NCBI RefSeq assembly: GCF_011516765.1
Contig: NZ_JAAABN010000002.1
Coordinates: forward strand, 1 to 64,000
DNA from: Acetobacter sicerae
Lineage (GTDB): Bacteria > Pseudomonadota > Alphaproteobacteria > Acetobacterales > Acetobacteraceae
Length of the DNA: 64,000 nucleotides
Direction of reading: 5' to 3'
A program made the position numbers and the translations under genes. Of this stretch, positions 1-64,000 are shown one piece after another; position 1 is the stretch's first letter, and each line of letters opens with the position of its first letter. The notes below the pieces were generated by a model that searched no databases, was not told the origin of the DNA, and saw only the letters and a program-made list of their open reading frames with translations.

Positions 1-64
1 ACCCGCCGCCAGAAGCAGAATATCGTCAATATTCCAGATCGGGCTCCTGTGGGATGACTGAATT

Positions 65-856
65 CTACAAAATGACCCGAAATTGCCTCAAGTGTGAGAA
101 ATCCGCGTCGATTCTGCCCTGAGCGTCAGCCTCATTCTCACATAGTCTACCTAGGCGGGAAAAGGCTGAGAAAGCCTGCATCCAGAGGCTGTTATCAGCC
201 TGCAGTGCGTTAAGGGCTAACACCTCTTCCGGAATGTTCTTACCTACCAGCACCACACCAAGACCATTGGAATGGGTAAACCAGAAGCAAGGATATTGAT
301 GCTTTAGATCCTCGAAAAATCTCCAGACGCCGAAATTATTCTTGATGACGCTCGTGTCATGGAGGATTACGACACCTCGATCGGATAGTTTTGGTCGCCA
401 TTTTTCGAAATCGTTTTTAACGGCCTCATAGGTATGAAAACCGTCTATGTGAAGAAGATCGATTGACCCATCAGCAAACCCGTCAAGGGCTTCATCAAAC
501 GTGGATCGGATCAGAGTGGAAAAATCTGGAAAATGATTGCTGTTATAGGCATCTACTTCACGGAAGATATGACCGCCATAAAAACCACCATGCTCATCAC
601 CTTCCCAAGTGTCGACTGCATAGGTTTTTGTATTTAGTCCAAAATTTTGAACTGCGTGACAAAAGTTAAAATAGGAATTGCCGCGGAATGTCCCTAATTC
701 GACAATAGTTGATGGTTTGAGAGCATTTACCACCCAGTATGCGAAGGGAATATGGCCTGCCCATGGACCAGGATAAGTCACATAATACGAATCCTGCAAG
801 GCAGGCATAAGGTTCAGCAATGGAGCGGCCACAATGTCCTCGCGCGTATGGTGCAA
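65..856 (-). CDS. Class I SAM-dependent methyltransferase (Methyltransf_24-like)
   Basis: The product is a 263-residue Rossmann-type methyltransferase. The SAM-binding motif I is seen as IVELGTFRGNSYF at about residues 51-63, followed by the acidic strand end AVDTWEGDEHGG, then SIDLLHIDGFHTYEAVKNDF (about 131-150) and GVVILHDT. This IDG-H-Y pattern is typical of Methyltransf_24 proteins, which often occur in surface-polysaccharide or glycosyltransferase loci. The substrate cannot be told. The only in-frame start upstream is a TTG at 856, with a stop three codons before it and no clear ribosome-binding site. An internal ATG at 808 is an alternative, and 5' truncation is possible because transposon debris lies beside it. 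No partner gene is visible on the left edge. The family call is firm; function and start are not. Confidence 0.75.
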   Translation of the reverse strand: MHHTREDIVAAPLLNLMPALQDSYYVTYPGPWAGHIPFAYWVVNALKPSTIVELGTFRGNSYFNFCHAVQNFGLNTKTYAVDTWEGDEHGGFYGGHIFREVDAYNSNHFPDFSTLIRSTFDEALDGFADGSIDLLHIDGFHTYEAVKNDFEKWRPKLSDRGVVILHDTSVIKNNFGVWRFFEDLKHQYPCFWFTHSNGLGVVLVGKNIPEEVLALNALQADNSLWMQAFSAFSRLGRLCENEADAQGRIDADFSHLRQFRVIL

Positions 857-1236
857 TAACTTTTATCCCGAATATATCACACAGAACGCGAGGGAAAGAT
901 ACCTTCACGTTACAACATTAATTCAAATAACATCTAACATACTACCTGAATATTTCTAATCGAAGCCTGACAGCAGGGACAGGGTGCTCTTTCGCCGTCG
1001 ACAGACTAGAACATTATAGGCGCAGGTTTCTCTTCTTTGCTCAATTTACTATGTAAGAAACTTAAATCGCTCATTGAGTGGTCCACTCGGTCGTGCTTAC
1101 TGATATATCTATTTAGTATACATCCATGTAAACACGGAAGATATCCCTCAAGATCTTCCCCTTAGTCCCTAGAACTATTAATTTATTGAATTGATCTCAC
1201 TGTTGTGATCTGCAGGAGCATGAGAAGAGGGATCGC

Positions 1237-1332
1237 GTGTTTTTGCTGTCCGAGCGCTTGGTGAAGCGGATTAAGCCGCCATACCAGAGGGTCATGCCCC
1301 CCCGGCACGGCGGCGTGGATGACTGGCTTTAG
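1237..1332 (+). pseudogene. Possible N-terminal remnant of an IS5-type transposase
   Basis: A GTG-started open frame of 31 codons reads VFLLSERLVKRIKPPY, then later HGGVDDWL and a stop. The pattern S-E-x-x-x-x-R-I-x-P followed by HG-x-VDD is the usual opening of one IS5-family transposase group. Nothing downstream continues the protein. It is probably a relic; the match is short, so chance is possible. Confidence 0.3.
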
Positions 1333-1338
1333 GATTGA

Positions 1339-1369
1339 TTCTCAACTTACGGCAATCGCAAGTTGAGAA
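1339..1369. repeat. Perfect 10-bp inverted repeat
   Basis: TTCTCAACTT at 1339-1348 is mirrored by AAGTTGAGAA at 1360-1369 with an 11-base loop. No T-run follows on either strand, so it is not a canonical intrinsic terminator. It lies just after the transposase relic and could be an old element end or a protein-binding palindrome. Confidence 0.45.
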
Positions 1370-1551
1370 CAAAGCGGGTCTAATAGGCTATATTTAATGA
1401 ACTTTTTTCGGCACACGCATGACCTCTCACTGAAATAAATACCCCCTGCCCTCCTAAAGCGTGGAGCTTATGCATCCAAAGCTATGTCCGCTTCCGCCCT
1501 CGTTGCGGACGCCGAAGCGCAGTCTTGCGTTTCCTTGAAGCGGACGTCACG

Positions 1552-2422
1552 ACGGCGTGTCGTCAGTTAAGGAGGATGATGATTGAGGCGAACTGCACGG
1601 CTGCAAGGAAGGTCGATTTCAGTTTATCGTAGCGGTTTGCGATAGCGCGAAACTGCCTGAGTTTATTGAAGAACCTCTCAACATGGTTCCGTTCGCGGTA
1701 GAGAGAAAAATCGGTTTTCCGTCGTGTCGTTCTGTTACGTTTTGACGGGATGACCGGGGTAATCCCGCGCTGTATCAGCCGATCGACCAACCTGTCCGCG
1801 TCATACGCCCTGTCAGCAAGGAAAGCATCCGGGCCGATGTTTTCCAGAAGCGGTTCCGCCTGGGTGATGTCGGCATCCTGTCCCGGTGTGATGTCGATCT
1901 CCACCGGATTGCCCAGAGCGGCGCAGATGGCATGGATTTTTGTGCTCAATCCGGCTAGTGAGCGTCCGATGGCCTGATCCACCCCCCCCCCTTTTTGAGA
2001 GCTCCAGCACTATGCTGACGCGCCCGGACAATTGTGCTGTCGATCATCATGTATTCGTTGTCGTGATCAGCGGCCAGATAACGAAATATCCGTTCGATGA
2101 TGCCGCTTTCACACCAGCGGCGCAGACGCCGGTGCACATTTTTCCAGCCCCCGAAACGGGCAGGAAGGTCGCGCCATGGAATACCCGCGCGATAGCGATA
2201 CAGCACCGCCTCCACGAACAGACGGTTGTCCGCAGCTGTGCCGCCGATATGACCTTCACGAGACCGGGAAGAAGGTCCTTTATCCGCTCCCACTGGTCGT
2301 CGCGTAAACTATAGCGCCGCATTTGTCTGTCTCCCCCAAAAAACGGGAAAACAGTCAGCACACGCAGATACAAAGTACAACCCTTACATACTACACTCAG
2401 GGCTTAACTGACGAGACGCCGT
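1552..2422 (-). mobile_element. IS5-family insertion sequence, copy 1 (two-frame transposase)
   Basis: The element is about 871 bp and is bounded by 19-bp terminal inverted repeats. The left end, ACGGCGTGTCGTCAGTTAA (1552-1570), matches the complement of 2404-2422 with one mismatch. Its transposase is read on the minus strand and is split in two frames around a homopolymer, as in the IS427 subgroup of IS5. No target duplication is visible (flanks differ), so one end may have been rearranged since insertion. A related copy with the same ends lies at 11225-12079 in the opposite orientation. Confidence 0.85.
1563..2322 (-). pseudogene. IS5-family DDE transposase, frame-disrupted
   Basis: The start is ATG at 2322 (MRRYSLRDDQWERIKDLLPG). 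The first-half frame is lost right after this peptide: compared with copy 2 there is one extra base near 2262, after which the homology continues in another frame as REGHIGGTAADNRLF. The first half carries MMIDSTIV, the likely first catalytic Asp. At 1982-1996 the coding strand has A5 followed by G10, where the second half (DQAIGRSLAGLSTKIHA ... FLADRAYD ... ERFFNKLRQF, with the second D and the E) begins in the -1 frame. The homopolymer is a credible programmed slippage site. The extra base in the first half is a real lesion, so the gene is probably inactive. Confidence 0.8.
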
Positions 2423-2752
2423 AAATATAGGCTGACAGTTCGCGTAGATTGTGATGCCACAGCACCATACCCAAGTTATCAAAAACATCATATCAATATT
2501 TCTTATTTATACCAAAATCTGAAAATAATTCGAAATTACGCATTTTGGCAAAAAACTCACATTCAAATTACTCTCTCTTCTGTAGCAAGCTCACCCATAC
2601 ACTCAGATAAACGGAACCAGAAGGTCAAAAAAAACAATTATACTTAACCTGAATGATCGGTCTATCTGTATGATAAGGCACACAGAGCGCCTCAAGTGAG
2701 CGCACATTCATATAGTTTCGATACCGAATCGAATTGTGATGAGGAGAGAGAC
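2423..2752. other. AT-rich promoter region of the choline/betaine operon
   Basis: These 330 bases separate the IS from proX. I see no gene. The stretch is AT-rich and must hold the operon promoter if transcription does not start inside the IS. No operator or riboswitch was recognised. A good Shine-Dalgarno (GAGGAGAGAG) at about 2740-2750 precedes the proX ATG. Confidence 0.45.
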
Positions 2753-3685
2753 ATGTCTTCACGTATCTGGGGCGGGCGTCTTCTGAAGGCCGCTCTCGTA
2801 GCCTGTCTACCCATAACGACCTCAATTGCCATGGCGGCAGTGGAATCCAACGATCCGATCGCCATCGCCCAACATGATTGGGCTGGCAGTGAATTCAGTG
2901 CTTTGCTGCTTTCCCGACTGCTGCAGACAGCCGGTTACAACACCAAAATTATTACCATCGATGCCAGTTCCGTGAACACGGCACTGGAAAACGGGGATAT
3001 CACTTTTCAGCCTGAGGCGTGGACCACAAGCCATCCTGAAATTGAAAAGCTTCTGACCGAGAAGAAGGTAACGGAAGTGGGTGAGAGTGGTCTCGTCGGC
3101 ATGGACCGTTACTGGTACCCGCTCTACGTCAAGGAAAAATGTCCCGGTCTTCCTTCCTATAAGGCGCTCAACGCCTGCGCAGCTCTGTTTGCCACTCCAG
3201 AAACGGGGTCCAAGGGCCGTCTGCTGGTTTACCCGGAAGACTGGGGCGGGAATGATGAAAAGCGCGTCGAGAATCTCGGGCTGAATTTCGAAGTCGTGCA
3301 CGCGGGCTCTGAAGCGGCGCTGCTGGCGGAGGTAAAGGCGGCCGTTCAGCGCCATCAACCCATTCTCACGTGGCTGTACGAACCTCACTGGGCGCCTGTG
3401 GCGTTCAAAGGGGAGTATGTGAAGCTTCCGCCCTATACCAAGGAATGTATCGAAAGCGGCAGTTACGCCTGTGAAAAGCCTAAAGGCCCGATCCTCAAGC
3501 TGGCCTATAATGGTGCAAATGCGAAATGGCCTGGCGCCTACAAAATTTTCAAGGCCATGACCCTGAATAACCATGAATATGGGCAGGCGCTTGAGGAAAT
3601 CAGCCTTGATGGCAAGACATCCGATTCCGTCGTAACCGAGTGGATGGATCACAACAAGGACAGGTGGTCAGCCTGGCTGAAGTGA
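2753..3685 (+). CDS. proX: Periplasmic quaternary-amine-binding protein (ProX/OpuAC-type)
   Basis: This 310-residue protein is the substrate-binding component of an osmoprotectant/choline-type ABC importer. Residues 1-28 form a signal peptide (basic MSSRIWGGR, hydrophobic core, AMA-A cleavage area). The mature part has the OpuAC pattern, with many aromatic residues suited to a cation-pi box (QHDWAGSEF, FQPEAWTTSHP, DRYWYPLYV, ILTWLYEPHWAP). I chose ATG 2753 because GAGGAGAGAG lies just upstream and the signal peptide then begins normally; the frame extends to 2696 without such a signal. It is first in an operon with the permease 7 bases downstream. Choline, betaine or a related trimethylamine is the likely ligand from the neighbouring oxidation genes. 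Confidence 0.85.
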   Translation: MSSRIWGGRLLKAALVACLPITTSIAMAAVESNDPIAIAQHDWAGSEFSALLLSRLLQTAGYNTKIITIDASSVNTALENGDITFQPEAWTTSHPEIEKLLTEKKVTEVGESGLVGMDRYWYPLYVKEKCPGLPSYKALNACAALFATPETGSKGRLLVYPEDWGGNDEKRVENLGLNFEVVHAGSEAALLAEVKAAVQRHQPILTWLYEPHWAPVAFKGEYVKLPPYTKECIESGSYACEKPKGPILKLAYNGANAKWPGAYKIFKAMTLNNHEYGQALEEISLDGKTSDSVVTEWMDHNKDRWSAWLK

Positions 3686-3692
3686 ATTCACG

Positions 3693-5663
3693 ATGTCCGT
3701 ATCCATGATGTCAACAGAACCAAGCGCTGCGGGCCGGTGGAACGGCCGAACTGTGATCCTTCCAGTCGTTCTGCTGCTGATCGTGACGTTGTGCGCGAAT
3801 GCGGGAAACATACTCCCGCACTGGCTGGTAGTGTGGCCGCGTGAGGCCATGCTTCCCCTATCGACGGCCATCGGGAACGGGTTGGACAGACTGGCGCGAT
3901 GGCATGTTTTTGCGGGAATCACCGTCAAGGACATGACACGCGCTCTGGCCGGGCTCATTGCCTGGCCAGCCAATCTTCTGGAAGAAATCCTTGTTGATGG
4001 CGTGTCCCGCGGGACTGGCGCCGCGAAAGCAGAGGTGGCGCCCCCGCTGTCGTGGCTGGGTGTGTCGCTGGCGACCGTCTGGTTCGGATGGCGGCGTGGC
4101 GGCGTGGCGCTGGCCGGACTGGCTTTGCTGACAGCTCTTTATCTTCTGGGATTGGGACTGTGGCAAAGCGCCATGCAGACACTCGCCCTGCTGGGTGTGG
4201 CCGTGCCATTCGGCCTTGCGCTCGGGTTTGGTGCTGGCGTGATTCTGTGGCGTCAGAAACGCGTGCAGGCTCCCGCACTCCTGATACTCGACCAATTACA
4301 GACGATCCCGATTTTTGCCTATCTTGTTCCGCTTGTCGGATTTTTCGGGTTGGGATCAGCCACCGCCATTCTAGCGACCGTCATCTTCACAGTGCCGATC
4401 ATGGCGCGCACGACGGTTTCGGGGCTGACCCGTGCGGAGACCGCATTCGGCGAAGTCTCCGATTCAATGGGGTGCCGCTTCGGGCAGCGACTGTTCCTCA
4501 TCCTTGTGCCTGCCGCACGCCAAGAACTGCTGACCGGCGTCAACCAGGTCATCATGTTGTCCTTTTCCTGCACGGTGCTCGCTTCGCTCGTGGGAACGGC
4601 TGGACTGGGATACAATATCCTGATCGCCCTGCGGCAACTCAACATCGGGCGCGGACTGGAAGCCGGGCTGGGCGTCACCATTCTGGCCATTCTGCTCGAC
4701 CGCTTCTGTGCGACGCGATCCGTGACGCGCGCCTGTGGCGCGGGCTGGCTTGATCTGGGCATAGCCTCGCTGCTTCTTCTTGTTCCTACCCTCATCGGTT
4801 TTCATGAAACCGCGCTCACGCATTTTCCCGATAGCTGGCGCTTGTCCTCGGGCAGTGTGGTCGACAACGCTGTGGAGTGGGTCAACGTCAATCTTTTCTG
4901 GCTCACGGATGACATCAAGGCGTGGCTTCTGATTCATGTGCTCATGCCGCTGCGCGATGAAATGCAGACGCTCTCCTGGAGTGGCGTGGTGCTGTTTCTC
5001 GCGTTTCTGGGCTACTGCGCGCGCGGCTGGCGCGGGATGCTTCTGGTGGCGGCTCTCGCCACATTTCCAGCGGCTGTCGGGGTGTGGAAGCCCACAATGA
5101 TGACGGTCTATCTGTGTCTGATTTCAGTAGCGATAGCGACCCTCATCGGACTGCCGGTGGGCATCGTGGCCGGAAAGTATCCACGTTGGGGACGCCTCAT
5201 CCTGACCACGTGCGATCTTCTGCAGACGCTTCCAGCCTTTGTCTATCTCATACCGGTGATCATGTTTTTTGGCTCCGGTGATTTTTCCGCCTTTGTCGCC
5301 GTCGTCGTGTTCGCCATGTGTCCGGTCATTCGTTTCACGGCGCTGGGCATCCGCGAAGTGCCTCTTTCCTTGCAGGAAGCAGGACGTCAGCTCGGCATGA
5401 CGGAGGGGCAGATGTTGCGCAAGGTCGAACTTCCCATGGCCCACTCGCACATCCTTCTCGGCGTCAATTTTGCCGTGAACATGGCTCTGGCGATGCTTGT
5501 CGTAACCGCATTGATCGGCACGCGGGACCTCGGACGTGAAACCGTCAATGCCTTGTCGCATGTCGATCCCGGTCAGGGGCTGACCGCAGGACTGGCCGTC
5601 GCCAGCCTTTCACTGATCGCCAATCAGATCATTGGCGGGTTTGCGGGTCGGCAGCCGCAGTAA
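3693..5663 (+). CDS. proW: Fused double permease of the quaternary-amine ABC importer (ProW-type)
   Basis: At 656 residues this is about twice a standard ProW. It contains two copies of the binding-protein-dependent permease domain. The first has its EAA-like loop near 240-270 (SGLTRAETAFGEVSDSMGCRF), the second near 570-600 (REVPLSLQEAGRQLGMTEG). Each half repeats the motif LDQLQTIPIFAYLVPLVGFFG / CDLLQTLPAFVYLIPVIMFFG. The protein would be an inner-membrane homodimer-like pore in a single chain, driven by the ATPase at 7283. Fused ProW permeases are known in proteobacteria, so this is a family variant. It sits 7 bp after proX and 28 bp before the dehydrogenase. Confidence 0.85.
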   Translation: MSVSMMSTEPSAAGRWNGRTVILPVVLLLIVTLCANAGNILPHWLVVWPREAMLPLSTAIGNGLDRLARWHVFAGITVKDMTRALAGLIAWPANLLEEILVDGVSRGTGAAKAEVAPPLSWLGVSLATVWFGWRRGGVALAGLALLTALYLLGLGLWQSAMQTLALLGVAVPFGLALGFGAGVILWRQKRVQAPALLILDQLQTIPIFAYLVPLVGFFGLGSATAILATVIFTVPIMARTTVSGLTRAETAFGEVSDSMGCRFGQRLFLILVPAARQELLTGVNQVIMLSFSCTVLASLVGTAGLGYNILIALRQLNIGRGLEAGLGVTILAILLDRFCATRSVTRACGAGWLDLGIASLLLLVPTLIGFHETALTHFPDSWRLSSGSVVDNAVEWVNVNLFWLTDDIKAWLLIHVLMPLRDEMQTLSWSGVVLFLAFLGYCARGWRGMLLVAALATFPAAVGVWKPTMMTVYLCLISVAIATLIGLPVGIVAGKYPRWGRLILTTCDLLQTLPAFVYLIPVIMFFGSGDFSAFVAVVVFAMCPVIRFTALGIREVPLSLQEAGRQLGMTEGQMLRKVELPMAHSHILLGVNFAVNMALAMLVVTALIGTRDLGRETVNALSHVDPGQGLTAGLAVASLSLIANQIIGGFAGRQPQ

Positions 5664-5691
5664 TCATGCATCCAGAAGATGGAACAGACGA

Positions 5692-7278
5692 ATGACTCAC
5701 ACCTATATTGTCGTTGGAGCTGGATCGGCCGGATGTGTTCTGGCTGCACGGCTGAGCGAAGATCCGACCGTCAGCGTACTGCTTCTTGAGGCTGGCTCCC
5801 GCGATGCTCATCCGCTGATCCACATACCGGCGGCGCTTCCAGCCGTGGCGCCGCGGGCTTCCCTGAACTGGGGATATTATACGGAACCCGAAGCGGAACT
5901 GAACGGCCGCCGACTGTTCTGGCCACGGGGCAAGGTGCTTGGTGGCAGCAGCGCCATCAACGGCATGGTGTATACGCGCGGGAATGCCGGCGATTACGAT
6001 GCGTGGGAACAGCTTGGTGCGACAGGGTGGAGTTATGAAGATGTACTCCCATATTTTCGCAAGAGTGAGACCAACGTGCGTGGCGCAAGCCGGTATCATG
6101 GTGCGCGGGGGCCTCTGCATGTCACGCGGGGTGTGAGAACCTCCGAACTGTGCGATCTTTTTATCGAAGCCGGTCTACAGGCAGGATATCCCTACAATGA
6201 GGACTTCAACGCAGCCGATCAGAACGGCTTTGGTGATTTTGACGCCACCGTATGGAAAGGACGGCGCTGGAGCACGGCAACGGCTTTTCTGAAACCTGCT
6301 CTCAAACGCCCCAATCTTACGGTTGTCACGGGCGCGACAGTGAGTCGGCTTCTGTGGACCGGAAATCGGGCCGTGGGTGTGGAATATGTGCGTGGACGTG
6401 ATGTTGTCAGGACTTACTGTGAGGGAGAAGTCATTCTCTCTGGCGGCACCATAAATTCCCCGCAGATTCTTCAGCTTTCGGGAATTGGTCCTGCTGATGT
6501 CCTGCGTGGACTTGATATTCCCGTCATGGTGGACAGTCCTGAGGTCGGCAAAAACATGCAGGACCATCTGTGTGTGTGCCTGATGTCGCGGATTACCGCG
6601 CCGATCAGTCACTACAAGTGGCTCCAGCCGACGGCGGCGATGAAAGCGGTGTTGCATTATGCGCTTGGGCGCAAGGGAGTTGCTGCTCAGGCTCCTCTGT
6701 CAACAGGCGCATTTTTCCGAAGTGCGGAAGATCAGAAATATCCTGATATCCAGCTTCATCTGACACCGGCTCTGGTCACCAGCCATGACAGTGGGTGGCC
6801 AAGCGAACATGGTATGACCGTCTATATCAACCATGCTTATCCCGAGAGCCGTGGCGCGATCATGATTTCCAGCAATGATCCGCTGAAACATCCAAAAATC
6901 ATGGCAAATTACCTGTCGGCATCGGGCGATATTGATATTCTTCGTGATGCAGTAAGAAAGACCCGTGACATTCTTTCCGGTTCAGTATTCGATGGTGTGC
7001 GTGGCAGTGCGATTACCCTGCATGACGGGAACGTCACGGACGCCGAAATCGATGCCTTCATTCGGGCAGAAGCCGAAACGGTTTATCATCCGGTTGGAAG
7101 CTGCCGCATGGGCAGTGATTCCACTGCGGTCGTCACGCCCGATCTGAAAGTACAGGGCGTGGAAGGCGTGCGTGTCGTTGACGCCTCGGTCATGCCGCGA
7201 CTTATCAACGGCAACACCAATGCGCCAGCCATCATGATTGCGGAACGCGGCGCCGACTTCATCCGCAAGGGAGGCTGA
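5692..7278 (+). CDS. betA: GMC-family FAD oxidoreductase, probable choline dehydrogenase
   Basis: This 528-residue flavoprotein opens with the FAD-binding motif VVGAGSAGCVLAARLSED (about 7-24). It has the GMC signatures PRGKVLGGSSAINGMVYTRG (about 80-99) and GGTINSPQILQLSGIG. The C-terminal active-site pair is the His of YHPVGSCRMG and the Asn of NGNTNAPAIMIAERG. Length and motifs fit BetA-type choline dehydrogenases, although the GMC family also includes alcohol dehydrogenases. The transporter genes on both sides and the aldehyde dehydrogenase downstream support oxidation of choline to betaine aldehyde. The start at ATG 5692 places the FAD motif at the usual position; the frame is open further upstream into proW. 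Confidence 0.8.
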   Translation: MTHTYIVVGAGSAGCVLAARLSEDPTVSVLLLEAGSRDAHPLIHIPAALPAVAPRASLNWGYYTEPEAELNGRRLFWPRGKVLGGSSAINGMVYTRGNAGDYDAWEQLGATGWSYEDVLPYFRKSETNVRGASRYHGARGPLHVTRGVRTSELCDLFIEAGLQAGYPYNEDFNAADQNGFGDFDATVWKGRRWSTATAFLKPALKRPNLTVVTGATVSRLLWTGNRAVGVEYVRGRDVVRTYCEGEVILSGGTINSPQILQLSGIGPADVLRGLDIPVMVDSPEVGKNMQDHLCVCLMSRITAPISHYKWLQPTAAMKAVLHYALGRKGVAAQAPLSTGAFFRSAEDQKYPDIQLHLTPALVTSHDSGWPSEHGMTVYINHAYPESRGAIMISSNDPLKHPKIMANYLSASGDIDILRDAVRKTRDILSGSVFDGVRGSAITLHDGNVTDAEIDAFIRAEAETVYHPVGSCRMGSDSTAVVTPDLKVQGVEGVRVVDASVMPRLINGNTNAPAIMIAERGADFIRKGG

Positions 7279-7282
7279 GACG

Positions 7283-8347
7283 ATGCCGCATGTGTCTGAA
7301 ACAGACATGCCTTCGGCTCTCGCTCCAAAATTGCAGGTCGGGGAGTTGTGGAAGATTTATGGGACCAACGCAGAGAGGCTGGTCGGCAATCTGAACCGTG
7401 CTCCGGATGATGCCTTTCTGGAGAAGCACGGTCTCTTCGGTGCTGTGCGCGGTGTGAACTTTGATGTGATGCCCGGTGAACTGATCACGATCATGGGGCT
7501 GTCGGGCAGTGGAAAGTCCACCCTGCTGCGGGCCGTCAGTCGGCTGATAGAGCCTTCTTATGGAACGCTATTGATTGACGGGCAGGATTTTCTGGGGGCC
7601 TCGTCGCAGGAACTCATCAACATCCGGCGTCACAGGTTGGGAATGGTGTTTCAGCATTACGCCCTGCTGCCACACCGTACGGTTCTGGAAAATGTGGCGC
7701 TTCCCCTTGAAGTCCGGGGAGAAGCTCGGACTTCGCGTCTTGAAAAGGCACGCAAGACCATTGATCTGGTGGGATTGGGAAATCTCATTGACCGCTATCC
7801 GTCCCAGTTATCCGGCGGTCAGCAGCAGCGCGTGGGGATTGCACGATCTCTGGTGACAGATCCCGATATCTGGTTTCTGGATGAGCCTTTTTCGGCTCTT
7901 GATCCGCTCATTCGTCGCGAACTGCAGCAGGAGCTGCTGCGTCTGCAGAAGATCGTGAACAAGACGATCCTTTTCGTGACTCATGATTTTGACGAGGCCG
8001 TGCGTCTGGCCACGCGGATCATCGTGATGGAAGCGGGACGCATCGTGCAGATCGGCACACCCGAAGATATCGTCATGAGACCGAAGAATGCATATATTGA
8101 AGCATTTACCCGTAATATTCCAAAAGCAAATGTCGTCACTGTCGGCGCGATCGCGCGCCCTCCAACGGAGGAGGTCCTGGCTGGCATTCTGCCCGCACAG
8201 GCGCGGATCGTCGAAGTGGCGTCACGGATCCTTGCGTCATCTGGCACATTTGGAGTCGAGACGGCCGATGGGCATCGGGTTGGGATCATCGGAACGACCG
8301 ACATCCTGCCATTCCTGTTTTCATCACCTGAAACACATGCAGCCTGA
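7283..8347 (+). CDS. proV: ATPase of the quaternary-amine ABC importer (ProV/OpuAA-type)
   Basis: The 354-residue ATPase has Walker A GLSGSGKST at 72-80, a Q-loop in MVFQHYALLPHR, the signature LSGGQQQRVG from 176, Walker B DIWFLDEP at 195-202 and the switch His in FVTHDFDEA. The long N-terminal lead before Walker A, including a KHGLFGAVRGV-like segment, is characteristic of ProV rather than generic ATPases. The C-terminus (about 270-354) is a short CBS-like region ending GIIGTTDILPFLF; it may hold a reduced ionic-strength sensor. ATG 7283 follows AAGGGAGGCTGAGACG, and the gene starts 4 bp after the dehydrogenase stop. The placement between two catabolic enzymes shows import and oxidation are co-expressed. 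Confidence 0.85.
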   Translation: MPHVSETDMPSALAPKLQVGELWKIYGTNAERLVGNLNRAPDDAFLEKHGLFGAVRGVNFDVMPGELITIMGLSGSGKSTLLRAVSRLIEPSYGTLLIDGQDFLGASSQELINIRRHRLGMVFQHYALLPHRTVLENVALPLEVRGEARTSRLEKARKTIDLVGLGNLIDRYPSQLSGGQQQRVGIARSLVTDPDIWFLDEPFSALDPLIRRELQQELLRLQKIVNKTILFVTHDFDEAVRLATRIIVMEAGRIVQIGTPEDIVMRPKNAYIEAFTRNIPKANVVTVGAIARPPTEEVLAGILPAQARIVEVASRILASSGTFGVETADGHRVGIIGTTDILPFLFSSPETHAA

Positions 8348-8362
8348 GAGGATATTTTCATC

Positions 8363-9847
8363 ATGATGACACACGATGAATGGAAGAAGCGTGTAGCATC
8401 TCTCAAATTTCGCAATCAATGCTGGATTGATGGCAGAGCAGTCGATGCCGTGTCAGGCGCCACATTCCCCTGCGTGAATCCGGCGACGGGCGCAGTACTG
8501 ACCGAAGTGGCGCGGGGAGGAGCGGCAGATATTGATCTGGCCGTGAACGCCGCGCGCCGGTCGTTTGCCGACCGGCGCTGGTCCGGTTTGCAACCCATCG
8601 AACGCAAGGACGTGCTGCTGCGTCTGACTGCCTTGATCCGTGATCATCTTGAAGAATTCGCTCTTCTTGAAACGCTTGATATGGGCAAGCCGATCAGCGA
8701 CAGCCTGCAGTACGATGCGCCCGGTTCGGCCGCCATCCTGCAATGGCATGCCGAAGCGATCGACAAACTCTATGGGGAAATTGCCCCCACGGGCGCAGCG
8801 GATCTGGCGCTGGTTCGACGTGTGCCGCTAGGAGTCGTGGGAGCAGTCGTTCCATGGAACTATCCGCTGGAAATGGCGATATGGAAGATTGCACCGGCTC
8901 TGGCGGTGGGAAATTCGGTCGTGCTCAAACCCGCCGAGCAATCTCCTCTCTCTGCACTCCGCCTTGCCGAACTGGCCACTGAAGCGGGCCTGCCTGACGG
9001 TGTGCTGAATGTGGTGCCCGGTTTTGGCGAAGATGCCGGTCAGGCGCTTGGACGCCATATGGAAGTGGACTGCATTGCGTTCACAGGCTCGACCGCGATC
9101 GGAAAACTGTTCATGCGCTACGCGGGCGAAAGCAACATGAAGATGGTGTGGCCAGAGACGGGCGGGAAAAGCCCGAATGTAATCTTCGCCGATGCCGATC
9201 TGGAGGCAGCCGCGGCATCAGCGGCCTTCGGGATATTTTTCAATCAGGGCGAAGTCTGCTCGGCGAATTCCCGCCTTCTGGTCGAACGACCGGTCCTGAC
9301 GGAGATGCTCGAACGCCTCACTGCGCTTGCCGCGGATTTCCAGCCGGGTGATCCACTGGATCCGCAGACGCATGCGGGGGCGCTTGTTGATGGACGCCAC
9401 ACTGACCGGGTCATGAAATTCATCGATCAGGCCAGAAAAGATGGCCGACTTGTTACAGGCGGCGAGCGGCATGTGATCAATGGTTCGGATGCGTTCGTCA
9501 CTCCCACGATCTTCACGGATTTGCCAGCCGGGGCGGAACTGCTGCGGGAGGAAGTGTTTGGTCCCGTGCTGACAGTGCAGGCGTTCGATACAGAAGAGGA
9601 AGCGGTCTCTCTCGCCAATGATACAGTTTATGGATTGGCTGCTTCCGTATGGACGCGCGACCTGAGCAGGGCGCTACGTATGTCGGACCAACTTGAAGCG
9701 GGAACCGTGTCCATCAATACGGTGGATGCTCTTTCGGTGATGACACCATTTGGCGGACTGAAGCAGTCAGGCTTTGGCCGGGATCTCTCCCTGCATTCTT
9801 TCGACAAGTATTCGGCCCTCAAGACAAGCTGGATCAAGGTAGGCTGA
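8363..9847 (+). CDS. NAD(P)-dependent aldehyde dehydrogenase (betaine-aldehyde or PuuC-like)
   Basis: This is a full-length 494-residue ALDH. Visible motifs are VVPWNYPLEMAIWKIAPAL, the cofactor-binding VLKPAEQSPLSA (about 188-199), FTGSTAIGK (240-248), the catalytic Glu265 in PETGGKSP and the catalytic Cys299 in NQGEVCSA, and EEVFGPVLTV near the C-terminus. The sequence style (N-terminal leader before FRNQCWIDG, ETGGKSPNVIFADADL) resembles the PuuC aminoaldehyde branch. In this operon betaine aldehyde is the logical substrate, but 4-aminobutyraldehyde-type substrates cannot be excluded. It lies 15 bp after proV and 95 bp before the oxygenase. Confidence 0.8.
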   Translation: MMTHDEWKKRVASLKFRNQCWIDGRAVDAVSGATFPCVNPATGAVLTEVARGGAADIDLAVNAARRSFADRRWSGLQPIERKDVLLRLTALIRDHLEEFALLETLDMGKPISDSLQYDAPGSAAILQWHAEAIDKLYGEIAPTGAADLALVRRVPLGVVGAVVPWNYPLEMAIWKIAPALAVGNSVVLKPAEQSPLSALRLAELATEAGLPDGVLNVVPGFGEDAGQALGRHMEVDCIAFTGSTAIGKLFMRYAGESNMKMVWPETGGKSPNVIFADADLEAAAASAAFGIFFNQGEVCSANSRLLVERPVLTEMLERLTALAADFQPGDPLDPQTHAGALVDGRHTDRVMKFIDQARKDGRLVTGGERHVINGSDAFVTPTIFTDLPAGAELLREEVFGPVLTVQAFDTEEEAVSLANDTVYGLAASVWTRDLSRALRMSDQLEAGTVSINTVDALSVMTPFGGLKQSGFGRDLSLHSFDKYSALKTSWIKVG

Positions 9848-9942
9848 GAACCACCGCAGACCCTGCAAGCGCGTGCAGGACGCTTGGTGAAGATTCTTGA
9901 AAAGACACGTTTCACACGTAAGATATCGTGAGGATTTCCGTA

Positions 9943-11067
9943 ATGAACACATGCGCTGCATCTGCGGAACTGAATGAAAATGTGGCCGCTCCGTTCGACC
10001 AGGCGGAAGCGATGCCGGTCGCGGTCTATACATCGCCAGATTTTCTCGAACTGGAACAGTCGCGCATTTTCGCCGGAAGCTGGCTGTGTGCCGGCCGTAC
10101 AAGTTCACTCCCCACGCCAGGCGACTATCTGACGATGACGATCGCTGATGAGCCTGTTATTGTCCTGCGGGATGCTCAGGGGGAGCTGTGTGCGATGTCG
10201 AATGTCTGCCGACATCGCATGTCCCTTCTGTTGGAAGGGAAAGGGCATGTGTCCGTCATCACCTGCCCTTATCACGCATGGAGCTACGGACTTGACGGAG
10301 CGCTTCGCGGTGCTCCGGCCATGGATCAGAACAAGAGTTTTTGCAAAGAGAAGTTCCGCCTGCCGCAGATACGTTGTGTGGACTGGCAAGGCTGGATCAT
10401 GGTGACGCTTGATCCCGATCTCCCGCTACCGCAGGAGCTTTATGCGGATGTGGATCGGCTCGTGGGTTATCTGCACATGCAGGATTATGTCCAGACGTTC
10501 AGTGAACAGCATCGCTGGAACACAAACTGGAAGATTCTCGCTGAAAATTTCATGGAAAGCTATCACTTGCCCATGTGCCATTCGGGGACCATAGGAGGGT
10601 CCACGAAACTGCGCGAAATGGTGTGTCCTGAAGGTTTCCCGGCGTTCAATTATCACCACATCCTCAAGGATGATAAAGTGCCGCTGGCTCTGGCCCATCC
10701 GGAGAACACGACGCTGCAGGGGGATGACCGTCGTCGCACATGGTTGCTGGCGATCTATCCTTCACTGCTCATCACACTGACACCCGGTTACTTCTGGTAT
10801 CTGTCACTGACTCCGGACGGTGTCGATCATGTGAACATTCTTTACGGCGGCGGCCTGTCTCCCGAATTTATGGCCGACCCTCAGGCGCAGGAGCATTTCG
10901 CGTCCCTTAAAACATTGCTTGATGAAGTGAACCAGGAAGATCAGGGCTGCACGGAGCGTGTCTGGAAAGGGCTGCAGAGCCGATTTGCCGTGCCCGGCAC
11001 GCTCTCGCATCTCGAACGACCAAACTATGAGTTCGCCAGCTGGATTTCTCAGAAAGTCGGCATTTGA
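9943..11067 (+). CDS. Rieske non-heme iron oxygenase alpha subunit (choline monooxygenase/GbcA-like)
   Basis: This 374-residue oxygenase has a Rieske [2Fe-2S] site C89-x-H91 (VCRHRM) and C108-x2-H111 (CPYHAWSYG). Its mononuclear iron site is in ENFMESYHLPMCH (His208 and His213). The arrangement matches the group that includes plant choline monooxygenase, glycine-betaine demethylase GbcA and carnitine oxygenase CntA/YeaW. In context the likely reaction is demethylation of glycine betaine to dimethylglycine, or an alternative choline oxidation. No ferredoxin reductase (GbcB/CntB-type) is next to it, so its electron donor must be elsewhere or was lost where the IS now sits. ATG 9943 is preceded by TGAGGA; GTG 9928 is the alternative. 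Confidence 0.82.
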   Translation: MNTCAASAELNENVAAPFDQAEAMPVAVYTSPDFLELEQSRIFAGSWLCAGRTSSLPTPGDYLTMTIADEPVIVLRDAQGELCAMSNVCRHRMSLLLEGKGHVSVITCPYHAWSYGLDGALRGAPAMDQNKSFCKEKFRLPQIRCVDWQGWIMVTLDPDLPLPQELYADVDRLVGYLHMQDYVQTFSEQHRWNTNWKILAENFMESYHLPMCHSGTIGGSTKLREMVCPEGFPAFNYHHILKDDKVPLALAHPENTTLQGDDRRRTWLLAIYPSLLITLTPGYFWYLSLTPDGVDHVNILYGGGLSPEFMADPQAQEHFASLKTLLDEVNQEDQGCTERVWKGLQSRFAVPGTLSHLERPNYEFASWISQKVGI

Positions 11068-11224
11068 TCGCAACAACTCACGCAACCTGTGGCGTTGTGT
11101 CATTTCCCGAAGCGATCATGGGACCTCTGATAAGGGAGGTTCTCCCAAAGGCAACACACACAGCCTCAGAATTTGCACACACTGTCAGTGATCGTGTGGT
11201 GTGTCGATAGCAGCCCAAAATTCC

Positions 11225-12079
11225 AGGGCGTGTCGTCAGTTAAGCGGGAGGATTATGACGCTTGTACTCCTGCCTGATCTGTGATGTTTTTTCCCTGTTT
11301 TTCGGGGAGAGTGTGAATGCGACGGTATGGTCTGAGCGATGGACAGTGGGAGCGGATAAAAGATCTTCTCCCGGGTCGTGAAGGTCATGTCGGCGGGACT
11401 GCTGCGGATAACCGTCTGTTTATCGAAGCCGTGTTGTATCGTTATCGCGCAGGCATTCCCTGGCGTGACCTGCCTGTCTGCTTTGGGGAGTGGAAGAACA
11501 TGCACCGGCGGCTGCGTCGCTGGTGTGAAAGTGGTGTGATCGAACGGATTTTCCGGCATCTGGCTGCTGACCATGACAACGAATACATGATGATCGACAG
11601 CACGATTGTCCGCGCTCACCAGCATAGCGCAGGCGCCTAAAAAAGGGGGGCGGATCAGGCCATCGGCCGATCCCGTGGCGGACTGACTACCAAAATCCAT
11701 GCCATTGTCGATGCTGCGGGAAAGGCTGTGGCTCTTTCCCTGACACCCGGGCAAAGGGCGGACATCACTGAAGCAGAGCCTCTCCTGGATGAAATCGATC
11801 CCGAGACCTTCATCGCCGACAAGGCTTATGACGCCGGTCCCCTCATCGAAAAGCTGAAGAGCGGGGGATCACACCGGTTATTCCGTCAAAGAAAAACCAA
11901 TGCAATCCACGGAAAATCCGTTTTTCAATTTATAAAAAACGAAACATCATTGAACGGTTCTTCGCCACACTGAAGCAGTTCAGAGGCATAGCGACACGCT
12001 ACGACAAGCTGAAATCAACCTTCATCGCAGCAGTGCAACTCCTCTCCGCTGTCATCGGAGCTAACTGACGACACGCCCT
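11225..12079 (+). mobile_element. IS5-family insertion sequence, copy 2
   Basis: The element is 855 bp and has perfect 18-bp terminal inverted repeats, AGGGCGTGTCGTCAGTTA at 11225-11242 and its complement at 12062-12079. The right flank reads CTAG if the end is placed two bases inward, and the left flank reads CCAG at the equivalent place, so a CTAG-type target with one change is possible but unproven. The transposase is read on the plus strand, opposite to copy 1. The element separates the Rieske gene from a cupin whose start it removed. Confidence 0.88.
11317..12068 (+). pseudogene. IS5-family DDE transposase with stop codon and frameshift
   Basis: The first half is open from ATG 11317 (MRRYGLSDGQWERIKDLLPG ... 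MMIDSTIVRAHQHSAGA) to a TAA at 11638-11640. It stops just before an A6G6 run. The second half (ADQAIGRSRGGLTTKIHA ... FIADKAYD) continues in the same frame directly after that stop, so a CAA-to-TAA change or slippage over A6G6 would explain it. A single base is missing near 11860-11875, after LIEKLK. The rest of the domain (ITPVIPSKK ... ERFFATLKQF, with the catalytic Glu) is in the neighbouring frame, ending with TGA at 12068. Two lesions make activity unlikely. Confidence 0.8.
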
Positions 12080-12090
12080 AGAGCCCTCGT

Positions 12091-12393
12091 GTGGCGGGTG
12101 ACATCAATACGCCCCAGATTAAACTGGCAAAATTAAAGGGGATGTTCGACTGGCACCATCACGAGCATGAGGACGAACTGTTCCTGGTTGTTTCCGGAAC
12201 ATTGCGCATGCATTCCCTGGATCACGAGGTCGACATCGAGACTGGTGAATTCATCATTGTTCCGCATGGGATCGAGCCTTGCTCCGAGGCTTTAAGCGAC
12301 GAATGTCATGTTGTTCTGCTAGAGCCCAATACGACGTTTAACACGGGCAATGTGACCACTGACGGGACCGTGCACACGCTGTCGCGGATATAA
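12091..12393 (+). pseudogene. Cupin-domain protein, 5' end removed by IS copy 2
   Basis: The remaining 100 codons encode a single cupin barrel with the metal-binding pattern WHHHEHEDELFLVVSG and the second motif GEFIIVPHGIEPCSEA, ending FEPNT-like LLEPNTTFNTGNVTT. Homologous small cupins normally begin about 20 residues earlier and carry SP-(K/R)-(I/V)-x-G before the first motif. Here the codons SPRVAGDIN start immediately after the IS boundary (12082) with an in-frame TAG at 12079-12081, so the native start is missing. A GTG at 12091 could still allow a shortened product. Function is unknown; it may be a sugar or small-molecule binding protein. Confidence 0.7.
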
Positions 12394-12532
12394 TCTGAGC
12401 TCCCACTACTGAGCGTGACAGTATTGTCTCAGAAAACTTACGATTATCTCTGGGTGAAGTGGGCCAAACATATGTCCGTTTCTACCCTCGAATGACCCAA
12501 AAGCAGATATTCCGCTCTCCCCTCCCTAACTG

Positions 12533-13180
12533 TCACTCCAAAAGCCGCGGGAGATCGACGCAAGCAAGCATGCCATCTGACAAAGACTTCTGAAGACACA
12601 GAGCCTCTGCCACCGGTGCATTCATCCAAACATCCAGTTCATCTGGTTGCATCAGGATCACTGGCATGGCCTTCGGATGGATCGCGCCCACTTCCCGATT
12701 GGCCTCAGTGGTCAGAAAACCGAACAGGTCATCCGTCGTCTCCCCGTCCGCCAGTTTCCGCACCGACGTCCACCGGCACCAGATCCCGGCAAAGAAAGCC
12801 AGCGGCTCACCGTCGCTGCGGACAAACCACGCAGGCCGTGATTTGCCATTAGGCAAACGCTCCGGTTCCGAAAAGGCGGTCAGCGGCACTAGACAGCGAT
12901 GCGCCACCCCTTCCCAGCGCTTCCACCATGTCGAGGTCGGATTGCGGATATTGGTCATACCGCGATCCACTTTATGGCCTTTCAGGTAACCGGGCGGTGT
13001 CGGCATGCCCCAGCGCGCCATGACCAGTTCACGGCCATTGTCTCCATTCCGCACAACCGGTGCCATCGTGTTCGGGTAAATCTCGGGCAATGGCTGGAGA
13101 TTCCCCGTGCGATCCTCGAGGACTTTTGCAACGTCCTTGATCGCCTGTGGGTTGGAAGTCATGGAATAGAGATTGCACAT
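12533..13180 (-). CDS. SOS response-associated peptidase (SRAP, YedK/HMCES family)
   Basis: The 215-residue protein starts Met-Cys-Asn-Leu-Tyr; the Cys2 exposed after Met removal is the residue that forms a thiazolidine crosslink with abasic sites in single-stranded DNA. Other SRAP features are the conserved NIRNPTSTWW region, RCLVPLTAFSEPE with the catalytic-site Glu, AFFAGIW and the C-terminal IHPKAMPVIL, which contains the conserved His. It protects abasic sites in stalled replication forks. The gene lies 12 bp after the helicase gene on the same strand, so both are probably one damage-inducible transcript facing away from imuA. Confidence 0.88.
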   Translation of the reverse strand: MCNLYSMTSNPQAIKDVAKVLEDRTGNLQPLPEIYPNTMAPVVRNGDNGRELVMARWGMPTPPGYLKGHKVDRGMTNIRNPTSTWWKRWEGVAHRCLVPLTAFSEPERLPNGKSRPAWFVRSDGEPLAFFAGIWCRWTSVRKLADGETTDDLFGFLTTEANREVGAIHPKAMPVILMQPDELDVWMNAPVAEALCLQKSLSDGMLACVDLPRLLE

Positions 13181-13192
13181 CTGTCTGCTCCC

Positions 13193-15295
13193 TTACGACC
13201 ACATGCCGCGCAGACGGGCTGCCATGTCGATCCGCACGGACTGCACCGCCTCCTGCCGGGCCTGCTCTTCCGGTTTCACGACCGGCCAGGCCATGGACTG
13301 GAACAAAGGCAGCATGTCCCGGTCGATGAAGCGCGTCCGCGAGGCATAGACATGCCGGTCGCCCCGGCTGTGCTGGCCATGCACGTAAAAACGCTGCGGT
13401 ACCATGATATCGAGACTGTCCTTCGCCCGTGTCATAGCCACATAGAACAGCCGGCGCTCCTCCTCGATGTCGTCCTTCTCACCAGTGGCCAGATCAGACG
13501 GAATGCACCCATCGACCACGTTCATGACGAACACATTCTTCCACTCCTGCCCCTTGGCGGAATGAATGGTGGAGAGGATCAGATAGTCTTCATCCAGCAA
13601 CGGCACGCCGGCCTGGTCGGATGTGGCATCCGGCGGATCCAGCGTCAGTTCGGTCAGAAACTTCTCTCGTGACGGATACCCCCCGGCGATCTGCTCAAGC
13701 TGCACCAGATCGGCCAGCCGCGTGGAGGCGTCCTCATGCAGCCGCTCCAGATGCGGCTCATACCAGTACCGCACAGCCGCGATCTCGCCCGGCCAGCCGA
13801 CCTGATGGCTGCCGAGAGCTGTCAGCAGATTCACAAACCCCGTCCAGGCCTCGCCACTGCGCTGCGGCGCTTTCACATCCTTCAGCGCCTCGAACGGATG
13901 CGCACTCTCGCCCATCGTATCCAGCACGCGTCGGGCCGAACCCGGCCCCACGCCGGGGAGAAGCTGCAACACCCGAAAGCCCGCGATGCGGTCGCGTGGG
14001 TTCTGGGCAAAACGCAATAGCGCCAGCACATCTTTCACATGCGCGCTGTCGAGAAATTTGAGGCCACCGAACTTCACGAACGGAATATTGCGCCGGGTCA
14101 GTTCCACCTCCAGCGTGCCGCTATGGTGCGAAGCCCGGAACAGCACGGCCTGCTGCTTCATCGGTGTTCCCGCCTCCCGCTCTTCCAGCACCCGATCGGC
14201 GATGTAGTTGGCCTGCGCCGTGTCGTCCCAGATGGTGACCAGTCGCGGCTTTTCCTCCGAAGTCCGTTCGGTCCACAGATCCTTGGTGAACCGCTCGGCC
14301 GCCTCACCGATCACGGCATTGGCCGCATCCAGAATGGGTTTCGTCGAACGATAGTTCCGATCCAACGTCACGATGCGCGCCGGGGGATCGAAAGACGCTG
14401 GAAAATCGAGGATGTTGCGCACGGTCGCGGCCCGGAAGGCATAGATGCTCTGCGCGTCATCACCCACCACCGTCAGGCCTCGACCGTCCGGCTTCATGCC
14501 CAACAGGATATCCGCCTGCAGCCGGTTGGTGTCCTGATACTCATCGACCAGCACATGATCCCATTTGCCGCCGATGTCAGTGGCCAGAACGAGGTCGCTA
14601 ACCATCTGCGCCCAGCACAACAGCAGATCGTCGTAATCCAGCACGCCCTGCTCCTGCTTCGCCGTGACATAGCCGGCGAAGAGCTGTTTCAACTGGGCTT
14701 CCCAGCCCGCGCACCACGGATAGTGCTTCATCAGCACATCGGCGAGCGGCACGCCGGAATTCACCACACGGGAATAGATGGCCAGACACGTGCCCTTGCC
14801 GGGAAACCGCTTTTCGGTTTTTGAAAACCCGAGATCATGGCGGATCAGATTCATCAGGTCAGCAGAATCTTCCCGGTCATGAATCGAAAACGCCGGATCC
14901 ATACCGATCTGCTGCGCATATTCCCGCAGCAGCCGCGCACCGATGGAATGAAACGTCCCGGCCCAGGCCAGCACGTCGGCCAGTGGACCGGTCTTGTCGC
15001 CCAGCACGGTTTTGCAGATGCGCTCCACCCGTCGCGTCATCTCGACACTGGCGCGCCGGGAGAAGGTCAGCAGCAGGATGCGGCGCGGATCAGCCCCCGA
15101 AGCGATCAGATGCGCCACCCGATGTGCGAGCGTGTTGGTCTTGCCCGATCCGGCGCCAGCGATGACCAGCAGCGGAGATGAATCCGCCCCGCCTGCCGAG
15201 ACTCCGGTCCCATGCGTGACGGCCTGCCGCTGCGCGTCATTCAGACGGGACAGATAATCGTCGTGGTCCAGGACGGGAGAAGTCTCTGAATTCAA
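13193..15295 (-). CDS. UvrD/PcrA-like superfamily 1 DNA helicase
   Basis: This 700-residue ATP-dependent helicase carries the SF1A motifs in order: Q motif (LNDAQRQAVTHG), Walker A AGAGSGKTNTL, motif Ia LLLTFSRRA, Walker B DEYQDTN, motif III VVGDDAQSIYAFRAA, motif IV LDRNYRST, motif V TIHSAKGQEWKNVFV and motif VI FYVAMTRAKDSL. It belongs to the short UvrD-like group rather than AddA or RecB. The start is a TTG at 15295; there is no in-frame ATG near it and a stop lies 18 bases upstream, so the first residues are uncertain. It shares the divergent control region, including a LexA box, with imuA and is followed by the SRAP gene. Confidence 0.88.
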   Translation of the reverse strand: MNSETSPVLDHDDYLSRLNDAQRQAVTHGTGVSAGGADSSPLLVIAGAGSGKTNTLAHRVAHLIASGADPRRILLLTFSRRASVEMTRRVERICKTVLGDKTGPLADVLAWAGTFHSIGARLLREYAQQIGMDPAFSIHDREDSADLMNLIRHDLGFSKTEKRFPGKGTCLAIYSRVVNSGVPLADVLMKHYPWCAGWEAQLKQLFAGYVTAKQEQGVLDYDDLLLCWAQMVSDLVLATDIGGKWDHVLVDEYQDTNRLQADILLGMKPDGRGLTVVGDDAQSIYAFRAATVRNILDFPASFDPPARIVTLDRNYRSTKPILDAANAVIGEAAERFTKDLWTERTSEEKPRLVTIWDDTAQANYIADRVLEEREAGTPMKQQAVLFRASHHSGTLEVELTRRNIPFVKFGGLKFLDSAHVKDVLALLRFAQNPRDRIAGFRVLQLLPGVGPGSARRVLDTMGESAHPFEALKDVKAPQRSGEAWTGFVNLLTALGSHQVGWPGEIAAVRYWYEPHLERLHEDASTRLADLVQLEQIAGGYPSREKFLTELTLDPPDATSDQAGVPLLDEDYLILSTIHSAKGQEWKNVFVMNVVDGCIPSDLATGEKDDIEEERRLFYVAMTRAKDSLDIMVPQRFYVHGQHSRGDRHVYASRTRFIDRDMLPLFQSMAWPVVKPEEQARQEAVQSVRIDMAARLRGMWS

Positions 15296-15392
15296 TTCCT
15301 TAAGGTACCTTCACCAATAATTCCGGGTGGTTATGCGCCCTGCATCATGCCTGAGGTGGTGCGAATTTGCATTGACTTCCATCGCCCCATCA

Positions 15393-15407
15393 GAACAAAT
15401 CACGAAC
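15393..15407. promoter_or_regulatory. LexA (SOS) box, alphaproteobacterial type
   Basis: The sequence GAAC-AAATCAC-GAAC is a perfect match to the alphaproteobacterial LexA operator GAAC-N7-GAAC (equivalently GTTC-N7-GTTC). It overlaps a TATAAT at 15409-15414 and lies 45 bases upstream of the imuA ATG, inside the 157-bp divergent region shared with the helicase gene. LexA bound here should block imuA and possibly the helicase-SRAP transcript until DNA damage. Confidence 0.8.
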
Positions 15408-15452
15408 ATATAATCATGAAATCCGCCTGCACAAGGGACATCGAGCCGTGAC

Positions 15453-16217
15453 ATGACTGCTGAAACCCATAAAAAACCCGGTCTTGAGACGCTGCGGGCC
15501 GCGATCAGCCGTCTCGAAGGACATAGCGACCGACGCCGCAGGATGCTGCCTTTTGGCGTGCGCGAGATCGACAGTCGCCTGCCCGGTGGCGGGCTGGCGC
15601 TGGGCGCCCTGCATGAAGTGGCCGGTGGTGGCAATGATGCCCTGCACAGTGCCGCCGCCGGTCAGTTCTGCGCCGGGATTGCGGCCCGCACGCGCGGCAA
15701 GGTGCTCTGGATCGTCACCCGTCAGGATGTGTTCGCCCCTTCCCTGAAACAGGTCGGGCTGTCGGCACGGCGAACCATTTTTGTCGAGGCCAGTTCGGAC
15801 GTCGATGTGCTGGCCTGTTTCGAGGAAGGACTGCGGCATGGCGGCCTTGGGGCCGTGGTCGCGGAAGTAGCCCGCCTGTCCATGACCTCCTCACGTCGCC
15901 TGCAACTGGCGGCCGAGACATCTGGCTCTCTGGGCATCGCGATACGCCGCTGGCGACGACAGACGGATGCTGCGGATTTCGGCCAGCCGACTGCCAGTGT
16001 GACCCGATGGCGGGTGTCCGTCCTGCCGTCTGTGTCTTTGCCGGTGCCCGGTGTGGGCCGTCCCCGCTGGTTGCTGGAACTGATCCGTGCCCGTGCGGGC
16101 GAATGTGCCGATTTTGAAGTGGAGGCCTGTGATGGCAAGGGTCGTCTCTCTTTACCTGCCGCTCTGGCCGACAGACCGGATCAGGAAGCGGCTTGGACCA
16201 GACGCGCCCGCGCCTGA
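15453..16217 (+). CDS. imuA: ImuA-like RecA/SulA-related mutagenesis protein
   Basis: The 254-residue protein matches the ImuA family that acts with the Y-family-like ImuB and DnaE2 in damage-induced mutagenesis. It has the typical opening (LETLRAAISRLEG, then RRMLPFGVREIDSRLPGGGLALGALHEVAG), with a RecA-like fold but no intact Walker A. A C-terminal segment (RPRWLLELIRARAGECADFEVEACDGKGRL) is typical of the family. ATG 15453 is 45 bp after the LexA box. The imuB start codon overlaps its 3' end by 86 bases. Because imuB is truncated here and no dnaE2 follows, this gene probably no longer supports the pathway locally. Confidence 0.82.
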   Translation: MTAETHKKPGLETLRAAISRLEGHSDRRRRMLPFGVREIDSRLPGGGLALGALHEVAGGGNDALHSAAAGQFCAGIAARTRGKVLWIVTRQDVFAPSLKQVGLSARRTIFVEASSDVDVLACFEEGLRHGGLGAVVAEVARLSMTSSRRLQLAAETSGSLGIAIRRWRRQTDAADFGQPTASVTRWRVSVLPSVSLPVPGVGRPRWLLELIRARAGECADFEVEACDGKGRLSLPAALADRPDQEAAWTRRARA

Positions 16218-16317
16218 AACGCCGCTGGCGCTGGCCGGACGGGAAGGACGACGCCGGGTCGTGCTGTCGGTCGATCTCTCCAGATTCTATTATTGTTTCA
16301 ATGCAAAAAAATCCTAA
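16132..16317 (+). pseudogene. imuB: Truncated imuB (Y-family polymerase-like protein), N-terminal fragment
   Basis: From ATG 16132 the first 50 codons (MARVVSLYLPLWPTDRIRKR ... GREGRRRVVLSVD) are the conserved N-terminus of ImuB, whose full length is near 500 residues. After VDLS the frame enters AT-rich sequence (RFYYCFNAKKS) unrelated to ImuB and stops at 16317. The change in base composition at about 16280 marks a breakpoint. The start overlaps imuA, as in intact imuA-imuB cassettes, so the cassette was complete before the event. Confidence 0.78.
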
Positions 16318-16457
16318 TTATGTTAACTGCCATTACTTTCTCATGTAGTGTCCAAGATTTCCTCGCGTGATGCATTTAACAGAATAGTTCTCGCCTCACA
16401 CGCAACCATGGGGACATACATAAAGAAGCGTCCCCATTTCGCTACAAAGCTATCTCG

Positions 16458-16769
16458 CTAATGAATGAGAAAGAACGTTGCCCACAGAATGGCAACGCTC
16501 GAGACTATGAAGGTCACCATACCCCAAGACAGAAAAGGAACACACGCCCGCCCACGGCCGGAGGTGGACGGCAAAACACCCACAGGCTTTATAAGCGCCA
16601 AAACATCCGCCAGTAAAAACAGTGTTTTGCGCCCGAATTTGTATTTGGTGAGCGCCCCCGCGGCGACATAACGATCAATTGTTTTCACGTGGCAATGGAG
16701 GTGAATTGCCGCCGCCTCCTTCCGGGTAACAAACGCCCCTTTTGGGACCGATATGTCTGTACCGTGCAT
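16458..16769 (-). CDS. Small HTH protein with C-terminal membrane segment
   Basis: The 103-residue product has an excisionase/MerR-type helix-turn-helix at about 12-60 (VTRKEAAAIHLHCHVKTIDRYVAAGALTKYK ... FLLADVLALI). A hydrophobic segment follows near the C-terminus (FLSWGMVTFIVSSVAILWATFFLIH). Such HTH proteins are common on mobile elements as recombination directionality factors or repressors. ATG 16769 is preceded by GGGAGTG at a good distance. The combination of an excisionase-like HTH and a membrane anchor is unusual, and function is not known. It lies in the AT-rich scar between truncated imuB and tRNA-Ser. Confidence 0.55.
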   Translation of the reverse strand: MHGTDISVPKGAFVTRKEAAAIHLHCHVKTIDRYVAAGALTKYKFGRKTLFLLADVLALIKPVGVLPSTSGRGRACVPFLSWGMVTFIVSSVAILWATFFLIH

Positions 16770-16784
16770 GATACGCACTCCCAA

Positions 16785-17122
16785 GCCTGACGGCTGACGG
16801 CCAGCCGTCTTGTCGAAACCACCATGCTGAGGAGCATCAGGTGATCGGAGCTGTCTTGGGGAGATGTCGTACTATGACAAAGTTATCTTCGTTGGGAAGG
16901 TATGAGGATGACGTGGAAGGGTAGTTAAAGATAAAGCTCCTCAGCAAAATCTCGTTTTGTTCTATCAGAACCCAGCTCTTATTACCAACATAAATTATCA
17001 GGAGCGGTTCTTACGCCGCCCGACGCCGCAGGAAACCGCAAACCATAAGATGGGATGCATGATGGGACCAATAAGAAGATGGTCCATAACTATTTGTTTT
17101 TATTGGAAAATTTATCACCTGA
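16785..17122. other. AT-rich stretch without recognisable gene
   Basis: About 340 bases between the HTH gene and the 3' end of tRNA-Ser. No gene, integrase or repeat of the tRNA 3' end was seen. Its composition is like 16280-16460, so the whole interval 16.28-17.12 kb looks like one foreign or degraded segment adjoining the tRNA. Confidence 0.4.
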
Positions 17123-17212
17123 TGGCGGATGGGGTGGGATTCGAACCCACGGAACGCTTGCACGTTCGCCGGTTTTCAAGACCGGTGCCTTCAACCGCTC
17201 GGCCACCCATCC
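17123..17212 (-). tRNA. tRNA-Ser (anticodon UGA)
   Basis: Read on the minus strand, the 90-nt sequence has the acceptor stem GGATGGG paired with CCCATCC, a G discriminator and an encoded CCA. It has the D-arm GCCGAGCGGTTGAAGGC, the anticodon stem-loop CCGGT-CTTGAAA-ACCGG with anticodon TGA, a long variable arm as expected for class II tRNA, and the T-arm GTGGGTTCGAATCCCAC. Its 3' end faces the AT-rich segment, the usual side for tRNA-targeted integration. Confidence 0.95.
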
Positions 17213-17431
17213 AAAGAAGAAACGCCATACGGTGACGGGCTTATGCGACAAAAACCCGTCAAACGCAATAACCAGATCGGAGGCTCATTTTGCCGCGTGA
17301 GCCCGGACCTTTTCAGCCGGAAAAAACTTCACTTACCCGGCTGGAAAATCACGAACAATCCCGTTCTGCTTCTCATATCCCGCATCATACAACGAGAATA
17401 TCAACAAGCGGTATATCTGTCCCCACCACGA

Positions 17432-18472
17432 TCAGAACTTGGCGGAAACATTCAGCGAGCCATAGTTGAACAGACCAGAGCGGGCCGTCGTGAACTCCTG
17501 AGTCTGCCAGACCTGACTGTAGGATACTCTCAGACCGTAAAACATGACGGCGACACCGGCATGAATTTCGCCCACATCCCATTTCTTGTTCACATGCGGC
17601 GAGTTCTTCCGGAGCGTGTTGCCTTCCAGAGTCGCATCATAAGCAACGGCATTACCGGTCACGCCACCGAAGAAATACCACGCGACAGGGCGCGTCTGCT
17701 TGTAGGCATCCGTGCCGTCCGTTCCCGCGCCAATGGTCGGAACACCGAAATCACTGTCGAGTCCCTGACCGAAGCGGAATGTGTCGCCGATGGTGCCCGC
17801 GATACGATAATCACCGATACGGGCCGCAGCAGACGGCAGCATGTCGAAAGACAGCCCGTTGGAACCACCAATCGTTCCCAGCGGCAGTCGCCAGGTCCGT
17901 CCCGCCTGAACCTGAAAGATGGGCTGGTTGGCGAGCTGATGGTGCCATCCCAGATTGGAGGTGTCGCCAATGGCGCCATGGAACCCGTTCTGGAGCTGTC
18001 TGCCCAGTGCGCCCGGTCCCATAATACCCAACTGAATGCCAAACACGCTCCGCGACAGATCCGTGTCGTTGATCATGTTGATGGTGCCAAGCAGCAGCCC
18101 GGCATAGGGCCGGTCACGCGGAGAGGGATTCGGGGTCTGCGTGTCGCTTGGCGTGAAGATCAGCTGCTGCACACCCAAGCTCATGCGCTGCATTCCCTCA
18201 CCGAGAAGCGTTCTGTTGATCAGCGCGAAAGGCCCCGGCAGGTTGTCCGTGCCCGAGGTCCAGTTAATCCTCAGACCACTGGTGTAATACTGGTCGGAAG
18301 TCCCCTTCAGGGTCGTGACCGCATCGTTTTCGCCCTGCAACGTCCAGGTGCCCTGCTTGTCCTGAAGCGGTGTCGCGTGAGCGCGGGAGAAACCTGATGC
18401 GCCCAGAGCTGTCCCTATCAGAAGCGCAAGAGGTTTCTGAAGAGAAAGACGGCGAGCTGGACGAGAGAGCAT
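17432..18472 (-). CDS. LpxR-like outer-membrane lipid A deacylase family protein (DUF2219)
   Basis: The 346-residue protein has a signal peptide (arginine-rich start, LLIGTALGASGFSRAHA) and beta-barrel character, ending in a terminal Phe (LNVSAKF). The LpxR hallmarks are GENDAVTTL (Asn-Asp pair), SDQYYTSGLRINW (active-site Thr region), the motif RDRPYAG and NGFHGAIGDT-x-NLGWHHQL with the conserved catalytic His. LpxR removes the 3'-acyloxyacyl chain from lipid A at the outer membrane. I prefer ATG 18472, which follows GGAGAATCGGAAAT; ATG 18490 is an alternative. It is transcribed away from the cold-shock gene. Confidence 0.8.
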   Translation of the reverse strand: MLSRPARRLSLQKPLALLIGTALGASGFSRAHATPLQDKQGTWTLQGENDAVTTLKGTSDQYYTSGLRINWTSGTDNLPGPFALINRTLLGEGMQRMSLGVQQLIFTPSDTQTPNPSPRDRPYAGLLLGTINMINDTDLSRSVFGIQLGIMGPGALGRQLQNGFHGAIGDTSNLGWHHQLANQPIFQVQAGRTWRLPLGTIGGSNGLSFDMLPSAAARIGDYRIAGTIGDTFRFGQGLDSDFGVPTIGAGTDGTDAYKQTRPVAWYFFGGVTGNAVAYDATLEGNTLRKNSPHVNKKWDVGEIHAGVAVMFYGLRVSYSQVWQTQEFTTARSGLFNYGSLNVSAKF

Positions 18473-18902
18473 ATTTCCGATTCTCCGCATGACCGCTCAT
18501 CGCAAACGGTATGGTTGGGCTTTTCTTCTCCTTGTGTGCCGTGAAAAATGTCAACACAAAAGCCCTCTCAGCTATTTTGCCTCCCGAAACTCACGTTTTC
18601 GTGTTTACCTGAGACGCCAACAAAGGCATTTTTCCGGTTTCAGAGCCCCGAAAAGGTCATCGTTGCAAGAAATTCATCCCGAGGAAGGGTAAATTCGCAA
18701 AAAGGCAGTAGCATTCGCCTCTGTCCTTATGCTTTTCTTCTTTCTGTTCAGACCGTCTTTCGGCGGTGTGGGCGCCGGACCCAGGATGAGACATCGTACA
18801 TCAAAACAGAGCACCGTATCTGGCGCGCTGTTTCTCCCGACCCGGTTTTATTCACAGGGCGATTTAAAAAAAATCGCCAGTCAGACCTCGGGATCAAGAC
18901 CG
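18473..18902. other. Divergent intergenic region and long cold-shock leader
   Basis: About 430 bases separate the LpxR-like gene from the cold-shock gene. The part before the cold-shock gene is a long untranslated-leader candidate, a common property of cold-shock mRNAs, and contains a perfect hairpin at 18858-18878. No gene is supported here, although the cold-shock reading frame is open upstream to 18729. Confidence 0.4.
18858..18878 (+). promoter_or_regulatory. Hairpin in the cold-shock mRNA leader
   Basis: GGCGATTT (18858-18865) pairs with AAATCGCC (18871-18878) around an A5 loop. It ends 24 bases before the TTG start chosen for the cold-shock gene. It could control translation or mRNA decay with temperature; that is inference. 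Confidence 0.4.
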
Positions 18903-19622
18903 TTGAGAAGTAACAGGACCGACCGCAGCTCCCGCTCCCCCCGCCGCGGCGGATTTGACGACGATTTCATGAGCGCGCCGTCGCCATATGATCGTGGAAA
19001 CTCATCCCCCTATGGTGGTGGTGACCGCGGTGGCAACAGTGGTGGTTATGGAGCCCCCCGTCGGGCAGCAGGACCGCAGGTGATCGCATCCGGACCGGAA
19101 ATTGAAGCCACCGTTAAGTGGTTCAATGGCGAGAAAGGCTTCGGCTTTGTCGAACTCGCCGATGGTTCAGGTGACGTATTCCTCCACGCCAACGCACTTT
19201 CACAGGCTGGTCACGACAGTGTCAGCCCCGGCGCCACGCTTCAGGTCCGCATCGGACAGGGCCCCAAGGGCCGTCAGGTTGCTGAAGTGATCTCCGTTGA
19301 CGAGAGCACGGCCCAGCCAGAGCGTCCGCGTCAGGCCGGCGGTTTCGGCGCCCCGCGTCAGGCTGGTGGTTTCGGTGGTCGCTCCCCGCGTCCGGCTCCC
19401 GATCTGTCCAACGCTGAAGACATCCGCGGCATCGTGAAGTGGTACAACGCCACCAAGGGCTTCGGCTTCATCACACCGGAAAGCGGCGGCAAGGACATCT
19501 TCGTTCACGCTTCCGCACTGGAGCGCTCAGGCGTTCAGACGCTGAACGAAGGTCAGAGCACCAACGTGAAGGTCGTTCAGGGCCAGAAGGGGCCAGAGGC
19601 TGCCGAAGTCTCTTTTGACTGA
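18903..19622 (+). CDS. Tandem cold-shock-domain RNA/DNA-binding protein
   Basis: The 239-residue protein has two cold-shock domains. The first (about 67-130) carries RNP1 in VKWFNGEKGFGFV and RNP2 in DVFLHANAL. The second (about 175-239) has VKWYNATKGFGFI and DIFVHASAL. The N-terminus and the linker are Arg/Gly-rich (SRSPRRGGFDDDF; repeated RQAGGFG), which suggests extra nucleic-acid binding. I chose TTG 18903, giving MRSNRTDRSSRSPRRGG, since the upstream part of the frame is low-quality AT-rich sequence; no strong Shine-Dalgarno is visible. Two-domain cold-shock proteins of this sort are common in Acetobacteraceae and other alphaproteobacteria. Confidence 0.85.
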   Translation: MRSNRTDRSSRSPRRGGFDDDFMSAPSPYDRGNSSPYGGGDRGGNSGGYGAPRRAAGPQVIASGPEIEATVKWFNGEKGFGFVELADGSGDVFLHANALSQAGHDSVSPGATLQVRIGQGPKGRQVAEVISVDESTAQPERPRQAGGFGAPRQAGGFGGRSPRPAPDLSNAEDIRGIVKWYNATKGFGFITPESGGKDIFVHASALERSGVQTLNEGQSTNVKVVQGQKGPEAAEVSFD

Positions 19623-19665
19623 TCCCGAACGGAACGGGCGTCTGTTAAAACAGGCGTCCCTCCAT

Positions 19666-19702
19666 AAAAATACCGCCGCCTCAATGAGTCGGCGGTATTT
19701 TT
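19666..19702. terminator. Bidirectional intrinsic terminator
   Basis: A perfect 13-bp stem AAAAATACCGCCG / CGGCGGTATTTTT with an 11-base loop, with A- and T-runs on the two flanks. It lies between the convergent cold-shock gene and smpB and can serve both strands. Confidence 0.85.
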
Positions 19703-19741
19703 ATATCTAAAGGAGAAAATCTCTCAGAAAAGACGCGGAAC

Positions 19742-20236
19742 TCAGTAATCGCGTCCCTTGTTCCGCATAAGCCGCGCCTTGTCGCGCTGCCAGTCACGTT
19801 CCGCAATGGCGTGACGCTTGTCCTCTTTCTTCCGTCCCTGCCCGATCCCCAGCGTGATCTTGGCCAGTCCACGAGCATTGAAGTGGATATCCAGCGGCAC
19901 GAGACTGATACCATCCCGGGCCACCTCTCCCAGCAGACGATCCACCTGCTTGGCGTGCAGAAGCAGCTTGCGCGGAGCACGCGAGTCGAAACGCGACAGC
20001 ACGCCGCCCTGATATTCCGGAATATAGCTGTTGAAGAGCCAGATCTCGCCGTTGCGTTCACCAGCATAGGCTTCCGTGATCGTCGCCCGACCGAACCGCA
20101 GGCTTTTTACTTCCGGTCCCTTCAGAACGATCCCGGCTTCAACCGTGTCGATAATCGTATAATTGAAGCGGCCCTTTTTGTTCTGCGCGGCAATGCCGTG
20201 CGAAATCAGACCAGACTTCTTTGCTGCCTTTGCCAT
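19742..20236 (-). CDS. smpB: SsrA-binding protein SmpB
   Basis: The 164-residue protein contains the SmpB core: NKKGRFNYTIIDTVEAGIVLKG, EVKSLRFGRATITEAYA, GEIWLFNSYIPEY and RKLLLHAKQVDRL, with a basic C-terminal tail (KDKRHAIAERDWQRDKARLMR). It binds tmRNA and delivers it to stalled ribosomes for trans-translation. It begins with ATG at 20236, 2 bp after the dapA stop, so it is co-transcribed with dapA. Confidence 0.96.
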   Translation of the reverse strand: MAKAAKKSGLISHGIAAQNKKGRFNYTIIDTVEAGIVLKGPEVKSLRFGRATITEAYAGERNGEIWLFNSYIPEYQGGVLSRFDSRAPRKLLLHAKQVDRLLGEVARDGISLVPLDIHFNARGLAKITLGIGQGRKKEDKRHAIAERDWQRDKARLMRNKGRDY

Positions 20237-20238
20237 AA

Positions 20239-21132
20239 TCAGCCCAGCAGCCCGGCTTCCGTCAGAGCCGCCCGAACTGTGGCGCGTGTCTCATCCGAAA
20301 CCGGAACAATCGGCAAACGACAGGTCTCGCCTGCCAGCCCAAGCAGAGAGGCGGCGTATTTCACCGGTCCGGGGCTGGTTTCACAGAACATGGCGTCGTG
20401 AATCGGAAGCAGGCGGTCCTGAAGCGCCATGGCCTCCTTCACCTGCCCTTCCCGCCACAGACTCTGCACTCTGGAGCAGAAAGCTGGCGCGATATTGGAC
20501 GACACGCTGATGCAGCCATCGCCACCCGCAGCGAGGAAGGACACAGCCGTGCCGTCTTCACCAGACAACTGGTTGAAATGCCTGTTCGTTACGGCGCGAC
20601 GCACCTGAAGCGGACGCAGCAGATTGGCTGTCGCGTCCTTCACACCGACGATATTGCCGTGAGCGGCCAGCCGGGCCGTTGTCTCGACAGAGATATCCAC
20701 CACGGAACGACCGGGAATATTGTAGAGCAGAACCGGAATCGTGATGGCGTTGGCCACGGCCATGAAGTGCCGGTAAAGCCCTTCCTGCGTAGGCTTGTTG
20801 TAATAGGGCGAAACCACAAGAACCGCAGACGCGCCAGCGGATTCCGCATGCTTCGCCAGATCGACCGCTTCCGCCGTGCTGTTGGACCCCGCACCCGCGA
20901 TGACAGGCACGCGACCTGCCGACACATGCACTGTCCGCTCGACAATCTTGTGATGCTCTTCGTGGGAGAGAGTGGGGCTCTCACCGGTGGTGCCGACAGG
21001 CACCAGACCGGATATTCCTTCCGCAATCTGCCATTCGACAAGCCGGTCAAAGGCCGGAAGGTCGAGCGAGCCATCGCGATTCATCGGAGTAATGAGGGCT
21101 GTAATCGCCCCCGTGAACATGGCTTCGGTCAT
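20239..21132 (-). CDS. dapA: 4-hydroxy-tetrahydrodipicolinate synthase
   Basis: The 297-residue TIM-barrel lyase condenses pyruvate with aspartate semialdehyde, the first committed step of lysine/diaminopimelate synthesis. It shows GAITALITPM, the substrate loop VPVGTTGESPTLSHEEH, YYNKPTQEGLYRHF with the conserved Tyr, and the Schiff-base Lys in GVKDATANL. The start may be ATG 21132 or 21120 (MFTGAIT). It sits upstream of smpB with 2 bp spacing; dapD and dapE are far away at 59.4-61.5 kb. Confidence 0.95.
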   Translation of the reverse strand: MTEAMFTGAITALITPMNRDGSLDLPAFDRLVEWQIAEGISGLVPVGTTGESPTLSHEEHHKIVERTVHVSAGRVPVIAGAGSNSTAEAVDLAKHAESAGASAVLVVSPYYNKPTQEGLYRHFMAVANAITIPVLLYNIPGRSVVDISVETTARLAAHGNIVGVKDATANLLRPLQVRRAVTNRHFNQLSGEDGTAVSFLAAGGDGCISVSSNIAPAFCSRVQSLWREGQVKEAMALQDRLLPIHDAMFCETSPGPVKYAASLLGLAGETCRLPIVPVSDETRATVRAALTEAGLLG

Positions 21133-21206
21133 TGGCTTTTCTTCTTGTCGTCCGACGCTGCAAAACTCAGGTGTGGCGGTCGGTATGCCACGAATAATGA
21201 AAACTG

Positions 21207-22073
21207 TCAGGCCGCCCCGGCTTTCTTCGGCTGCCGGAAAGGCGACTGGGGATAGACCCCGAGAATACGGAAACGTGCGGAAAAGAACTCCAGTTCCGCA
21301 AGCGCCTGCTTCAGGTTCGGCCTGTCAGGCCGCCCTTCCACATCAAGCAGGAATTGGGTCGCCGCAAACGATCCGTCAAGCATGTAGCTCTCAAGACGGG
21401 TCATGTTGACGCCGTTGGTCGCAAATCCGCCCAACACCTTGTAGAGAGCGCCCGGCTCATTGCGGACATTGAACAGGACCGTGGTCATGATCGGCCTGTC
21501 TTCAGGAAGCGGCAAAGGCTCGCGGGCCGCGATGTAGAAACGGGTCGTGTTGTGCTTTGCGTCCTCGACATTGCGCCGCAAAATCGTCAGGCCATGCAGT
21601 TCGGCAGCCAGTTCTGACGCCACCGCCACATCTTCAGGCCGTCCCCACTTCGCGACCATCTCGGCCGCCCCGGCCGTATCGAATTCGGCCACCGGCGTCA
21701 GATGCAGATCCTTGATGACCCCCCTCACCTGCCCCAGCGCCATGGGATGCGTGTGAACCTTGCGCGCCTGTTCCAGCGTCGCGCCCGGCACACCCATCAG
21801 GCAATGTTCCACCCGCTGGAAATGCTCGCCAACAATGTGCAGACCGGCTTCCGGCAGCAGCGCATGAATATCCGGTACACGACCGGCAAGATTGTTCTCG
21901 CAGGCCAGCATCGCCAGATCCGCCCGGCCGTCATGCACGGCGGAAATGGCGTCGGCGAACGTCTCACAGGGAACGGTCGTCCAGCCGGGATAGGCCGTGC
22001 GACAGGCGAGATCGGAATAGGCTCCGGGCCGCCCCTGAAAGGCAATCCGCCCGTGCGAGTGTCCGGCCGTCAC
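21207..22073 (-). CDS. pheA: Prephenate dehydratase with C-terminal ACT domain
   Basis: The 288-residue protein converts prephenate to phenylpyruvate in phenylalanine synthesis. The catalytic domain begins RIAFQGRPGAYSDLACR and includes NTTRFYIAAREPL, the Thr-Arg-Phe motif needed for catalysis. The ACT regulatory domain (about 200-285) has NEPGALYKVLGGFATNGVNMTRLESYM, including the ESRP-like Phe-binding stretch in diverged form (LESYM). No chorismate mutase domain is present. The ATG overlaps the kdsB stop by four bases (ATGA), indicating translational coupling. Confidence 0.95.
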   Translation of the reverse strand: MTAGHSHGRIAFQGRPGAYSDLACRTAYPGWTTVPCETFADAISAVHDGRADLAMLACENNLAGRVPDIHALLPEAGLHIVGEHFQRVEHCLMGVPGATLEQARKVHTHPMALGQVRGVIKDLHLTPVAEFDTAGAAEMVAKWGRPEDVAVASELAAELHGLTILRRNVEDAKHNTTRFYIAAREPLPLPEDRPIMTTVLFNVRNEPGALYKVLGGFATNGVNMTRLESYMLDGSFAATQFLLDVEGRPDRPNLKQALAELEFFSARFRILGVYPQSPFRQPKKAGAA

Positions 22074-22813
22074 AGCTGCTCTCCCAAAATCCGACGCGCC
22101 CTTTCCAGATCCTCCGGCGTATCAACACCGAACGGCGCTTTTTCCACGCGGGAACATCCAATAATCATGCCGTTTTCCAAGGCTCGCAACTGCTCCAGAC
22201 GCTCTCTTTTTTCCAGCGGTGACTCCGGCAGCGCCACAAAGCGCTCAAGCGCCTGTCGCCGCCAGGCATAAACGCCGATATGATGCCACAACGGTCCTGC
22301 GCCCCACGGAATGCAGGACCGGGAAAAATACAGCGCCCGCGTGCTCTGTGTCTGTTCAGAGGCAAACGAGCACGCAACCTTGACCACGGACTCAGCCTGC
22401 GCTTCCCGCTCTTCCGTTATCGGCGCGACCAGCGTGCCGATGTCGATCGCTGGGTCCTGCAGCGGGAGCAAGGCCGCCTGAAGCGTCACCGGTTCCAGCC
22501 CCGGCAAATCGCCCTGCAGATTGACGATTACATCATGCCGTCCAGTCGGATCGACCTCACACAGGGCCGCATGGACACGATCCGAGCCAGACGCCAGATC
22601 AGGGTCGGTCAGCACGGCCTCACCGCCCGCCCGCCTCACCACATCGACAATTTCCTGTTCGGCGGCCGCCACAACCACACGCCCGACCGCCGCTGTTTGA
22701 GCGCGTTCGAGGACATGAAGAATCATGGGGCGTCCCGCAATGTCGGCCATCGGTTTACCCGGCAGACGTGAGGACGCCATGCGGGCGGGAATGATGACGA
22801 TCGGGCTGATCAT
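22070..22813 (-). CDS. kdsB: 3-deoxy-manno-octulosonate cytidylyltransferase
   Basis: The 247-residue nucleotidyltransferase activates Kdo as CMP-Kdo for LPS inner core synthesis. The opening VIIPARMASSRLPGKPMADI is the CTP-binding loop; the region around INLQGD is seen as VIVNLQGDLPGLEP. LYFSRSCIPWG and HHIGVYAWRRQALERFV are also typical. ATG 22813 gives the standard N-terminus; the frame is open further upstream without family similarity. Coupled to pheA by an ATGA overlap. Confidence 0.95.
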   Translation of the reverse strand: MISPIVIIPARMASSRLPGKPMADIAGRPMILHVLERAQTAAVGRVVVAAAEQEIVDVVRRAGGEAVLTDPDLASGSDRVHAALCEVDPTGRHDVIVNLQGDLPGLEPVTLQAALLPLQDPAIDIGTLVAPITEEREAQAESVVKVACSFASEQTQSTRALYFSRSCIPWGAGPLWHHIGVYAWRRQALERFVALPESPLEKRERLEQLRALENGMIIGCSRVEKAPFGVDTPEDLERARRILGEQL

Positions 22814-22992
22814 TGCAGCGTATGGAAACCTGAGAGTGGGAGAAAACGGCGAGCATTCAGCCGACGGCTTCACATGAAGCGGACCGCACTCTAGGAAAGA
22901 CAGTCGATTGACGCAACTGCGCCCCGAAACGCCTGCCCGGCAGTCTTTTTTCCGGCAGGTTCGGAGCGGCATACAGGGACGCCCACTCACCA

Positions 22993-23463
22993 ATGGACTT
23001 CGCGGCAGCCAATCGTGGGGCTTTTGTCATCCTTCTCGTCACGGTGATGATGGGAGCGTCATTGCTCACGGGATCCATGGTGATCCCGGACCGTCTCCCC
23101 GCCCGGCCGGTCATTGTCACGGCGGAAGACGATCCAGCCGCACCGTTGCCCGTTGGCAATGTCGAACAAGGCGCCACTCTGGCCAACGCGACCTGCTCCC
23201 GCTGCCACAGCTTCACACCCTCTGCTCAGGACTCCGCCGGACCTTCCCTGTTCGGCGTGTATGGCCACCCCATCGGCAGACAGCCGGGCTATGCCTATTC
23301 CAGTGGTCTCGCTTCTCTTGGTGGCCAATGGGACGACGCCCGACTGAACGCCTGGCTACGAAATCCTGCCGCCTTCAGCCCCGGCACACGTATGTCATTT
23401 CGCGGCCTGCCTGACGTGGCCGGACGCGCCAATATAATCGCGTGGCTCAAAACCCTGCACTGA
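22993..23463 (+). CDS. Membrane-anchored c-type cytochrome (CycM-like)
   Basis: The 156-residue protein has an N-terminal membrane anchor (about 9-31, AFVILLVTVMMGASLLTGSMVI) followed by a periplasmic class I cytochrome c domain. The heme motif is CSRCH (about 68-72), and the axial Met is probably in TRMSFRGL. Related CycM (c552) proteins pass electrons from the bc1 complex or quinol chain to terminal oxidases. It is transcribed divergently from kdsB and is followed 47 bp later by hisN. Confidence 0.88.
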   Translation: MDFAAANRGAFVILLVTVMMGASLLTGSMVIPDRLPARPVIVTAEDDPAAPLPVGNVEQGATLANATCSRCHSFTPSAQDSAGPSLFGVYGHPIGRQPGYAYSSGLASLGGQWDDARLNAWLRNPAAFSPGTRMSFRGLPDVAGRANIIAWLKTLH

Positions 23464-23510
23464 CGGTAGAATTACCCGAATCCTTTCCTCAACCAGAACG
23501 GAAACCACCC

Positions 23511-24311
23511 ATGTCCCACGATCTCGACCAGTTTGTCCGAACGGCTCACGCGCTCGCAGACGTGGCCGGGGCTGTCATCCGTCCCTTCTTCCGCTCCCGG
23601 CTCACTGCTTCCGACAAAAGCGATGAAAGCCCGGTCACGATCGCCGACCGCATGGCCGAACGCGTGATGCGGGCCCAGCTTGCCGAACTGCATCCCGACC
23701 ATGCGATTCTGGGAGAGGAATTTGGTCTGCACGGAAGCACTGGCGGTTATCAGTGGACACTCGACCCCATTGACGGCACTCGCGCCTTCATCACGGGACG
23801 TCCGACCTTCGGCACACTGATTTCACTGTCCTTCGAGGGCAGGCCGATCATCGGAATCATTGACCAGCCCGTCACCGGCGAGCGCTGGATCGGAGTTGCA
23901 GACCGTCCGACGCTGTTTCGCTCCGGATTCGGTCAGCCCTCGGGTTTCACTCCCATCACGACCCGCCCGTGCAGCAGTCTGGCGGAAGCGGATCTCTCCT
24001 GCACATCACCTGAAATGCTGGAAGATGCGCTCCGTCCCGTGTGGAGCAGGCTGAAAGCCGCCGCCAAGCGGGTCAGCTGGGGGGGCGATTGCTATGCCTA
24101 CGGTCTGCTGGCTGGCGGGCATATCGATGTCATTGCGGAGTGCGACATGAAGCCGTGGGACTGGAGCGCCCTGGTCCCGGTCGTGGAAGGCGCCGGCGGC
24201 GTCATGACCGACTGGAATGGCCAGACACTACGTCACGATGGCGATGGCACCGTTCTCGCCACTGGTGACAAAGTGCTTCACGAAGCGGCAGTCGCCTGCC
24301 TTCGTTCCTGA
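23511..24311 (+). CDS. hisN: Inositol-monophosphatase-family phosphatase, probable histidinol-phosphatase HisN
   Basis: This 266-residue Mg-dependent phosphatase has the metal-binding motifs ILGEEFG (about 74-80), WTLDPIDGTRAF (about 91-102) and the third site MKPWDWSALVPVVEGAGG (about 209-226). HisN-type proteins of alphaproteobacteria dephosphorylate histidinol phosphate; close paralogues act on inositol phosphate or PAP, so the substrate is inferred. ATG 23511 was chosen because MSHDLDQF matches the family start; the frame runs back into cycM. Confidence 0.85.
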   Translation: MSHDLDQFVRTAHALADVAGAVIRPFFRSRLTASDKSDESPVTIADRMAERVMRAQLAELHPDHAILGEEFGLHGSTGGYQWTLDPIDGTRAFITGRPTFGTLISLSFEGRPIIGIIDQPVTGERWIGVADRPTLFRSGFGQPSGFTPITTRPCSSLAEADLSCTSPEMLEDALRPVWSRLKAAAKRVSWGGDCYAYGLLAGGHIDVIAECDMKPWDWSALVPVVEGAGGVMTDWNGQTLRHDGDGTVLATGDKVLHEAAVACLRS

Positions 24312-24399
24312 CAACACAGCCTTTTTACGCGCCTTCGGGACGCCCGGGCAGGTTAATTTCCGCTTCGCGGGAAACGTGCTATGAGGGCGCACCCGTTAG

Positions 24400-24530
24400 G
24401 TTGCCTTCCCCGGCAACTTCGTCTGGATGCTTTGTCCGTGAGGATTTCCCATGATCCTGCAGGCAGAAATTAAGCTGCTCCGGGCAATGCCACTCTGGCC
24501 GGGGCCGCTTTAACAGCACGAGCGAACTGA
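24400..24530 (+). promoter_or_regulatory. serA leader: hairpin plus short leader ORF
   Basis: A perfect 6-bp hairpin GTTGCC-TTCCCC-GGCAAC (24400-24417) is followed by a ribosome-binding site (GAGGATTTCCC) and a 20-codon ORF at 24451-24513, MILQAEIKLLRAMPLWPGPL, which ends 17 bases before the serA ATG. The peptide has no serine codons, so classical serine attenuation is unlikely. It could be a coupling ORF or part of a structured leader. I do not recognise a known riboswitch. Confidence 0.35.
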
Positions 24531-25784
24531 ATGACACCTCATCTGTCCCTCCCGAAGGACAAAATCCGCATCCTGCTTCTCGAGGGCGTGCACGACAGTG
24601 CTGTCGCACTCCTGAAAGCCAGTGGCTATGAGAGCGTCACCCGGCACAAGGGCGCCCTTGAAGGCAACGCCCTTAAAGAAGCCCTTGAGGGTGTGCATGT
24701 GGTGGGCATCCGCTCCCGCACACAACTGACCCGCGAAGTTCTCGAAGGCGCGGACCGCCTGTTCGCCATCGGTTGCTTCTGCATCGGAACAAACCAGGTG
24801 GACCTCAACGCAGCCCGCGAACTGGCGATTCCCGTGTTCAACGCTCCCTACAGCAACACACGCTCCGTTGCTGAACTGGTGATGGGCGAAATCGTGATGC
24901 TGCTGCGCCGGATCTTCCCGCGCTCCGTCGGCTGTCACGAAGGCAAGTGGGACAAGTCCGCCGTCAACAGCTGGGAAGTCCGCGGCAAGACGCTCGGCAT
25001 CGTCGGCTATGGCTCGATCGGTTCGCAGCTTTCGGTCCTCGCCGAAGCCTTCGGTCTGCGCGTCCTCTATTTCGACGTTGTGGACAAGCTGCCGCACGGC
25101 AACGCAACGGCCTGCGACACGCTGGAGACACTTCTGTCCGAGAGCGACATCGTCAGCCTGCATGTTCCGCAACTGCCCAGCACGAAGAACATGATCGGCG
25201 CGGAGCAGATCCGTCAGATGAAGCCGGGTTCCTTCCTCATCAACAACGCCCGCGGCAACGTGGTCGATCTTGATGCGGCAGCCGAAGCCCTGAAATCCGG
25301 TCACCTTCTGGGAGCCGCCATCGACGTGTTCCCGGTCGAGCCGAAAGTGGCGGGCGAGCAGTTCGTCTCTCCGCTCCGCGGCCTCGACAACGTGATCCTC
25401 TCCCCGCACATCGGCGGTTCGACCGTCGAGGCGCAGGAGCGCATCGGTGTGGAAGTCGCCCGCAAGCTGGTCGAATACTCGGATATCGGCTCCACTCTTG
25501 GCGCAGTGAACTTCCCGAGCGTGCAGCTGCCGCAGAGCCCGCGCGGCACACGCTTCATGCACGTGCACCACAACCTCCCCGGCGTGATGTCGAAGATCAA
25601 CGACATCTTCTCTAACGAAGGCTGCAACGTCACGGCGCAGTACCTCCAGACAGACGGCGAGATCGGTTACGTCGTGGTTGACGCCGAAACCGGTGGAAAC
25701 GACGACAAGGACATGCACCTGCTGTCCCTGCTGCGGGAGCTGAAAGGCACCGTGCGCGCACGACTGCTCTATCAGGGCGCCTGA
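24531..25784 (+). CDS. serA: D-3-phosphoglycerate dehydrogenase with ACT domain
   Basis: The 417-residue enzyme is of the E. coli SerA type. The substrate domain includes GIRSRTQLT and AIGCFCIGTNQVDL. The NAD-binding motif is GIVGYGSIGSQLS (about 159-171). Catalysis uses Arg in NNARGNVVDL, Glu in VFPVEPK and His in LSPHIGGSTVEAQ. The C-terminal ACT domain (about 340-417; VHHNLPGVMSKINDIF) binds serine for feedback inhibition. It makes 3-phosphohydroxypyruvate in the serine pathway. No serC or serB is adjacent. Confidence 0.95.
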   Translation: MTPHLSLPKDKIRILLLEGVHDSAVALLKASGYESVTRHKGALEGNALKEALEGVHVVGIRSRTQLTREVLEGADRLFAIGCFCIGTNQVDLNAARELAIPVFNAPYSNTRSVAELVMGEIVMLLRRIFPRSVGCHEGKWDKSAVNSWEVRGKTLGIVGYGSIGSQLSVLAEAFGLRVLYFDVVDKLPHGNATACDTLETLLSESDIVSLHVPQLPSTKNMIGAEQIRQMKPGSFLINNARGNVVDLDAAAEALKSGHLLGAAIDVFPVEPKVAGEQFVSPLRGLDNVILSPHIGGSTVEAQERIGVEVARKLVEYSDIGSTLGAVNFPSVQLPQSPRGTRFMHVHHNLPGVMSKINDIFSNEGCNVTAQYLQTDGEIGYVVVDAETGGNDDKDMHLLSLLRELKGTVRARLLYQGA

Positions 25785-25821
25785 CGCCCTGCCTCGGCGC
25801 GTGTTTCCCCGGGAAAGCTGA

Positions 25822-27318
25822 ATGATCAACACACGCGTCCGGGCTTTTGCTTTCTCGGGCATTACGGCCGTTCCGGTCTGGGTGGAAGTCCAGATCGCGA
25901 ACGGCCTCCCCGCTTTCCTGATTGTCGGACTGCCTGACAAGGCCGTCGGTGAAGCGCGTGAACGTGTCCGCGCCGCCATGACCTCCATGGGTCTGGCCCT
26001 TCCCCCCAAGCGAATCCTTGTCAATCTGGTGCCTGCCGATCTTCTCAAGGAAGGCTCGCATTTCGATCTGCCGATTGCCCTCGCCGTGCTGGCGGCCATG
26101 GAAATCATCCCGATCGAGGAACTCGGACGTTATGCCGCTCTGGGAGAACTTTCTCTCGATGGCCGCATCAACCGTGTCCCGAACGTCATCTCCGCCTCAC
26201 TCGGCGCAGCAGAAATGAAGCTCGGTCTGATCTGCCCCGCCGTGCAGGGCAGCGAGGCGCTCTTCGGCGGCAATCCCGATATTCTTGCCGCGTCAGACCT
26301 TCTCGGACTGGTCAATCATTTTCGCGGCGAGCAGGTTCTGTCGCCTCCGGTCATTTCCGCCACCGATGAAATCGCCCACCCATTCCCCGACATGGCCGAT
26401 GTAAAGGGAATGGAGGTCGCAAGGCGCGCACTGGAAATCGCAGCAGCCGGTGGCCACTCCATCCTGATGTCCGGCGCTCCGGGTTCCGGAAAATCCATGC
26501 TGGCGGCGCGTCTGCCCGGCCTGCTGCCGGATCTCACACCACTGGAAGCGCTGGAAGTCACCCGTATCTACAGCGCTGCCGGGATCATAAGCGAGGACGG
26601 AGGCCCGGTGCGCCGACCGCCCTTCCGTGACCCGCATCACTCGGCCAGCCAACCGGCCCTGATCGGCGGCGGGGCCAAGGCGAAGCCGGGTGAAATCAGC
26701 CTCGCGCACCGAGGCGTTCTTTTTCTGGACGAGCTTCCGGAATTCTCAAGACAGGCTCTGGAATCCCTGAGGCAACCGCTCGAAACCGGCCAGACGACAA
26801 TCGCCCGCGCCGCAGCCCACATCACCTACCCGGCCCGCTTCCAGCTCGTAGCAGCCATGAATCCCTGTCGGTGCGGTTACCTCGGCGACGCCAGCCGGGA
26901 ATGTCGCAAAGCACCGCGATGCGGAGAAGACTACCTGAATCGTCTCTCCGGCCCTTTGCTGGATCGTATGGATCTGTGGGTCAGTATGCAGCCACTCTCG
27001 CCGGTCGACATGATGACCGCACCTGCAGGAGAAAGTTCCGCAACAATCAGGGAACGTGTAGCGGCTGCGAGAAATTTCCAGCATGCACGGGGACAGGCCG
27101 TTCGCAACGCGGAAGCCAACCCGGATCAGTTTGAACTGGATAATGACGCCAGAGCCTTGCTGGCCGATGCCGCAAGAAAGCTGCGTCTTTCAGCGCGCGG
27201 CTTCACACGGCTTTTGCGTGTATCACGCACAATAGCTGACTTTGAGGCCGCACCCCTCATCGGCAAACAGCACGTCGCCGAGGCTGTCAGCTTCAGGCAC
27301 CGCAGCCGCCTGTCCTGA
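25822..27318 (+). CDS. YifB/ComM-family Mg-chelatase-like AAA+ ATPase
   Basis: The 498-residue protein has an N-terminal Lon-protease-like fold (TRVRAFAFSGITAVPVWVEVQI ... IVGLPDKAVGEARERVRAA). A central AAA+ domain follows with Walker A SGAPGSGKSML (about 217-227) and Walker B GVLFLDELPEF. It ends with the Mg-chelatase C-terminal helical region (SARGFTRLLRVSRTIADFE). A four-Cys zinc-like motif NPCRCGYLGD ... ECRKAPRCGEDY is present. ComM promotes branch migration during natural transformation in other bacteria; that role is inferred here. Confidence 0.92.
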   Translation: MINTRVRAFAFSGITAVPVWVEVQIANGLPAFLIVGLPDKAVGEARERVRAAMTSMGLALPPKRILVNLVPADLLKEGSHFDLPIALAVLAAMEIIPIEELGRYAALGELSLDGRINRVPNVISASLGAAEMKLGLICPAVQGSEALFGGNPDILAASDLLGLVNHFRGEQVLSPPVISATDEIAHPFPDMADVKGMEVARRALEIAAAGGHSILMSGAPGSGKSMLAARLPGLLPDLTPLEALEVTRIYSAAGIISEDGGPVRRPPFRDPHHSASQPALIGGGAKAKPGEISLAHRGVLFLDELPEFSRQALESLRQPLETGQTTIARAAAHITYPARFQLVAAMNPCRCGYLGDASRECRKAPRCGEDYLNRLSGPLLDRMDLWVSMQPLSPVDMMTAPAGESSATIRERVAAARNFQHARGQAVRNAEANPDQFELDNDARALLADAARKLRLSARGFTRLLRVSRTIADFEAAPLIGKQHVAEAVSFRHRSRLS

Positions 27319-27378
27319 AGGCTGTCTGAAGACCCGCCTTCAGACGATCACGCACTGAAGACGGGAAACAGGAGACAA

Positions 27379-27558
27379 TCAGATATCGTTGATAGTCCCT
27401 TTGACCTTCCCCTTGATATCTTCACCTTTGCCCTTGAGCTTCTGCACCTTGCCTTCGGCCTCAAGCTCTGGATTGTCCGTCGCCTTGCCAATGCCTTCCT
27501 TGACGCTGCCGGCTACCTTGTCGGCTACACCCTGCAGCTTGTCTTTGAACTCACCCAT
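27379..27558 (-). CDS. CsbD-family stress-response protein
   Basis: The 59-residue protein reads MGEFKDKLQGVADKVAGSVK and continues with the CsbD pattern GKATDNPELEAEGKVQKLKG, KGK and a short tail. CsbD proteins are small, Lys/Gly/Glu-rich, mostly disordered and induced by general stress. ATG 27558 has AAGGAG seven bases upstream; the longer frame to 27621 lacks support. It stands alone and converges on the YifB gene. Confidence 0.9.
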   Translation of the reverse strand: MGEFKDKLQGVADKVAGSVKEGIGKATDNPELEAEGKVQKLKGKGEDIKGKVKGTINDI

Positions 27559-27811
27559 GATGTGCTCCTTTTTCATCTTACCCCCATCATGTGAAAGGGG
27601 TGTATTTTTAGAACGCAGCACACCTCAGGAGGTTTCATCCGGACGCCGGAAGGAAACCTCATCGATACCGCCTCCCAAAGGAGGCAGACAGTATCGTCAA
27701 GATACGTGACATTTTGATAAGCAACAGAGGGGTAGCCACACTTCCCTCCCGGTGGCAATGTGCGGTAACAGTCCCTGAATACCAGCGTTTCTGATTTCTT
27801 CTTCCGGAGAC

Positions 27812-28987
27812 ATGTTCACCTCCATGACGGCGTCGCCACGGCCTTCAGCTACGCCCGGAACGAAGAAAGAGCCCTTGCTCGTCGGCACCGGGAAACAGCG
27901 GGATACCTCCACAACGAGACACCGTGTTCAGGAAGATGAAACTGACGCGGCGGGTCGTATCGGCCTGCGGCCTGCGTTTATCGCTAAAACCGGCGCTTAC
28001 CGTAACCTCAAATCAGCAAAAACACCGCTCTCGCCCAGACAGGTCTTCGCGGATCCGGACCTGCTGTTCATTTTTCTGTTTTCCGCACTGCTCCACGCGC
28101 TTCTGCTGGCCTTCGCCATCTATATGTCCCTGTATCACTCCCCACGCGGCAATCCGCAGGCGACCGAGACCGGCACTGTAGACATGATGTTTGTCACACC
28201 CCCGGCAGAAAGCGGCATGAAAGGCGAGCACTCGGACCAGCAGGCAGGCGGAACCTCCGCGACAAAGTCCTCGCAAAGCAGCGAAACCCAGCCTGAACAG
28301 TCTGAAGCGGCCGAAGGCACGGATCGTCCCACTCCGGAAACACCCGCGGCTCCCCCAATGCCGGAAGCCCCCGCGGACGAAAGCTATCCGAAACCGACCA
28401 ATGAAACGGCTCCGGTCAATCCGGCTTCCAACAAGGCCGGGAAAGCAAGCCGCCAGACAACAAAGCAGTCCACCCCACACAAACAGACCGCCCGACAGAC
28501 ACAGACCCGTCAGCGGGCGCCGTCACCTTTTGACTCCATGACCGACCTGTCACTGGACCAGTCATCAGCGCCGCCCCGCCCACGCCATCACGGCCGTACA
28601 GGCGGCTCAGGCGGTCCGATCGATCTGTCTCTCGGACCACTGGTGCAGAACGGTAAGCTGAACACACCCTTCGCCACCCGTAGCACGGTACGTGGCGTCA
28701 GCGATGATTACAGCGAGGAAGTCGATCGCTGGATCAGACGGCATATGTATTATCCGGAAGAAGCCGCACAGAACGGCGAGGAAGGCCCCTCTTCCGTCCA
28801 TGTCGTGCTGGATCGGTCAGGAAACGTGCGATTTGTGCGTCTGACGAACCAGTCAGGCTCCTATCTGCTCGACGCAGCCACGACAGGCATGTTCCGCAAC
28901 GCCCATCTTCCGCCGATACCGCCGGGAATTACGGGCGATCATTTCGATCTGGATGTGACGGTGAATTACATTCTGATCCGCCATTAA
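27812..28987 (+). CDS. TonB-family energy-transducing protein
   Basis: The 391-residue protein has a cytoplasmic N-terminus of about 80 residues, one membrane helix (about 84-107, LLFIFLFSALLHALLLAFAI) and a long Pro/Ser/Thr/Glu-rich periplasmic linker (about 110-280). It ends with a TonB C-terminal domain (about 295-391; VDRWIRRHMYYPEEAAQNG ... GNVRFVRLTNQSGSYLLDAA). Such proteins couple the proton motive force to outer-membrane receptors. exbB and exbD are not in the window, and the N-terminal extension before the helix is longer than in classic TonB. GGAG lies five bases before the ATG. Confidence 0.85.
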   Translation: MFTSMTASPRPSATPGTKKEPLLVGTGKQRDTSTTRHRVQEDETDAAGRIGLRPAFIAKTGAYRNLKSAKTPLSPRQVFADPDLLFIFLFSALLHALLLAFAIYMSLYHSPRGNPQATETGTVDMMFVTPPAESGMKGEHSDQQAGGTSATKSSQSSETQPEQSEAAEGTDRPTPETPAAPPMPEAPADESYPKPTNETAPVNPASNKAGKASRQTTKQSTPHKQTARQTQTRQRAPSPFDSMTDLSLDQSSAPPRPRHHGRTGGSGGPIDLSLGPLVQNGKLNTPFATRSTVRGVSDDYSEEVDRWIRRHMYYPEEAAQNGEEGPSSVHVVLDRSGNVRFVRLTNQSGSYLLDAATTGMFRNAHLPPIPPGITGDHFDLDVTVNYILIRH

Positions 28988-29313
28988 AGGCGGCCCTCAA
29001 TATCTGGAACCATTGGCCAGGGATCGGGCATCCCCGCCTGCTTCAGATCGAAGAGATCGCGCGCCCTTCATGGCGTCGCAAGAAAGCCGCACAAGGCGGC
29101 CATCCTGATTGCAGATTGGTGGGATTACCTGAAACTTCTGATAGGCAACAGACGCTTACATATGCCGCAAACAGAAGACAGAGCAACGCTCTGCGCTTAC
29201 TTTAACAAACCGGGATCAAAGGGATTGCACCCCTTTACAGGTCCGGGACAAAATCCCGAAAACAGCAGGCAAACCCCATTACAGCCAATTAGCCCCGCGC
29301 AAGCGGGGAACAC
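28988..29313. other. Intergenic region without supported gene
   Basis: About 325 bases between the TonB gene and the convergent lipoprotein gene. A 63-codon open frame starts at 29162, but it has low-complexity composition and overlaps the lipoprotein gene antisense. I see no RNA gene or clear terminator. Confidence 0.4.
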
Positions 29314-29706
29314 TCAGCGGCAAACGCGTTTGCTGTTATCGGATGCGATATAGGTCTGGGTCGCCGGATCAAAACAGGCGTTCTGCGTGCAGGCTCCGCC
29401 ATTGGTCAGCGGCTGCGGATAAATCACCTGCCCCATGGCGTTCGCTTCACGTGCGGAGGTTCCGCAAAGCGGCGTGTTGACCGGAGCAGAAGGATCATTC
29501 ACGAGCGTCTGCCCCTCTGGCGGCGGCGTCTCCGTGACAGTTCCCGGCGGGAATGTCTGCGGAGGAATACGGCCGGGACGGACAGTAGACGGAGCACCAG
29601 GATGCTCGGCGCATCCTGAAAGACCAAAGGAAGAAAACACCAGCGCCGCCGCCATCAGACCCACATGAACAGCCTGAAACCGGTTGCGGGATGAAAGATG
29701 GGCCAT
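29314..29706 (-). CDS. Secreted lipoprotein, Pro-rich and Cys-containing
   Basis: The 130-residue product has a signal peptide with lipobox LSGC (cleavage before Cys at about 32, FSSFGLSGCAEHPG), then a Pro/Thr-rich linker (RPGRIPPQTFPPGTVTETPPP). A small C-terminal domain has four further cysteines (PLCGTSAREA, GGACTQNACFDPATQTY, KRVCR). It is probably anchored in the outer membrane. No family is recognised. It lies downstream of secB on the same strand with an 86-bp gap. Confidence 0.75.
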   Translation of the reverse strand: MAHLSSRNRFQAVHVGLMAAALVFSSFGLSGCAEHPGAPSTVRPGRIPPQTFPPGTVTETPPPEGQTLVNDPSAPVNTPLCGTSAREANAMGQVIYPQPLTNGGACTQNACFDPATQTYIASDNSKRVCR

Positions 29707-29792
29707 GCAGTCTGCTTCCTCTAGTCTGTCATATCAAACATCTGTCGCAGGGAACGACTGATGGAAATTTTCGTTCCCTGCGTCAGGACAAA

Positions 29793-30293
29793 TCAGGCGT
29801 GGCCGACTGTCTGGGATGCTTCGGCGCGACGGGCCTGCCACAGAGCCACAAAGTCGATCGGCTGCAGCACAACCGGCGGGAAACCACCGTCACGCGTGAC
29901 ATCACTCAGAATGTTACGAGCGAACGGGAAGATCAGACGGGGCACTTCAACCAGCAGCAGCGGCTCAACCAGCTCGGCAGGCGGGTTGTTCAGCGTGACA
30001 ACGGCGGCATAGGTCAGCTCGGCGATAAACACCTTGCGGCCAGCCGGACCACCCTCGGAAGCCGGAGCCTCATCAGCTTCCGCCTTGATCGTCAGGGCGA
30101 CTTCAAAATGCGGCTGATCGTTCTGAAGACGATTGGCCTGCACGTCGATATTGACGGAAATCTGGGGAGCCGCTGTCAGAGCCGTGAAGATTTCAGGACC
30201 ATGCGGCACTTCGAAGGACAGGTCCTTCGTGTACTGAAGATTGACGGCAAGAGGGAGAGCCGGCGGGATTCCCTGAGTCGTGGTATCAGACAT
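29793..30293 (-). CDS. secB: Protein-export chaperone SecB
   Basis: The 166-residue chaperone keeps preproteins unfolded and hands them to SecA. Conserved features are YTKDLSFEVPHGPEIF, NIDVQANRL, ELTYAAVVTL and the region VEVPRLIFPFARNILSDVTRDGGFPPVVLQPIDFVALW near the C-terminus. It is divergent from, and about 0.8 kb away from, the Tim44-like gene, an arrangement common in alphaproteobacteria, here with a phosphatase gene in between. Confidence 0.95.
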   Translation of the reverse strand: MSDTTTQGIPPALPLAVNLQYTKDLSFEVPHGPEIFTALTAAPQISVNIDVQANRLQNDQPHFEVALTIKAEADEAPASEGGPAGRKVFIAELTYAAVVTLNNPPAELVEPLLLVEVPRLIFPFARNILSDVTRDGGFPPVVLQPIDFVALWQARRAEASQTVGHA

Positions 30294-30382
30294 GATGGTC
30301 CTTTTCCTTCATATTCGGACGAATTCGCCCTTGTGTAGTGCCCGGCGGTAGCATGACGAACCCCTTTCGCCAACCATCCGCT

Positions 30383-30922
30383 TCAGGAGATGTCTGGCGG
30401 CACGGTCGGATCAAGTCGGAACCATGAACCGTTCTCAACGCTGCTTCGGGTAAACGCCAGCAAAAACGCCCAGTGAGAGACAACCAGCGTGTCACGCCAC
30501 ATCGGCGATGCCGCCATCTCGGCCCGGAACAGCGCGGCCCGCTCCTCCACGGCCTCCGGAGACTCGATGGCGGAGCTCCACCACATCTCATCCAGTCCCG
30601 AGAAATCGATCTTCGGCCAGTTCAGCGCCAGCTCGGCGGGCGGGCTGCCGATGTCGCAGGAGAAAGCAGCTCTCTCCCGGATCAGAGGGTTGATGGTGGG
30701 CGTGATGTTCAGCGCGCGCGCAATCGGCTCTGCGGTCTGAAGCGCCCTTGTATAAGGAGAGACAATGATGTGCCTGATCCCCTCGCCCACCAGCGCCTGG
30801 ACAAGCTCTTCCGCCTGTTTCTCCCCCTTCTCGGAAAGCGGCGGGTCAGCAATGCCGGGATCCTTTCGGGTCGCGGTGAAAAGCCGGTTGAACTCGGACT
30901 GACAATGACGAAGAACAATCAT
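30383..30922 (-). CDS. Histidine-phosphatase-family protein (RHC variant)
   Basis: The 179-residue protein begins MIVLRHCQSEFN. The family usually has RHG at the phospho-His motif; here the Gly is Cys, while Arg and His are kept. It also has PPLSEKGEKQAEEL, IVSPYTRALQTAEPIA with the phosphate-binding Arg, INPLIRERAAFSCDIGSPP with a possible acid residue, and the second His in VVSHWAFLLAF. The fold assignment is firm. The substrate is unknown: phosphoglycerate mutase-like or small-molecule phosphatase. Confidence 0.82.
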   Translation of the reverse strand: MIVLRHCQSEFNRLFTATRKDPGIADPPLSEKGEKQAEELVQALVGEGIRHIIVSPYTRALQTAEPIARALNITPTINPLIRERAAFSCDIGSPPAELALNWPKIDFSGLDEMWWSSAIESPEAVEERAALFRAEMAASPMWRDTLVVSHWAFLLAFTRSSVENGSWFRLDPTVPPDIS

Positions 30923-31128
30923 GGCTGTTCAGATAGGGGCAACGCCACCCTGTCCGCAATGGCGCACAGGGCAGAAAAACACTCTGCTCCCCCCGTATGA
31001 ATGTCCCGTTCTCAGAGCAAATATGAACGGGGTCATTGCATGGCGGGAGAGCGGACCTTATTCTAGAAGACTGATTTCCTTTTGCCGGGCGACAACCGCG
31101 CCGGCATCCATGTTGGGTGACATTGCTG

Positions 31129-31806
31129 ATGGACGGCTCTCTCGGCCACTTTCCGGTCGATATTGTAATTTTCGCGCTGATTGCAGCCTTTCTAGCTCTG
31201 CGCCTGCGCAGCGTTCTCGGCAAGAAAGTCGGCTTCCAGATCGCGCCCGCGCCACCTCCGGCACAGCAAGCTCCCGCAGGACCGGTTATCGACGGCAAGG
31301 CCGAACCTGCCCCGGACACGCGTCTCGACATCCCCGCACCCAATACCCGGGTCGGCGCCATTCTCGGTCAGGTCGCCCAGAAAGAATCCGGCTTTGTCCC
31401 CCAGCAGTTCATGACGGGCGTCGAAGGCGCTTTTCGTCAGGTCGTGGAAGCCTATGCGGCGGGTAACCGCAATGTGCTCAAAGAGCGCCTGACACCCGAC
31501 GCCTATGCCGCTTTTGATGCCGCCCTCACGGCGCGTGAACAGGCCGGGGAAACCCAGAAAAGCGAAATTCGCGGGATCGACAGTCTGGCAATCGAGGATG
31601 TCCGCCTCAATGACAGCCCCGTCGGAACCGCAGCCTCCATCGATGTGCGCATTGTGTCCGATCAGATCAGCTTTGTGGTGGACAAGGACGGGAAACCCGT
31701 TACCGGCACCGACGCCGTGACCGAGTTCTCCGACCTCTGGACATTCGAGAAGCTGCTCGGTGTCGCCGGCTCAAGCTGGCGGCTGGCGGCGGCCCGGAGT
31801 GCGTGA
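31129..31806 (+). CDS. Tim44-like domain protein (TimA-type)
   Basis: The 225-residue protein has an N-terminal membrane segment (about 8-24, DIVIFALIAAFLALRLRSVLG), a Pro/Ala linker and a Tim44-like domain (about 85-225). The linker leads into RVGAILGQVAQKESGF and ends VTEFSDLWTFEKLLGVAGSSWRLAA. Bacterial homologues are distant relatives of the mitochondrial import component Tim44, with unclear roles at the inner membrane. ATG 31129 or GTG 31117 could be the start; neither has a strong ribosome-binding site. Its stop overlaps the next gene's GTG (GTGA). Confidence 0.82.
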   Translation: MDGSLGHFPVDIVIFALIAAFLALRLRSVLGKKVGFQIAPAPPPAQQAPAGPVIDGKAEPAPDTRLDIPAPNTRVGAILGQVAQKESGFVPQQFMTGVEGAFRQVVEAYAAGNRNVLKERLTPDAYAAFDAALTAREQAGETQKSEIRGIDSLAIEDVRLNDSPVGTAASIDVRIVSDQISFVVDKDGKPVTGTDAVTEFSDLWTFEKLLGVAGSSWRLAAARSA

Positions 31807-32666
31807 AGCGCAAGACTGACGGCGCGTCAGCACGGAAAGCGGAGACTGAAAAAACCTCTCCGCCTCCCCGCACCCGCCGGTATCGCATTGGTCAGCAACA
31901 GATCGTTCAGGGAGACTGCCTTCGGGTCCTGAAAAGGATGAAGGCCGAGACAGTTGACGTCGTCATCACCTCTCCTCCCTACAATATCGGTCTGGGTTAC
32001 CTGTCCTATAAGGACCGCCGCAGCGAGGACGATTACCTCGACTGGATGATGGACGTGGCGCGCGCTGTCCGACGCGTCATGAATCCAGAGGGATCGTTTT
32101 TCCTGAATATCGCAGGCACTTCCTCGGAGCCATGGCTTCCGTTCGAACTGGCTGTGCGTCTGCGTGAACTTTTTGTGCTCCAGAATCATATTTCATGGGT
32201 CAAGTCGATCGCCGTCGGTGAGACATCGTTCGGCCACTTCAAGCCGGTCAACAGCGGGCGCTACCTCAACCGGAATCATGAGCACCTTTTTCACCTGACA
32301 TTAAAGGGTGATGTGCCACTGAAACGGCTCGATGCCGGTGTGCCGTTCAAAGACAAGAGCAACATCGCCCGTCGTGGTCATGCCCAGGATCGGCGCTGTC
32401 GGGGCGATACATGGTTCATCCCTTATGAAACGGTGCGCGACAGACAGCAGAAATTCAATCATCCGGGCACCTTTCCGATCGCATTGCCCGAACTCTGCAT
32501 CCGGCTGCATGGACAGCCTGCTCCTGTTGTTCTCGACCCCTTCATGGGCACGGGAACAACCCTTCTGGCCGCAGCCCGCCTGCAGGCGCACGGCATCGGG
32601 ATCGAAATCGATCCTGCCTACGTGGCGATCGCCCGCCAGAGACTGAAAGATCAGTCCTCCGATTGA
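31803..32666 (+). CDS. Beta-class DNA methyltransferase (N6-adenine or N4-cytosine), orphan
   Basis: In this 287-residue enzyme the catalytic motif IV TSPPYNIGLGYL (about 56-67) comes before the SAM-binding motif I DPFMGTGTTLLAA (about 247-259). That order defines beta-class amino-methyltransferases. Other conserved parts are VVQGDCL-like IVQGDCLRVL, GSFFLNIAG and KPVNSGRYLNRNHEHLFHLT. It has a basic N-terminal extension of about 30 residues. No restriction endonuclease is nearby, so it is a solitary methyltransferase, possibly regulatory. It starts with GTG 31803, coupled to the Tim44-like gene by a GTGA overlap. Recognition sequence unknown. Confidence 0.88.
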   Translation: MKRKTDGASARKAETEKTSPPPRTRRYRIGQQQIVQGDCLRVLKRMKAETVDVVITSPPYNIGLGYLSYKDRRSEDDYLDWMMDVARAVRRVMNPEGSFFLNIAGTSSEPWLPFELAVRLRELFVLQNHISWVKSIAVGETSFGHFKPVNSGRYLNRNHEHLFHLTLKGDVPLKRLDAGVPFKDKSNIARRGHAQDRRCRGDTWFIPYETVRDRQQKFNHPGTFPIALPELCIRLHGQPAPVVLDPFMGTGTTLLAAARLQAHGIGIEIDPAYVAIARQRLKDQSSD

Positions 32667-32676
32667 TCTCGATCAT
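32663..32676 (+). promoter_or_regulatory. FNR-like binding site upstream of the cytochrome c peroxidase
   Basis: TTGAT-CTCG-ATCAT matches the FNR/CRP-family consensus TTGAT-N4-ATCAA in nine of ten defined positions. It overlaps the end of the methyltransferase gene and lies about 102 bases before the peroxidase start. A TATAAT at 32706-32711 would place the site near -48, not the classic -41.5, so the exact promoter is uncertain. Confidence 0.5.
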
Positions 32677-32777
32677 TGATCGATTTTGGCGATGATTTAG
32701 ACAAATATAATCGTTTTGACAGGATGCAGCCGTATCCTGCACATACGGGTTACAGACATTTAATTCTGGAGAGAGTT

Positions 32778-34199
32778 GTGAAACGTATCGTCGCAGGACT
32801 GATCGGTGCCGGGCTGGTGGCCTATGGCGGGACCGTCGCCTATATTCAGCACTTCGATCATCAGGGAGGACCAACCCTCCCGGCAGAGTCACCAACACTG
32901 AAAGACCCGGCAGCAAAAGCCGCCTTCGATGTGCTGCGTGAAGCCCGGTGTGATTACTGTCACACGAAAGGCGCTGACCTGCCCTTCTACTTCAAGCTGC
33001 CCATCGCCAGCACGCTGATGCAGCATGATCTGGAACAGGGTCTGCGTCACTTCCGCATGGAGCCGGTGATCGCCGCCTTCCAGAAGGGCGATGTTCCCAC
33101 CGAGGAGCAGTTGTCCCGCATTGAGGAAGTCATCACGCAGAACCGCATGCCGCCGTCGCTGTATCTGCTGATTCACTGGCACGCCCACCTGAACGAAGAC
33201 CAGCGCAAAGCCGTCCTGACATGGATCGATGCGGAACGCCGGGCGCATTACGCAGGCAATGGTGTCGCGGCCAAATTCGCAGCCGAACCCGTTCAGCCCA
33301 TCCCCGAGAGCTGGCCTGTCAACGCCGACAAGGTCGCGCTGGGTGAGAAGCTGTTCTTTGACAAGCGTCTGTCCGGTGACAACACACTGAACTGCGCAAG
33401 CTGTCATGGGCTGGACAAGGGCGGCGTGGACAATCTTGTGACGGCAACAGGTATCGGGGGCCAGAAAGGTCCGATCAATGTCCCGACCGTCTACAATTCC
33501 GTCTACAATATCGTGCAGTTCTGGAACGGTCGCGCTGCGACACTGGCCGAGCAGGCAGCAGGACCGGTCATGAACCCCGTGGAAATGGGATCGCACGACT
33601 GGAAAGACGTCGCCGCCAAGATCATGAACGATCCGGATTACGGCGCGCAGTTCGCCGCCATCTATCCAGACAAGCCGATCGGGCAGGACACCATCACGGA
33701 TGCGATCGCGGAGTATGAGAAAACCCTCATCACCCCGGACAGCAAATTCGATCTGTATCTGAAGGGTGACGACAAGGCCCTGACGGATCAGGAGAAGCAC
33801 GGTTACGCGCTCTTCAAGAGCATCGGCTGCTCCGGCTGTCACAGCGGCCCCGACATGGGTGGCGGCGCCATGGAAGTCATGGGTCTCGAACACGACTACT
33901 TTGCTGACAGAGGCGGCGCTTTCACAGCTGCCGATAGCGGTCGGGAAGACGTGACCCACGACAAACTGGACAAGTCGCGCTTCCTGGTGCCGACCCTGCG
34001 TAACGTCGCCCTGACGGGACCCTGGTTCCATGATGGAAGCGTGAAGACGCTGGAAGATGCTGTCCGCAAGATGGCGTATTATCAGACGCCTGACGCGAAG
34101 ATCTCCGATCAGGATGTCTCTGACATTACGGCTTTCCTGAAGACGCTGACCGGCAAATACAAAGGCGTGCCGCTGGAGCAGGTCAAAGCTACGCCCTGA
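32778..34199 (+). CDS. Triheme cytochrome c peroxidase (YhjA/Ccp-type)
   Basis: This 473-residue protein has an N-terminal membrane anchor (about 4-23) and three heme c motifs: CDYCH (58-62), CASCH (206-210) and CSGCH (351-355). Classic bacterial peroxidases have two; the extra N-terminal heme domain (about 45-165) is the feature of E. coli YhjA, a quinol-linked periplasmic H2O2 reductase. The peroxidase part shows FDKRLSGDNTLNCASCH, NVPTVYNSVYN and FLVPTLRNVALTGPWFHDGSVKTL. GTG 32778 follows CTGGAGAGAGTT; the frame is open back to 32676 without similarity. An FNR-like box upstream suggests induction at low oxygen. Confidence 0.9.
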   Translation: MKRIVAGLIGAGLVAYGGTVAYIQHFDHQGGPTLPAESPTLKDPAAKAAFDVLREARCDYCHTKGADLPFYFKLPIASTLMQHDLEQGLRHFRMEPVIAAFQKGDVPTEEQLSRIEEVITQNRMPPSLYLLIHWHAHLNEDQRKAVLTWIDAERRAHYAGNGVAAKFAAEPVQPIPESWPVNADKVALGEKLFFDKRLSGDNTLNCASCHGLDKGGVDNLVTATGIGGQKGPINVPTVYNSVYNIVQFWNGRAATLAEQAAGPVMNPVEMGSHDWKDVAAKIMNDPDYGAQFAAIYPDKPIGQDTITDAIAEYEKTLITPDSKFDLYLKGDDKALTDQEKHGYALFKSIGCSGCHSGPDMGGGAMEVMGLEHDYFADRGGAFTAADSGREDVTHDKLDKSRFLVPTLRNVALTGPWFHDGSVKTLEDAVRKMAYYQTPDAKISDQDVSDITAFLKTLTGKYKGVPLEQVKATP

Positions 34200-34415
34200 T
34201 CTGAACTTTCCGCCCTTCACCGTGTTCTGGATGAAGAGCCTGCGCCGTACTATCGCCCCTATTCAGGAGCGATAGTATCCGCAGTCTACAGATATCAGAA
34301 CACACCGTGATCGGGCGCCCCCCGGATCATGTGAACTATTTTAAAACACCATGTCAGAGCATCGCATGATCGGTCAGACCGGACAGATCGTGCTCTGACT
34401 GCTCAGGAGGTCCCC

Positions 34416-34628
34416 ATGCGACGGCTTGTTCTTCTTTGTATTGCTCTCACAATGACAGCGACGCTCTCTGCCTGCGCGGACTATGGACACCGGCATCATC
34501 ACAGGGGCTGGAGTGGCCCGGGCGGCTATAATCGTCCCGGTGGCGGCATGGGCCCCGGCGGAATGAACGGCGGCGGAATGGGACCGGGAGGACCGGGAGG
34601 CATGGGCGGCGGTCCACGCGGCTACTGA
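34416..34628 (+). CDS. Small Gly-rich lipoprotein
   Basis: The 70-residue product has a lipoprotein signal (MRRLVLLCIALTMTATLSAC, lipobox LSAC with Cys20), then a His cluster (HRHHHRGW) and repeats of GGM-GPGG to the end. An ideal AGGAGG precedes ATG 34416. It is likely an envelope protein; the His-rich patch could bind metal, but no family is recognised. A strong terminator follows directly. Confidence 0.65.
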   Translation: MRRLVLLCIALTMTATLSACADYGHRHHHRGWSGPGGYNRPGGGMGPGGMNGGGMGPGGPGGMGGGPRGY

Positions 34629-34654
34629 ACCTTCTCACACACAAAACGTCCGGA

Positions 34655-34695
34655 CGCCTTCGGAGAAATCCTTTCTCTCCGAAGGCGTTTTTTTA
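34655..34695. terminator. Intrinsic terminator between small lipoprotein gene and metF
   Basis: CGCCTTCGGAGA (34655-34666) pairs perfectly with TCTCCGAAGGCG (34676-34687), followed by eight T residues. It terminates the lipoprotein transcript; the hairpin can also act on the convergent metF transcript, although the A-run on that side is weaker. Confidence 0.85.
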
Positions 34696-34698
34696 TTG

Positions 34699-35583
34699 TC
34701 AGTAAAACCGGCAACCCAGCAGACGGCACAGAGCGAAGGAAGCTTCAGAACGATTGAGCGTGTAGAAATGAAAGCTCTTTACATCGTTCTTCTTCAGCAT
34801 CTTGCACATGGCCGACGCCACGGTGGTGGTGACCAGCGACCGCGCTCTGGGATGATCATCCAGTCCTTCGAACAGATCCTGTAGCCATGCCGGCACTTTC
34901 GTTCCACAAGCCTTCGCGAATGTCATGGCCTGGGCAATGTTGCCCACTGGCAGAATACCCGGCACGAGATCGACATCGATCCCATGCGCAGCCACACGGT
35001 CCCGAAAACGCAGGAACGTCTCAGGTTCAAAGAAGAACTGGGTAATGGCCCGCGTAGCCCCCGCGTCCACCTTCGCTTTCAGATTATCGAGATCCGCTTC
35101 AGCGCTGACGGCTTCCGGATGCACTTCGGGATACGCCGCTACGGAAATCTCGAACGGAGCGATATTCTTCAGTCCACGAACCAGATCGGCCGCATTGCGG
35201 TAACCTTCGGGATGAGGAACAAAGCCCCCACTTCCCTCCGGTGCATCACCCCTCAGCGCGACGATATGACGAACACCGTTCTCCCAGTATGTCCGGGCGA
35301 CAGCGTCCACTTCCTCACGACTGGCGCCGACACAGGTCAGATGCCCAGCAATCGGAGAATTCGTTTTGTGAACGAGTTCTTTCGCAATCTCGATCGTGCG
35401 CTCCCGGGTAGAGCCCCCTGCCCCGTAAGTGACTGACAGAAAAGCCGGATGACTCTGCGACAGAAGCTGTGCAGCATTCATGAGCGGCTCAGCCGACTGA
35501 CCTTCCCTTGGAGGAAAGAACTCGAAAGAGACAGAAAGCTCCTCAGCCCCGACTGGTGCTTTCTCATGAAACTCTGACAACAT
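34699..35583 (-). CDS. metF: 5,10-methylenetetrahydrofolate reductase
   Basis: The 294-residue FAD-dependent TIM-barrel enzyme makes 5-methyl-THF for methionine synthesis. Signatures are SFEFFPPREGQ near the N-terminus, FLSVTYGAGGSTRERT, HLTCVGASREEV, IVALRGDAPEG and ITQFFFEPETFLRF, ending FYTLNRSE. It lies downstream of the metE remnant and its riboswitch on the same strand, so B12 status may still control metF. The terminator at 34655-34695 bounds its 3' end. Confidence 0.95.
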   Translation of the reverse strand: MLSEFHEKAPVGAEELSVSFEFFPPREGQSAEPLMNAAQLLSQSHPAFLSVTYGAGGSTRERTIEIAKELVHKTNSPIAGHLTCVGASREEVDAVARTYWENGVRHIVALRGDAPEGSGGFVPHPEGYRNAADLVRGLKNIAPFEISVAAYPEVHPEAVSAEADLDNLKAKVDAGATRAITQFFFEPETFLRFRDRVAAHGIDVDLVPGILPVGNIAQAMTFAKACGTKVPAWLQDLFEGLDDHPRARSLVTTTVASAMCKMLKKNDVKSFHFYTLNRSEASFALCRLLGCRFY

Positions 35584-35646
35584 ATTTCAATACTTTCGAA
35601 TATCAGTAACAACCGATGACGACTCACTGCACCGGTCAATAACGGT

Positions 35647-35934
35647 TTATGGTCCGGCGCGAAGAATGCGGGCAGCCGCGACTTCCTCCCATTTGCGCGG
35701 CTTCAGATCGCAGTCCGGATTGATCCATATCTGCTCAGGCTTGAGCCGTTCGCGAGCCGCGTGAAGAAGATCGACCATTTCAGCAACTGTCGGGACACGG
35801 GGCGAGTGAATGTCATATACCTCCGGCCCAATCCCCGCCGGATAGGAGCGATTGGCGAACGCATCCAGAGCCGTCTTGAGTTCACGTCGGGCTCCGATAC
35901 GCGAAAGCCCCAGCGTTGCAACATCCACTGTCAT
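35647..35934 (-). pseudogene. metE: metE remnant: large internal deletion of cobalamin-independent methionine synthase
   Basis: The 95-codon frame is a fusion of the two ends of MetE. Residues 1-26 (MTVDVATLGLSRIGARRELK and six more) are the MetE N-terminus. Residues about 34-95 (GIGPEVYDIHSPRVPTVAEM ... WINPDCDLKPRKWEEV) are its extreme C-terminus, including the last zinc-ligand Cys. Normal MetE is about 750-770 residues, so roughly 650 internal residues are gone; the junction is at about 35835-35856. The enzyme cannot be functional. The frame has stayed open, which suggests a recent or tolerated deletion. Methionine synthesis would then require B12-dependent MetH, not present in this window. 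Confidence 0.88.
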
Positions 35935-36044
35935 ATCAAGTCTCTTTCCAATAGCATTGGACCAGGCTTTACGGATTTTACGCGCGTTCCCTCACCGTGA
36001 CAGAGCACGCTTGTCCGCCCGGGCACCCCGTCGGTGGAGGTTCG

Positions 36045-36222
36045 CTGTCATGGCAGGTCTCCTGGCTCGCAGGCCTTCACGACCACGCTGTCTTCCCGGT
36101 TGCTTTCGCTTCCAGTGACGAATGATGCGCGCCGCCCGCCGCTTACAGTTGCGGGGACAGCGTTGGTCTCTCACCAACTTCCCTCTTGGCCGCAGCCTGT
36201 CTGAAGCAGGACGTGGAACCAT
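36045..36222 (-). promoter_or_regulatory. Cobalamin (B12) riboswitch
   Basis: Read on the minus strand the leader contains, in order, GAGGGAAGTTGGTGAGA, the conserved CCGCAACTGT (complement at 36145-36154), GTCACTGG (36112-36119), CCGGGAAGAC and the B12 box AGCCAGGAGACCTGCC (36052-36067). These are the hallmark conserved blocks of the adenosylcobalamin riboswitch. It ends about 110 bases before the metE remnant start, where it would normally repress metE when B12 is present. Now it can only control the remnant and metF. Confidence 0.93.
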
Positions 36223-36271
36223 GTCAGACGGCTTTCGTAATTGTGCATTTCCACAATGTCAAACTAATTGC

Positions 36272-36295
36272 ATATATAAGGATATTGTTATATAT
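36272..36295. promoter_or_regulatory. Inverted repeat, candidate operator of the ArsR-type regulator
   Basis: ATATATAA (36272-36279) and TTATATAT (36288-36295) are perfect arms around GGATATTG. The palindrome abuts the regulator's ATG and lies about 50 bases upstream of the riboswitch on the other side, so a dimeric ArsR-family protein bound here could control both divergent promoters. Confidence 0.5.
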
Positions 36296-36296
36296 A

Positions 36297-37274
36297 ATGG
36301 AAATGAACACCGCTCTTGAACTCTTTCAGGCGCTCGCCGATCCGACGCGCCTGCGAATCTTTGCTCTTCTGCGCGCCATGGAGCTTTCCGTGGGCGAACT
36401 TGCGCAGGTGCTGGGACAGAGCCAGCCCCGGGTCTCACGGCATCTGAAAATCATGGATCAGGCCGGACTGATTGCTCGCCGGAAAGAAGGAAACTGGGTG
36501 TTTGTCACACTCGGCGCGGACCGGATCGTCAAGCCGGTGCTGACGGCGCTGGACAGTTGGCAGCAGGAATCAGATCCGGAAATGGAAGCCGACCTGACCC
36601 GTCTTGCCACAGTCAGATCGGTGCGCGCCAGAGAAGCTGAAGAGTGGTTCGAGCAGAATGCCGCAGGGTGGGACACCATCCGCTCGCTCTATGTGAGCGA
36701 ACCGACAGTCGAGGCGACCATCAAAATCCTTCTTGGCCCGGAGCCTGTCGGGCGTCTGGTCGATATCGGCACCGGTACGGGACGAATGATCGAACTGCTG
36801 GGACCAGCCGCAAAAAGCTGTATCGGAGTTGACCGCAGCCCGGCCATGTTGCGTATGGCGCGAAGCAAGATGAGCGGCAGCCAGAACATACAGGTGGAAT
36901 GGCGGCAGGGTGATCTCTCAGCGCTGCCTCTGCCTGCCGACAGCATGAACACGGCCATCATGCATCAGGTTCTGCATTATGCGCAGCATCCCGGCGCCGG
37001 TCTTGCTGAAGCCGCCCGCGTCCTGAAACCGGGAGGACGATTGCTTGTCGTGGACTTTGCTGCCCATGACAGACGCGAGTTACGCGAAGCCAATGCTCAT
37101 GCCTGGCTGGGATTTTCAGCCGAACAGATGACTCTCTGGTTCAGGGAGGCAGGTTTCAGCGAACCGGAATGCTATCGTCTGGAGGGAGAGATTGCGGTGT
37201 GCCTCTGGCTGGGCTGGAAGATCGGTACCATTGCCGATCATTCTGAAAACAGTTCCAAGAGTCAGACGCATTGA
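36297..37274 (+). CDS. ArsR-family HTH regulator fused to a SAM-dependent methyltransferase domain
   Basis: In this 325-residue fusion, residues about 3-85 form an ArsR winged helix (LFQALADPTRLRIFALL, ELAQVLGQSQPRVSRHLKIM, RRKEGNWVFV) without the usual metal-binding Cys pair. Residues about 145-310 are a class I methyltransferase (LVDIGTGTGRMIELLGP, CIGVDRSPAMLRMAR, EAARVLKPGGRLLVVDF). In proteobacteria such fusions beside metF or metH are thought to sense SAM or SAH and control the methionine cycle (SahR/SamR-like); that role is inferred. ATG 36297 has AAGGAT upstream; ATG 36303 is also possible. Divergent from the riboswitch-metE-metF unit. Confidence 0.85.
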   Translation: MEMNTALELFQALADPTRLRIFALLRAMELSVGELAQVLGQSQPRVSRHLKIMDQAGLIARRKEGNWVFVTLGADRIVKPVLTALDSWQQESDPEMEADLTRLATVRSVRAREAEEWFEQNAAGWDTIRSLYVSEPTVEATIKILLGPEPVGRLVDIGTGTGRMIELLGPAAKSCIGVDRSPAMLRMARSKMSGSQNIQVEWRQGDLSALPLPADSMNTAIMHQVLHYAQHPGAGLAEAARVLKPGGRLLVVDFAAHDRRELREANAHAWLGFSAEQMTLWFREAGFSEPECYRLEGEIAVCLWLGWKIGTIADHSENSSKSQTH

Positions 37275-37332
37275 AAAAGGATCTGCGTCGCAATCAAATG
37301 ATTTCCATTATTGGCGGCCGGTTATGCCAAAA

Positions 37333-37365
37333 ACAAAAAAGCAGGGCCAGCAAAGCCAGCCCTGC
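37333..37365 (-). terminator. Intrinsic terminator of the acidic-protein gene
   Basis: On the minus strand GCAGGGC pairs with GCCCTGC around TGGCTTTGCTG and is followed by six T residues. It lies 20 bases after the stop of the acidic protein gene. Confidence 0.75.
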
Positions 37366-37384
37366 CCGGTAAAAGATCGAAGCC

Positions 37385-37648
37385 TCAGACCTCGTCTTCG
37401 TCCTCATCGTCTTCTTCATCATCTTCGATGACAACGGCGACGGTGATTTCAACGCTCTCGTCTTCAGCCTGAAGCTTGTCGGCCGTGTCTTCCGCCACGT
37501 CCTCATCTTCGTAAAGCATGGCTTCGTTGGGATCGTCGGTCCACTTTGTCTCAGGGTTCCAGAAAGAGAGATCTCCGTTCTCGGCCTCGCGCTGGATCAG
37601 AAAGCCGACAACGACTTCGTCATCAAGGTTGATTTCGTTTTCGCTCAT
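37385..37648 (-). CDS. Small highly acidic protein, function unknown
   Basis: The 87-residue protein begins MSENEINLDDEVVVGFLIQR, contains GDLSFWNPETKWTDDPNEAM and ends in an almost continuous acidic tail (IEDDEEDDEDEDEV). No known domain is recognised. It has a good start (ATG 37648 with AAAGGG upstream) and its own terminator, so it is very likely expressed. It is divergent from the Smr gene. Confidence 0.7.
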   Translation of the reverse strand: MSENEINLDDEVVVGFLIQREAENGDLSFWNPETKWTDDPNEAMLYEDEDVAEDTADKLQAEDESVEITVAVVIEDDEEDDEDEDEV

Positions 37649-37882
37649 GGGGCAGCCCTTTCGTTGCTCCGTTTGATATGCGAGGCATCGCACATTGTGC
37701 AGGCCAGCATAAGGGGCTGTCTGCCTGACTGCGATGATATTTTTACTGCATGAGCTGAAATTACCGAAAGCCCGAATATAATCAGTCGGATGGGCGTCTG
37801 CGTCGCTTACAGCTTGCAGTTGTCTTCCCGGCAGGTGATGCTTGTGCGAAGCGGTGTTGCCGCACAGTCGGAGGAGCAACCG

Positions 37883-38572
37883 GTGCGCCGGAAACGGGGG
37901 ATCAGCGAAGAAGAGCAGACACTATGGACGTCCTTCGTCCGTGGTGTGAAACCGCTCGCCCTCAACGGACGCTCATCCGGCCTTCCCGCAAAAGCTCGAA
38001 CCACCGCGCCGGATCAGGTGTTACCTGCCCGCCGCAATGCGGAAGGCGTGCCGAAAATCGACCACTCCGTGCGCGGCTCAGACCCGGAACTTTCCCGCGT
38101 TCCTTTTGCGCAGAGTCACATGCGGTCCGCCGCCTTCATGACGGCAGGGGAAATCGCGGTGGCGAACCATCTGCGCGGAAAGGCGGCAAGGAAAAAATCC
38201 GCCAATCCTCCGGCCCAGATCGGCACGCGGCAGGCCGGTCTGGATACCGGAAGCTGGAAGCGACTTTCAAAGGGGCACACTGCGGTTGAGCGAAAGCTCG
38301 ACCTGCATGGCATGACGGCGCAAGCGGCTTTCATGCGGCTGCACGAATTCCTCTTTTCAGCGTACAGTCAGGGCGTCAGATGTGTTGAAATCGTGACCGG
38401 GCTTGGCTCCGGCCCTGAGGGGGGCGTCCTACGGCGTGAACTGCCTTTCTGGCTTGGGCGGGATGATCTCGGCCGCATGATTCTGGCTGTCACGCATACG
38501 CATGAAGCCAATCGGGGGGCGGTCCGCATTCTGATCAGAAAACGCCGATCTTCTCACTCTGGCAAACGCTGA
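37883..38572 (+). CDS. Smr-domain protein
   Basis: The 229-residue protein ends with a complete Smr (MutS2 C-terminal-like) domain (about 140-229). It shows KLDLHGMTAQAAFMRLHEFL, then VEIVTGLGSGPEGGVLRREL with the GxGxxSxGG-type loop, and AVTHTHEANRGAVRILIRK. Smr domains are endonuclease-like nucleic-acid binders. I chose GTG 37883 because GGAGGAG lies six bases before it and the resulting start, RRKRGISEEEQTLW, is the usual N-terminus of alphaproteobacterial Smr proteins. The frame is open back to 37790. Confidence 0.85.
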   Translation: MRRKRGISEEEQTLWTSFVRGVKPLALNGRSSGLPAKARTTAPDQVLPARRNAEGVPKIDHSVRGSDPELSRVPFAQSHMRSAAFMTAGEIAVANHLRGKAARKKSANPPAQIGTRQAGLDTGSWKRLSKGHTAVERKLDLHGMTAQAAFMRLHEFLFSAYSQGVRCVEIVTGLGSGPEGGVLRRELPFWLGRDDLGRMILAVTHTHEANRGAVRILIRKRRSSHSGKR

Positions 38573-38699
38573 GAGAGCGTCCCGAGCCGCACAACAGGCG
38601 CATTCTGGAGACCATATGTCGTCAGCAGTCTCTGGTTGCTGACGGTTGCGGGGCGAACCTTGTGTCGGGGACCATGAGCATAGACTTTAAGGATTGCTC

Positions 38700-40199
38700 T
38701 CACTCACCGCTCTGCGACACCATGTGATAGGGGACGACCCCCCTCTCCTCTCCTCCCGCATCGATCTGAAAGCCCGCCGCCGGAATGGCGCGATGGCGGC
38801 AGTCTGTGCGGATACAGGCACGGCATCCGGGACCGATGGGAATGATCGTGCGTTCATCCGACAGATCAAGACCAGCGGCGTAAACCAGTTCAGAGGCATG
38901 AGAGACCGAGCAGCCCAGCACAATCGCCACCCGTCTTGGACGATCGAAATAGGATGTGCCCGCATGACCGACCGTACGGGCGACGTTCAGGAACACGGCA
39001 TCATCTGTTGTGCGCGAGACCTGCACCTGTAGCTCTCCGGGTGTCGCGAAAGCGCGGAAGACATTCCATAGCGAGCACAGGCCGCCAAAACGGGGAAGAC
39101 TGAAGCGGGTCGCGCTATAACTCTTGAGAATATTCCCGGCGATATCCGTTTTGATAAAGTAGAATGGCAGCCCTTCATGGCCGGGTCTCTGAAGCGTTGA
39201 GAGACGATGGCAGACCTGCTCGAAACTGACCCCGAACTGTCGTTGAAGCTGGTCGAGATCATGCGATTTCGTACGGGCGGACTGCCGGAACCGCGTGTAA
39301 GGCAGCAGCAGCGCGCCGGCGAAGTAGTTGCTCATACCGACATGGGCCAGATCACGGGCGTCGGAAGAGGTCAGGCCTGACCGTTTCACGGCCCGGTCCA
39401 GCAGACGCCCGTAACCAAGGCGTCCCACGACCTGCGCCATGCAGAACACGCTGCTTTCCGAAGGCACGCCATCCGCCATAAGCAGACGCCGCCCGCGCTT
39501 GTCGAAACGCCAGATGACCGAACGACTGTCCAGACTGCTGTCCGTCATGGTTCTGACGCCGTGATGATCGCGCAGATAACGCTCGAGATTGGCGGCCAGA
39601 AGACCTTCCGAAAAATCCAGTGTTTCGTAAAGATCTTCGGCTGCACGGTCTATTTCATCAAAATAGTTGCGTTCACGCTGCACCCAGTCCCCTACGGCCT
39701 CGTAAGGTGAGACTGTTGTTACCGGCTCCCCCGCCACCGGTATGCCGGACGTATCAATCTGAGGCGCGGAAAGTTCCACTCCTGAAAATGTCTGATTCTG
39801 GTGTGGATTTTCCGTATCATTCCGCTCACGGACAATGGTCCGGTAAGCCCGGTAAAGCGTCACAAACCGGTCAGCCAGTGCTGGTGCGGACCTCACCGCG
39901 GCCTGAAGTTCCGTTGGTCGGAGGGAGGCCGATTTGAACAAGGGGTCGCCGAGAATTTCTCTCAGAGCCTGAATCTGCCGGATTTCATCACTGTCGCCAA
40001 AATAGCCGGGCGATACATCGAACAGGTTGCAAAGTTTTAACATGAGAGGCGGCGGAATGGGCCGCTGGTCGTTTTCAATCTGATTGAGGTAGCTGGGAGA
40101 CAGACCAAGATCCTTCGCCAGATCCTGCTGTGTTTTTCTGATTCTCCCACGCAACTCCCGAATACGTGATCCAGCGAAGACCTTGCTGAGACGTTTCAT
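38700..40199 (-). CDS. XRE/ScfR-type regulator of the 2-methylcitrate operon (PrpR/RamB-like)
   Basis: The 499-residue protein has an N-terminal XRE helix-turn-helix (about 10-66; RIRKTQQDLAKDLGLSPSYLNQIENDQRPIP). A central IrrE/ImmA-like domain has a degenerate zinc site (LAHVGMSNYFAGALLLPY). The C-terminal short-chain fatty acyl regulator domain has four Cys (GPGCRACIRTDCRHRA, CSVSHASEL). This is the architecture of mycobacterial PrpR and RamB, which sense propionyl-CoA-related ligands and may carry an Fe-S cluster. It diverges from prpD with a TTTGCAAA palindrome 14 bp from its start. Likely activator of the prp operon. Confidence 0.87.
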   Translation of the reverse strand: MKRLSKVFAGSRIRELRGRIRKTQQDLAKDLGLSPSYLNQIENDQRPIPPPLMLKLCNLFDVSPGYFGDSDEIRQIQALREILGDPLFKSASLRPTELQAAVRSAPALADRFVTLYRAYRTIVRERNDTENPHQNQTFSGVELSAPQIDTSGIPVAGEPVTTVSPYEAVGDWVQRERNYFDEIDRAAEDLYETLDFSEGLLAANLERYLRDHHGVRTMTDSSLDSRSVIWRFDKRGRRLLMADGVPSESSVFCMAQVVGRLGYGRLLDRAVKRSGLTSSDARDLAHVGMSNYFAGALLLPYTRFRQSARTKSHDLDQLQRQFGVSFEQVCHRLSTLQRPGHEGLPFYFIKTDIAGNILKSYSATRFSLPRFGGLCSLWNVFRAFATPGELQVQVSRTTDDAVFLNVARTVGHAGTSYFDRPRRVAIVLGCSVSHASELVYAAGLDLSDERTIIPIGPGCRACIRTDCRHRAIPAAGFQIDAGGEERGVVPYHMVSQSGE

Positions 40200-40212
40200 G
40201 ACCTTCGCATCC

Positions 40213-40220
40213 TTTGCAAA
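40213..40220. promoter_or_regulatory. TTTGCAAA palindrome, candidate PrpR-type operator
   Basis: The perfect 8-bp palindrome TTTGCAAA lies in the 118-bp divergent region between the regulator and prpD, 14 bases upstream of the regulator ATG. The same core is described for RamB/PrpR in actinobacteria, whose architecture this regulator shares. Its position suggests autoregulation and control of prpD. Confidence 0.5.
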
Positions 40221-40317
40221 AACAGTCTCATTTCATCGCTTCAATTCGCTTCGTTCACCATAGCTGAAATTCGTGCCCAGGCCATACTCGCAGCAGTTTT
40301 CGTGAATGAGGCTGGAC

Positions 40318-41832
40318 ATGCAAACCTACGATATCACGGTTCATCCCGAGAAAGACCGCCTGCCCCGCGAGCAGCAGCTTGCCTGGCATATCGCCGAGGT
40401 GGCGGCCGATCCGGTGGAAATCGAAGCGCCCGTGACCGAGATGATCATCAACCGTGTGATCGATAACGCCTCGGTCGCCATTGCGTCGGTCAACCGTCAC
40501 TCCGTCATGAACGCCCGTGCAGAGGCTCTGGCGCATCAGCGTCCGGGTGGCGCGACCATTTTCGGCTGTGGGCCAGACGTTCGTGTTCACGCCGAATGGG
40601 CGGCATGGGCCAACGGCACCGCCGTGCGCGAACTGGACTTTCACGACACGTTTCTGGCCGCTGAATATTCGCATCCCGGCGACAACATCCCCGGTATCCT
40701 CGCTGTGGCGCAGCAGTGCCAGCGTTCCGGCAGGGATCTGATCCGCGGCATCGCCACGGGCTACGAGATCCAGATCGACCTCGTGCGCGGCATCTGCCTG
40801 CACAAACACAAGATCGACCATGTGGCGCATCTCGGCCCGTCAGTAGCGGCAGGCATCGGCACCCTGCTCGGCCTGCCGACCGAGACGATCTATCAGTCCA
40901 TCCAGCACGCGCTGCATGTGACGACCGCCACGCGCCAGAGCCGCAAGGGCGAGATTTCCTCCTGGAAAGCCTATGCGCCGTCCCATGCGGGCAAGATGGC
41001 GGTTGAATCCGTGGATCGCGCCATGCTGGGCGAGACATCGCCAAGCCCGATCTATGAAGGCGAGGATGGCGTGATCGCGTGGATGCTGGACGGCAAGGAC
41101 GCGCATTACGTCGTGCGTCTTCCCGAGCACGGTGAAGCCAAGCGGGCGATCCTCGACAGCTACACGAAAGAGCACTCCGCCGAGTATCAGAGTCAGGCGC
41201 TGATCGACCTCGCCGTCAGGCTGGGCAAGCAGGTGAAAAACTGGGACGACGTGAAGGATGTTCTGATCGAGACCAGCCATCACACGCATTACGTGATCGG
41301 CACCGGCTCGAACGACCCGCAGAAGTTCGATCCGAAAGCCTCGCGCGAAACACTTGATCACTCGATCATGTATATCGTTGCAGTCGCGCTTCAGGATGGC
41401 TCGTGGCACCACGTCCGCTCCTACTCGCCGGAACGCGCCAACCGTGCCGATACTGTGAGGCTGTGGCAGAAGATTCACACGATCGAGCGTCCGGAATGGA
41501 CGGAGCGCTACCACTCCATCGATCCGAATGTGAAGGCCTTCGGTGGACGTATCACCATCACGCTGAATGATGGTTCCGTCATCTCCGACGAACTGGCGGT
41601 CGCCAATGCCCATCCGCTCGGGGCCACACCGTGGACGCGCCCGGACTACATCCAAAAGTTCCGCACACTGACGGACGGCATCATCACGCCGCAGGAAGCG
41701 GACCGGTTCCTTGAAGTGGCCCAACGCCTGCCGGAATTGTCCGCGAAAGAGCTTTGCGAACTGGAAATCACGCTTCCGACTGGCGAGCTCAGGAAGAATC
41801 CGAAAGTCGGCATCTTCGGTTTTGGCCAATAA
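40318..41832 (+). CDS. prpD: 2-methylcitrate dehydratase PrpD
   Basis: The 504-residue MmgE/PrpD-family enzyme dehydrates 2-methylcitrate to 2-methyl-cis-aconitate. Conserved regions are [28 protein letters not shown] (about 104-131), [58 protein letters not shown] and [25 protein letters not shown] 40318 with GAGG seven bases upstream fits the family start; ATG 40306 is four codons earlier. First gene of the prp operon. Confidence 0.95.
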
Positions 41833-41915
41833 CGCAGAGCAACACGGGAGAATGGCTTCAGTCTCATGAAGCCGTTCGCAGCAGACGACAGAACAAGAAA
41901 GAGGAGACGCAGACC

Positions 41916-43085
41916 ATGACGCAAACCTCTCACGAAAAACGTCCGAAGAAGTCGGTTGCCCTGTCAGGCGTTACTGCGGGGACAACCGCCCTGTGCACGG
42001 TCGGCCAGAGCGGCAACGACCTGCATTACCGTGGCTATGACATCAGGGATCTGGCCGAGCACTGTGAATATGAGGAGGTCGCTCATCTGCTCATTCATGG
42101 TCATCTTCCTGATCCGTCGGAACTGGCCGAATACAAGGAAAATCTGCGGTCCATGCGTGGCCTGCCCGAGCAGGTGAAGCGTGTTCTGGAACAGGTTCCG
42201 GCTGCCTCGCATCCGATGGATGTCATGCGGACGGGCCTCTCCGCGCTGGGATGCGTGCTGCCGGAACGTCGCGACCAGAACCCGGTCGGCGCGCGGGAGA
42301 TTGCGGACCGTTGCGTGGCGTCTCTCGGCTCGATCCTGCTCTACTGGTATCACTACGCCACCAACGGGCGTCGGATTGAGGTCGAGACGGACGATGACAC
42401 GGTCGGTGGCCATTTCCTCCATCTCCTGCACGGCAAGACGCCGTCGGAAGAATGGGTGAAGGCCATGCATGTGTCGCTCATTCTCTACGCAGAACATGAG
42501 TTCAATGCGTCAACTTTCACCTGTCGCGTGATCGCCGGCACGGGCTCGGACATGTATTCGGCGCTGTGTGGCGGGATCGGCGCCCTGCGTGGTCCGAAAC
42601 ATGGCGGCGCGAATGAAGTGGCGCTTGAAATCCAGCAGCGTTACCAGACGCCGGACGAGGCGGAGGCCGATATCCGCAGGCGTGTGGACAACCGCGAGGT
42701 TGTCATCGGCTTCGGGCATCCGGTTTACACAATCGCTGATCCACGCAACGAGATCATCAAGAACACGGCTTATGCGCTGTCACGCAGGAACGGCTCGATG
42801 CGTCTCTACAATGTGGCGGAACGCATTGAAGCGGTCATGGCGGACACCAAGAAGATGTTCCCCAACCTCGATTGGTTCAGCGCCGTTTCCTACAACATGA
42901 TGCGCATCCCGACGGCGATGTTCACCCCCATCTTCGTCATCGCCCGTTCCGCGGGATGGAGCGCGCATGTGATCGAGCAGCGTGAAAACGGCAAGATCAT
43001 CCGTCCTTCCGCAGAATATGTCGGACCGGAAGACCGGGCTTTCATTCATATCCATAACCGCAGTGCGCAGGAGAAAGCAGCATGA
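41916..43085 (+). CDS. prpC: 2-methylcitrate synthase PrpC
   Basis: The 389-residue citrate-synthase-fold enzyme condenses propionyl-CoA and oxaloacetate. It starts with the PrpC style [19 protein letters not shown] and [14 protein letters not shown]. The active-site parts are [41 protein letters not shown] (first His region) and [14 protein letters not shown] (second His), with a catalytic Asp near the end ([11 protein letters not shown]). The length of 389 is typical of PrpC and shorter than GltA. ATG 41916 follows GAGGAGACGCAGACC. Its stop overlaps the prpB start (ATGA). Confidence 0.95.
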
Positions 43086-43996
43086 CCTATCTGGTTGGCG
43101 CGGAAGCCCCCTCGGAATCAGCAGGCAACCGGTTCCGCAAACTCCTTGACGCTCCGGGAATTTTACAATTACCGGGCGCTCATAACGGTCAGGCCGCGCT
43201 GCAGGCGAAGGATGCGGGATTTCAGGCGCTCTATCTCTCTGGCGCGGCCATGACGGCCAGCATGGGGCTGCCGGATCTGGGGATCATCACCATCGATCAG
43301 GTGGAGTTCTTCATCCGTCAGATCGTCCGTTCCTCGGCTCTTCCGCTTCTTGTCGATGGTGACACGGGATATGGCGAAACCCTGAACGTGATGAACATGG
43401 TTCGCGCGTTCGAGGATGCTGGCGCGGGAGCGTTGCATCTGGAAGACCAGCTTCTGCCGAAGAAGTGCGGACATCTGAACGACAAGAAACTCGCCAGTGC
43501 GGATGAGATGGCCATGAAGGTCAGCGCGGCCCGTCGGGCGCGTCGTGATCTGGTCATCGTGGCCCGGACGGACGCCGCCGCCAGCGAAGGCATTGATGGC
43601 GCTGTCGCCCGTGCGAAAAAGTATATCGAAGCTGGCGCGGACGCGATCTTTCCGGAAGCGCTGACCAATGCCGAGATGTTCCGCGAATTTGCGAGGCGGA
43701 TGCCGGGTGTGAAGCTGCTGGCCAACATGACCGAGTTCGGGCGCACGCCGTTCTACACGGCGAAAGAGTTCGAGGAGATGGGCTACAGCATGATCATCTG
43801 GCCGGTCAGTTCGCTGCGTGTGGCCAACAGGGCGCAGGCCGATCTGTATGCCACCATCGCCCGTGACGGCAGTACGGAGGCCATGCTTCCGCGCATGCAG
43901 ACGCGGGAGGAACTGTACAGGACGCTGCGTTATCATGAATACGAGGCGCTGGACCGCAGCATTGTGGAAACCGTTCTGCCGACCATAGCGGCCTGA
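43082..43996 (+). CDS. prpB: 2-methylisocitrate lyase PrpB
   Basis: The 304-residue isocitrate-lyase-superfamily enzyme cleaves 2-methylisocitrate to pyruvate and succinate. It has [16 protein letters not shown], the Mg-binding [12 protein letters not shown], the catalytic-loop [14 protein letters not shown] (KKCGH in place of KRCGH) and [15 protein letters not shown] 43082 overlaps the prpC stop by four bases, showing translational coupling. Confidence 0.95.
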
Positions 43997-44072
43997 ACAC
44001 ATCACTCTCACATCCAAGGTCACACCATCCGGGCGATTTTACATCGCCCGTTTCCATTCAGGAGAAGAACAG

Positions 44073-46028
44073 GTGTCCACACCCCAGACCGATCTCGCCA
44101 TTTGGGATATTGAAAGCGTTGATCCGGACAAGGCGTCGCAGATCAGGGCGATGCGTGAGCAGGTGCAGGCTGATCCTGAAACCTTCTGGCTGGAACAGGC
44201 AAGACGTCTTGACTGGGAGCGTTTTCCCTCTGTTGGAAACCGTTCGACTTTTGAGGACGAGGTATCCATCCGCTGGTATGAGGATGGCAGGCTCAATGTC
44301 TCGGTCAACTGTCTGGACCGCCATCTGAAAGAGCGTGGAGACCAGACTGCGCTGATCTGGCAGGGAAACGATCCGGGTGTGTCGCGTCAGCTCACCTTCC
44401 GCGAACTGCATGCCGAAGTCTGTCGGGTGGCCAACGCCCTGAAAAGTCTGAGGGTGAGGCGCGGTGATCGCGTGGCGATTCATCTGCCCATGACCGTCGA
44501 GGTGGTCGCGTGCATGCTGGCCTGCGCCCGTATTGGCGCGGTGCATGTGGTGCTGTTCGGCGGGTTTTCACCGGAGGGTATTGGTGAACGTCTGATCGAC
44601 AGTGGGGCCGTGGCCGTCATTACCTGTGATGCGGCCAGACGCGGGGCGAAAACCATTCCGCACAAGGCGGTGATCGACGCTGCGCTGAAACATACTGGCT
44701 CCATCGGCAGTGTTAAGAACGTCATCGTCGTGAATGTCAGCGATACCAGCACCCCCATGACGCCGGGACGTGATCATGATTATGCAGAACTGGTGTCCGG
44801 GCAGTCAGACATCTGCGAACCCGAGATCATGAATGCGGAAGATGTGCTCTTCCTGCTTTACACATCCGGCAGCACGGGAAAACCCAAGGCGATTGTGCAT
44901 ACAACGGGCGGTTATCTCGTCTGGGCGGCTTATACCGTGGATGTCACCTTCCCGGCGGAACGGGGCACAACGCACTGGTGCACGGCCGATGTTGCGTGGA
45001 TTACGGGTCATACTTTCGTGGTGTACGGACCGCTGGCGAACGGCACAACGACCCTGCTGTTCGAGGGGCTGATGGGATGGCCGCAGGCCGGGCGCTGGTG
45101 GGAGATTATCGACCGCTTCAATGTGTCGAGTTTCTTCACGGCTCCCACCGCCATTCGTGCGCTGATGCGGGATGGCGATGACCTGCCTCGCCAGTATTCT
45201 CTTGCGTCTCTCCGTCGGCTGGGGTCTGCGGGTGAGCCGATCAGTCCGGATGCGTGGGTGTGGTATTATGAAGTGATCGGACAGAAGAAATGTCCGGTCA
45301 TCGACATGTGGTGGCAGACGGAAACGGCCGGGCCGATGCTGAGCGCCATCGCCGGGGCGCAGAAGCTGAAACCCGGCTGGGCGACGACGGGTCTGCCCGG
45401 AATTGTTCCTTCTCTCACCAATGAGAAAGGTGAAATCATCGAGAACAGGGAAGCGGAAGGCTGCCTGTGCTTCGATGAGTCCTGGCCCGGTCAGACCCGG
45501 TCCATCTGGGGAGACCACAAGCGGTTTCGGGAAACCTATTTCACCTTCAGCAAAGGTCGGTATTTTTCCGGGGATGGCGCGCGCCGGGATGCTGATGGCA
45601 ATCTCATGATCACGGGCCGCATGGATGATGTGATCAATGTGTCAGGACACCGTATTGGCACGGCCGAGATCGAGGATGCTGTCGCGACGGATCACTCCGT
45701 GGCGGAGGCGGCGGCTGTCGGTGTCAGTCACGATCTGAAAGGTCAGGGTATTGTCGTGTTTGTGGTAGCGCGCAACACCAAGACGCTGCCGTCCGAAGCG
45801 CACCTGAGCAAGGTCATCAGCGAGCGTGTGGGCCGCTATGCCGCACCGGAAAAGATTTACCTGGTCACTGAACTTCCCAAGACACGTTCTGGCAAGATTG
45901 TGCGTCGTCTGCTGCGCAAGATTGCTTCCAACGAAACGGACAGCCTTGGTGATCTGTCGTCTCTGGCGGATACGTCCGTTGTGCCTGCCCTGATTACGCT
46001 TGTGCAGAAACAGCTTCAGACTGCGTAA
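44073..46028 (+). CDS. acs: Acetyl/propionyl-CoA synthetase (Acs-type AMP-forming ligase)
   Basis: The 651-residue AMP-forming ligase has the A3 loop LYTSGSTGKPKAIVHT (about 267-282), A5 motif WWQTETAGPM, A8 hinge RMDDVINVSGHRIGTAEIE and the C-terminal Lys in PKTRSGKIVRRLLRK, the usual lysine-acetylation site. The acyl pocket carries the Trp of DMWWQTET, which limits chain length in acetyl-CoA synthetases. It therefore looks like Acs more than PrpE, although its place at the end of the prp operon argues it supplies propionyl-CoA as well. GTG 44073 follows AGGAGAAGAACAG. Confidence 0.88.
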   Translation: MSTPQTDLAIWDIESVDPDKASQIRAMREQVQADPETFWLEQARRLDWERFPSVGNRSTFEDEVSIRWYEDGRLNVSVNCLDRHLKERGDQTALIWQGNDPGVSRQLTFRELHAEVCRVANALKSLRVRRGDRVAIHLPMTVEVVACMLACARIGAVHVVLFGGFSPEGIGERLIDSGAVAVITCDAARRGAKTIPHKAVIDAALKHTGSIGSVKNVIVVNVSDTSTPMTPGRDHDYAELVSGQSDICEPEIMNAEDVLFLLYTSGSTGKPKAIVHTTGGYLVWAAYTVDVTFPAERGTTHWCTADVAWITGHTFVVYGPLANGTTTLLFEGLMGWPQAGRWWEIIDRFNVSSFFTAPTAIRALMRDGDDLPRQYSLASLRRLGSAGEPISPDAWVWYYEVIGQKKCPVIDMWWQTETAGPMLSAIAGAQKLKPGWATTGLPGIVPSLTNEKGEIIENREAEGCLCFDESWPGQTRSIWGDHKRFRETYFTFSKGRYFSGDGARRDADGNLMITGRMDDVINVSGHRIGTAEIEDAVATDHSVAEAAAVGVSHDLKGQGIVVFVVARNTKTLPSEAHLSKVISERVGRYAAPEKIYLVTELPKTRSGKIVRRLLRKIASNETDSLGDLSSLADTSVVPALITLVQKQLQTA

Positions 46029-46060
46029 AGGAGGCTGTTTATACAGCTTTCCAGATCGAT

Positions 46061-46092
46061 AAACCTCTCGGACGTGGTCTGAGGGGTTTTTC
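46061..46092 (+). terminator. Intrinsic terminator of the prp-acs operon
   Basis: AAACCTCTC (46061-46069) pairs with GAGGGGTTT (46081-46089) with one T-G wobble, 11-base loop, followed by T residues. It lies 33 bases after the acs stop. Confidence 0.75.
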
Positions 46093-46464
46093 GTCTTTTA
46101 ATCTTGGCCTGTAGTATATGCAGACCTGGCTTTGCGCAGGTCATTCTGGATACTGGTCTGCTGTCACCGTTGGCGCTGTGGCTGCGCACTCTCAGATATG
46201 AACGGAGCGACCTTGCCACTCTTTTCGATTATCGACACATTCCGACGATGCTTTAAACGCCGAGGTGAACTGACAGAAGACTTCATGAAATATGGAATAA
46301 CAAATATCCATATGAAAAAACAAAACAAGACTTAATATATTCAGACAACATTAAAAGAAATGACTCCAAATTTTTTGGAGTTTCCCTTCGTTACACAGGA
46401 TTTCACTTCTCGTTAATTGATTCCGACTGAAAATGAAATTGTATCCACATCGGGAGTTCAATCC
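46093..46464. other. AT-rich intergenic region
   Basis: About 370 bases between the acs terminator and the serine-rich gene. No gene is supported; short frames on both strands lack ribosome-binding sites and family similarity. The part after 46260 is very AT-rich and probably contains the promoter of the serine-rich gene. Confidence 0.4.
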
Positions 46465-46731
46465 ATGTCCTCTTCAATCTCTTCCATCGGCGGCTCATCG
46501 ATCGCAAGCCTTTTCAATACGTCGTCTTCGTCAGATACGAGCTCCAGCTCAAGTTCCTCGACGTCATCGACATCCTCTGCCGATACCACGTCAGAGACCA
46601 TGAACAGCGATGGAACAATGACCATCACGGTTACTGATTCAAGTGGAAATATTGTTTCTCAGACGACTGAGGGAACGCCCCGCAGTTCAACGGCTTCTTC
46701 CAGCGATGACGGCGTCGATACTTTTGCCTGA
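46465..46731 (+). CDS. Small serine-rich protein, function unknown
   Basis: The 88-residue product is dominated by Ser and Thr: about residues 18-45 are nearly all Ser/Thr/Asp (SSSSDTSSSSSSSTSSTSS). A short more regular part, TMTITVTDSSGNIVSQTTEG, then follows, and an acidic end (SSDDGVDTFA). ATG 46465 has CGGGAG nine bases upstream; the frame is open back to a TTG at 46417. No signal peptide is seen. Its own strong terminator follows, so it is probably a real gene. I do not recognise a family. Confidence 0.5.
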   Translation: MSSSISSIGGSSIASLFNTSSSSDTSSSSSSSTSSTSSADTTSETMNSDGTMTITVTDSSGNIVSQTTEGTPRSSTASSSDDGVDTFA

Positions 46732-46774
46732 TCCTGTTTCAGAATACTGATTTCAATTCGAAAACGAACACATG

Positions 46775-46808
46775 AAAAAGTTGCCCGAGCAAGTCGGGCA
46801 ACTTTTTT
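46775..46808. terminator. Strong intrinsic terminator between convergent small genes
   Basis: AAAAGTTGCCCGA and TCGGGCAACTTTT form a perfect 13-bp stem with loop GCAAG, with a T6 run on the plus strand and an A5 run on the other side. It separates the serine-rich gene from the convergent double-glycine peptide gene. Confidence 0.88.
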
Positions 46809-46867
46809 CTGACCAGTAGTATTCTCTGAAAACGGATATGTTTTCAGAACTGACCAGAAAGCCGATC

Positions 46868-47134
46868 TCAGGCGCTATGGATGATGTTGTTCAGAACATC
46901 ATTGAAGGAGCCGCCGATCCAGCCGCCATTGGCCACCGGGAATGAAGACGTGCCGCAACCGCAGTTGTTGGAGGGAGCCGGAGCAGGTGCCGGGCCACAA
47001 CCGCCGCCATTGCCACCCCAGCTGCTGCCGCCCCATTTATCGAGGCCGGCCAGAGCGCCCAGGACGAGACCACCCAGCAGAAGACAGCAACCACCCGAAA
47101 CTTCTTCCGTTTCAGCTACATTGAGTTCACGCAT
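46868..47134 (-). CDS. Double-glycine-leader peptide, candidate bacteriocin/RiPP precursor
   Basis: The 88-residue peptide begins MRELNVAETEEVSGG, an archetypal double-glycine leader of class II bacteriocins and microcins that is cut by C39-peptidase ABC exporters. The predicted core of 73 residues starts CCLLLGGLVLGALAGL, continues with Trp/Gly-rich WGGSSWGGNGGGCG, a PAPAPAP stretch and CGCG, and ends GGSFNDVLNNIIHSA. It has five Cys in all and strong Gly bias. ATG 47134 follows GGGAGAG. No C39 peptidase exporter or immunity gene is adjacent; the neighbouring ABC genes are an importer. Secretion would need a transporter elsewhere. Function is inferred only from the leader. Confidence 0.7.
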   Translation of the reverse strand: MRELNVAETEEVSGGCCLLLGGLVLGALAGLDKWGGSSWGGNGGGCGPAPAPAPSNNCGCGTSSFPVANGGWIGGSFNDVLNNIIHSA

Positions 47135-47283
47135 TTTTCTCTCCCAATTAAAACATCTTCGAGCGCTCGGGAGGAACAAAAGCATCAGAAAGTAACAAAC
47201 GTCAATAAAACATTAATATGCATTTGATGTGCCTGTTTTACAGGAATAAATCTTTTTCAAACCGGAAATACTCGGTGCGGATT

Positions 47284-48048
47284 TCAAATCAGATCCCACG
47301 GAATGACAGCATTGCATACCCGCTGCACCGTCACGCCATAGACCGTGGAAACCATATTGTCCGTCAATACGTCTGCGGGCGCTCCCATTGAAACGAGCTT
47401 TCCGTCTTTCAGGAGACCCACCCGGTCACAGAAACGGGACGCGAGAGCGAGATCATGCAGAACCACGACGACAGCAACGCCCTTTCGCGACAGGTCATGG
47501 AATAGATTCATCACGGATAGAGCGTGCGCAGGATCAAGTGCTGCAATCGGTTCATCCGCCAGCAAAACAGGCGCCCGGACAGCCAGCGCCCGTGAAAGCA
47601 GAACGCGCGCACGCTCGCCTCCCGACAGGGCCGTCACAGCCCGATGGGCAAACTCCAGTGTCCGGGTCTGCTGCAATGCTTCTTCTACAGCCAACCTATC
47701 TTCGTCAGACTGCCCTTTTCCAAAAGGAATGCGCCCCAACGACACAAGCTCCCGCACTGCCATCGGAGGGAGCGTTTCGGCCTCCTGCGGCAGGAACGCT
47801 ATTCTGTGAGCTCTCCACAAGGCTGCCTTTTCAGCGAGATTGACCCCTTCCATCTGCACACTCCCCTCATCGGGGGCCTGCAATCCGGCAAGAACACGAA
47901 GCAAAGAGCTCTTGCCGGCACCATTCGGGCCTATCAGGCCGAACACTTCCCCGGTGCGGACAGAAAGCGAAACATCCCGGAGAACGGGCGAGTTCCCGTA
48001 GAGTAATGTCGCATGATCAGCGCGAAGGATTTCAGGACATGTGTTCAT
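47284..48048 (-). CDS. ABC importer ATPase, BtuD/FecE-type
   Basis: The 254-residue ATPase has Walker A GPNGAGKSSLL (about 39-49), the Q-loop FLPQEAETLPP, signature LSGGERARVLLSRAL, Walker B VLLADEPIAALDP and the switch His in VVLHDLALASRFCD. It groups with the cobalamin/siderophore/heme importer ATPases. ATG 48048 overlaps the permease stop (ATGA). In the context of a B12-like leader upstream of btuF, cobalamin is a reasonable substrate; iron chelates or heme are alternatives. Confidence 0.85.
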   Translation of the reverse strand: MNTCPEILRADHATLLYGNSPVLRDVSLSVRTGEVFGLIGPNGAGKSSLLRVLAGLQAPDEGSVQMEGVNLAEKAALWRAHRIAFLPQEAETLPPMAVRELVSLGRIPFGKGQSDEDRLAVEEALQQTRTLEFAHRAVTALSGGERARVLLSRALAVRAPVLLADEPIAALDPAHALSVMNLFHDLSRKGVAVVVVLHDLALASRFCDRVGLLKDGKLVSMGAPADVLTDNMVSTVYGVTVQRVCNAVIPWDLI

Positions 48049-49049
48049 GAACCGTTTTTTCTCAAAACGCTGACCCGCCAGAAGAACAGCGGCGCTCCTG
48101 TCAGGGCTGTCAGCACGCCGACATGCAGTTCCGTGTGTGTAGGAATGAACCGCGCACAAATATCGGCCAGCAGGAGAAGAATGGCTCCGCCCAGAAACGA
48201 TGGGAGCAACAGTCGGCCCGGACGGTGTCCCGTCAGCGGCCTGAGAAGGTGCGGCACGACGAGACCGATAAACCCGATCGCCCCGGCGACAGCGACACCG
48301 GAACCAATAGCCAGCGCCGATCCAAGAACGATACGATTCTGGGCGCCCCACATACCTTTCAGCGTAAAGCCGAGACTCTCAGCCACCTCATCGCCAAGCG
48401 TCAGCGCATCCAGCACACGCCCGCTCATGGCCATCAGCAGGGAACCCAGAAAAATTCCCGGCAGGCAAAGCCAGACCTGAAGCATGGTACGGTCCGCCAG
48501 AGACCCCATCAGCCAGTGCATGATTTCAAAGGAAGCATAGGGGCTCGGCACAAGATTGAGCGTCAGGGCTGTCATGGCGGCGAAAAAGCTTGTCAGCGCG
48601 GTTCCGGCCAGCAGCAGACTGACGACACCTCCCTGCCCTGCCAGTCCGAGCAGCAGCACAACCGCCAGCAGGGCTCCGGCCAGTCCTCCAAGCGGCAACG
48701 CGAAACTGAAAGCGCCAGCCAGACCGGTATAAAATACCAGCACCGCCCCCAAAGCCGCGCCGCTGGACACGCCGAGCAGACCGGGATCGGCAAGGGGATT
48801 ACGCAGATACCCTTGCAGGACTGCTCCGGAAAGTCCCAGCGAGCCGCCAATCATGACGGCGAGCAGCGCACGCGGCAGTCTGAGCTGGCCAAGAATAACG
48901 GCTCCAACCGTGTCTCGTCCTACCAGAAAATCTTCAAGAGCCGGAAGAAAAGGCAATGCCGTCTCACCACGCACAAGCGCCAGTCCAAACAGCAGGATCA
49001 GAACTGAAGTCAGGGTAATCAGCAGGATACGATCAGGGTGGCGTGTCAT
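48045..49049 (-). CDS. ABC importer permease, BtuC/FecCD-type
   Basis: The 334-residue integral membrane protein of about ten helices has the FecCD signatures RLPRALLAVMIGGSLGLSGAVLQGYLRNPLADPGLLGVSSGAALGA and GAIGFIGLVVPHLLRPLTG-H-R, and the C-terminal TELHVGVLTALTGAPLFFWRV. It is translationally coupled on both sides (ATGA overlaps with the binding protein and the ATPase). It forms the membrane channel of the importer. Confidence 0.9.
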   Translation of the reverse strand: MTRHPDRILLITLTSVLILLFGLALVRGETALPFLPALEDFLVGRDTVGAVILGQLRLPRALLAVMIGGSLGLSGAVLQGYLRNPLADPGLLGVSSGAALGAVLVFYTGLAGAFSFALPLGGLAGALLAVVLLLGLAGQGGVVSLLLAGTALTSFFAAMTALTLNLVPSPYASFEIMHWLMGSLADRTMLQVWLCLPGIFLGSLLMAMSGRVLDALTLGDEVAESLGFTLKGMWGAQNRIVLGSALAIGSGVAVAGAIGFIGLVVPHLLRPLTGHRPGRLLLPSFLGGAILLLLADICARFIPTHTELHVGVLTALTGAPLFFWRVSVLRKNGS

Positions 49050-49951
49050 TTCCCATCCCCCTGCATCATTTTGCGTGCTTTTGACAGCTCCTCGAGCGCA
49101 TCAAGGGTTTGCGGCAAACCGCACAACCAGAGAGACGCAGGAATATTGACGCGGTGTGTGCCACGGAAAGCGCTCGCCAGCGCCTGATTATCCAGCAATG
49201 CCTGTGCCTGCGAGGTGCCCTGCCCCGAGCGGTCAAGGATCAGCAGATCCGGTTGGGCTGCGATCAGTTTTTCCAGCGACATCGCATGCGTCCGTTTCCT
49301 GCCTGTGCCTGTGCCTGTCGAGAAATTCCTGAATCCTGCATGATGCAGCACATCGTCCGGCAATGAATTGGTTCCGGTGACAAAGCCGTTGGCTGCGTAA
49401 ATCACCGCCTCCGGGGCATCCGGAGATAACGGCAATGAAAGACGCGCCAGTCTCTCGTCAAAAGCCTTCACCAGAACCTCGCCACGTTCCGGAACGCCCA
49501 GTAGTCTGGCCATTCTGCGTATGGCGGCAGGAATATCCGCGAGCGAATGGGCGGGTCCGAACATTTCGAGGCGCGTGCCAACAGATTTTGCCGCCAGCAG
49601 GGTTACAGGCATGGTCGATGTGCCTGTGACAACGAGATCCGGTTTCAGGGACAGGATGGTTTCTGCGTTTGTGCGAAATGCCGGATAATGACGCGCCATG
49701 TCGCACATGGGAGCATTGGCGCAGTCGGAGGCCAGTTGGGACAGTCCGACAATGGTCGAAGGGTCAGCCAGCAGCAGGACGAGCTGGTCCGTACAGAGAT
49801 TGAGAGAGATCACCCGCCCTGGTTTTGCGCCGGACTCTTCACCTGCACTGGCGAGCGGGCAGTGAAGAAGGCCAGTCAGCCAGACTACTGCGACACTTCC
49901 CATCACCACACGAAGACAGTGCGTAAATAATCGGTCTCCGGGAAGTGGCAT
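49046..49951 (-). CDS. Periplasmic binding protein, BtuF/FhuD-type
   Basis: The 301-residue class III binding protein has a signal peptide (hydrophobic SVAVVWLTGLLHCPLASA). It then has the BtuF-like RVISLNLCTDQLVLLLADPSTIVGLSQLA, KPDLVVTGTS and a long connecting helix, and ends GTHRVNIPASLWLCGLPQTLDALEEL. The conserved Glu residues that dock to the permease are likely among ERGEVLVKAFDERL and ALEELSKAR. The start could be ATG 49951, which overlaps the leader's box, or a GTG/ATG pair near 49901-49904. Confidence 0.82.
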   Translation of the reverse strand: MPLPGDRLFTHCLRVVMGSVAVVWLTGLLHCPLASAGEESGAKPGRVISLNLCTDQLVLLLADPSTIVGLSQLASDCANAPMCDMARHYPAFRTNAETILSLKPDLVVTGTSTMPVTLLAAKSVGTRLEMFGPAHSLADIPAAIRRMARLLGVPERGEVLVKAFDERLARLSLPLSPDAPEAVIYAANGFVTGTNSLPDDVLHHAGFRNFSTGTGTGRKRTHAMSLEKLIAAQPDLLILDRSGQGTSQAQALLDNQALASAFRGTHRVNIPASLWLCGLPQTLDALEELSKARKMMQGDGK

Positions 49952-50036
49952 CAGGTCTGTCGCTCGCAGAAAAATCTTCAGGCCGCCAAAGGCGTCCCTC
50001 TCGTAGCGTATTCAGACTGGTGACGCACCCACCCGC
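49947..50036 (-). promoter_or_regulatory. Degenerate cobalamin-riboswitch-like segment (3' half)
   Basis: On the minus strand this leader reads CGTCACCAGTCTGAATACGC, GAGAGGGACGCC, GGCCTGAAG and GCGAGCGACAGACCTGATGCC. These follow the order and spacing of the 3' half of the clear riboswitch at 36.1 kb (CGTCACTGG, CCGGGAAG, GCGAGCCAGGAGACCTGCC). The 5' half with CCGCAACTGT is not visible, since the upstream gene ends at 50056. It may be a decayed or divergent B12 riboswitch, or a chance resemblance. Confidence 0.33.
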
Positions 50037-50055
50037 CTCTCTGCGCATCTCTGGC

Positions 50056-51336
50056 TCAGCGAGCAGATGCAGACCATGGCATGGTGAGAGAGACACTCTT
50101 TCGTACGAAAATTTTACCCTGTACTGGCGATGGCAGAAGCTGAAGATAATTCAGCAGCATGGGTGATGGCTTGTGAGACGCCTGAAGCATTTCACAGGCG
50201 TGTATTTTTTCAGCGAAGCTCAGACCGGTTATCCGATCGTCCATATAGTGGGTCACCAGCTGGTCAATCCCGCCACGATAATCTGCAAAGCGGGAAAAGC
50301 TGCCGCCAAGCGCGACAAGCTGACGGAAGCGACGATTGCCTACTTCGAAAGAGATCATCAGGGAGTCAGGCCATGTCGTGACCGGCCAGCCAATCAGCAG
50401 ATCTTCCTGCACAAGCAGGGCGAACTGGGCTTTTGCCGCTTTGGCGACAGATTCCATCAACGCAGCCGCAGCCGCCCCGTAAATCGAGCATCGTCCGGCA
50501 AAGCGGATGAGAGCATGGATCGTCGCCTGCTCATTCGCCTCCAGCCAGAGAAGAACCCGGCGGTCCGATCTTTCCACAGGTCTGATCCGGGCGATTTCCC
50601 TGCTGATCCGATCGCAACGCGCATTGAACAGCTGATAGACGCCCGTGACGGCCTGATCACAGAGTTCCAGCCACATTCTGGCGTCTGGCTGAATATGCGC
50701 CACTGCACGGGCAGTCGGCAGGACGACGTCGATCTCGTTTCTGGAAGTCATGAGCAGCGTGAGAGCGAAACACCAGGCCGTCACCCCTCTGTCCGCCGCC
50801 TCTTTCAGCAGCAGGGCAAGATCCTCTCTGTCCGGAATGACCGGCACGACAGCCTTTCTGGGCTGGAAGAAGTGTCGCGCCCCTGCGAAGACAAGCTGGA
50901 TTGCGGGAAGAAGAGCTTCGATGCTGGCCGTCCGGAGGCCTGAAGTCTCTGACATTTCCTCCAGCACGGCAGATGGAATCGGGCGCGACAGAACATCCGC
51001 GGCACGCTCCCACAGCATTTGCGAGGCGCGCCACAACGGGTCCGCCCATTCCGTCTCATCCAGAGGGTCTCTCTCCGGCAGATGCAGCCCGTCGCCCAGT
51101 TCAATGAGTTTCGCGACAAGCCGCGCCTGCGGAAAGCAGTTCATGATCCAGATACGCAGCGGTTCCAGCAACGTATCCGGGATGGATCGCACGGAAAGCT
51201 CGCTTGATTTCATCCACTCCGTGGACGGAACGATAATCGGCCAGAGAGGACGAAACAGCAGGGTGAAGGAGGTTGCGACTGGTCCTTCAGCAGAAAACTG
51301 ATCACGCCGGGCCTCGGATAAAGCAGGAAGCGCCAT
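50056..51336 (-). CDS. Unrecognised 426-residue protein, second of an abutting pair
   Basis: I do not recognise a family. It is a soluble-looking protein without signal peptide or clear membrane helix. It is Leu/Ala/Arg-rich and mostly helical (for example EPLRIWIMNCFPQARLVAKLIELGDGL, RRVLLWLEANEQATIHALIRFAGRCS) and ends PSPVQGKIFVRKSVSLTM. Tryptophans in WADPLWRASQMLWERAADVL are noticeable. It starts 2 bp after the stop of the 344-residue gene and is 104 bp before btuF, all on the same strand, so one operon is likely. The codon style matches the neighbours and argues that it is a real gene. Confidence 0.65.
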   Translation of the reverse strand: MALPALSEARRDQFSAEGPVATSFTLLFRPLWPIIVPSTEWMKSSELSVRSIPDTLLEPLRIWIMNCFPQARLVAKLIELGDGLHLPERDPLDETEWADPLWRASQMLWERAADVLSRPIPSAVLEEMSETSGLRTASIEALLPAIQLVFAGARHFFQPRKAVVPVIPDREDLALLLKEAADRGVTAWCFALTLLMTSRNEIDVVLPTARAVAHIQPDARMWLELCDQAVTGVYQLFNARCDRISREIARIRPVERSDRRVLLWLEANEQATIHALIRFAGRCSIYGAAAAALMESVAKAAKAQFALLVQEDLLIGWPVTTWPDSLMISFEVGNRRFRQLVALGGSFSRFADYRGGIDQLVTHYMDDRITGLSFAEKIHACEMLQASHKPSPMLLNYLQLLPSPVQGKIFVRKSVSLTMPWSASAR

Positions 51337-51338
51337 GC

Positions 51339-52373
51339 TCAGTTCTCCTTGATATCGTAAAGGAGACTCATGTGAATCAGTCTCTCGTTGCGTTCTTCGA
51401 TGTAGAGGCCGCGATCGACTTCATGCGGCCATGAAGAGAGCGATGGCCTGCTGACATTGGCCAGAGGCGAGCGCACCGCCGACGCATGATTGCTGTGAGA
51501 CAGAATCTGCACCAGCGACGCCAGATCGGCGAGCATGTGCACAGCACATGGCGCACGGGGAATCTCCTCGAGCATCAGGGCAAAGCGCACCCAGCCATCA
51601 AGGGTGGCGACTTCCCTGATCGCCCCCTCGTACGAGACATTGAAATGCGCAAGACGAGCCGGATCGTTGAGAAGTCCTGCGTGCGCTCCATAGAGCGCCT
51701 CGATGCGTCGCAGGGCTTCCGTAGCCACCGCGATCACACGCTCCGTCGTCAGGGCGTTTCCCTCAAGGGAATTGAGTGAGGGAGCCAGTCCCCTCAGCGC
51801 ATTCCGGATAATCGACAGACGGGGTGGAGTGCGCTCGTTGAGTGCGAACGCGCCTCTGCCTGCGCGTATGCATTCCGGAGCAAATCCGAGATGGAAAAAA
51901 ATATTTTCCAGATAGGCTGACAGGCCAGGATGCAGGTGGATGCCGGTGAGCAGTTCAGACACTTTGCGGTGAATGGCGGCCCGCCTGACGGTTCGTCCGT
52001 TGGTTGCGATACGCGCAAGCTTCTGCGTCTCGCGTCCTGCGAATCCTTTGGCCGCAGTGTCGAGAAACCGTTCCCTGACATCCTGTGGCGTCAGCGTCCT
52101 GAAGGAGGCCATCTGGCGGATGAGCACCCGATCGAACGCCGTCAGTGTGAAGCCGAGACTGTCCTGCCCCTCCACTCCCGCCACCATCACCCCGGTTCCG
52201 AAGGGGTTGGGTACGAGAAGCTGAGGCTGTTCTTCAGGGTAAACCCGGAGAGCCATGCCGCCACAGAGAGGACTGGTCGTTGGGAGAAAAATGGTGATCC
52301 CGGTGGAAAGAGAAAGTGTCTGTCGCATCGGGATCGGATCGACGATGAGAGTCTCCATGGGTGGTCCGGCCAT
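51339..52373 (-). CDS. Unrecognised 344-residue protein, first of an abutting pair
   Basis: No family is recognised. The N-terminal part has beta-rich text (LSLSTGITIFLPTTSPLCGGMALRVYPEEQPQLLVPNPFGTGVMVAGVEG). The middle and C-terminal parts are helical (TPQDVRERFLDTAAKGFAG, LTTERVIAVATEALRRIEALYG, VHMLADLASLVQILSHSNHAS). No signal peptide. ATG 52373 has AAAGG too close (2 bases); ATG 52358 may be the true start. Its stop is 2 bp from the next gene, so the two products are probably made together and may act as a pair. It is divergent from the RsmB-like gene. Confidence 0.62.
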   Translation of the reverse strand: MAGPPMETLIVDPIPMRQTLSLSTGITIFLPTTSPLCGGMALRVYPEEQPQLLVPNPFGTGVMVAGVEGQDSLGFTLTAFDRVLIRQMASFRTLTPQDVRERFLDTAAKGFAGRETQKLARIATNGRTVRRAAIHRKVSELLTGIHLHPGLSAYLENIFFHLGFAPECIRAGRGAFALNERTPPRLSIIRNALRGLAPSLNSLEGNALTTERVIAVATEALRRIEALYGAHAGLLNDPARLAHFNVSYEGAIREVATLDGWVRFALMLEEIPRAPCAVHMLADLASLVQILSHSNHASAVRSPLANVSRPSLSSWPHEVDRGLYIEERNERLIHMSLLYDIKEN

Positions 52374-52520
52374 GTCCTTTCAAACATCCAGTGTGGTATG
52401 AAATACGAAATGCGCTCACTGAAAACGTACTGCTAAAAACCTGTCGGCAGCTAAAAACCCACTGGCACCGACCAGCCTGACGTGCGATGTCCTCGCCAGC
52501 CGATATTCACACCGGGAACA

Positions 52521-53903
52521 ATGAACATTCCGTCAAATACTTCGCAGCCCCGCTCCCGCAACGGGTCAAAAAAGACCGCCTCTGCCAAAACAGGGCAGCC
52601 CAGAGCACGCCGGTCACGCACGCCAGCCGCGCCGGTTGTGCCCGATCCGACACGGGAAATTGCGTACGACATCGTACGGGGCGTGATCGAAAATCGCCGC
52701 ATGCTGGAAACGACGCTCGGTCGTTCGCAGGAAGCACGCGAGGCCGAGCCGCGTGACCGTGCGGCCGCCCACCGTCTGGGAGCCGCGACGCTTCGCCATC
52801 TGGGAACGCTGTCCACCGTGCTGGAGCCGTTCCTCCGCAAGCAGCCGCCGGAGCCGGTTCGTGTCGCGCTGCTCATCGGGGCCTGCCAGCTACTGTTCCT
52901 TGAAACACCGCCGCATGCTGCCGTCGGCACCACGGTCAACCTGCTGCGCCGCCGTGACCTCGCGCCGTTCGCCGGACTGGCGAACGCCGTTCTGCGGAAG
53001 GTCGCCACACAGGGCGCGACGCTGCTGGAAGGGCTGGATCAGGAACGGCTCAACATCCCCGGCTGGATGTGGTCTTCGTGGAAATATCTCGGCCCGGGCG
53101 TAGCCCGCAAAATCGCCCGTGGTCTGGCGCAGGAAGCGCCGCTCGATCTGACGCTGAAATCTGACGCCCCTCCGATGGAAGAAGGGATTGTCCTTCCCAC
53201 CGGATCAGTGCGCTTCCCGGCCGGAACCCGCGTTCCCGATCTGCCCGGCTTCGAGGAGGGCACATTCTGGGTGCAGGACGCCGCCGCCGCCCTTCCGGCA
53301 CGTCTTCTTGCTGCGAAACCGGGTGAGCATGTGGCCGATCTCTGCGCGGCTCCCGGCGGCAAGACGGCGCAGCTCGCCTGCACAGGCGCGCAGGTGACGG
53401 CGCTGGAACGCGACCCTGCCCGTCTGGAGCGGCTGAAGGAAAACCTCACACGCCTGAAGCTGGACACCGTCAGGACAGTCTGTGCCGACGCGGCGGCCTG
53501 GCAGCCGGAAGCGCCGCTCGACGCCATTCTGCTGGACGCCCCCTGTTCCGCCACCGGCACGGCGCGGCGTCATCCGGATGCCTTGTGGATCAAGCGTCCC
53601 CGTGATTTCGCCGCACTGATCGAAGCACAGACGGGTCTTCTTGCGGCTGCGGCACGGATGCTGAAACCGGGCGGTCGTCTTGTTTACGCCGTCTGCTCGC
53701 TTCAGCAGGAAGAAGGACCGGATCAGGCCCGCAAGATTGCCGGTCAGTTCGGACTGAGGGCCGATCCGATCAGGCCGGAAGAAATGCAGGATCTTCCCGA
53801 GGCCCTGACGGCTGAAGGATGGGTGCGCACCCATCCCGGTCTCTGGCCGGACCTCGGCGGGATGGATGGCTTCTTCGCGGCGCGCTTCATCAAGGAAAGC
53901 TGA
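52521..53903 (+). CDS. rsmB: RsmB-family rRNA cytosine-C5 methyltransferase (NusB-like N-domain)
   Basis: In this 460-residue protein, residues about 45-175 form a NusB-like RNA-binding domain (AYDIVRGVIENRRMLETTL ... EPVRVALLIGACQLLFLETPPHAAVGTTVNLLRRR). The catalytic domain has the SAM motif VADLCAAPGGKTAQLA (about 270-285), the motif IV LLDAPCSATGTARRHPD with a catalytic Cys, and motif VI YAVCSLQQEEG with the nucleophile Cys. It methylates C967 of 16S rRNA in E. coli. A basic, disordered N-terminal tail precedes the domain. ATG 52521 is taken as start. Confidence 0.9.
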   Translation: MNIPSNTSQPRSRNGSKKTASAKTGQPRARRSRTPAAPVVPDPTREIAYDIVRGVIENRRMLETTLGRSQEAREAEPRDRAAAHRLGAATLRHLGTLSTVLEPFLRKQPPEPVRVALLIGACQLLFLETPPHAAVGTTVNLLRRRDLAPFAGLANAVLRKVATQGATLLEGLDQERLNIPGWMWSSWKYLGPGVARKIARGLAQEAPLDLTLKSDAPPMEEGIVLPTGSVRFPAGTRVPDLPGFEEGTFWVQDAAAALPARLLAAKPGEHVADLCAAPGGKTAQLACTGAQVTALERDPARLERLKENLTRLKLDTVRTVCADAAAWQPEAPLDAILLDAPCSATGTARRHPDALWIKRPRDFAALIEAQTGLLAAAARMLKPGGRLVYAVCSLQQEEGPDQARKIAGQFGLRADPIRPEEMQDLPEALTAEGWVRTHPGLWPDLGGMDGFFAARFIKES

Positions 53904-53914
53904 GGGCTGCAGGG

Positions 53915-54601
53915 ATGGAACCTGCCCGGATAGAGCATATCGACACGCCGGAGGGTCGCATCCTGTGGCGTGAGATGCTGGGTGTTCTTCCGGGGTTGCA
54001 GGCCATCCTGAATTTTGTGACCGACAAACAGTCCGCCACCGCTCCCGGCAGGCTGTTCTGGTATCAGACGGAACTGTTCGAACGCTGGTTCTTTCGCATC
54101 CCGTCTCCTCATACCGGCTGCATGATTCGTTCCGGCGATTCATGGACGGGCGATCGTCAGGCGACGTTCTTCCGCTTTCCGGATGCGGCGGACGTTGTTC
54201 TTGCAAGCTACGGTAGCAGCGAGGGGTTTCCCATCGACGCCTTGCTGTTCACAACGCCGACACCTGGCTGCGTTTCGGGCGTCACTTTCGGCATGCGTGA
54301 TTTTTCTCCGCTGACGGACGATATTTCAGAGGCGTTTCAGGCTTTTTCAATGCGAGCCGGGCAGAGCGCGCTGCCCCTGTCTTCCGCAACGGCCATTCTG
54401 GGGAATTCGCCTTTGGAGACCGCAAGGGCGCACATGCTCGCGAAAGAAATCGCGTCTCTGAAGAACTGGCGGCAACCAGTTACGTTCAGTATTCGGCAGG
54501 GCGCGTTAGATCCTTCTTTTCTTCCGGCTGACCTGCCCGTCGCTTTCCACGCGACCTCGTTTCCGGATAATCGCGCGGGGCATGTTTCTTTCTGCGTTTA
54601 G
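53915..54601 (+). CDS. Unrecognised 228-residue protein downstream of rsmB
   Basis: The protein begins MEPARIEHIDTPEGRILWRE, is cytoplasmic by appearance, and contains LFWYQTELFERWFFRIPSPH, a Gly/Asp stretch SGDSWTGDRQATFFRFPDAADVVLASYGSSEGFP, and ends HATSFPDNRAGHVSFCV. I recognise no domain. ATG 53915 lies 11 bp after the rsmB stop, so co-transcription is likely. The frame also opens upstream within rsmB to 53819, which is overlap only. Confidence 0.6.
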   Translation: MEPARIEHIDTPEGRILWREMLGVLPGLQAILNFVTDKQSATAPGRLFWYQTELFERWFFRIPSPHTGCMIRSGDSWTGDRQATFFRFPDAADVVLASYGSSEGFPIDALLFTTPTPGCVSGVTFGMRDFSPLTDDISEAFQAFSMRAGQSALPLSSATAILGNSPLETARAHMLAKEIASLKNWRQPVTFSIRQGALDPSFLPADLPVAFHATSFPDNRAGHVSFCV

Positions 54602-55007
54602 CGCCGTGGAACATCTGATGCTGGAAATTGTTCTGGTGACCGCCTGACGCGTTCTACAATGAGTCCGATTAAATAAAATTCATCATCCTCTTTTAAATGA
54701 GCTTTGTTTTCAGACTTTTACGTCAGCGATAGTCCGTTGATCCTTAATGCCAATCAATCTTATCGAGCTGCTTTTTTGCCATACCATTGAGCGTTACGTT
54801 CATGAACTGACAACCTGGCCGACATATTCTTGATCAGTCCATTCGATGCGCCATCTTAATGACTGATTGTGCGTTATCATCAGGTTTCCGAAAACTGTTC
54901 TATTTGTAACAAAAAAGAAGACAACCAAGACCAGCTTCACTGAATTTTATGCAAAAGCCGCCAGAACACCTGTTGCGCCCCTGCCAATGTTTGCCGATAA
55001 CGAGGCC
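54602..55007. other. AT-rich intergenic region before rpe
   Basis: About 405 bases, noticeably AT-rich from 54650 to 54960. The rpe frame stays open upstream to 54867 but the extra residues ([20 protein letters not shown]) have no family similarity. Probably holds the rpe promoter; no RNA gene or repeat was recognised. Confidence 0.4.
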
Positions 55008-55673
55008 ATGACCAGTATTTCTTCTCCTCTGATTGCACCGAGCATTCTGGCCGCCGACTTCGCCCGACTGGGCGAGGAGGTCGCCGCCATAGAAAAAGCC
55101 GGCGCCGACTGGGTCCATCTGGATGTGATGGACGGTCATTTCGTGCCGAATATTTCTTTCGGACCGACCATCGTAAAAGCGCTTCGTCCGCATTCGAAGC
55201 TGCCGTTCGACGTGCATCTCATGATCGAGCCTGTCGATCCTTTTCTGGAGGCCTTCGCCAGCGCCGGAGCCGACCACATTACGGTTCATGCCGAGGCCGG
55301 GCCGCATCTGCACCGTTCACTGCAGGCCATCAAGGCGCTGGGCGTAAAGGCAGGTGTTTCACTGTGTCCGGCCACACCGCCGGAAGCCCTGTCGGAAGTG
55401 CTTGATCTGGTGGACATCATTCTTGTGATGTCCGTCAATCCGGGGTTTGGGGGGCAGAAGTTCCTGCATGGCCAGACACGAAAAATCAAAACTTTGCGTG
55501 ATATGATAAAGTCATGCGGCAGACCGGTCAGGCTGGCGGTCGATGGCGGCATTGATCCGGAAACGGCTCCTCTGGCTGTCGCCGCGGGTGCGGACGTTCT
55601 GATTGCAGGCAGTGCGGTTTACGGGCGTGAAGATTATGCGGCGGCCATCAGGGCGCTACGGAACAGCAACTAG
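55008..55673 (+). CDS. rpe: Ribulose-phosphate 3-epimerase
   Basis: The 221-residue TIM-barrel epimerase interconverts ribulose-5-P and xylulose-5-P. It starts with [18 protein letters not shown], has the metal-binding [19 protein letters not shown] (about 36-54), [25 protein letters not shown] and [32 protein letters not shown] 55008 gives the normal family length. It is followed 50 bp later by the heparinase-like gene. Confidence 0.95.
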
Positions 55674-55723
55674 AAACTGTTGTCGTGCGTTTCTGACGAG
55701 ATGGGTTGAGGAGGAGCTTGAGT

Positions 55724-57670
55724 ATGGGTCTGGGCCGATGGTGGCGTGATGCGCGACTTTCTTTTGCGCTGCTCGGCCCTCTGGGTGGTCTGAGGTCCAT
55801 CCCCTCCACTCCGGCGCAGACTGTTCGTGACCTCTGGCCCGGTGACGCGGGCAACGGCGAGTTGCTCGTACGCGGGACGGCCTCTCACGGCGGCGAAACC
55901 ATCTCGATCCGTAAAGGTGTCTGGTCCGACGATAACTGGTCGCCCCTGTTTCGGGACTGGTTCCAGAGCTTTGAATGGTTGCGGGATCTGAGGGAACTCG
56001 GGTCCGAGTCTGCGCGCGCTCAGGCCCGTGCTCTCGTTGCGGACTGGATTGCCCAGCCCATCGGCATGACCCCTCTGGAAGATTCCTCGACGACCGGAGC
56101 CCGTATCGCCGCGTGGCTGGCGCAATATGATTTTTTCGCGGCCTCCGCCGACGAGGACTATCGGCGGGCGCTTCTCCAGAGGATCGTTCTCGAAGCCCGG
56201 ACGCTAGCCGCCATTCTGCCGACGGAACACCATGACTGGACCGCGCTTCGCGGTCTGAAAGGTCTGCTGGCGACTGCTGTCGCCATTCCGGAACAGAAAG
56301 CCTTTCTTGCCCGCTATATGCGGCTGATCGACCCTGAACTGGAAATGCAGATCCTGCCGGATGGCTGTCATGCCTCCCGAAGTCCCGGCGCGCAGCTTCT
56401 CGTGTTGCGGGAACTGGCCGAGATGCGGCTGATGCTTCAGTCGGCCCGCATTCCGATGCCAACCACGCTCGCCTCCGCGCTTGACCGCATGGCTCCGGTG
56501 CTCCGCGCCTTTCGCCATGGGGATGGTCGTCTCGCCCTGTTCAACGGCACATGGTCGCATGAGCCGACGCTGATTGATCTGATTATCGCCCGCGCCATGC
56601 CGCGAGGAAACATCCTCGCCCGCAACATGCGTGATGGCCGTTTTGTAAGGGCGACTTCCGGCAATACAGTGCTGTTCGTCGATGCCGGAGGCCCTCCGCC
56701 TCCCGGGTTCGACGCCCTCGCCCATGGTGGGCTCATGTCGATGGAACTGTCTTCCGGACGCTCACAGATTGTCGTCAATTGCGGCGCCAGCCCTCGTTCC
56801 GGCTGGCATGAAGCCCTGCGGGACGCCCCGGCTCACTCCGTCCTTTCGATCCCGGCCTGTCCTCCTGTGCTCTGGCGACGGGATGGCTCTGTGGATGTGC
56901 GTCCTGATGTGACGTGGGAACACTCTGTCTCCGGCATCGACCATATGATCGAGCTGGCGTCAGACTGCTATCGTCCGGTCGGTTGCGGATCATACCGGAG
57001 ACGCATGTTTCTCTCGGGAGAAGGGACGGATCTGCGAGGAGAAGACAGGCTTGATACGGCCGGTGATCCGCCGGAGTTCGTCCTGCGCTTTCATCTTCAT
57101 CCCTCCGTGCGCGTCGAACTGGAAGAGACCGACATCCTGCTGCATGCCGGAGATGAAGTCTGGAAGTTCCGGAGCGACGGTTATTCCACGATAGAAGACA
57201 GCATTTACTTCGGGTTCAAGGAGCCGACTCCCACCCAGCAGATTGTCGTCCGGCCATCAGAAGTCAGTCCTGTCGTCCCTGCTGTTCCTGCGGACAGCCA
57301 GTCGGAAAGTTCTTCCTCTCACCCTGCCGCCAAACAGGATGAGCAGACCGCAACCGGTGCGACAAACCAGCCTTCCGAGGTGCGCGTTTCAGAGTCTGCT
57401 CAGGACGAAAAAGAGCAGATCCCTCTGGCTAAAGCCATTGAGGAAGCACAGGAAGCTGATGGTGCAGCCGATCAGGAGAAAGATCGCGCACCTCTTGATG
57501 ACAATGCGGCGTCAGAAGACGGCCAGGTCAACGATCAGGAAAATCTCTCAGCCGAAAGCGACAGCGGAAGAATGGACGAGGTTTCGGATCTGGAACGCCC
57601 TGTCCAGCCGCCTGTGCCTCCGGTTCTGGCAAATGCCATCCGTTGGGCCTTCACGCGGCTTGATGCCTGA
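55724..57670 (+). CDS. Heparinase II/III-family protein with acidic C-terminal extension
   Basis: In this 648-residue protein, about residues 1-310 are the alpha/alpha toroid region (GRWWRDARLSFALLGPLG, DNWSPLFRDWFQSFEWLRDL, DWTALRGLKGLLATAVA, LPDGCHASRSPGAQLL). About 310-510 are the beta-rich Heparinase II/III domain (FVDAGGPPPPGFDALAHGGLMSMELSSG, SIPACPPVLWRRDG). Residues about 515-630 are a low-complexity Glu/Asp/Ser/Gln stretch, absent from most homologues, before a conserved-looking end (PPVPPVLANAIRWAFTRL). No signal peptide is evident. ATG 55724 is preceded by GAGGAGG. Such alphaproteobacterial proteins lie between rpe/rsmB and purH and have no proven substrate. Confidence 0.82.
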   Translation: MGLGRWWRDARLSFALLGPLGGLRSIPSTPAQTVRDLWPGDAGNGELLVRGTASHGGETISIRKGVWSDDNWSPLFRDWFQSFEWLRDLRELGSESARAQARALVADWIAQPIGMTPLEDSSTTGARIAAWLAQYDFFAASADEDYRRALLQRIVLEARTLAAILPTEHHDWTALRGLKGLLATAVAIPEQKAFLARYMRLIDPELEMQILPDGCHASRSPGAQLLVLRELAEMRLMLQSARIPMPTTLASALDRMAPVLRAFRHGDGRLALFNGTWSHEPTLIDLIIARAMPRGNILARNMRDGRFVRATSGNTVLFVDAGGPPPPGFDALAHGGLMSMELSSGRSQIVVNCGASPRSGWHEALRDAPAHSVLSIPACPPVLWRRDGSVDVRPDVTWEHSVSGIDHMIELASDCYRPVGCGSYRRRMFLSGEGTDLRGEDRLDTAGDPPEFVLRFHLHPSVRVELEETDILLHAGDEVWKFRSDGYSTIEDSIYFGFKEPTPTQQIVVRPSEVSPVVPAVPADSQSESSSSHPAAKQDEQTATGATNQPSEVRVSESAQDEKEQIPLAKAIEEAQEADGAADQEKDRAPLDDNAASEDGQVNDQENLSAESDSGRMDEVSDLERPVQPPVPPVLANAIRWAFTRLDA

Positions 57671-57696
57671 AGGCCGGTGACAGGCAAGAGAATACC

Positions 57697-58848
57697 GTGA
57701 AGATCCTTGAGGTCACCAACGTCGATTTTTCGCTTCGCCACTTCCTGCTGCCACTGATGCGGCAGTTGCGGGCGGAAGGTCACGATGTCATCGGATGCTG
57801 TGCTGAAGGACCACTTCTTCAGGATGCGCGGGCGGAAGATTTTCGTATTGTCGCTGTGCCCATGGCCCGATCCTTTTCATTAAAGGCCCAGACGCGTGCC
57901 TTTATTGCGCTGCTCCGGGTCATCCGGCAGGAAAAACCGGATCTGGTGCATGCGCACATGCCGATCAGCGGACTGCTGGCGCGTTTCGCGGCGAAGCTCT
58001 GTGGCGTGCCCTGCATCGCCTATACCTGCCACGGTTATCTGTTCAATCAGCCCGGCTCCTTTTTCCGTCACGCGCTGGCGTTCACACTTGAATGGCTGGC
58101 CGGACGCATCACCGATATCTATCTGACGGTTTCGCAGGAAGAAGCGCAGGACGCCCGACGTCTGCATATCCACTCCAACCCCATAGCGGTTGGAAACGGG
58201 CGGGATCCGGAGATTTTCCACCCGGATCTGGTTGCGCGTGAACGGATCAGGACGTCACTGAATGTCCCATCTGACCGTGTCGTGATGGTCGCCGTCTCAA
58301 GACTGGTCAGACACAAAGGTTATCCCGAGCTTCTGGCCGCAATGGAGAGCGTTCCTGACGCGGAACTCTGGATCGTGGGAGAGCGGCTTTCAAGCGATCA
58401 TGGTGAAGTGCTGGAGCCATATTTCCAGCGCGCTCATGACATGCTCGGTAGCAGACTTCGGATGCTAGGCTATCGTACGGATATTCCGGCAATCCTGGCC
58501 GCAGCGGATATCTTCACGCTGCCCAGTCATTTCGAAGGTCTTCCCATGTCGATCATCGAAGCCATGCTGAGTGGTCTGCCTGTGGTCGCCACAAATATCA
58601 GAGGCTCACGGGAACAGGTTGTGCAGGATGAAACGGGGCTGCTGGTTCCCGCGGGAGAGAGCGCCTCTCTGGCTGACGCGCTGAACAGACTTGTTCGGGA
58701 TCAGTCGCTACGGATGAAAATGGGGAAAGCCGGACACATGCGCGCCCTCTCTCTTTTCAACGAAGCGACAGTGCTGACAAAAACAGCAGCACTGCTGACA
58801 ACGGACGCCGGCCTCAGGTTGCGGAAGAAGAGGAAGCCTGTGCCGTGA
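57697..58848 (+). CDS. GT4-family glycosyltransferase
   Basis: The 383-residue GT-B glycosyltransferase begins MKILEVTNVDFSLRHFLLPL and shows DLVHAHMPISGLLARFAAKL, CHGYLFNQPGSFFRH, VAVSRLVRHKGYPELLAAM and the sugar-nucleotide site LPSHFEGLPMSIIEAMLSGLPVVATNIRG with the E-x7-E pattern (about 279-287). Likely adds a sugar to an envelope polysaccharide or lipid. It starts with GTG 57697, 26 bp after the heparinase-like gene, and its 3' end overlaps the convergent membrane-protein gene by 35 bp. Confidence 0.9.
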   Translation: MKILEVTNVDFSLRHFLLPLMRQLRAEGHDVIGCCAEGPLLQDARAEDFRIVAVPMARSFSLKAQTRAFIALLRVIRQEKPDLVHAHMPISGLLARFAAKLCGVPCIAYTCHGYLFNQPGSFFRHALAFTLEWLAGRITDIYLTVSQEEAQDARRLHIHSNPIAVGNGRDPEIFHPDLVARERIRTSLNVPSDRVVMVAVSRLVRHKGYPELLAAMESVPDAELWIVGERLSSDHGEVLEPYFQRAHDMLGSRLRMLGYRTDIPAILAAADIFTLPSHFEGLPMSIIEAMLSGLPVVATNIRGSREQVVQDETGLLVPAGESASLADALNRLVRDQSLRMKMGKAGHMRALSLFNEATVLTKTAALLTTDAGLRLRKKRKPVP

Positions 58849-59458
58849 CAACAGGCTGCAGGAGATCGTTGATGAAATTGTAGTGGGGGGGCAGCAGCGA
58901 GGCCAGAGCATAGCAGATCAGGGCAAAGCAGAATGTTGATCCATAGAGGATCACAGCACGCGGCCAGCTCAGGCGAAGTCCGACTTTAGCGACGAATACC
59001 CCGAGCCAGATTCCATAGAGATCGCTACTGAAAACAATCGCGATGGCAAATCCGGTTGTCTCGGCGAGAGACGAAAACAGCAGACTCCCAATAGCCATTG
59101 CTATGGCGGACACCAGAACGGTTATCCACTCACACCAACTGGCAGCCGTTGCGTAACGTAGCCAGAGTTCTTCCCTGCCCCATTTTTTCGCGAAAAACCA
59201 TGAAAACACGGGAAGCGCCAGCAGCGTGCAGAAAGACAGCTCGACGCGAATAAAGCCAAGCGCCGGGTTTTTCTGCAACGGCACCGTCAACAGACCGACA
59301 AGACACATGGCCAGACCGGGAGCGAGAGCCGCGAGGAGATGCTCAACGGAGTTGCCGAAACGCTGAATCCCTTCTGACTTTCCGCTGGCGAGCAGCGTCA
59401 TGCCTTCCAGGATCGACTTTGGATTGGGCGTTGTATTACCTTTGAAAACGCCACTCAC
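58814..59458 (-). CDS. Multi-helix membrane protein, third gene of the dapD-dapE operon
   Basis: The 214-residue protein has an N-terminal cytoplasmic segment (ILEGMTLLASGKSEGIQRF) and about five hydrophobic helices (HLLAALAPGLAMCLVGLLTV; VELSFCTLLALPVFSWFFA; ITVLVSAIAMAIGSLLF; DLYGIWLGVFVAKVGL; VILYGSTFCFALICYALASLL). The ATG overlaps the dapE stop (ATGA). It resembles Yip1-like or DUF-type integral membrane proteins of acetic acid bacteria, but I cannot name a family. Its link with lysine/DAP synthesis is only positional. Confidence 0.7.
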   Translation of the reverse strand: MSGVFKGNTTPNPKSILEGMTLLASGKSEGIQRFGNSVEHLLAALAPGLAMCLVGLLTVPLQKNPALGFIRVELSFCTLLALPVFSWFFAKKWGREELWLRYATAASWCEWITVLVSAIAMAIGSLLFSSLAETTGFAIAIVFSSDLYGIWLGVFVAKVGLRLSWPRAVILYGSTFCFALICYALASLLPPHYNFINDLLQPVVTAQASSSSAT

Positions 59459-60597
59459 GCCACTGTCCTTTCCAAAAGCCGTTCGTAAACACGCTTCAGG
59501 GTATCGAGATCTGAAACGGCGACGTGCTCGTCAATCTGGTGCATGCTCGCCCCGACAAGGCCAAATTCCGCCACAGGGCAGTACAGGGCGATAAAGCGGG
59601 CATCCGAAGTGCCTCCGCCCGTATCGAGACGAGGCTCCCTGCCCGTCACATCCTGAACCGATGCTTTCAGGGCGTTCAGTTCCGGTCCCGGCTGCGTCAG
59701 AAATGATTCACCGCTGATGCTGGCCTCGACCTGACAGTCGGGCGCATGCCGGTGACAGACGGTTTCGATCCATTCCCGCAGCGATGCTCCTGTATGAAGA
59801 TCATTGAAGCGGATATTCAGGGCGGCCTTTGCCTCTGCGGGAATCACGTTCGAGGCGGTATTGCCGACGTCCATGCTCGTCACCTGAAGACTGGACGGCT
59901 CAAACCATTCCGAACCCTGATCCAGCGGTTTTTCCGTCAGTTCGCTCAGGATACGGATCAGCCTGTGGACCGGATTATCCGCACGATGCGGGTAAGCGAC
60001 ATGTCCCTGCCGCCCCTTCACCGTAATACGGACATTGATGCTGCCGCGTCGTCCGATCTTGATGACTTCGCCCATGACGGTCGGGTTGGTGGGTTCGCCC
60101 ACCACGCAGAAGTCCGGGATCTGGTCATGGTCCTTCATCCACTCCAGCACCTTGATGGTGCCGAAACGGGCGGGGCCTTCCTCATCACCGGTAATGAGCA
60201 GGCTGATGGAGCCTTGCGGTTCGGGTGTGTTCGCAAGAAAGGAAGAAACGGCGGCGACAAAGGCGGCAATACCGCCTTTCATGTCACAGGCGCCCCGTCC
60301 GTAAAGGACACCCTTCTCCACGGAGCCTGCAAACGGCCCGTGCTGCCAGCCCTGCTGTCCCGGCGGCACGACGTCCGTATGCCCGGCGAAACAGAGATGA
60401 GGGCCGCCTGCACCCCGTCGGGCGAAGAGATTGGGTGTGCGTTCCGCCCCTTCTCCGAAGGGAAGGTGGAAAACCTCAAACCCCATGGCGCTTAATGTTT
60501 CGCCCAGAGCGATCTGGGATTCGCCGGGATCCGGACTGACGGACGGGTGACGAATCAGGTCAGAAGCAAGGGCGGTAACATCAAGCGCACGCGTCAT
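59455..60597 (-). CDS. dapE: Succinyl-diaminopimelate desuccinylase
   Basis: The 380-residue M20 zinc hydrolase makes LL-diaminopimelate. It has LCFAGHTDVVPPG (first zinc His and Asp), GRGACDMKGGIAAFVAA (bridging Asp), ITGDEEGPARFGTIKVLEWM (catalytic Glu pair), VVGEPTNPTVMGEVIKIGRRG and, at the end, TGGGTSDARFIALYCPVAEFGLVGASMHQIDEHV (last His). It starts 9 bp after dapD in the same operon and overlaps the following membrane-protein gene. Confidence 0.95.
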   Translation of the reverse strand: MTRALDVTALASDLIRHPSVSPDPGESQIALGETLSAMGFEVFHLPFGEGAERTPNLFARRGAGGPHLCFAGHTDVVPPGQQGWQHGPFAGSVEKGVLYGRGACDMKGGIAAFVAAVSSFLANTPEPQGSISLLITGDEEGPARFGTIKVLEWMKDHDQIPDFCVVGEPTNPTVMGEVIKIGRRGSINVRITVKGRQGHVAYPHRADNPVHRLIRILSELTEKPLDQGSEWFEPSSLQVTSMDVGNTASNVIPAEAKAALNIRFNDLHTGASLREWIETVCHRHAPDCQVEASISGESFLTQPGPELNALKASVQDVTGREPRLDTGGGTSDARFIALYCPVAEFGLVGASMHQIDEHVAVSDLDTLKRVYERLLERTVA

Positions 60598-60606
60598 GGA
60601 GTGTTC

Positions 60607-61455
60607 TCAGTCACGCAGCAGATCGTTGATGGACGTCTTGGAGCGGGTCCGTTCGTCCACACGCTTGACGATCACGGCGCAGGCCAGAGACGGGTTGGGC
60701 TGACCATTGGCGTTGAGCGGCACTTTCGCAGGTAGCGAACCCGGGACGACCACGGAGTAGGCCGGAACGCGGCCCATGTGGACCTCGCCCGTCGCACGAT
60801 CGATGATCTTGGTGGAGGCGCCAAGGAACACGCCCATCGACAGGACGGAGCCGCGCTCGACGATCACGCCTTCGGCCACTTCCGAACGGGCGCCGATGAA
60901 GCAGTTATCCTCGATGATGACGGGAGCAGCCTGCAGAGGCTCCAGCACGCCGCCGATTCCCGCGCCGCCGCTGATGTGACAGTTCTTGCCGATCTGGGCG
61001 CAGCTGCCGACGGTGGCCCATGTGTCGACCATGGTGCCGGAATCAACACGCGCACCGACATTCACGAAGCTTGGCATCAGCACGACGCCCGGCGCGATGA
61101 AGGCCGAACGACGGACAACGGAGCCCGGAACGGCGCGGAAGCCTGCTTCCGCAAAGCGTGCGGCGTCCCAGCCTGCGAACTTCAGCGGCACCTTGTCGAA
61201 AGCCGGAGCGCCAGCAGCGCCACCTTCGATGATCGCATTATCGAACAGACGGAAAGACAGCAGAACGGCCTTTTTCAGCCATTCGTGAACCGTCCAGCCT
61301 GACTCGCCCGGCTCGGCGACGCGGAGACGACCGGAGTCCAGTCCTTCAAGGACCGTCTCGATCGCAGACCGGTCATCCCCGGTCGTGGCTGGCGACACAG
61401 TGGTGCGCGCTTCCCAAAGCGCTTCGATCCGGGATCTGAGTTTCTCTTCGCTCAT
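60607..61455 (-). CDS. dapD: 2,3,4,5-tetrahydropyridine-2,6-dicarboxylate N-succinyltransferase
   Basis: The 282-residue left-handed beta-helix acyltransferase succinylates tetrahydrodipicolinate. Its hexapeptide repeats are clear: [61 protein letters not shown]. Also conserved are [50 protein letters not shown] and the C-terminal [19 protein letters not shown]. First gene of dapD-dapE; the DAP pathway is of the succinylase type. Confidence 0.96.
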
Positions 61456-61591
61456 CGTCTTCCACAGTCAAAATAGCTGAAAGGCGACCCTGCCAATGGG
61501 CCAGCACAGGTTACCTGAAGGGCGGACCATGCTGTTCGGGGCATCTTCTGTCAACGCAACCGGCTCTTAACGAGACAGAAACTATTCCCGG

Positions 61592-63031
61592 ATGAAATGC
61601 GAAAGCATGAACACCACGCCTTCCTCTCCTGCGTCAGAATCGTCGCCACCCGGTCAGGATGGCAAACTGATGGACGCGCTTCTCGCCAGTCGTCGTCGCT
61701 GGAAAAGCCTGACGCAGCTGGTTGCCGATTTTATTTTCGAAACGGACAATGAAGGCCGTTTCACCTTTTTCGAGGCTGGTCCGGCGCTCGGATGGAACGA
61801 TCAGGAACTGATCGGGGAAGAGGGCACCAGACTCCTTCCCTGCGTGAATTCGGCTCCGGCTCCCAACCCTTTCAAGACACGGAATGTTATCCGCAGCCGC
61901 CGCTGCTGGATCAAAAGATCTGACAGTACTTTTGGCTGCATGCTGGTTTATGCAACCCCCCTGCTCTCCCCGGATGGACAGCATGCAGGCGTGCGGGGCC
62001 TTGGCATCGATGTGTCAGACGAAGTCGGATCGAACGCCAATCTTGCGGTTGCCCGCCTTCACAGCGAGATCGTGCGGCGCATTACGGCGACGATGCGCTC
62101 ACGCGCCCTGTCACGTCTGGGCATTCCACCCGCCTTCGATGAACTGGCGGCCATGCTCGGCGCTGTCGGTGGTGTGCTGATTTCCGAATCTCCGGAAGGA
62201 AAATCAGACAGCGACGAAACCGATTCCGATGACGAAATCGTTCACCGGCTTCAGACCTCGACACCGTCTTTCGACGCCATGATCGAGGACATGTTGCGGC
62301 AGCCGGTGGCGGGCAATCTCTCTTTCGAGCCGGAAATCAGGCAGATCGAGGGACATGACGTCATCCTTTGCCGCAGCCGCGTGCGCTACAATGCGCCGGC
62401 CGCCATGGCGTTGTGGAGAAACAATGTCGGCGTCTGGTCGCAGGATGACGCCAATCTGGCGGATGCTGCTCTCGCTACATTCGCCTCTGCACTTGAAATG
62501 AGCGCCCTCAACCGTGCGCTGGCCCGCAATGCACGGTTTGACCCGCTTACAGGCATGCTGAACCGGAACGGTCTCCTGACCGAAATTTCCCGGCGGCTGC
62601 CTCGGCTGGATCGGGAACGTCTGTCCGGCACCCTGCTGGTCATCGGGCTGGATCGTTTTTCAGACATCAACGCCCGCTTCGGTTTCGAAGCCGGGGACAG
62701 CGCCCTTCAGCAGGTCGCCAGCTATCTGCGGGACGCCATTCGTCCAACAGATCTCGCCGGCCGACTTGGCGGAGACATTTTCGGGCTCTGGCTCGATGGC
62801 GCTGATCATTTTGTCGCAGCTGAACGGGCGGAAGCGTTCTGTCAGCACGGCGCAGCCATTTTTGTTGCGGAACCCATCACCCTCACTTTCTCGGTCGGTC
62901 TTGCCGCCCGGAATTGGGAGACGGGTGAGAGCGTTGAGTCGCTTATCGACCGCGCAAGTTTTGCCATGCGCAGCGTGAAACTCGCAGGGGGCGCTCGCTG
63001 GCACACCTCATTGGAAGAATCTTCACCATGA
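61592..63031 (+). CDS. PAS/GGDEF-like protein with degenerate GGDIF site
   Basis: In this 479-residue protein, an N-terminal PAS-like segment (about 38-145; LVADFIFETDNEGRFTFFEAGPALGWNDQELIG) precedes a middle GAF-like region (about 150-305). The C-terminal domain has GGDEF-domain structure (ARFDPLTGMLNRNGLLTEISRR, VIGLDRFSDINARFGFEAGDSALQQVASYL). The signature is GGDIF at 393-397 instead of GG(D/E)EF, so diguanylate cyclase activity is doubtful and it may be a c-di-GMP or GTP effector. Start ATG 61592 or 61607. The stop overlaps the following gene (ATGA). Confidence 0.85.
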   Translation: MKCESMNTTPSSPASESSPPGQDGKLMDALLASRRRWKSLTQLVADFIFETDNEGRFTFFEAGPALGWNDQELIGEEGTRLLPCVNSAPAPNPFKTRNVIRSRRCWIKRSDSTFGCMLVYATPLLSPDGQHAGVRGLGIDVSDEVGSNANLAVARLHSEIVRRITATMRSRALSRLGIPPAFDELAAMLGAVGGVLISESPEGKSDSDETDSDDEIVHRLQTSTPSFDAMIEDMLRQPVAGNLSFEPEIRQIEGHDVILCRSRVRYNAPAAMALWRNNVGVWSQDDANLADAALATFASALEMSALNRALARNARFDPLTGMLNRNGLLTEISRRLPRLDRERLSGTLLVIGLDRFSDINARFGFEAGDSALQQVASYLRDAIRPTDLAGRLGGDIFGLWLDGADHFVAAERAEAFCQHGAAIFVAEPITLTFSVGLAARNWETGESVESLIDRASFAMRSVKLAGGARWHTSLEESSP

Positions 63032-64000
63032 ACATGAACCCTTCATTAGATCCAAAATTTTTTCAGATCCTGCCCACGCGTTCGCTGTCTTCTGTTCCGC
63101 CAACGTCGGCAGGTCCCGCATTACGGGACAAACCACGCAGTGCCGCCACCGTCACAATGACGACGACACCTGAATTGTGGGAATGCCTGAAAAGTCGCAT
63201 TACGGCTCTTCGCCCCGACTTCAATGCTCAACGCATTGAAACGCTGACAGCCTCCGTTCAGGGCTCCCTGACCGTTCTGATGGCCGAAAGCTGGCAGCGC
63301 GCACGCCGTGTCATCGCTCAGGCGACGGGTGATGCGCAGGCCATTTCGATCATCGGCCCGCTATCAGAATCCCCTTCCATTGCCGAACGTCTCATGAGCG
63401 AGATTGATGACGCGACCCTGGAGCAGGAAATCAGCCGCCGTCAGCGCAATGGAAAGATGGTTCCGTCGGTCAAGACGGTGCGGTCCCACGCCATTCTTGA
63501 GCATCTGGCGGAACGGCCACTGACCGAACTGGAACCCGCTCTTGATGAAATGGAGCGGTCACCTGAAAGACCAACCACTCTCGAATATGCGTGCATCACC
63601 ACGGTGAAAAACCTTGTGAGAGAGCGCTGCGCCAATCTTGTGGCGCCGGTCAAACACAAGATTGAAAGAGAGCTCTCTTTCGAACTTGCCGCGACATCGG
63701 AAGTCATCAAGCCGACGAGAAACGCTGCGGTTTCTACGGTCATGAATGACGATATCGTCGATCTGGCCACGCAGGCCCTGCATGACGACAATGTCGACGC
63801 CATTATCGAGATTCTTGCCCGCACGCCGAACATTGCGCCTGATGTCACCAGAGAAACACTGAACGGACGCAATGCCCGGGGACTTGTCGCCCTGGCATGG
63901 AAAGCTGGTCTGCCTGCATCTCTGGCTGCGGCAATACAGATCCACCTTGCCCTGATCCCGCCGACGCGCGCCATTCTGCCGTCTGCTGACGGTTCTTACG
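63028..64000 (+). CDS. DUF2336-family protein, partial (runs off window)
   Basis: From ATG 63028 the frame is open for 324 codons to the window edge. It contains a helical, HEAT-like region (SIAERLMSEIDDATLEQEIS, VRSHAILEHLAERPLTELEPAL, VDAIIEILARTPNIAPDV) and the DUF2336-typical end GRNARGLVALAWKAGLPASLA. DUF2336 proteins are found in alphaproteobacteria and have unknown roles. Its ATG overlaps the GGDEF-like gene's stop by four bases, so the two are translated together and may act in one signalling pathway. The C-terminus is outside the window. Confidence 0.72.
   Translation, partial: MNMNPSLDPKFFQILPTRSLSSVPPTSAGPALRDKPRSAATVTMTTTPELWECLKSRITALRPDFNAQRIETLTASVQGSLTVLMAESWQRARRVIAQATGDAQAISIIGPLSESPSIAERLMSEIDDATLEQEISRRQRNGKMVPSVKTVRSHAILEHLAERPLTELEPALDEMERSPERPTTLEYACITTVKNLVRERCANLVAPVKHKIERELSFELAATSEVIKPTRNAAVSTVMNDDIVDLATQALHDDNVDAIIEILARTPNIAPDVTRETLNGRNARGLVALAWKAGLPASLAAAIQIHLALIPPTRAILPSADGSY

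Follow-up and report, generated by a model that had tools for sequence, protein, structure and literature searches.

Cobalamin (B12) riboswitches usually switch genes off. Two mycobacterial examples are described as doing so, and for metE and ppe2 of Mycobacterium tuberculosis the translation of small upstream open reading frames (uORFs) is tied to B12 riboswitches (PMC11260477). Methionine synthesis through MesD and MesX requires neither B12 nor methyl-tetrahydrofolate (methyl-THF) (Price 2021, PMC7857596), and for a divergent bacterial methylenetetrahydrofolate reductase (MTHFR) there is a precedent in Rv2172c (PMC8765232). The window analysed here, the first 64,000 nucleotides of an Acetobacter sicerae contig (NZ_JAAABN010000002.1), probably holds a metE pseudogene in an operon part-way through loss, where metF would be the one gene still controlled by regulator and riboswitch.

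On the minus strand of this locus a cobalamin riboswitch aptamer (RF00174, 36035..36238) is followed by what is left of metE, a 95-codon open frame (35647..35934, stop codon included) recognized by ORF call, Pfam and alignment to intact MetE, and then by an intact metF of 294 aa (34699..35583; ORF call and profile searches); the remnant frame stays open to 63 nt before metF. Compared with a wider contig set, this metF has, among the 80 loci listed of 354, matches exclusively in Sphingomonadales, at 57-61% identity. Divergent from the operon, on the plus strand, is a regulator gene (36303..37274; profile searches) that joins an ArsR-type helix-turn-helix (PF01022, 2.3e-13; NF033788, 90.1 bits against a cut-off of 55) to a methyltransferase domain and is putatively SahR-like. 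Ahead of it lies a 20-bp palindrome, ATATAAGGATATTGTTATAT (36274..36293, no strand assigned), with 8/10 positions paired, a candidate operator for a SahR-like protein; a similar palindrome with 7-9/10 pairs stands upstream of the regulator in all 8 loci examined, a count made without a shuffle control. Two details of neighboring genes were noted in relatives: the metE-metF gap of G015 (L128:6566-6743) contains, by eye, a long palindromic, repeat-like sequence that is absent from the 63-nt gap of the window, and in G029 (L162:3922-4826) the coding sequence of the SahR-like regulator is broken across two frames, next to an intact metF.

An earlier note on this DNA had described both ends of MetE preserved in one open frame with about 650 residues missing, and alignment to the four intact MetE of the genus bears this out. 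Remnant residues 1-23 correspond to the MetE N-terminus (codons 1-23, 35866..35934, minus strand) and residues 24-84 to the C-terminus, in a piece (35647..35865, minus strand) that begins at the motif DAFA and includes the NPDC cysteine. Absent are 653 codons relative to G015, in which MetE has 754 residues, 654 relative to G063, and 710 relative to the longer G064. By descent this is MetE, since both ends align and the gene occupies the same place in the operon; of its domains, Meth_synt_2 (PF01717, 3.4e-20) matches only profile positions 232-314 of 324, so that the catalytic domain is incomplete, and the N-domain (PF08267), on residues 6-28, scores 13.1 bits, below the cut-off of 27. The junction of the main deletion, previously placed at 35835-35856, moves with the alignment to 35863..35870 (minus strand), where its position is ambiguous inside a short run common to both ends: the best placements are 35863-35870 with G015 and G064 and 35870 with G063, and with G015 alone there is also a tie at 35845. 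In G064 a 6-nt run is common to both deletion ends, which makes a short-repeat deletion plausible. Near 35680, in the C-terminal tail, reading the alignment by eye reveals another 24 nt deleted in frame, and the stop codon, again by eye, falls two codons later than in G063.

The riboswitch, in turn, was claimed to be intact, and judged from sequence its core is on a par with those of relatives that retain metE. Its covariance score of 109 bits (E 2.2e-26, gathering score 31.5) compares with 124.2 in G015, 129.6 in G064 and 135.6 in G063, and with 82.6-117.4 for the four other riboswitches in the same genome. Strongly conserved consensus positions, including the B12 box, are identical at 62 of 66 in the window, compared with 61, 62 and 64 in G015, G063 and G064, respectively, and the P2 stem retains, by eye, 4 of 6 standard pairs. 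The aptamer thus looks usable, with a core conserved as in the intact relatives. When the leader was folded as a single sequence, the result was no better than for shuffles, and a promoter-like match at 36003-35975 is at about shuffle level (mean 0.7). The ancestral unit, a SahR-like regulator divergent from operator, riboswitch, metE and metF, survives intact in two species of the genus; in the window, metE has undergone the large internal in-frame deletion and the small deletion in its tail. A transcript would start at the regulator's operator, cross first the B12 aptamer and then the 95 codons left of metE, and read into metF; B12, via the riboswitch, would lower this transcript and the regulator would tune it according to the SAH/SAM state, both inputs now acting on metF alone.

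A different view of the same arrangement is that the 95-codon frame is kept as a translated leader, with ribosomes shielding the mRNA from Rho-type termination ahead of metF. Several features are compatible with this: the two deletions are both in frame, leaving neither frameshift nor early stop and a frame open almost to metF; the start codon is preceded by a purine-rich stretch; the aptamer core is conserved; there is no intrinsic-terminator-like site in 34550-36420; and the uORFs of M. tuberculosis metE and ppe2 offer an example of such translation alongside B12 riboswitches. Set against these, two in-frame deletions would arise by chance about one time in nine, the frame occurs in no second species, and in the more distant G003 regulator and metF survive although metE is reduced to a scrap of about 33 aa and RF00174 has no match there. 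We therefore regard a retained leader as improbable. The fuller version, an operon rewired so that the riboswitch gates the leader frame and translation of that frame decides transcription into metF, we likewise consider unlikely; if true, it would mean a B12-repressed metF alongside a separate, divergent MTHFR feeding MetH.

Returning to a metE pseudogene in a decaying operon, the rest of the genome indicates what may have replaced the lost synthase. Searching the 4.03 Mb genome with PF01717 at E <= 0.001 recovered the remnant alone, indicating neither MesD nor a second full-length metE; presence of the latter was one of two findings that the earlier note had named as fatal to its reading. 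A search for metH, which had also been suggested, recovered a complete MetH of 1171 aa (TIGR02082, 1246 bits against 1010.85). A reading of metH as broken, taken from a 'TAA inside' flag, was rejected, the TAA being the end of the gene. All 10 proteins from two B12-synthesis gene runs that were submitted to NCBIfam exceed their curated cut-offs (CobF, CobM, precorrin-6A reductase, CobI, CobH, CobG, CobB, CobO, CobQ and, barely, CobD), and CobN and CobW were identified by Pfam. Five B12 riboswitches are present in the genome; two head the B12-synthesis gene runs and two further ones precede ORFs that, judged from their translations, resemble TonB receptors. These last two, together with MetH as the only methionine synthase found, might suggest that loss of metE made the organism dependent on external B12, the riboswitch being left over from a life of B12 scavenging. 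We think this very unlikely: B12-synthesis genes are present, on the part of the pathway steps that was checked, and loss of metE should consequently not create dependence on outside B12. On those steps, the cell should make methionine via MetH without added B12.

We searched 49 species genomes of the genus for PF01717, RF00174, canonical MetF, the regulator, MetH, MTHFR and a divergent MTHFR described below. Full MetE is present in only four species (G002, G015, G063 and G064), and the gene order of the window is intact in two of these, G015 and G063, with the regulator divergent from operator, riboswitch, metE and metF; in G064 regulator and metF are divergent from riboswitch and metE, and in G002 metE lies ~46 kb away from metF. 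Near full-length short PF01717 genes occur in 31/49 species, with pieces in G010 and G030, the partial match in G030 being truncated by a contig end. These 351-aa genes were considered as MetE and rejected, as they are MesD beside MesX: mesX adjoins the short gene in 26/26 loci fetched from the 31 species (5 species unfetched). Among 22 plasmid records with a match to the MesX-MesD region of G013, 19 are from Acetobacter, 2 from Bartonella and 1 from Enterobacter. Two other arrangements were observed among the relatives. In G022 a B12 riboswitch (G022:C1:1734319-1734550, minus strand) precedes a Rieske/VanA-like oxygenase gene (L165:2898-3992, minus strand) that diverges from mesX-mesD, so that the gene behind the riboswitch is not a synthase. 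G020 (L117) has MesD/MesX and no match for MetH, either kind of MTHFR or a cobalamin riboswitch; its methionine synthesis is apparently free of both B12 and methyl-THF.

On either side of the island, the window shares 82-90% identity with G013, G018, G032 and G034, and 68-77% with G025. G025 retains a 56-aa end of metF, 79% identical and containing one stop, together with a 29-aa piece of metE, approximately residues 324-352. Three MetE queries each give this piece 43-44 bits, compared with a maximum of 25.8 bits over 50 base-shuffled versions of the region (G015 query). This piece belongs to the part deleted in the window, and the MetE ends kept in the window were not found in G025. The window and G025 thus keep different parts of metE, which implies two independent losses. 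A scrap resembling the regulator in G025 (E 0.006) overlaps the metE piece and was too weak to count. In G032 pieces of metF lie in three frames, with a weak regulator scrap (5e-05); no metE or metF piece was found at the locus in G013, and none within the stretches fetched from G018 and G034, where the flanks lie apart, rearranged. Regulator and metF are present in G029, G030 and G031, with no metE piece found adjoining. On the sequence evidence, then, this is parallel loss: at the corresponding site, related species have lost metE through different break points, and several of them have lost metF there too. The earlier note saw in the locus a snapshot of the loss of B12-independent methionine synthesis, and with metE internally deleted, no second copy, MetH present and relatives at other stages, that description stands.

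Whether the remnant itself bears marks of a dead gene is a subtler matter. Six of 45 positions invariant in the four intact MetE are altered (F10L, P11S, G38E, V71I, G76D, T79P), compared with 0/45 for G015, 0/45 for G063, 3/48 for G064 and 13/58 for the distant G002 when each intact gene is left out in turn; the two zeros come from species closely related to each other, and under the G002 scheme the remnant itself has 7/58 altered. The excess is nominally significant against 0/45 (p 0.026) and not significant against 3/48 (p 0.31). Values of pN/pS between the remnant and its relatives (0.21-0.40) are similar to those among the intact genes (0.16-0.44), indicating that most of the divergence is older than the deletion. 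The altered residues fit relaxed constraint without proving relaxation, and it is from the deletion that we argue for a dead gene. As to the product, the earlier note envisaged a 95-residue peptide retaining the cysteine of the zinc site. Cysteine 75, in NPDC, is indeed kept; a zinc site could not form from it alone, however, because the segments with HTHMC and the glutamate, which we take to be the other zinc ligands of MetE, fall by alignment within the deletion. A working small protein whose cysteine binds zinc or homocysteine is for this reason extremely unlikely: beyond those segments, most of both domains is gone, the neighbors of the cysteine are altered (G76D, T79P), and no other PF01717 match seen in the 49 genomes has a similar deletion (that of G030 being cut by a contig end). 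Collapse of a full metE during assembly, conceivable in a draft of 93 contigs, is just as remote, as the locus is internal to a 375-kb contig with flanks syntenic with relatives, no other metE catalytic piece was found in the genome, and diverged ends with a second deletion would not be expected from collapse of a working gene.

If metE was lost from this operon first, what remains would be a metF under B12 control. Because B12 riboswitches usually switch genes off, abundant B12 would lower expression of metF, to the detriment of MetH if metF encoded the sole MTHFR. A divergent MTHFR-like protein would lift this conflict. This protein, of ~250 aa and with a predicted MTHFR fold (G000:C6:194710-195480; L180:1534-2286, plus strand in L180), is found in 46/49 species, that of the window included, the G036 copy being split in two at contig ends; the raw tally of 48 was reduced by G030 and G066, in which the sole matches are canonical MetF. 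In G013, G025 and G027 a stop codon falls within the match; in G025 it disappeared on trimming of the 5' end. The copy in the window's genome scores 19.5 bits with PF02219, below the cut-off of 24, which some copies from other species pass. Searched against the PDB, a profile built from 20 members ranks MTHFR chains in the top 9 places (best 5.7e-05), and an AlphaFold model (pLDDT 88.9, pTM 0.87) used as Foldseek query returned MTHFR in all 50 rows listed, with TM-scores of 0.63-0.78 on the query at 14-19% identity. We found no published divergent MTHFR in acetic acid bacteria in a search of open-licence titles, which does not establish that none is in print.

Near full-length copies of canonical MetF are much less widespread, occurring in 18/49 species; the MTHFR profile is over its cut-off in 23, a tally that includes copies of the divergent protein. 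With the window excluded, canonical MetF is present in 17/36 species that have MetE or MesD and in 0/12 that have neither (Fisher one-sided p 0.002), a count in which pieces were scored as MesD and some metF genes sit in MesD islands. Including the window gives 1/13 for the latter group and p 0.010, the species being non-independent; that of the window is the only one of the 13 to retain canonical metF. The species without the divergent protein are G030 and G066, both with canonical MetF, and G020, which has no MetH match; every species with a MetH match has the divergent protein, canonical MetF or both. From this distribution and the modeled fold, we hypothesize that the divergent protein is probably the main MTHFR of the genus, feeding MetH and making canonical metF dispensable. 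Loss of metE would then be tolerated in a cell that makes its own B12 and uses MetH, with 5-methyl-THF supplied by the divergent enzyme, and canonical metF, redundant by this scheme, may well be lost next. A housekeeping role for the divergent protein, which is probable, would explain how metF can be lost while MetH stays. The locus shows clearly how B12-independent methionine synthesis is lost step by step and in parallel, in a bacterium that has B12-synthesis genes of its own; here the synthase was lost before riboswitch, regulator and metF, and relatives have lost these in other combinations.

A search of open-licence titles for a decayed metE behind a riboswitch listed none on that subject, which likewise is not proof of absence. 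The aptamer, its location ahead of metE and its conserved core are those of other RF00174 riboswitches before metE, and the difference lies in the gene behind it, which is mostly deleted, the next full gene being metF. The remnant resembles two-domain MetE (PF08267 with PF01717) at its two ends, both alignable with the intact proteins of the genus, but lacks the catalytic core. MesD, frequent in the genus, shares PF01717 with it, as the MesD/MesX system has been described (PMC7857596); unlike mesD, the remnant is built of MetE ends, has metF and the regulator as neighbors, and adjoins no mesX (PF08908). An ArsR-type regulator beside met genes and a 20-bp palindrome as its candidate operator recall the SahR regulons as outlined by Leyn 2014 (PMC4239095), from which the window differs in that its regulator is fused to a methyltransferase domain. 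Taken together, this is ordinary gene decay in an operon of a known type, with an unusually full series of intermediate states.
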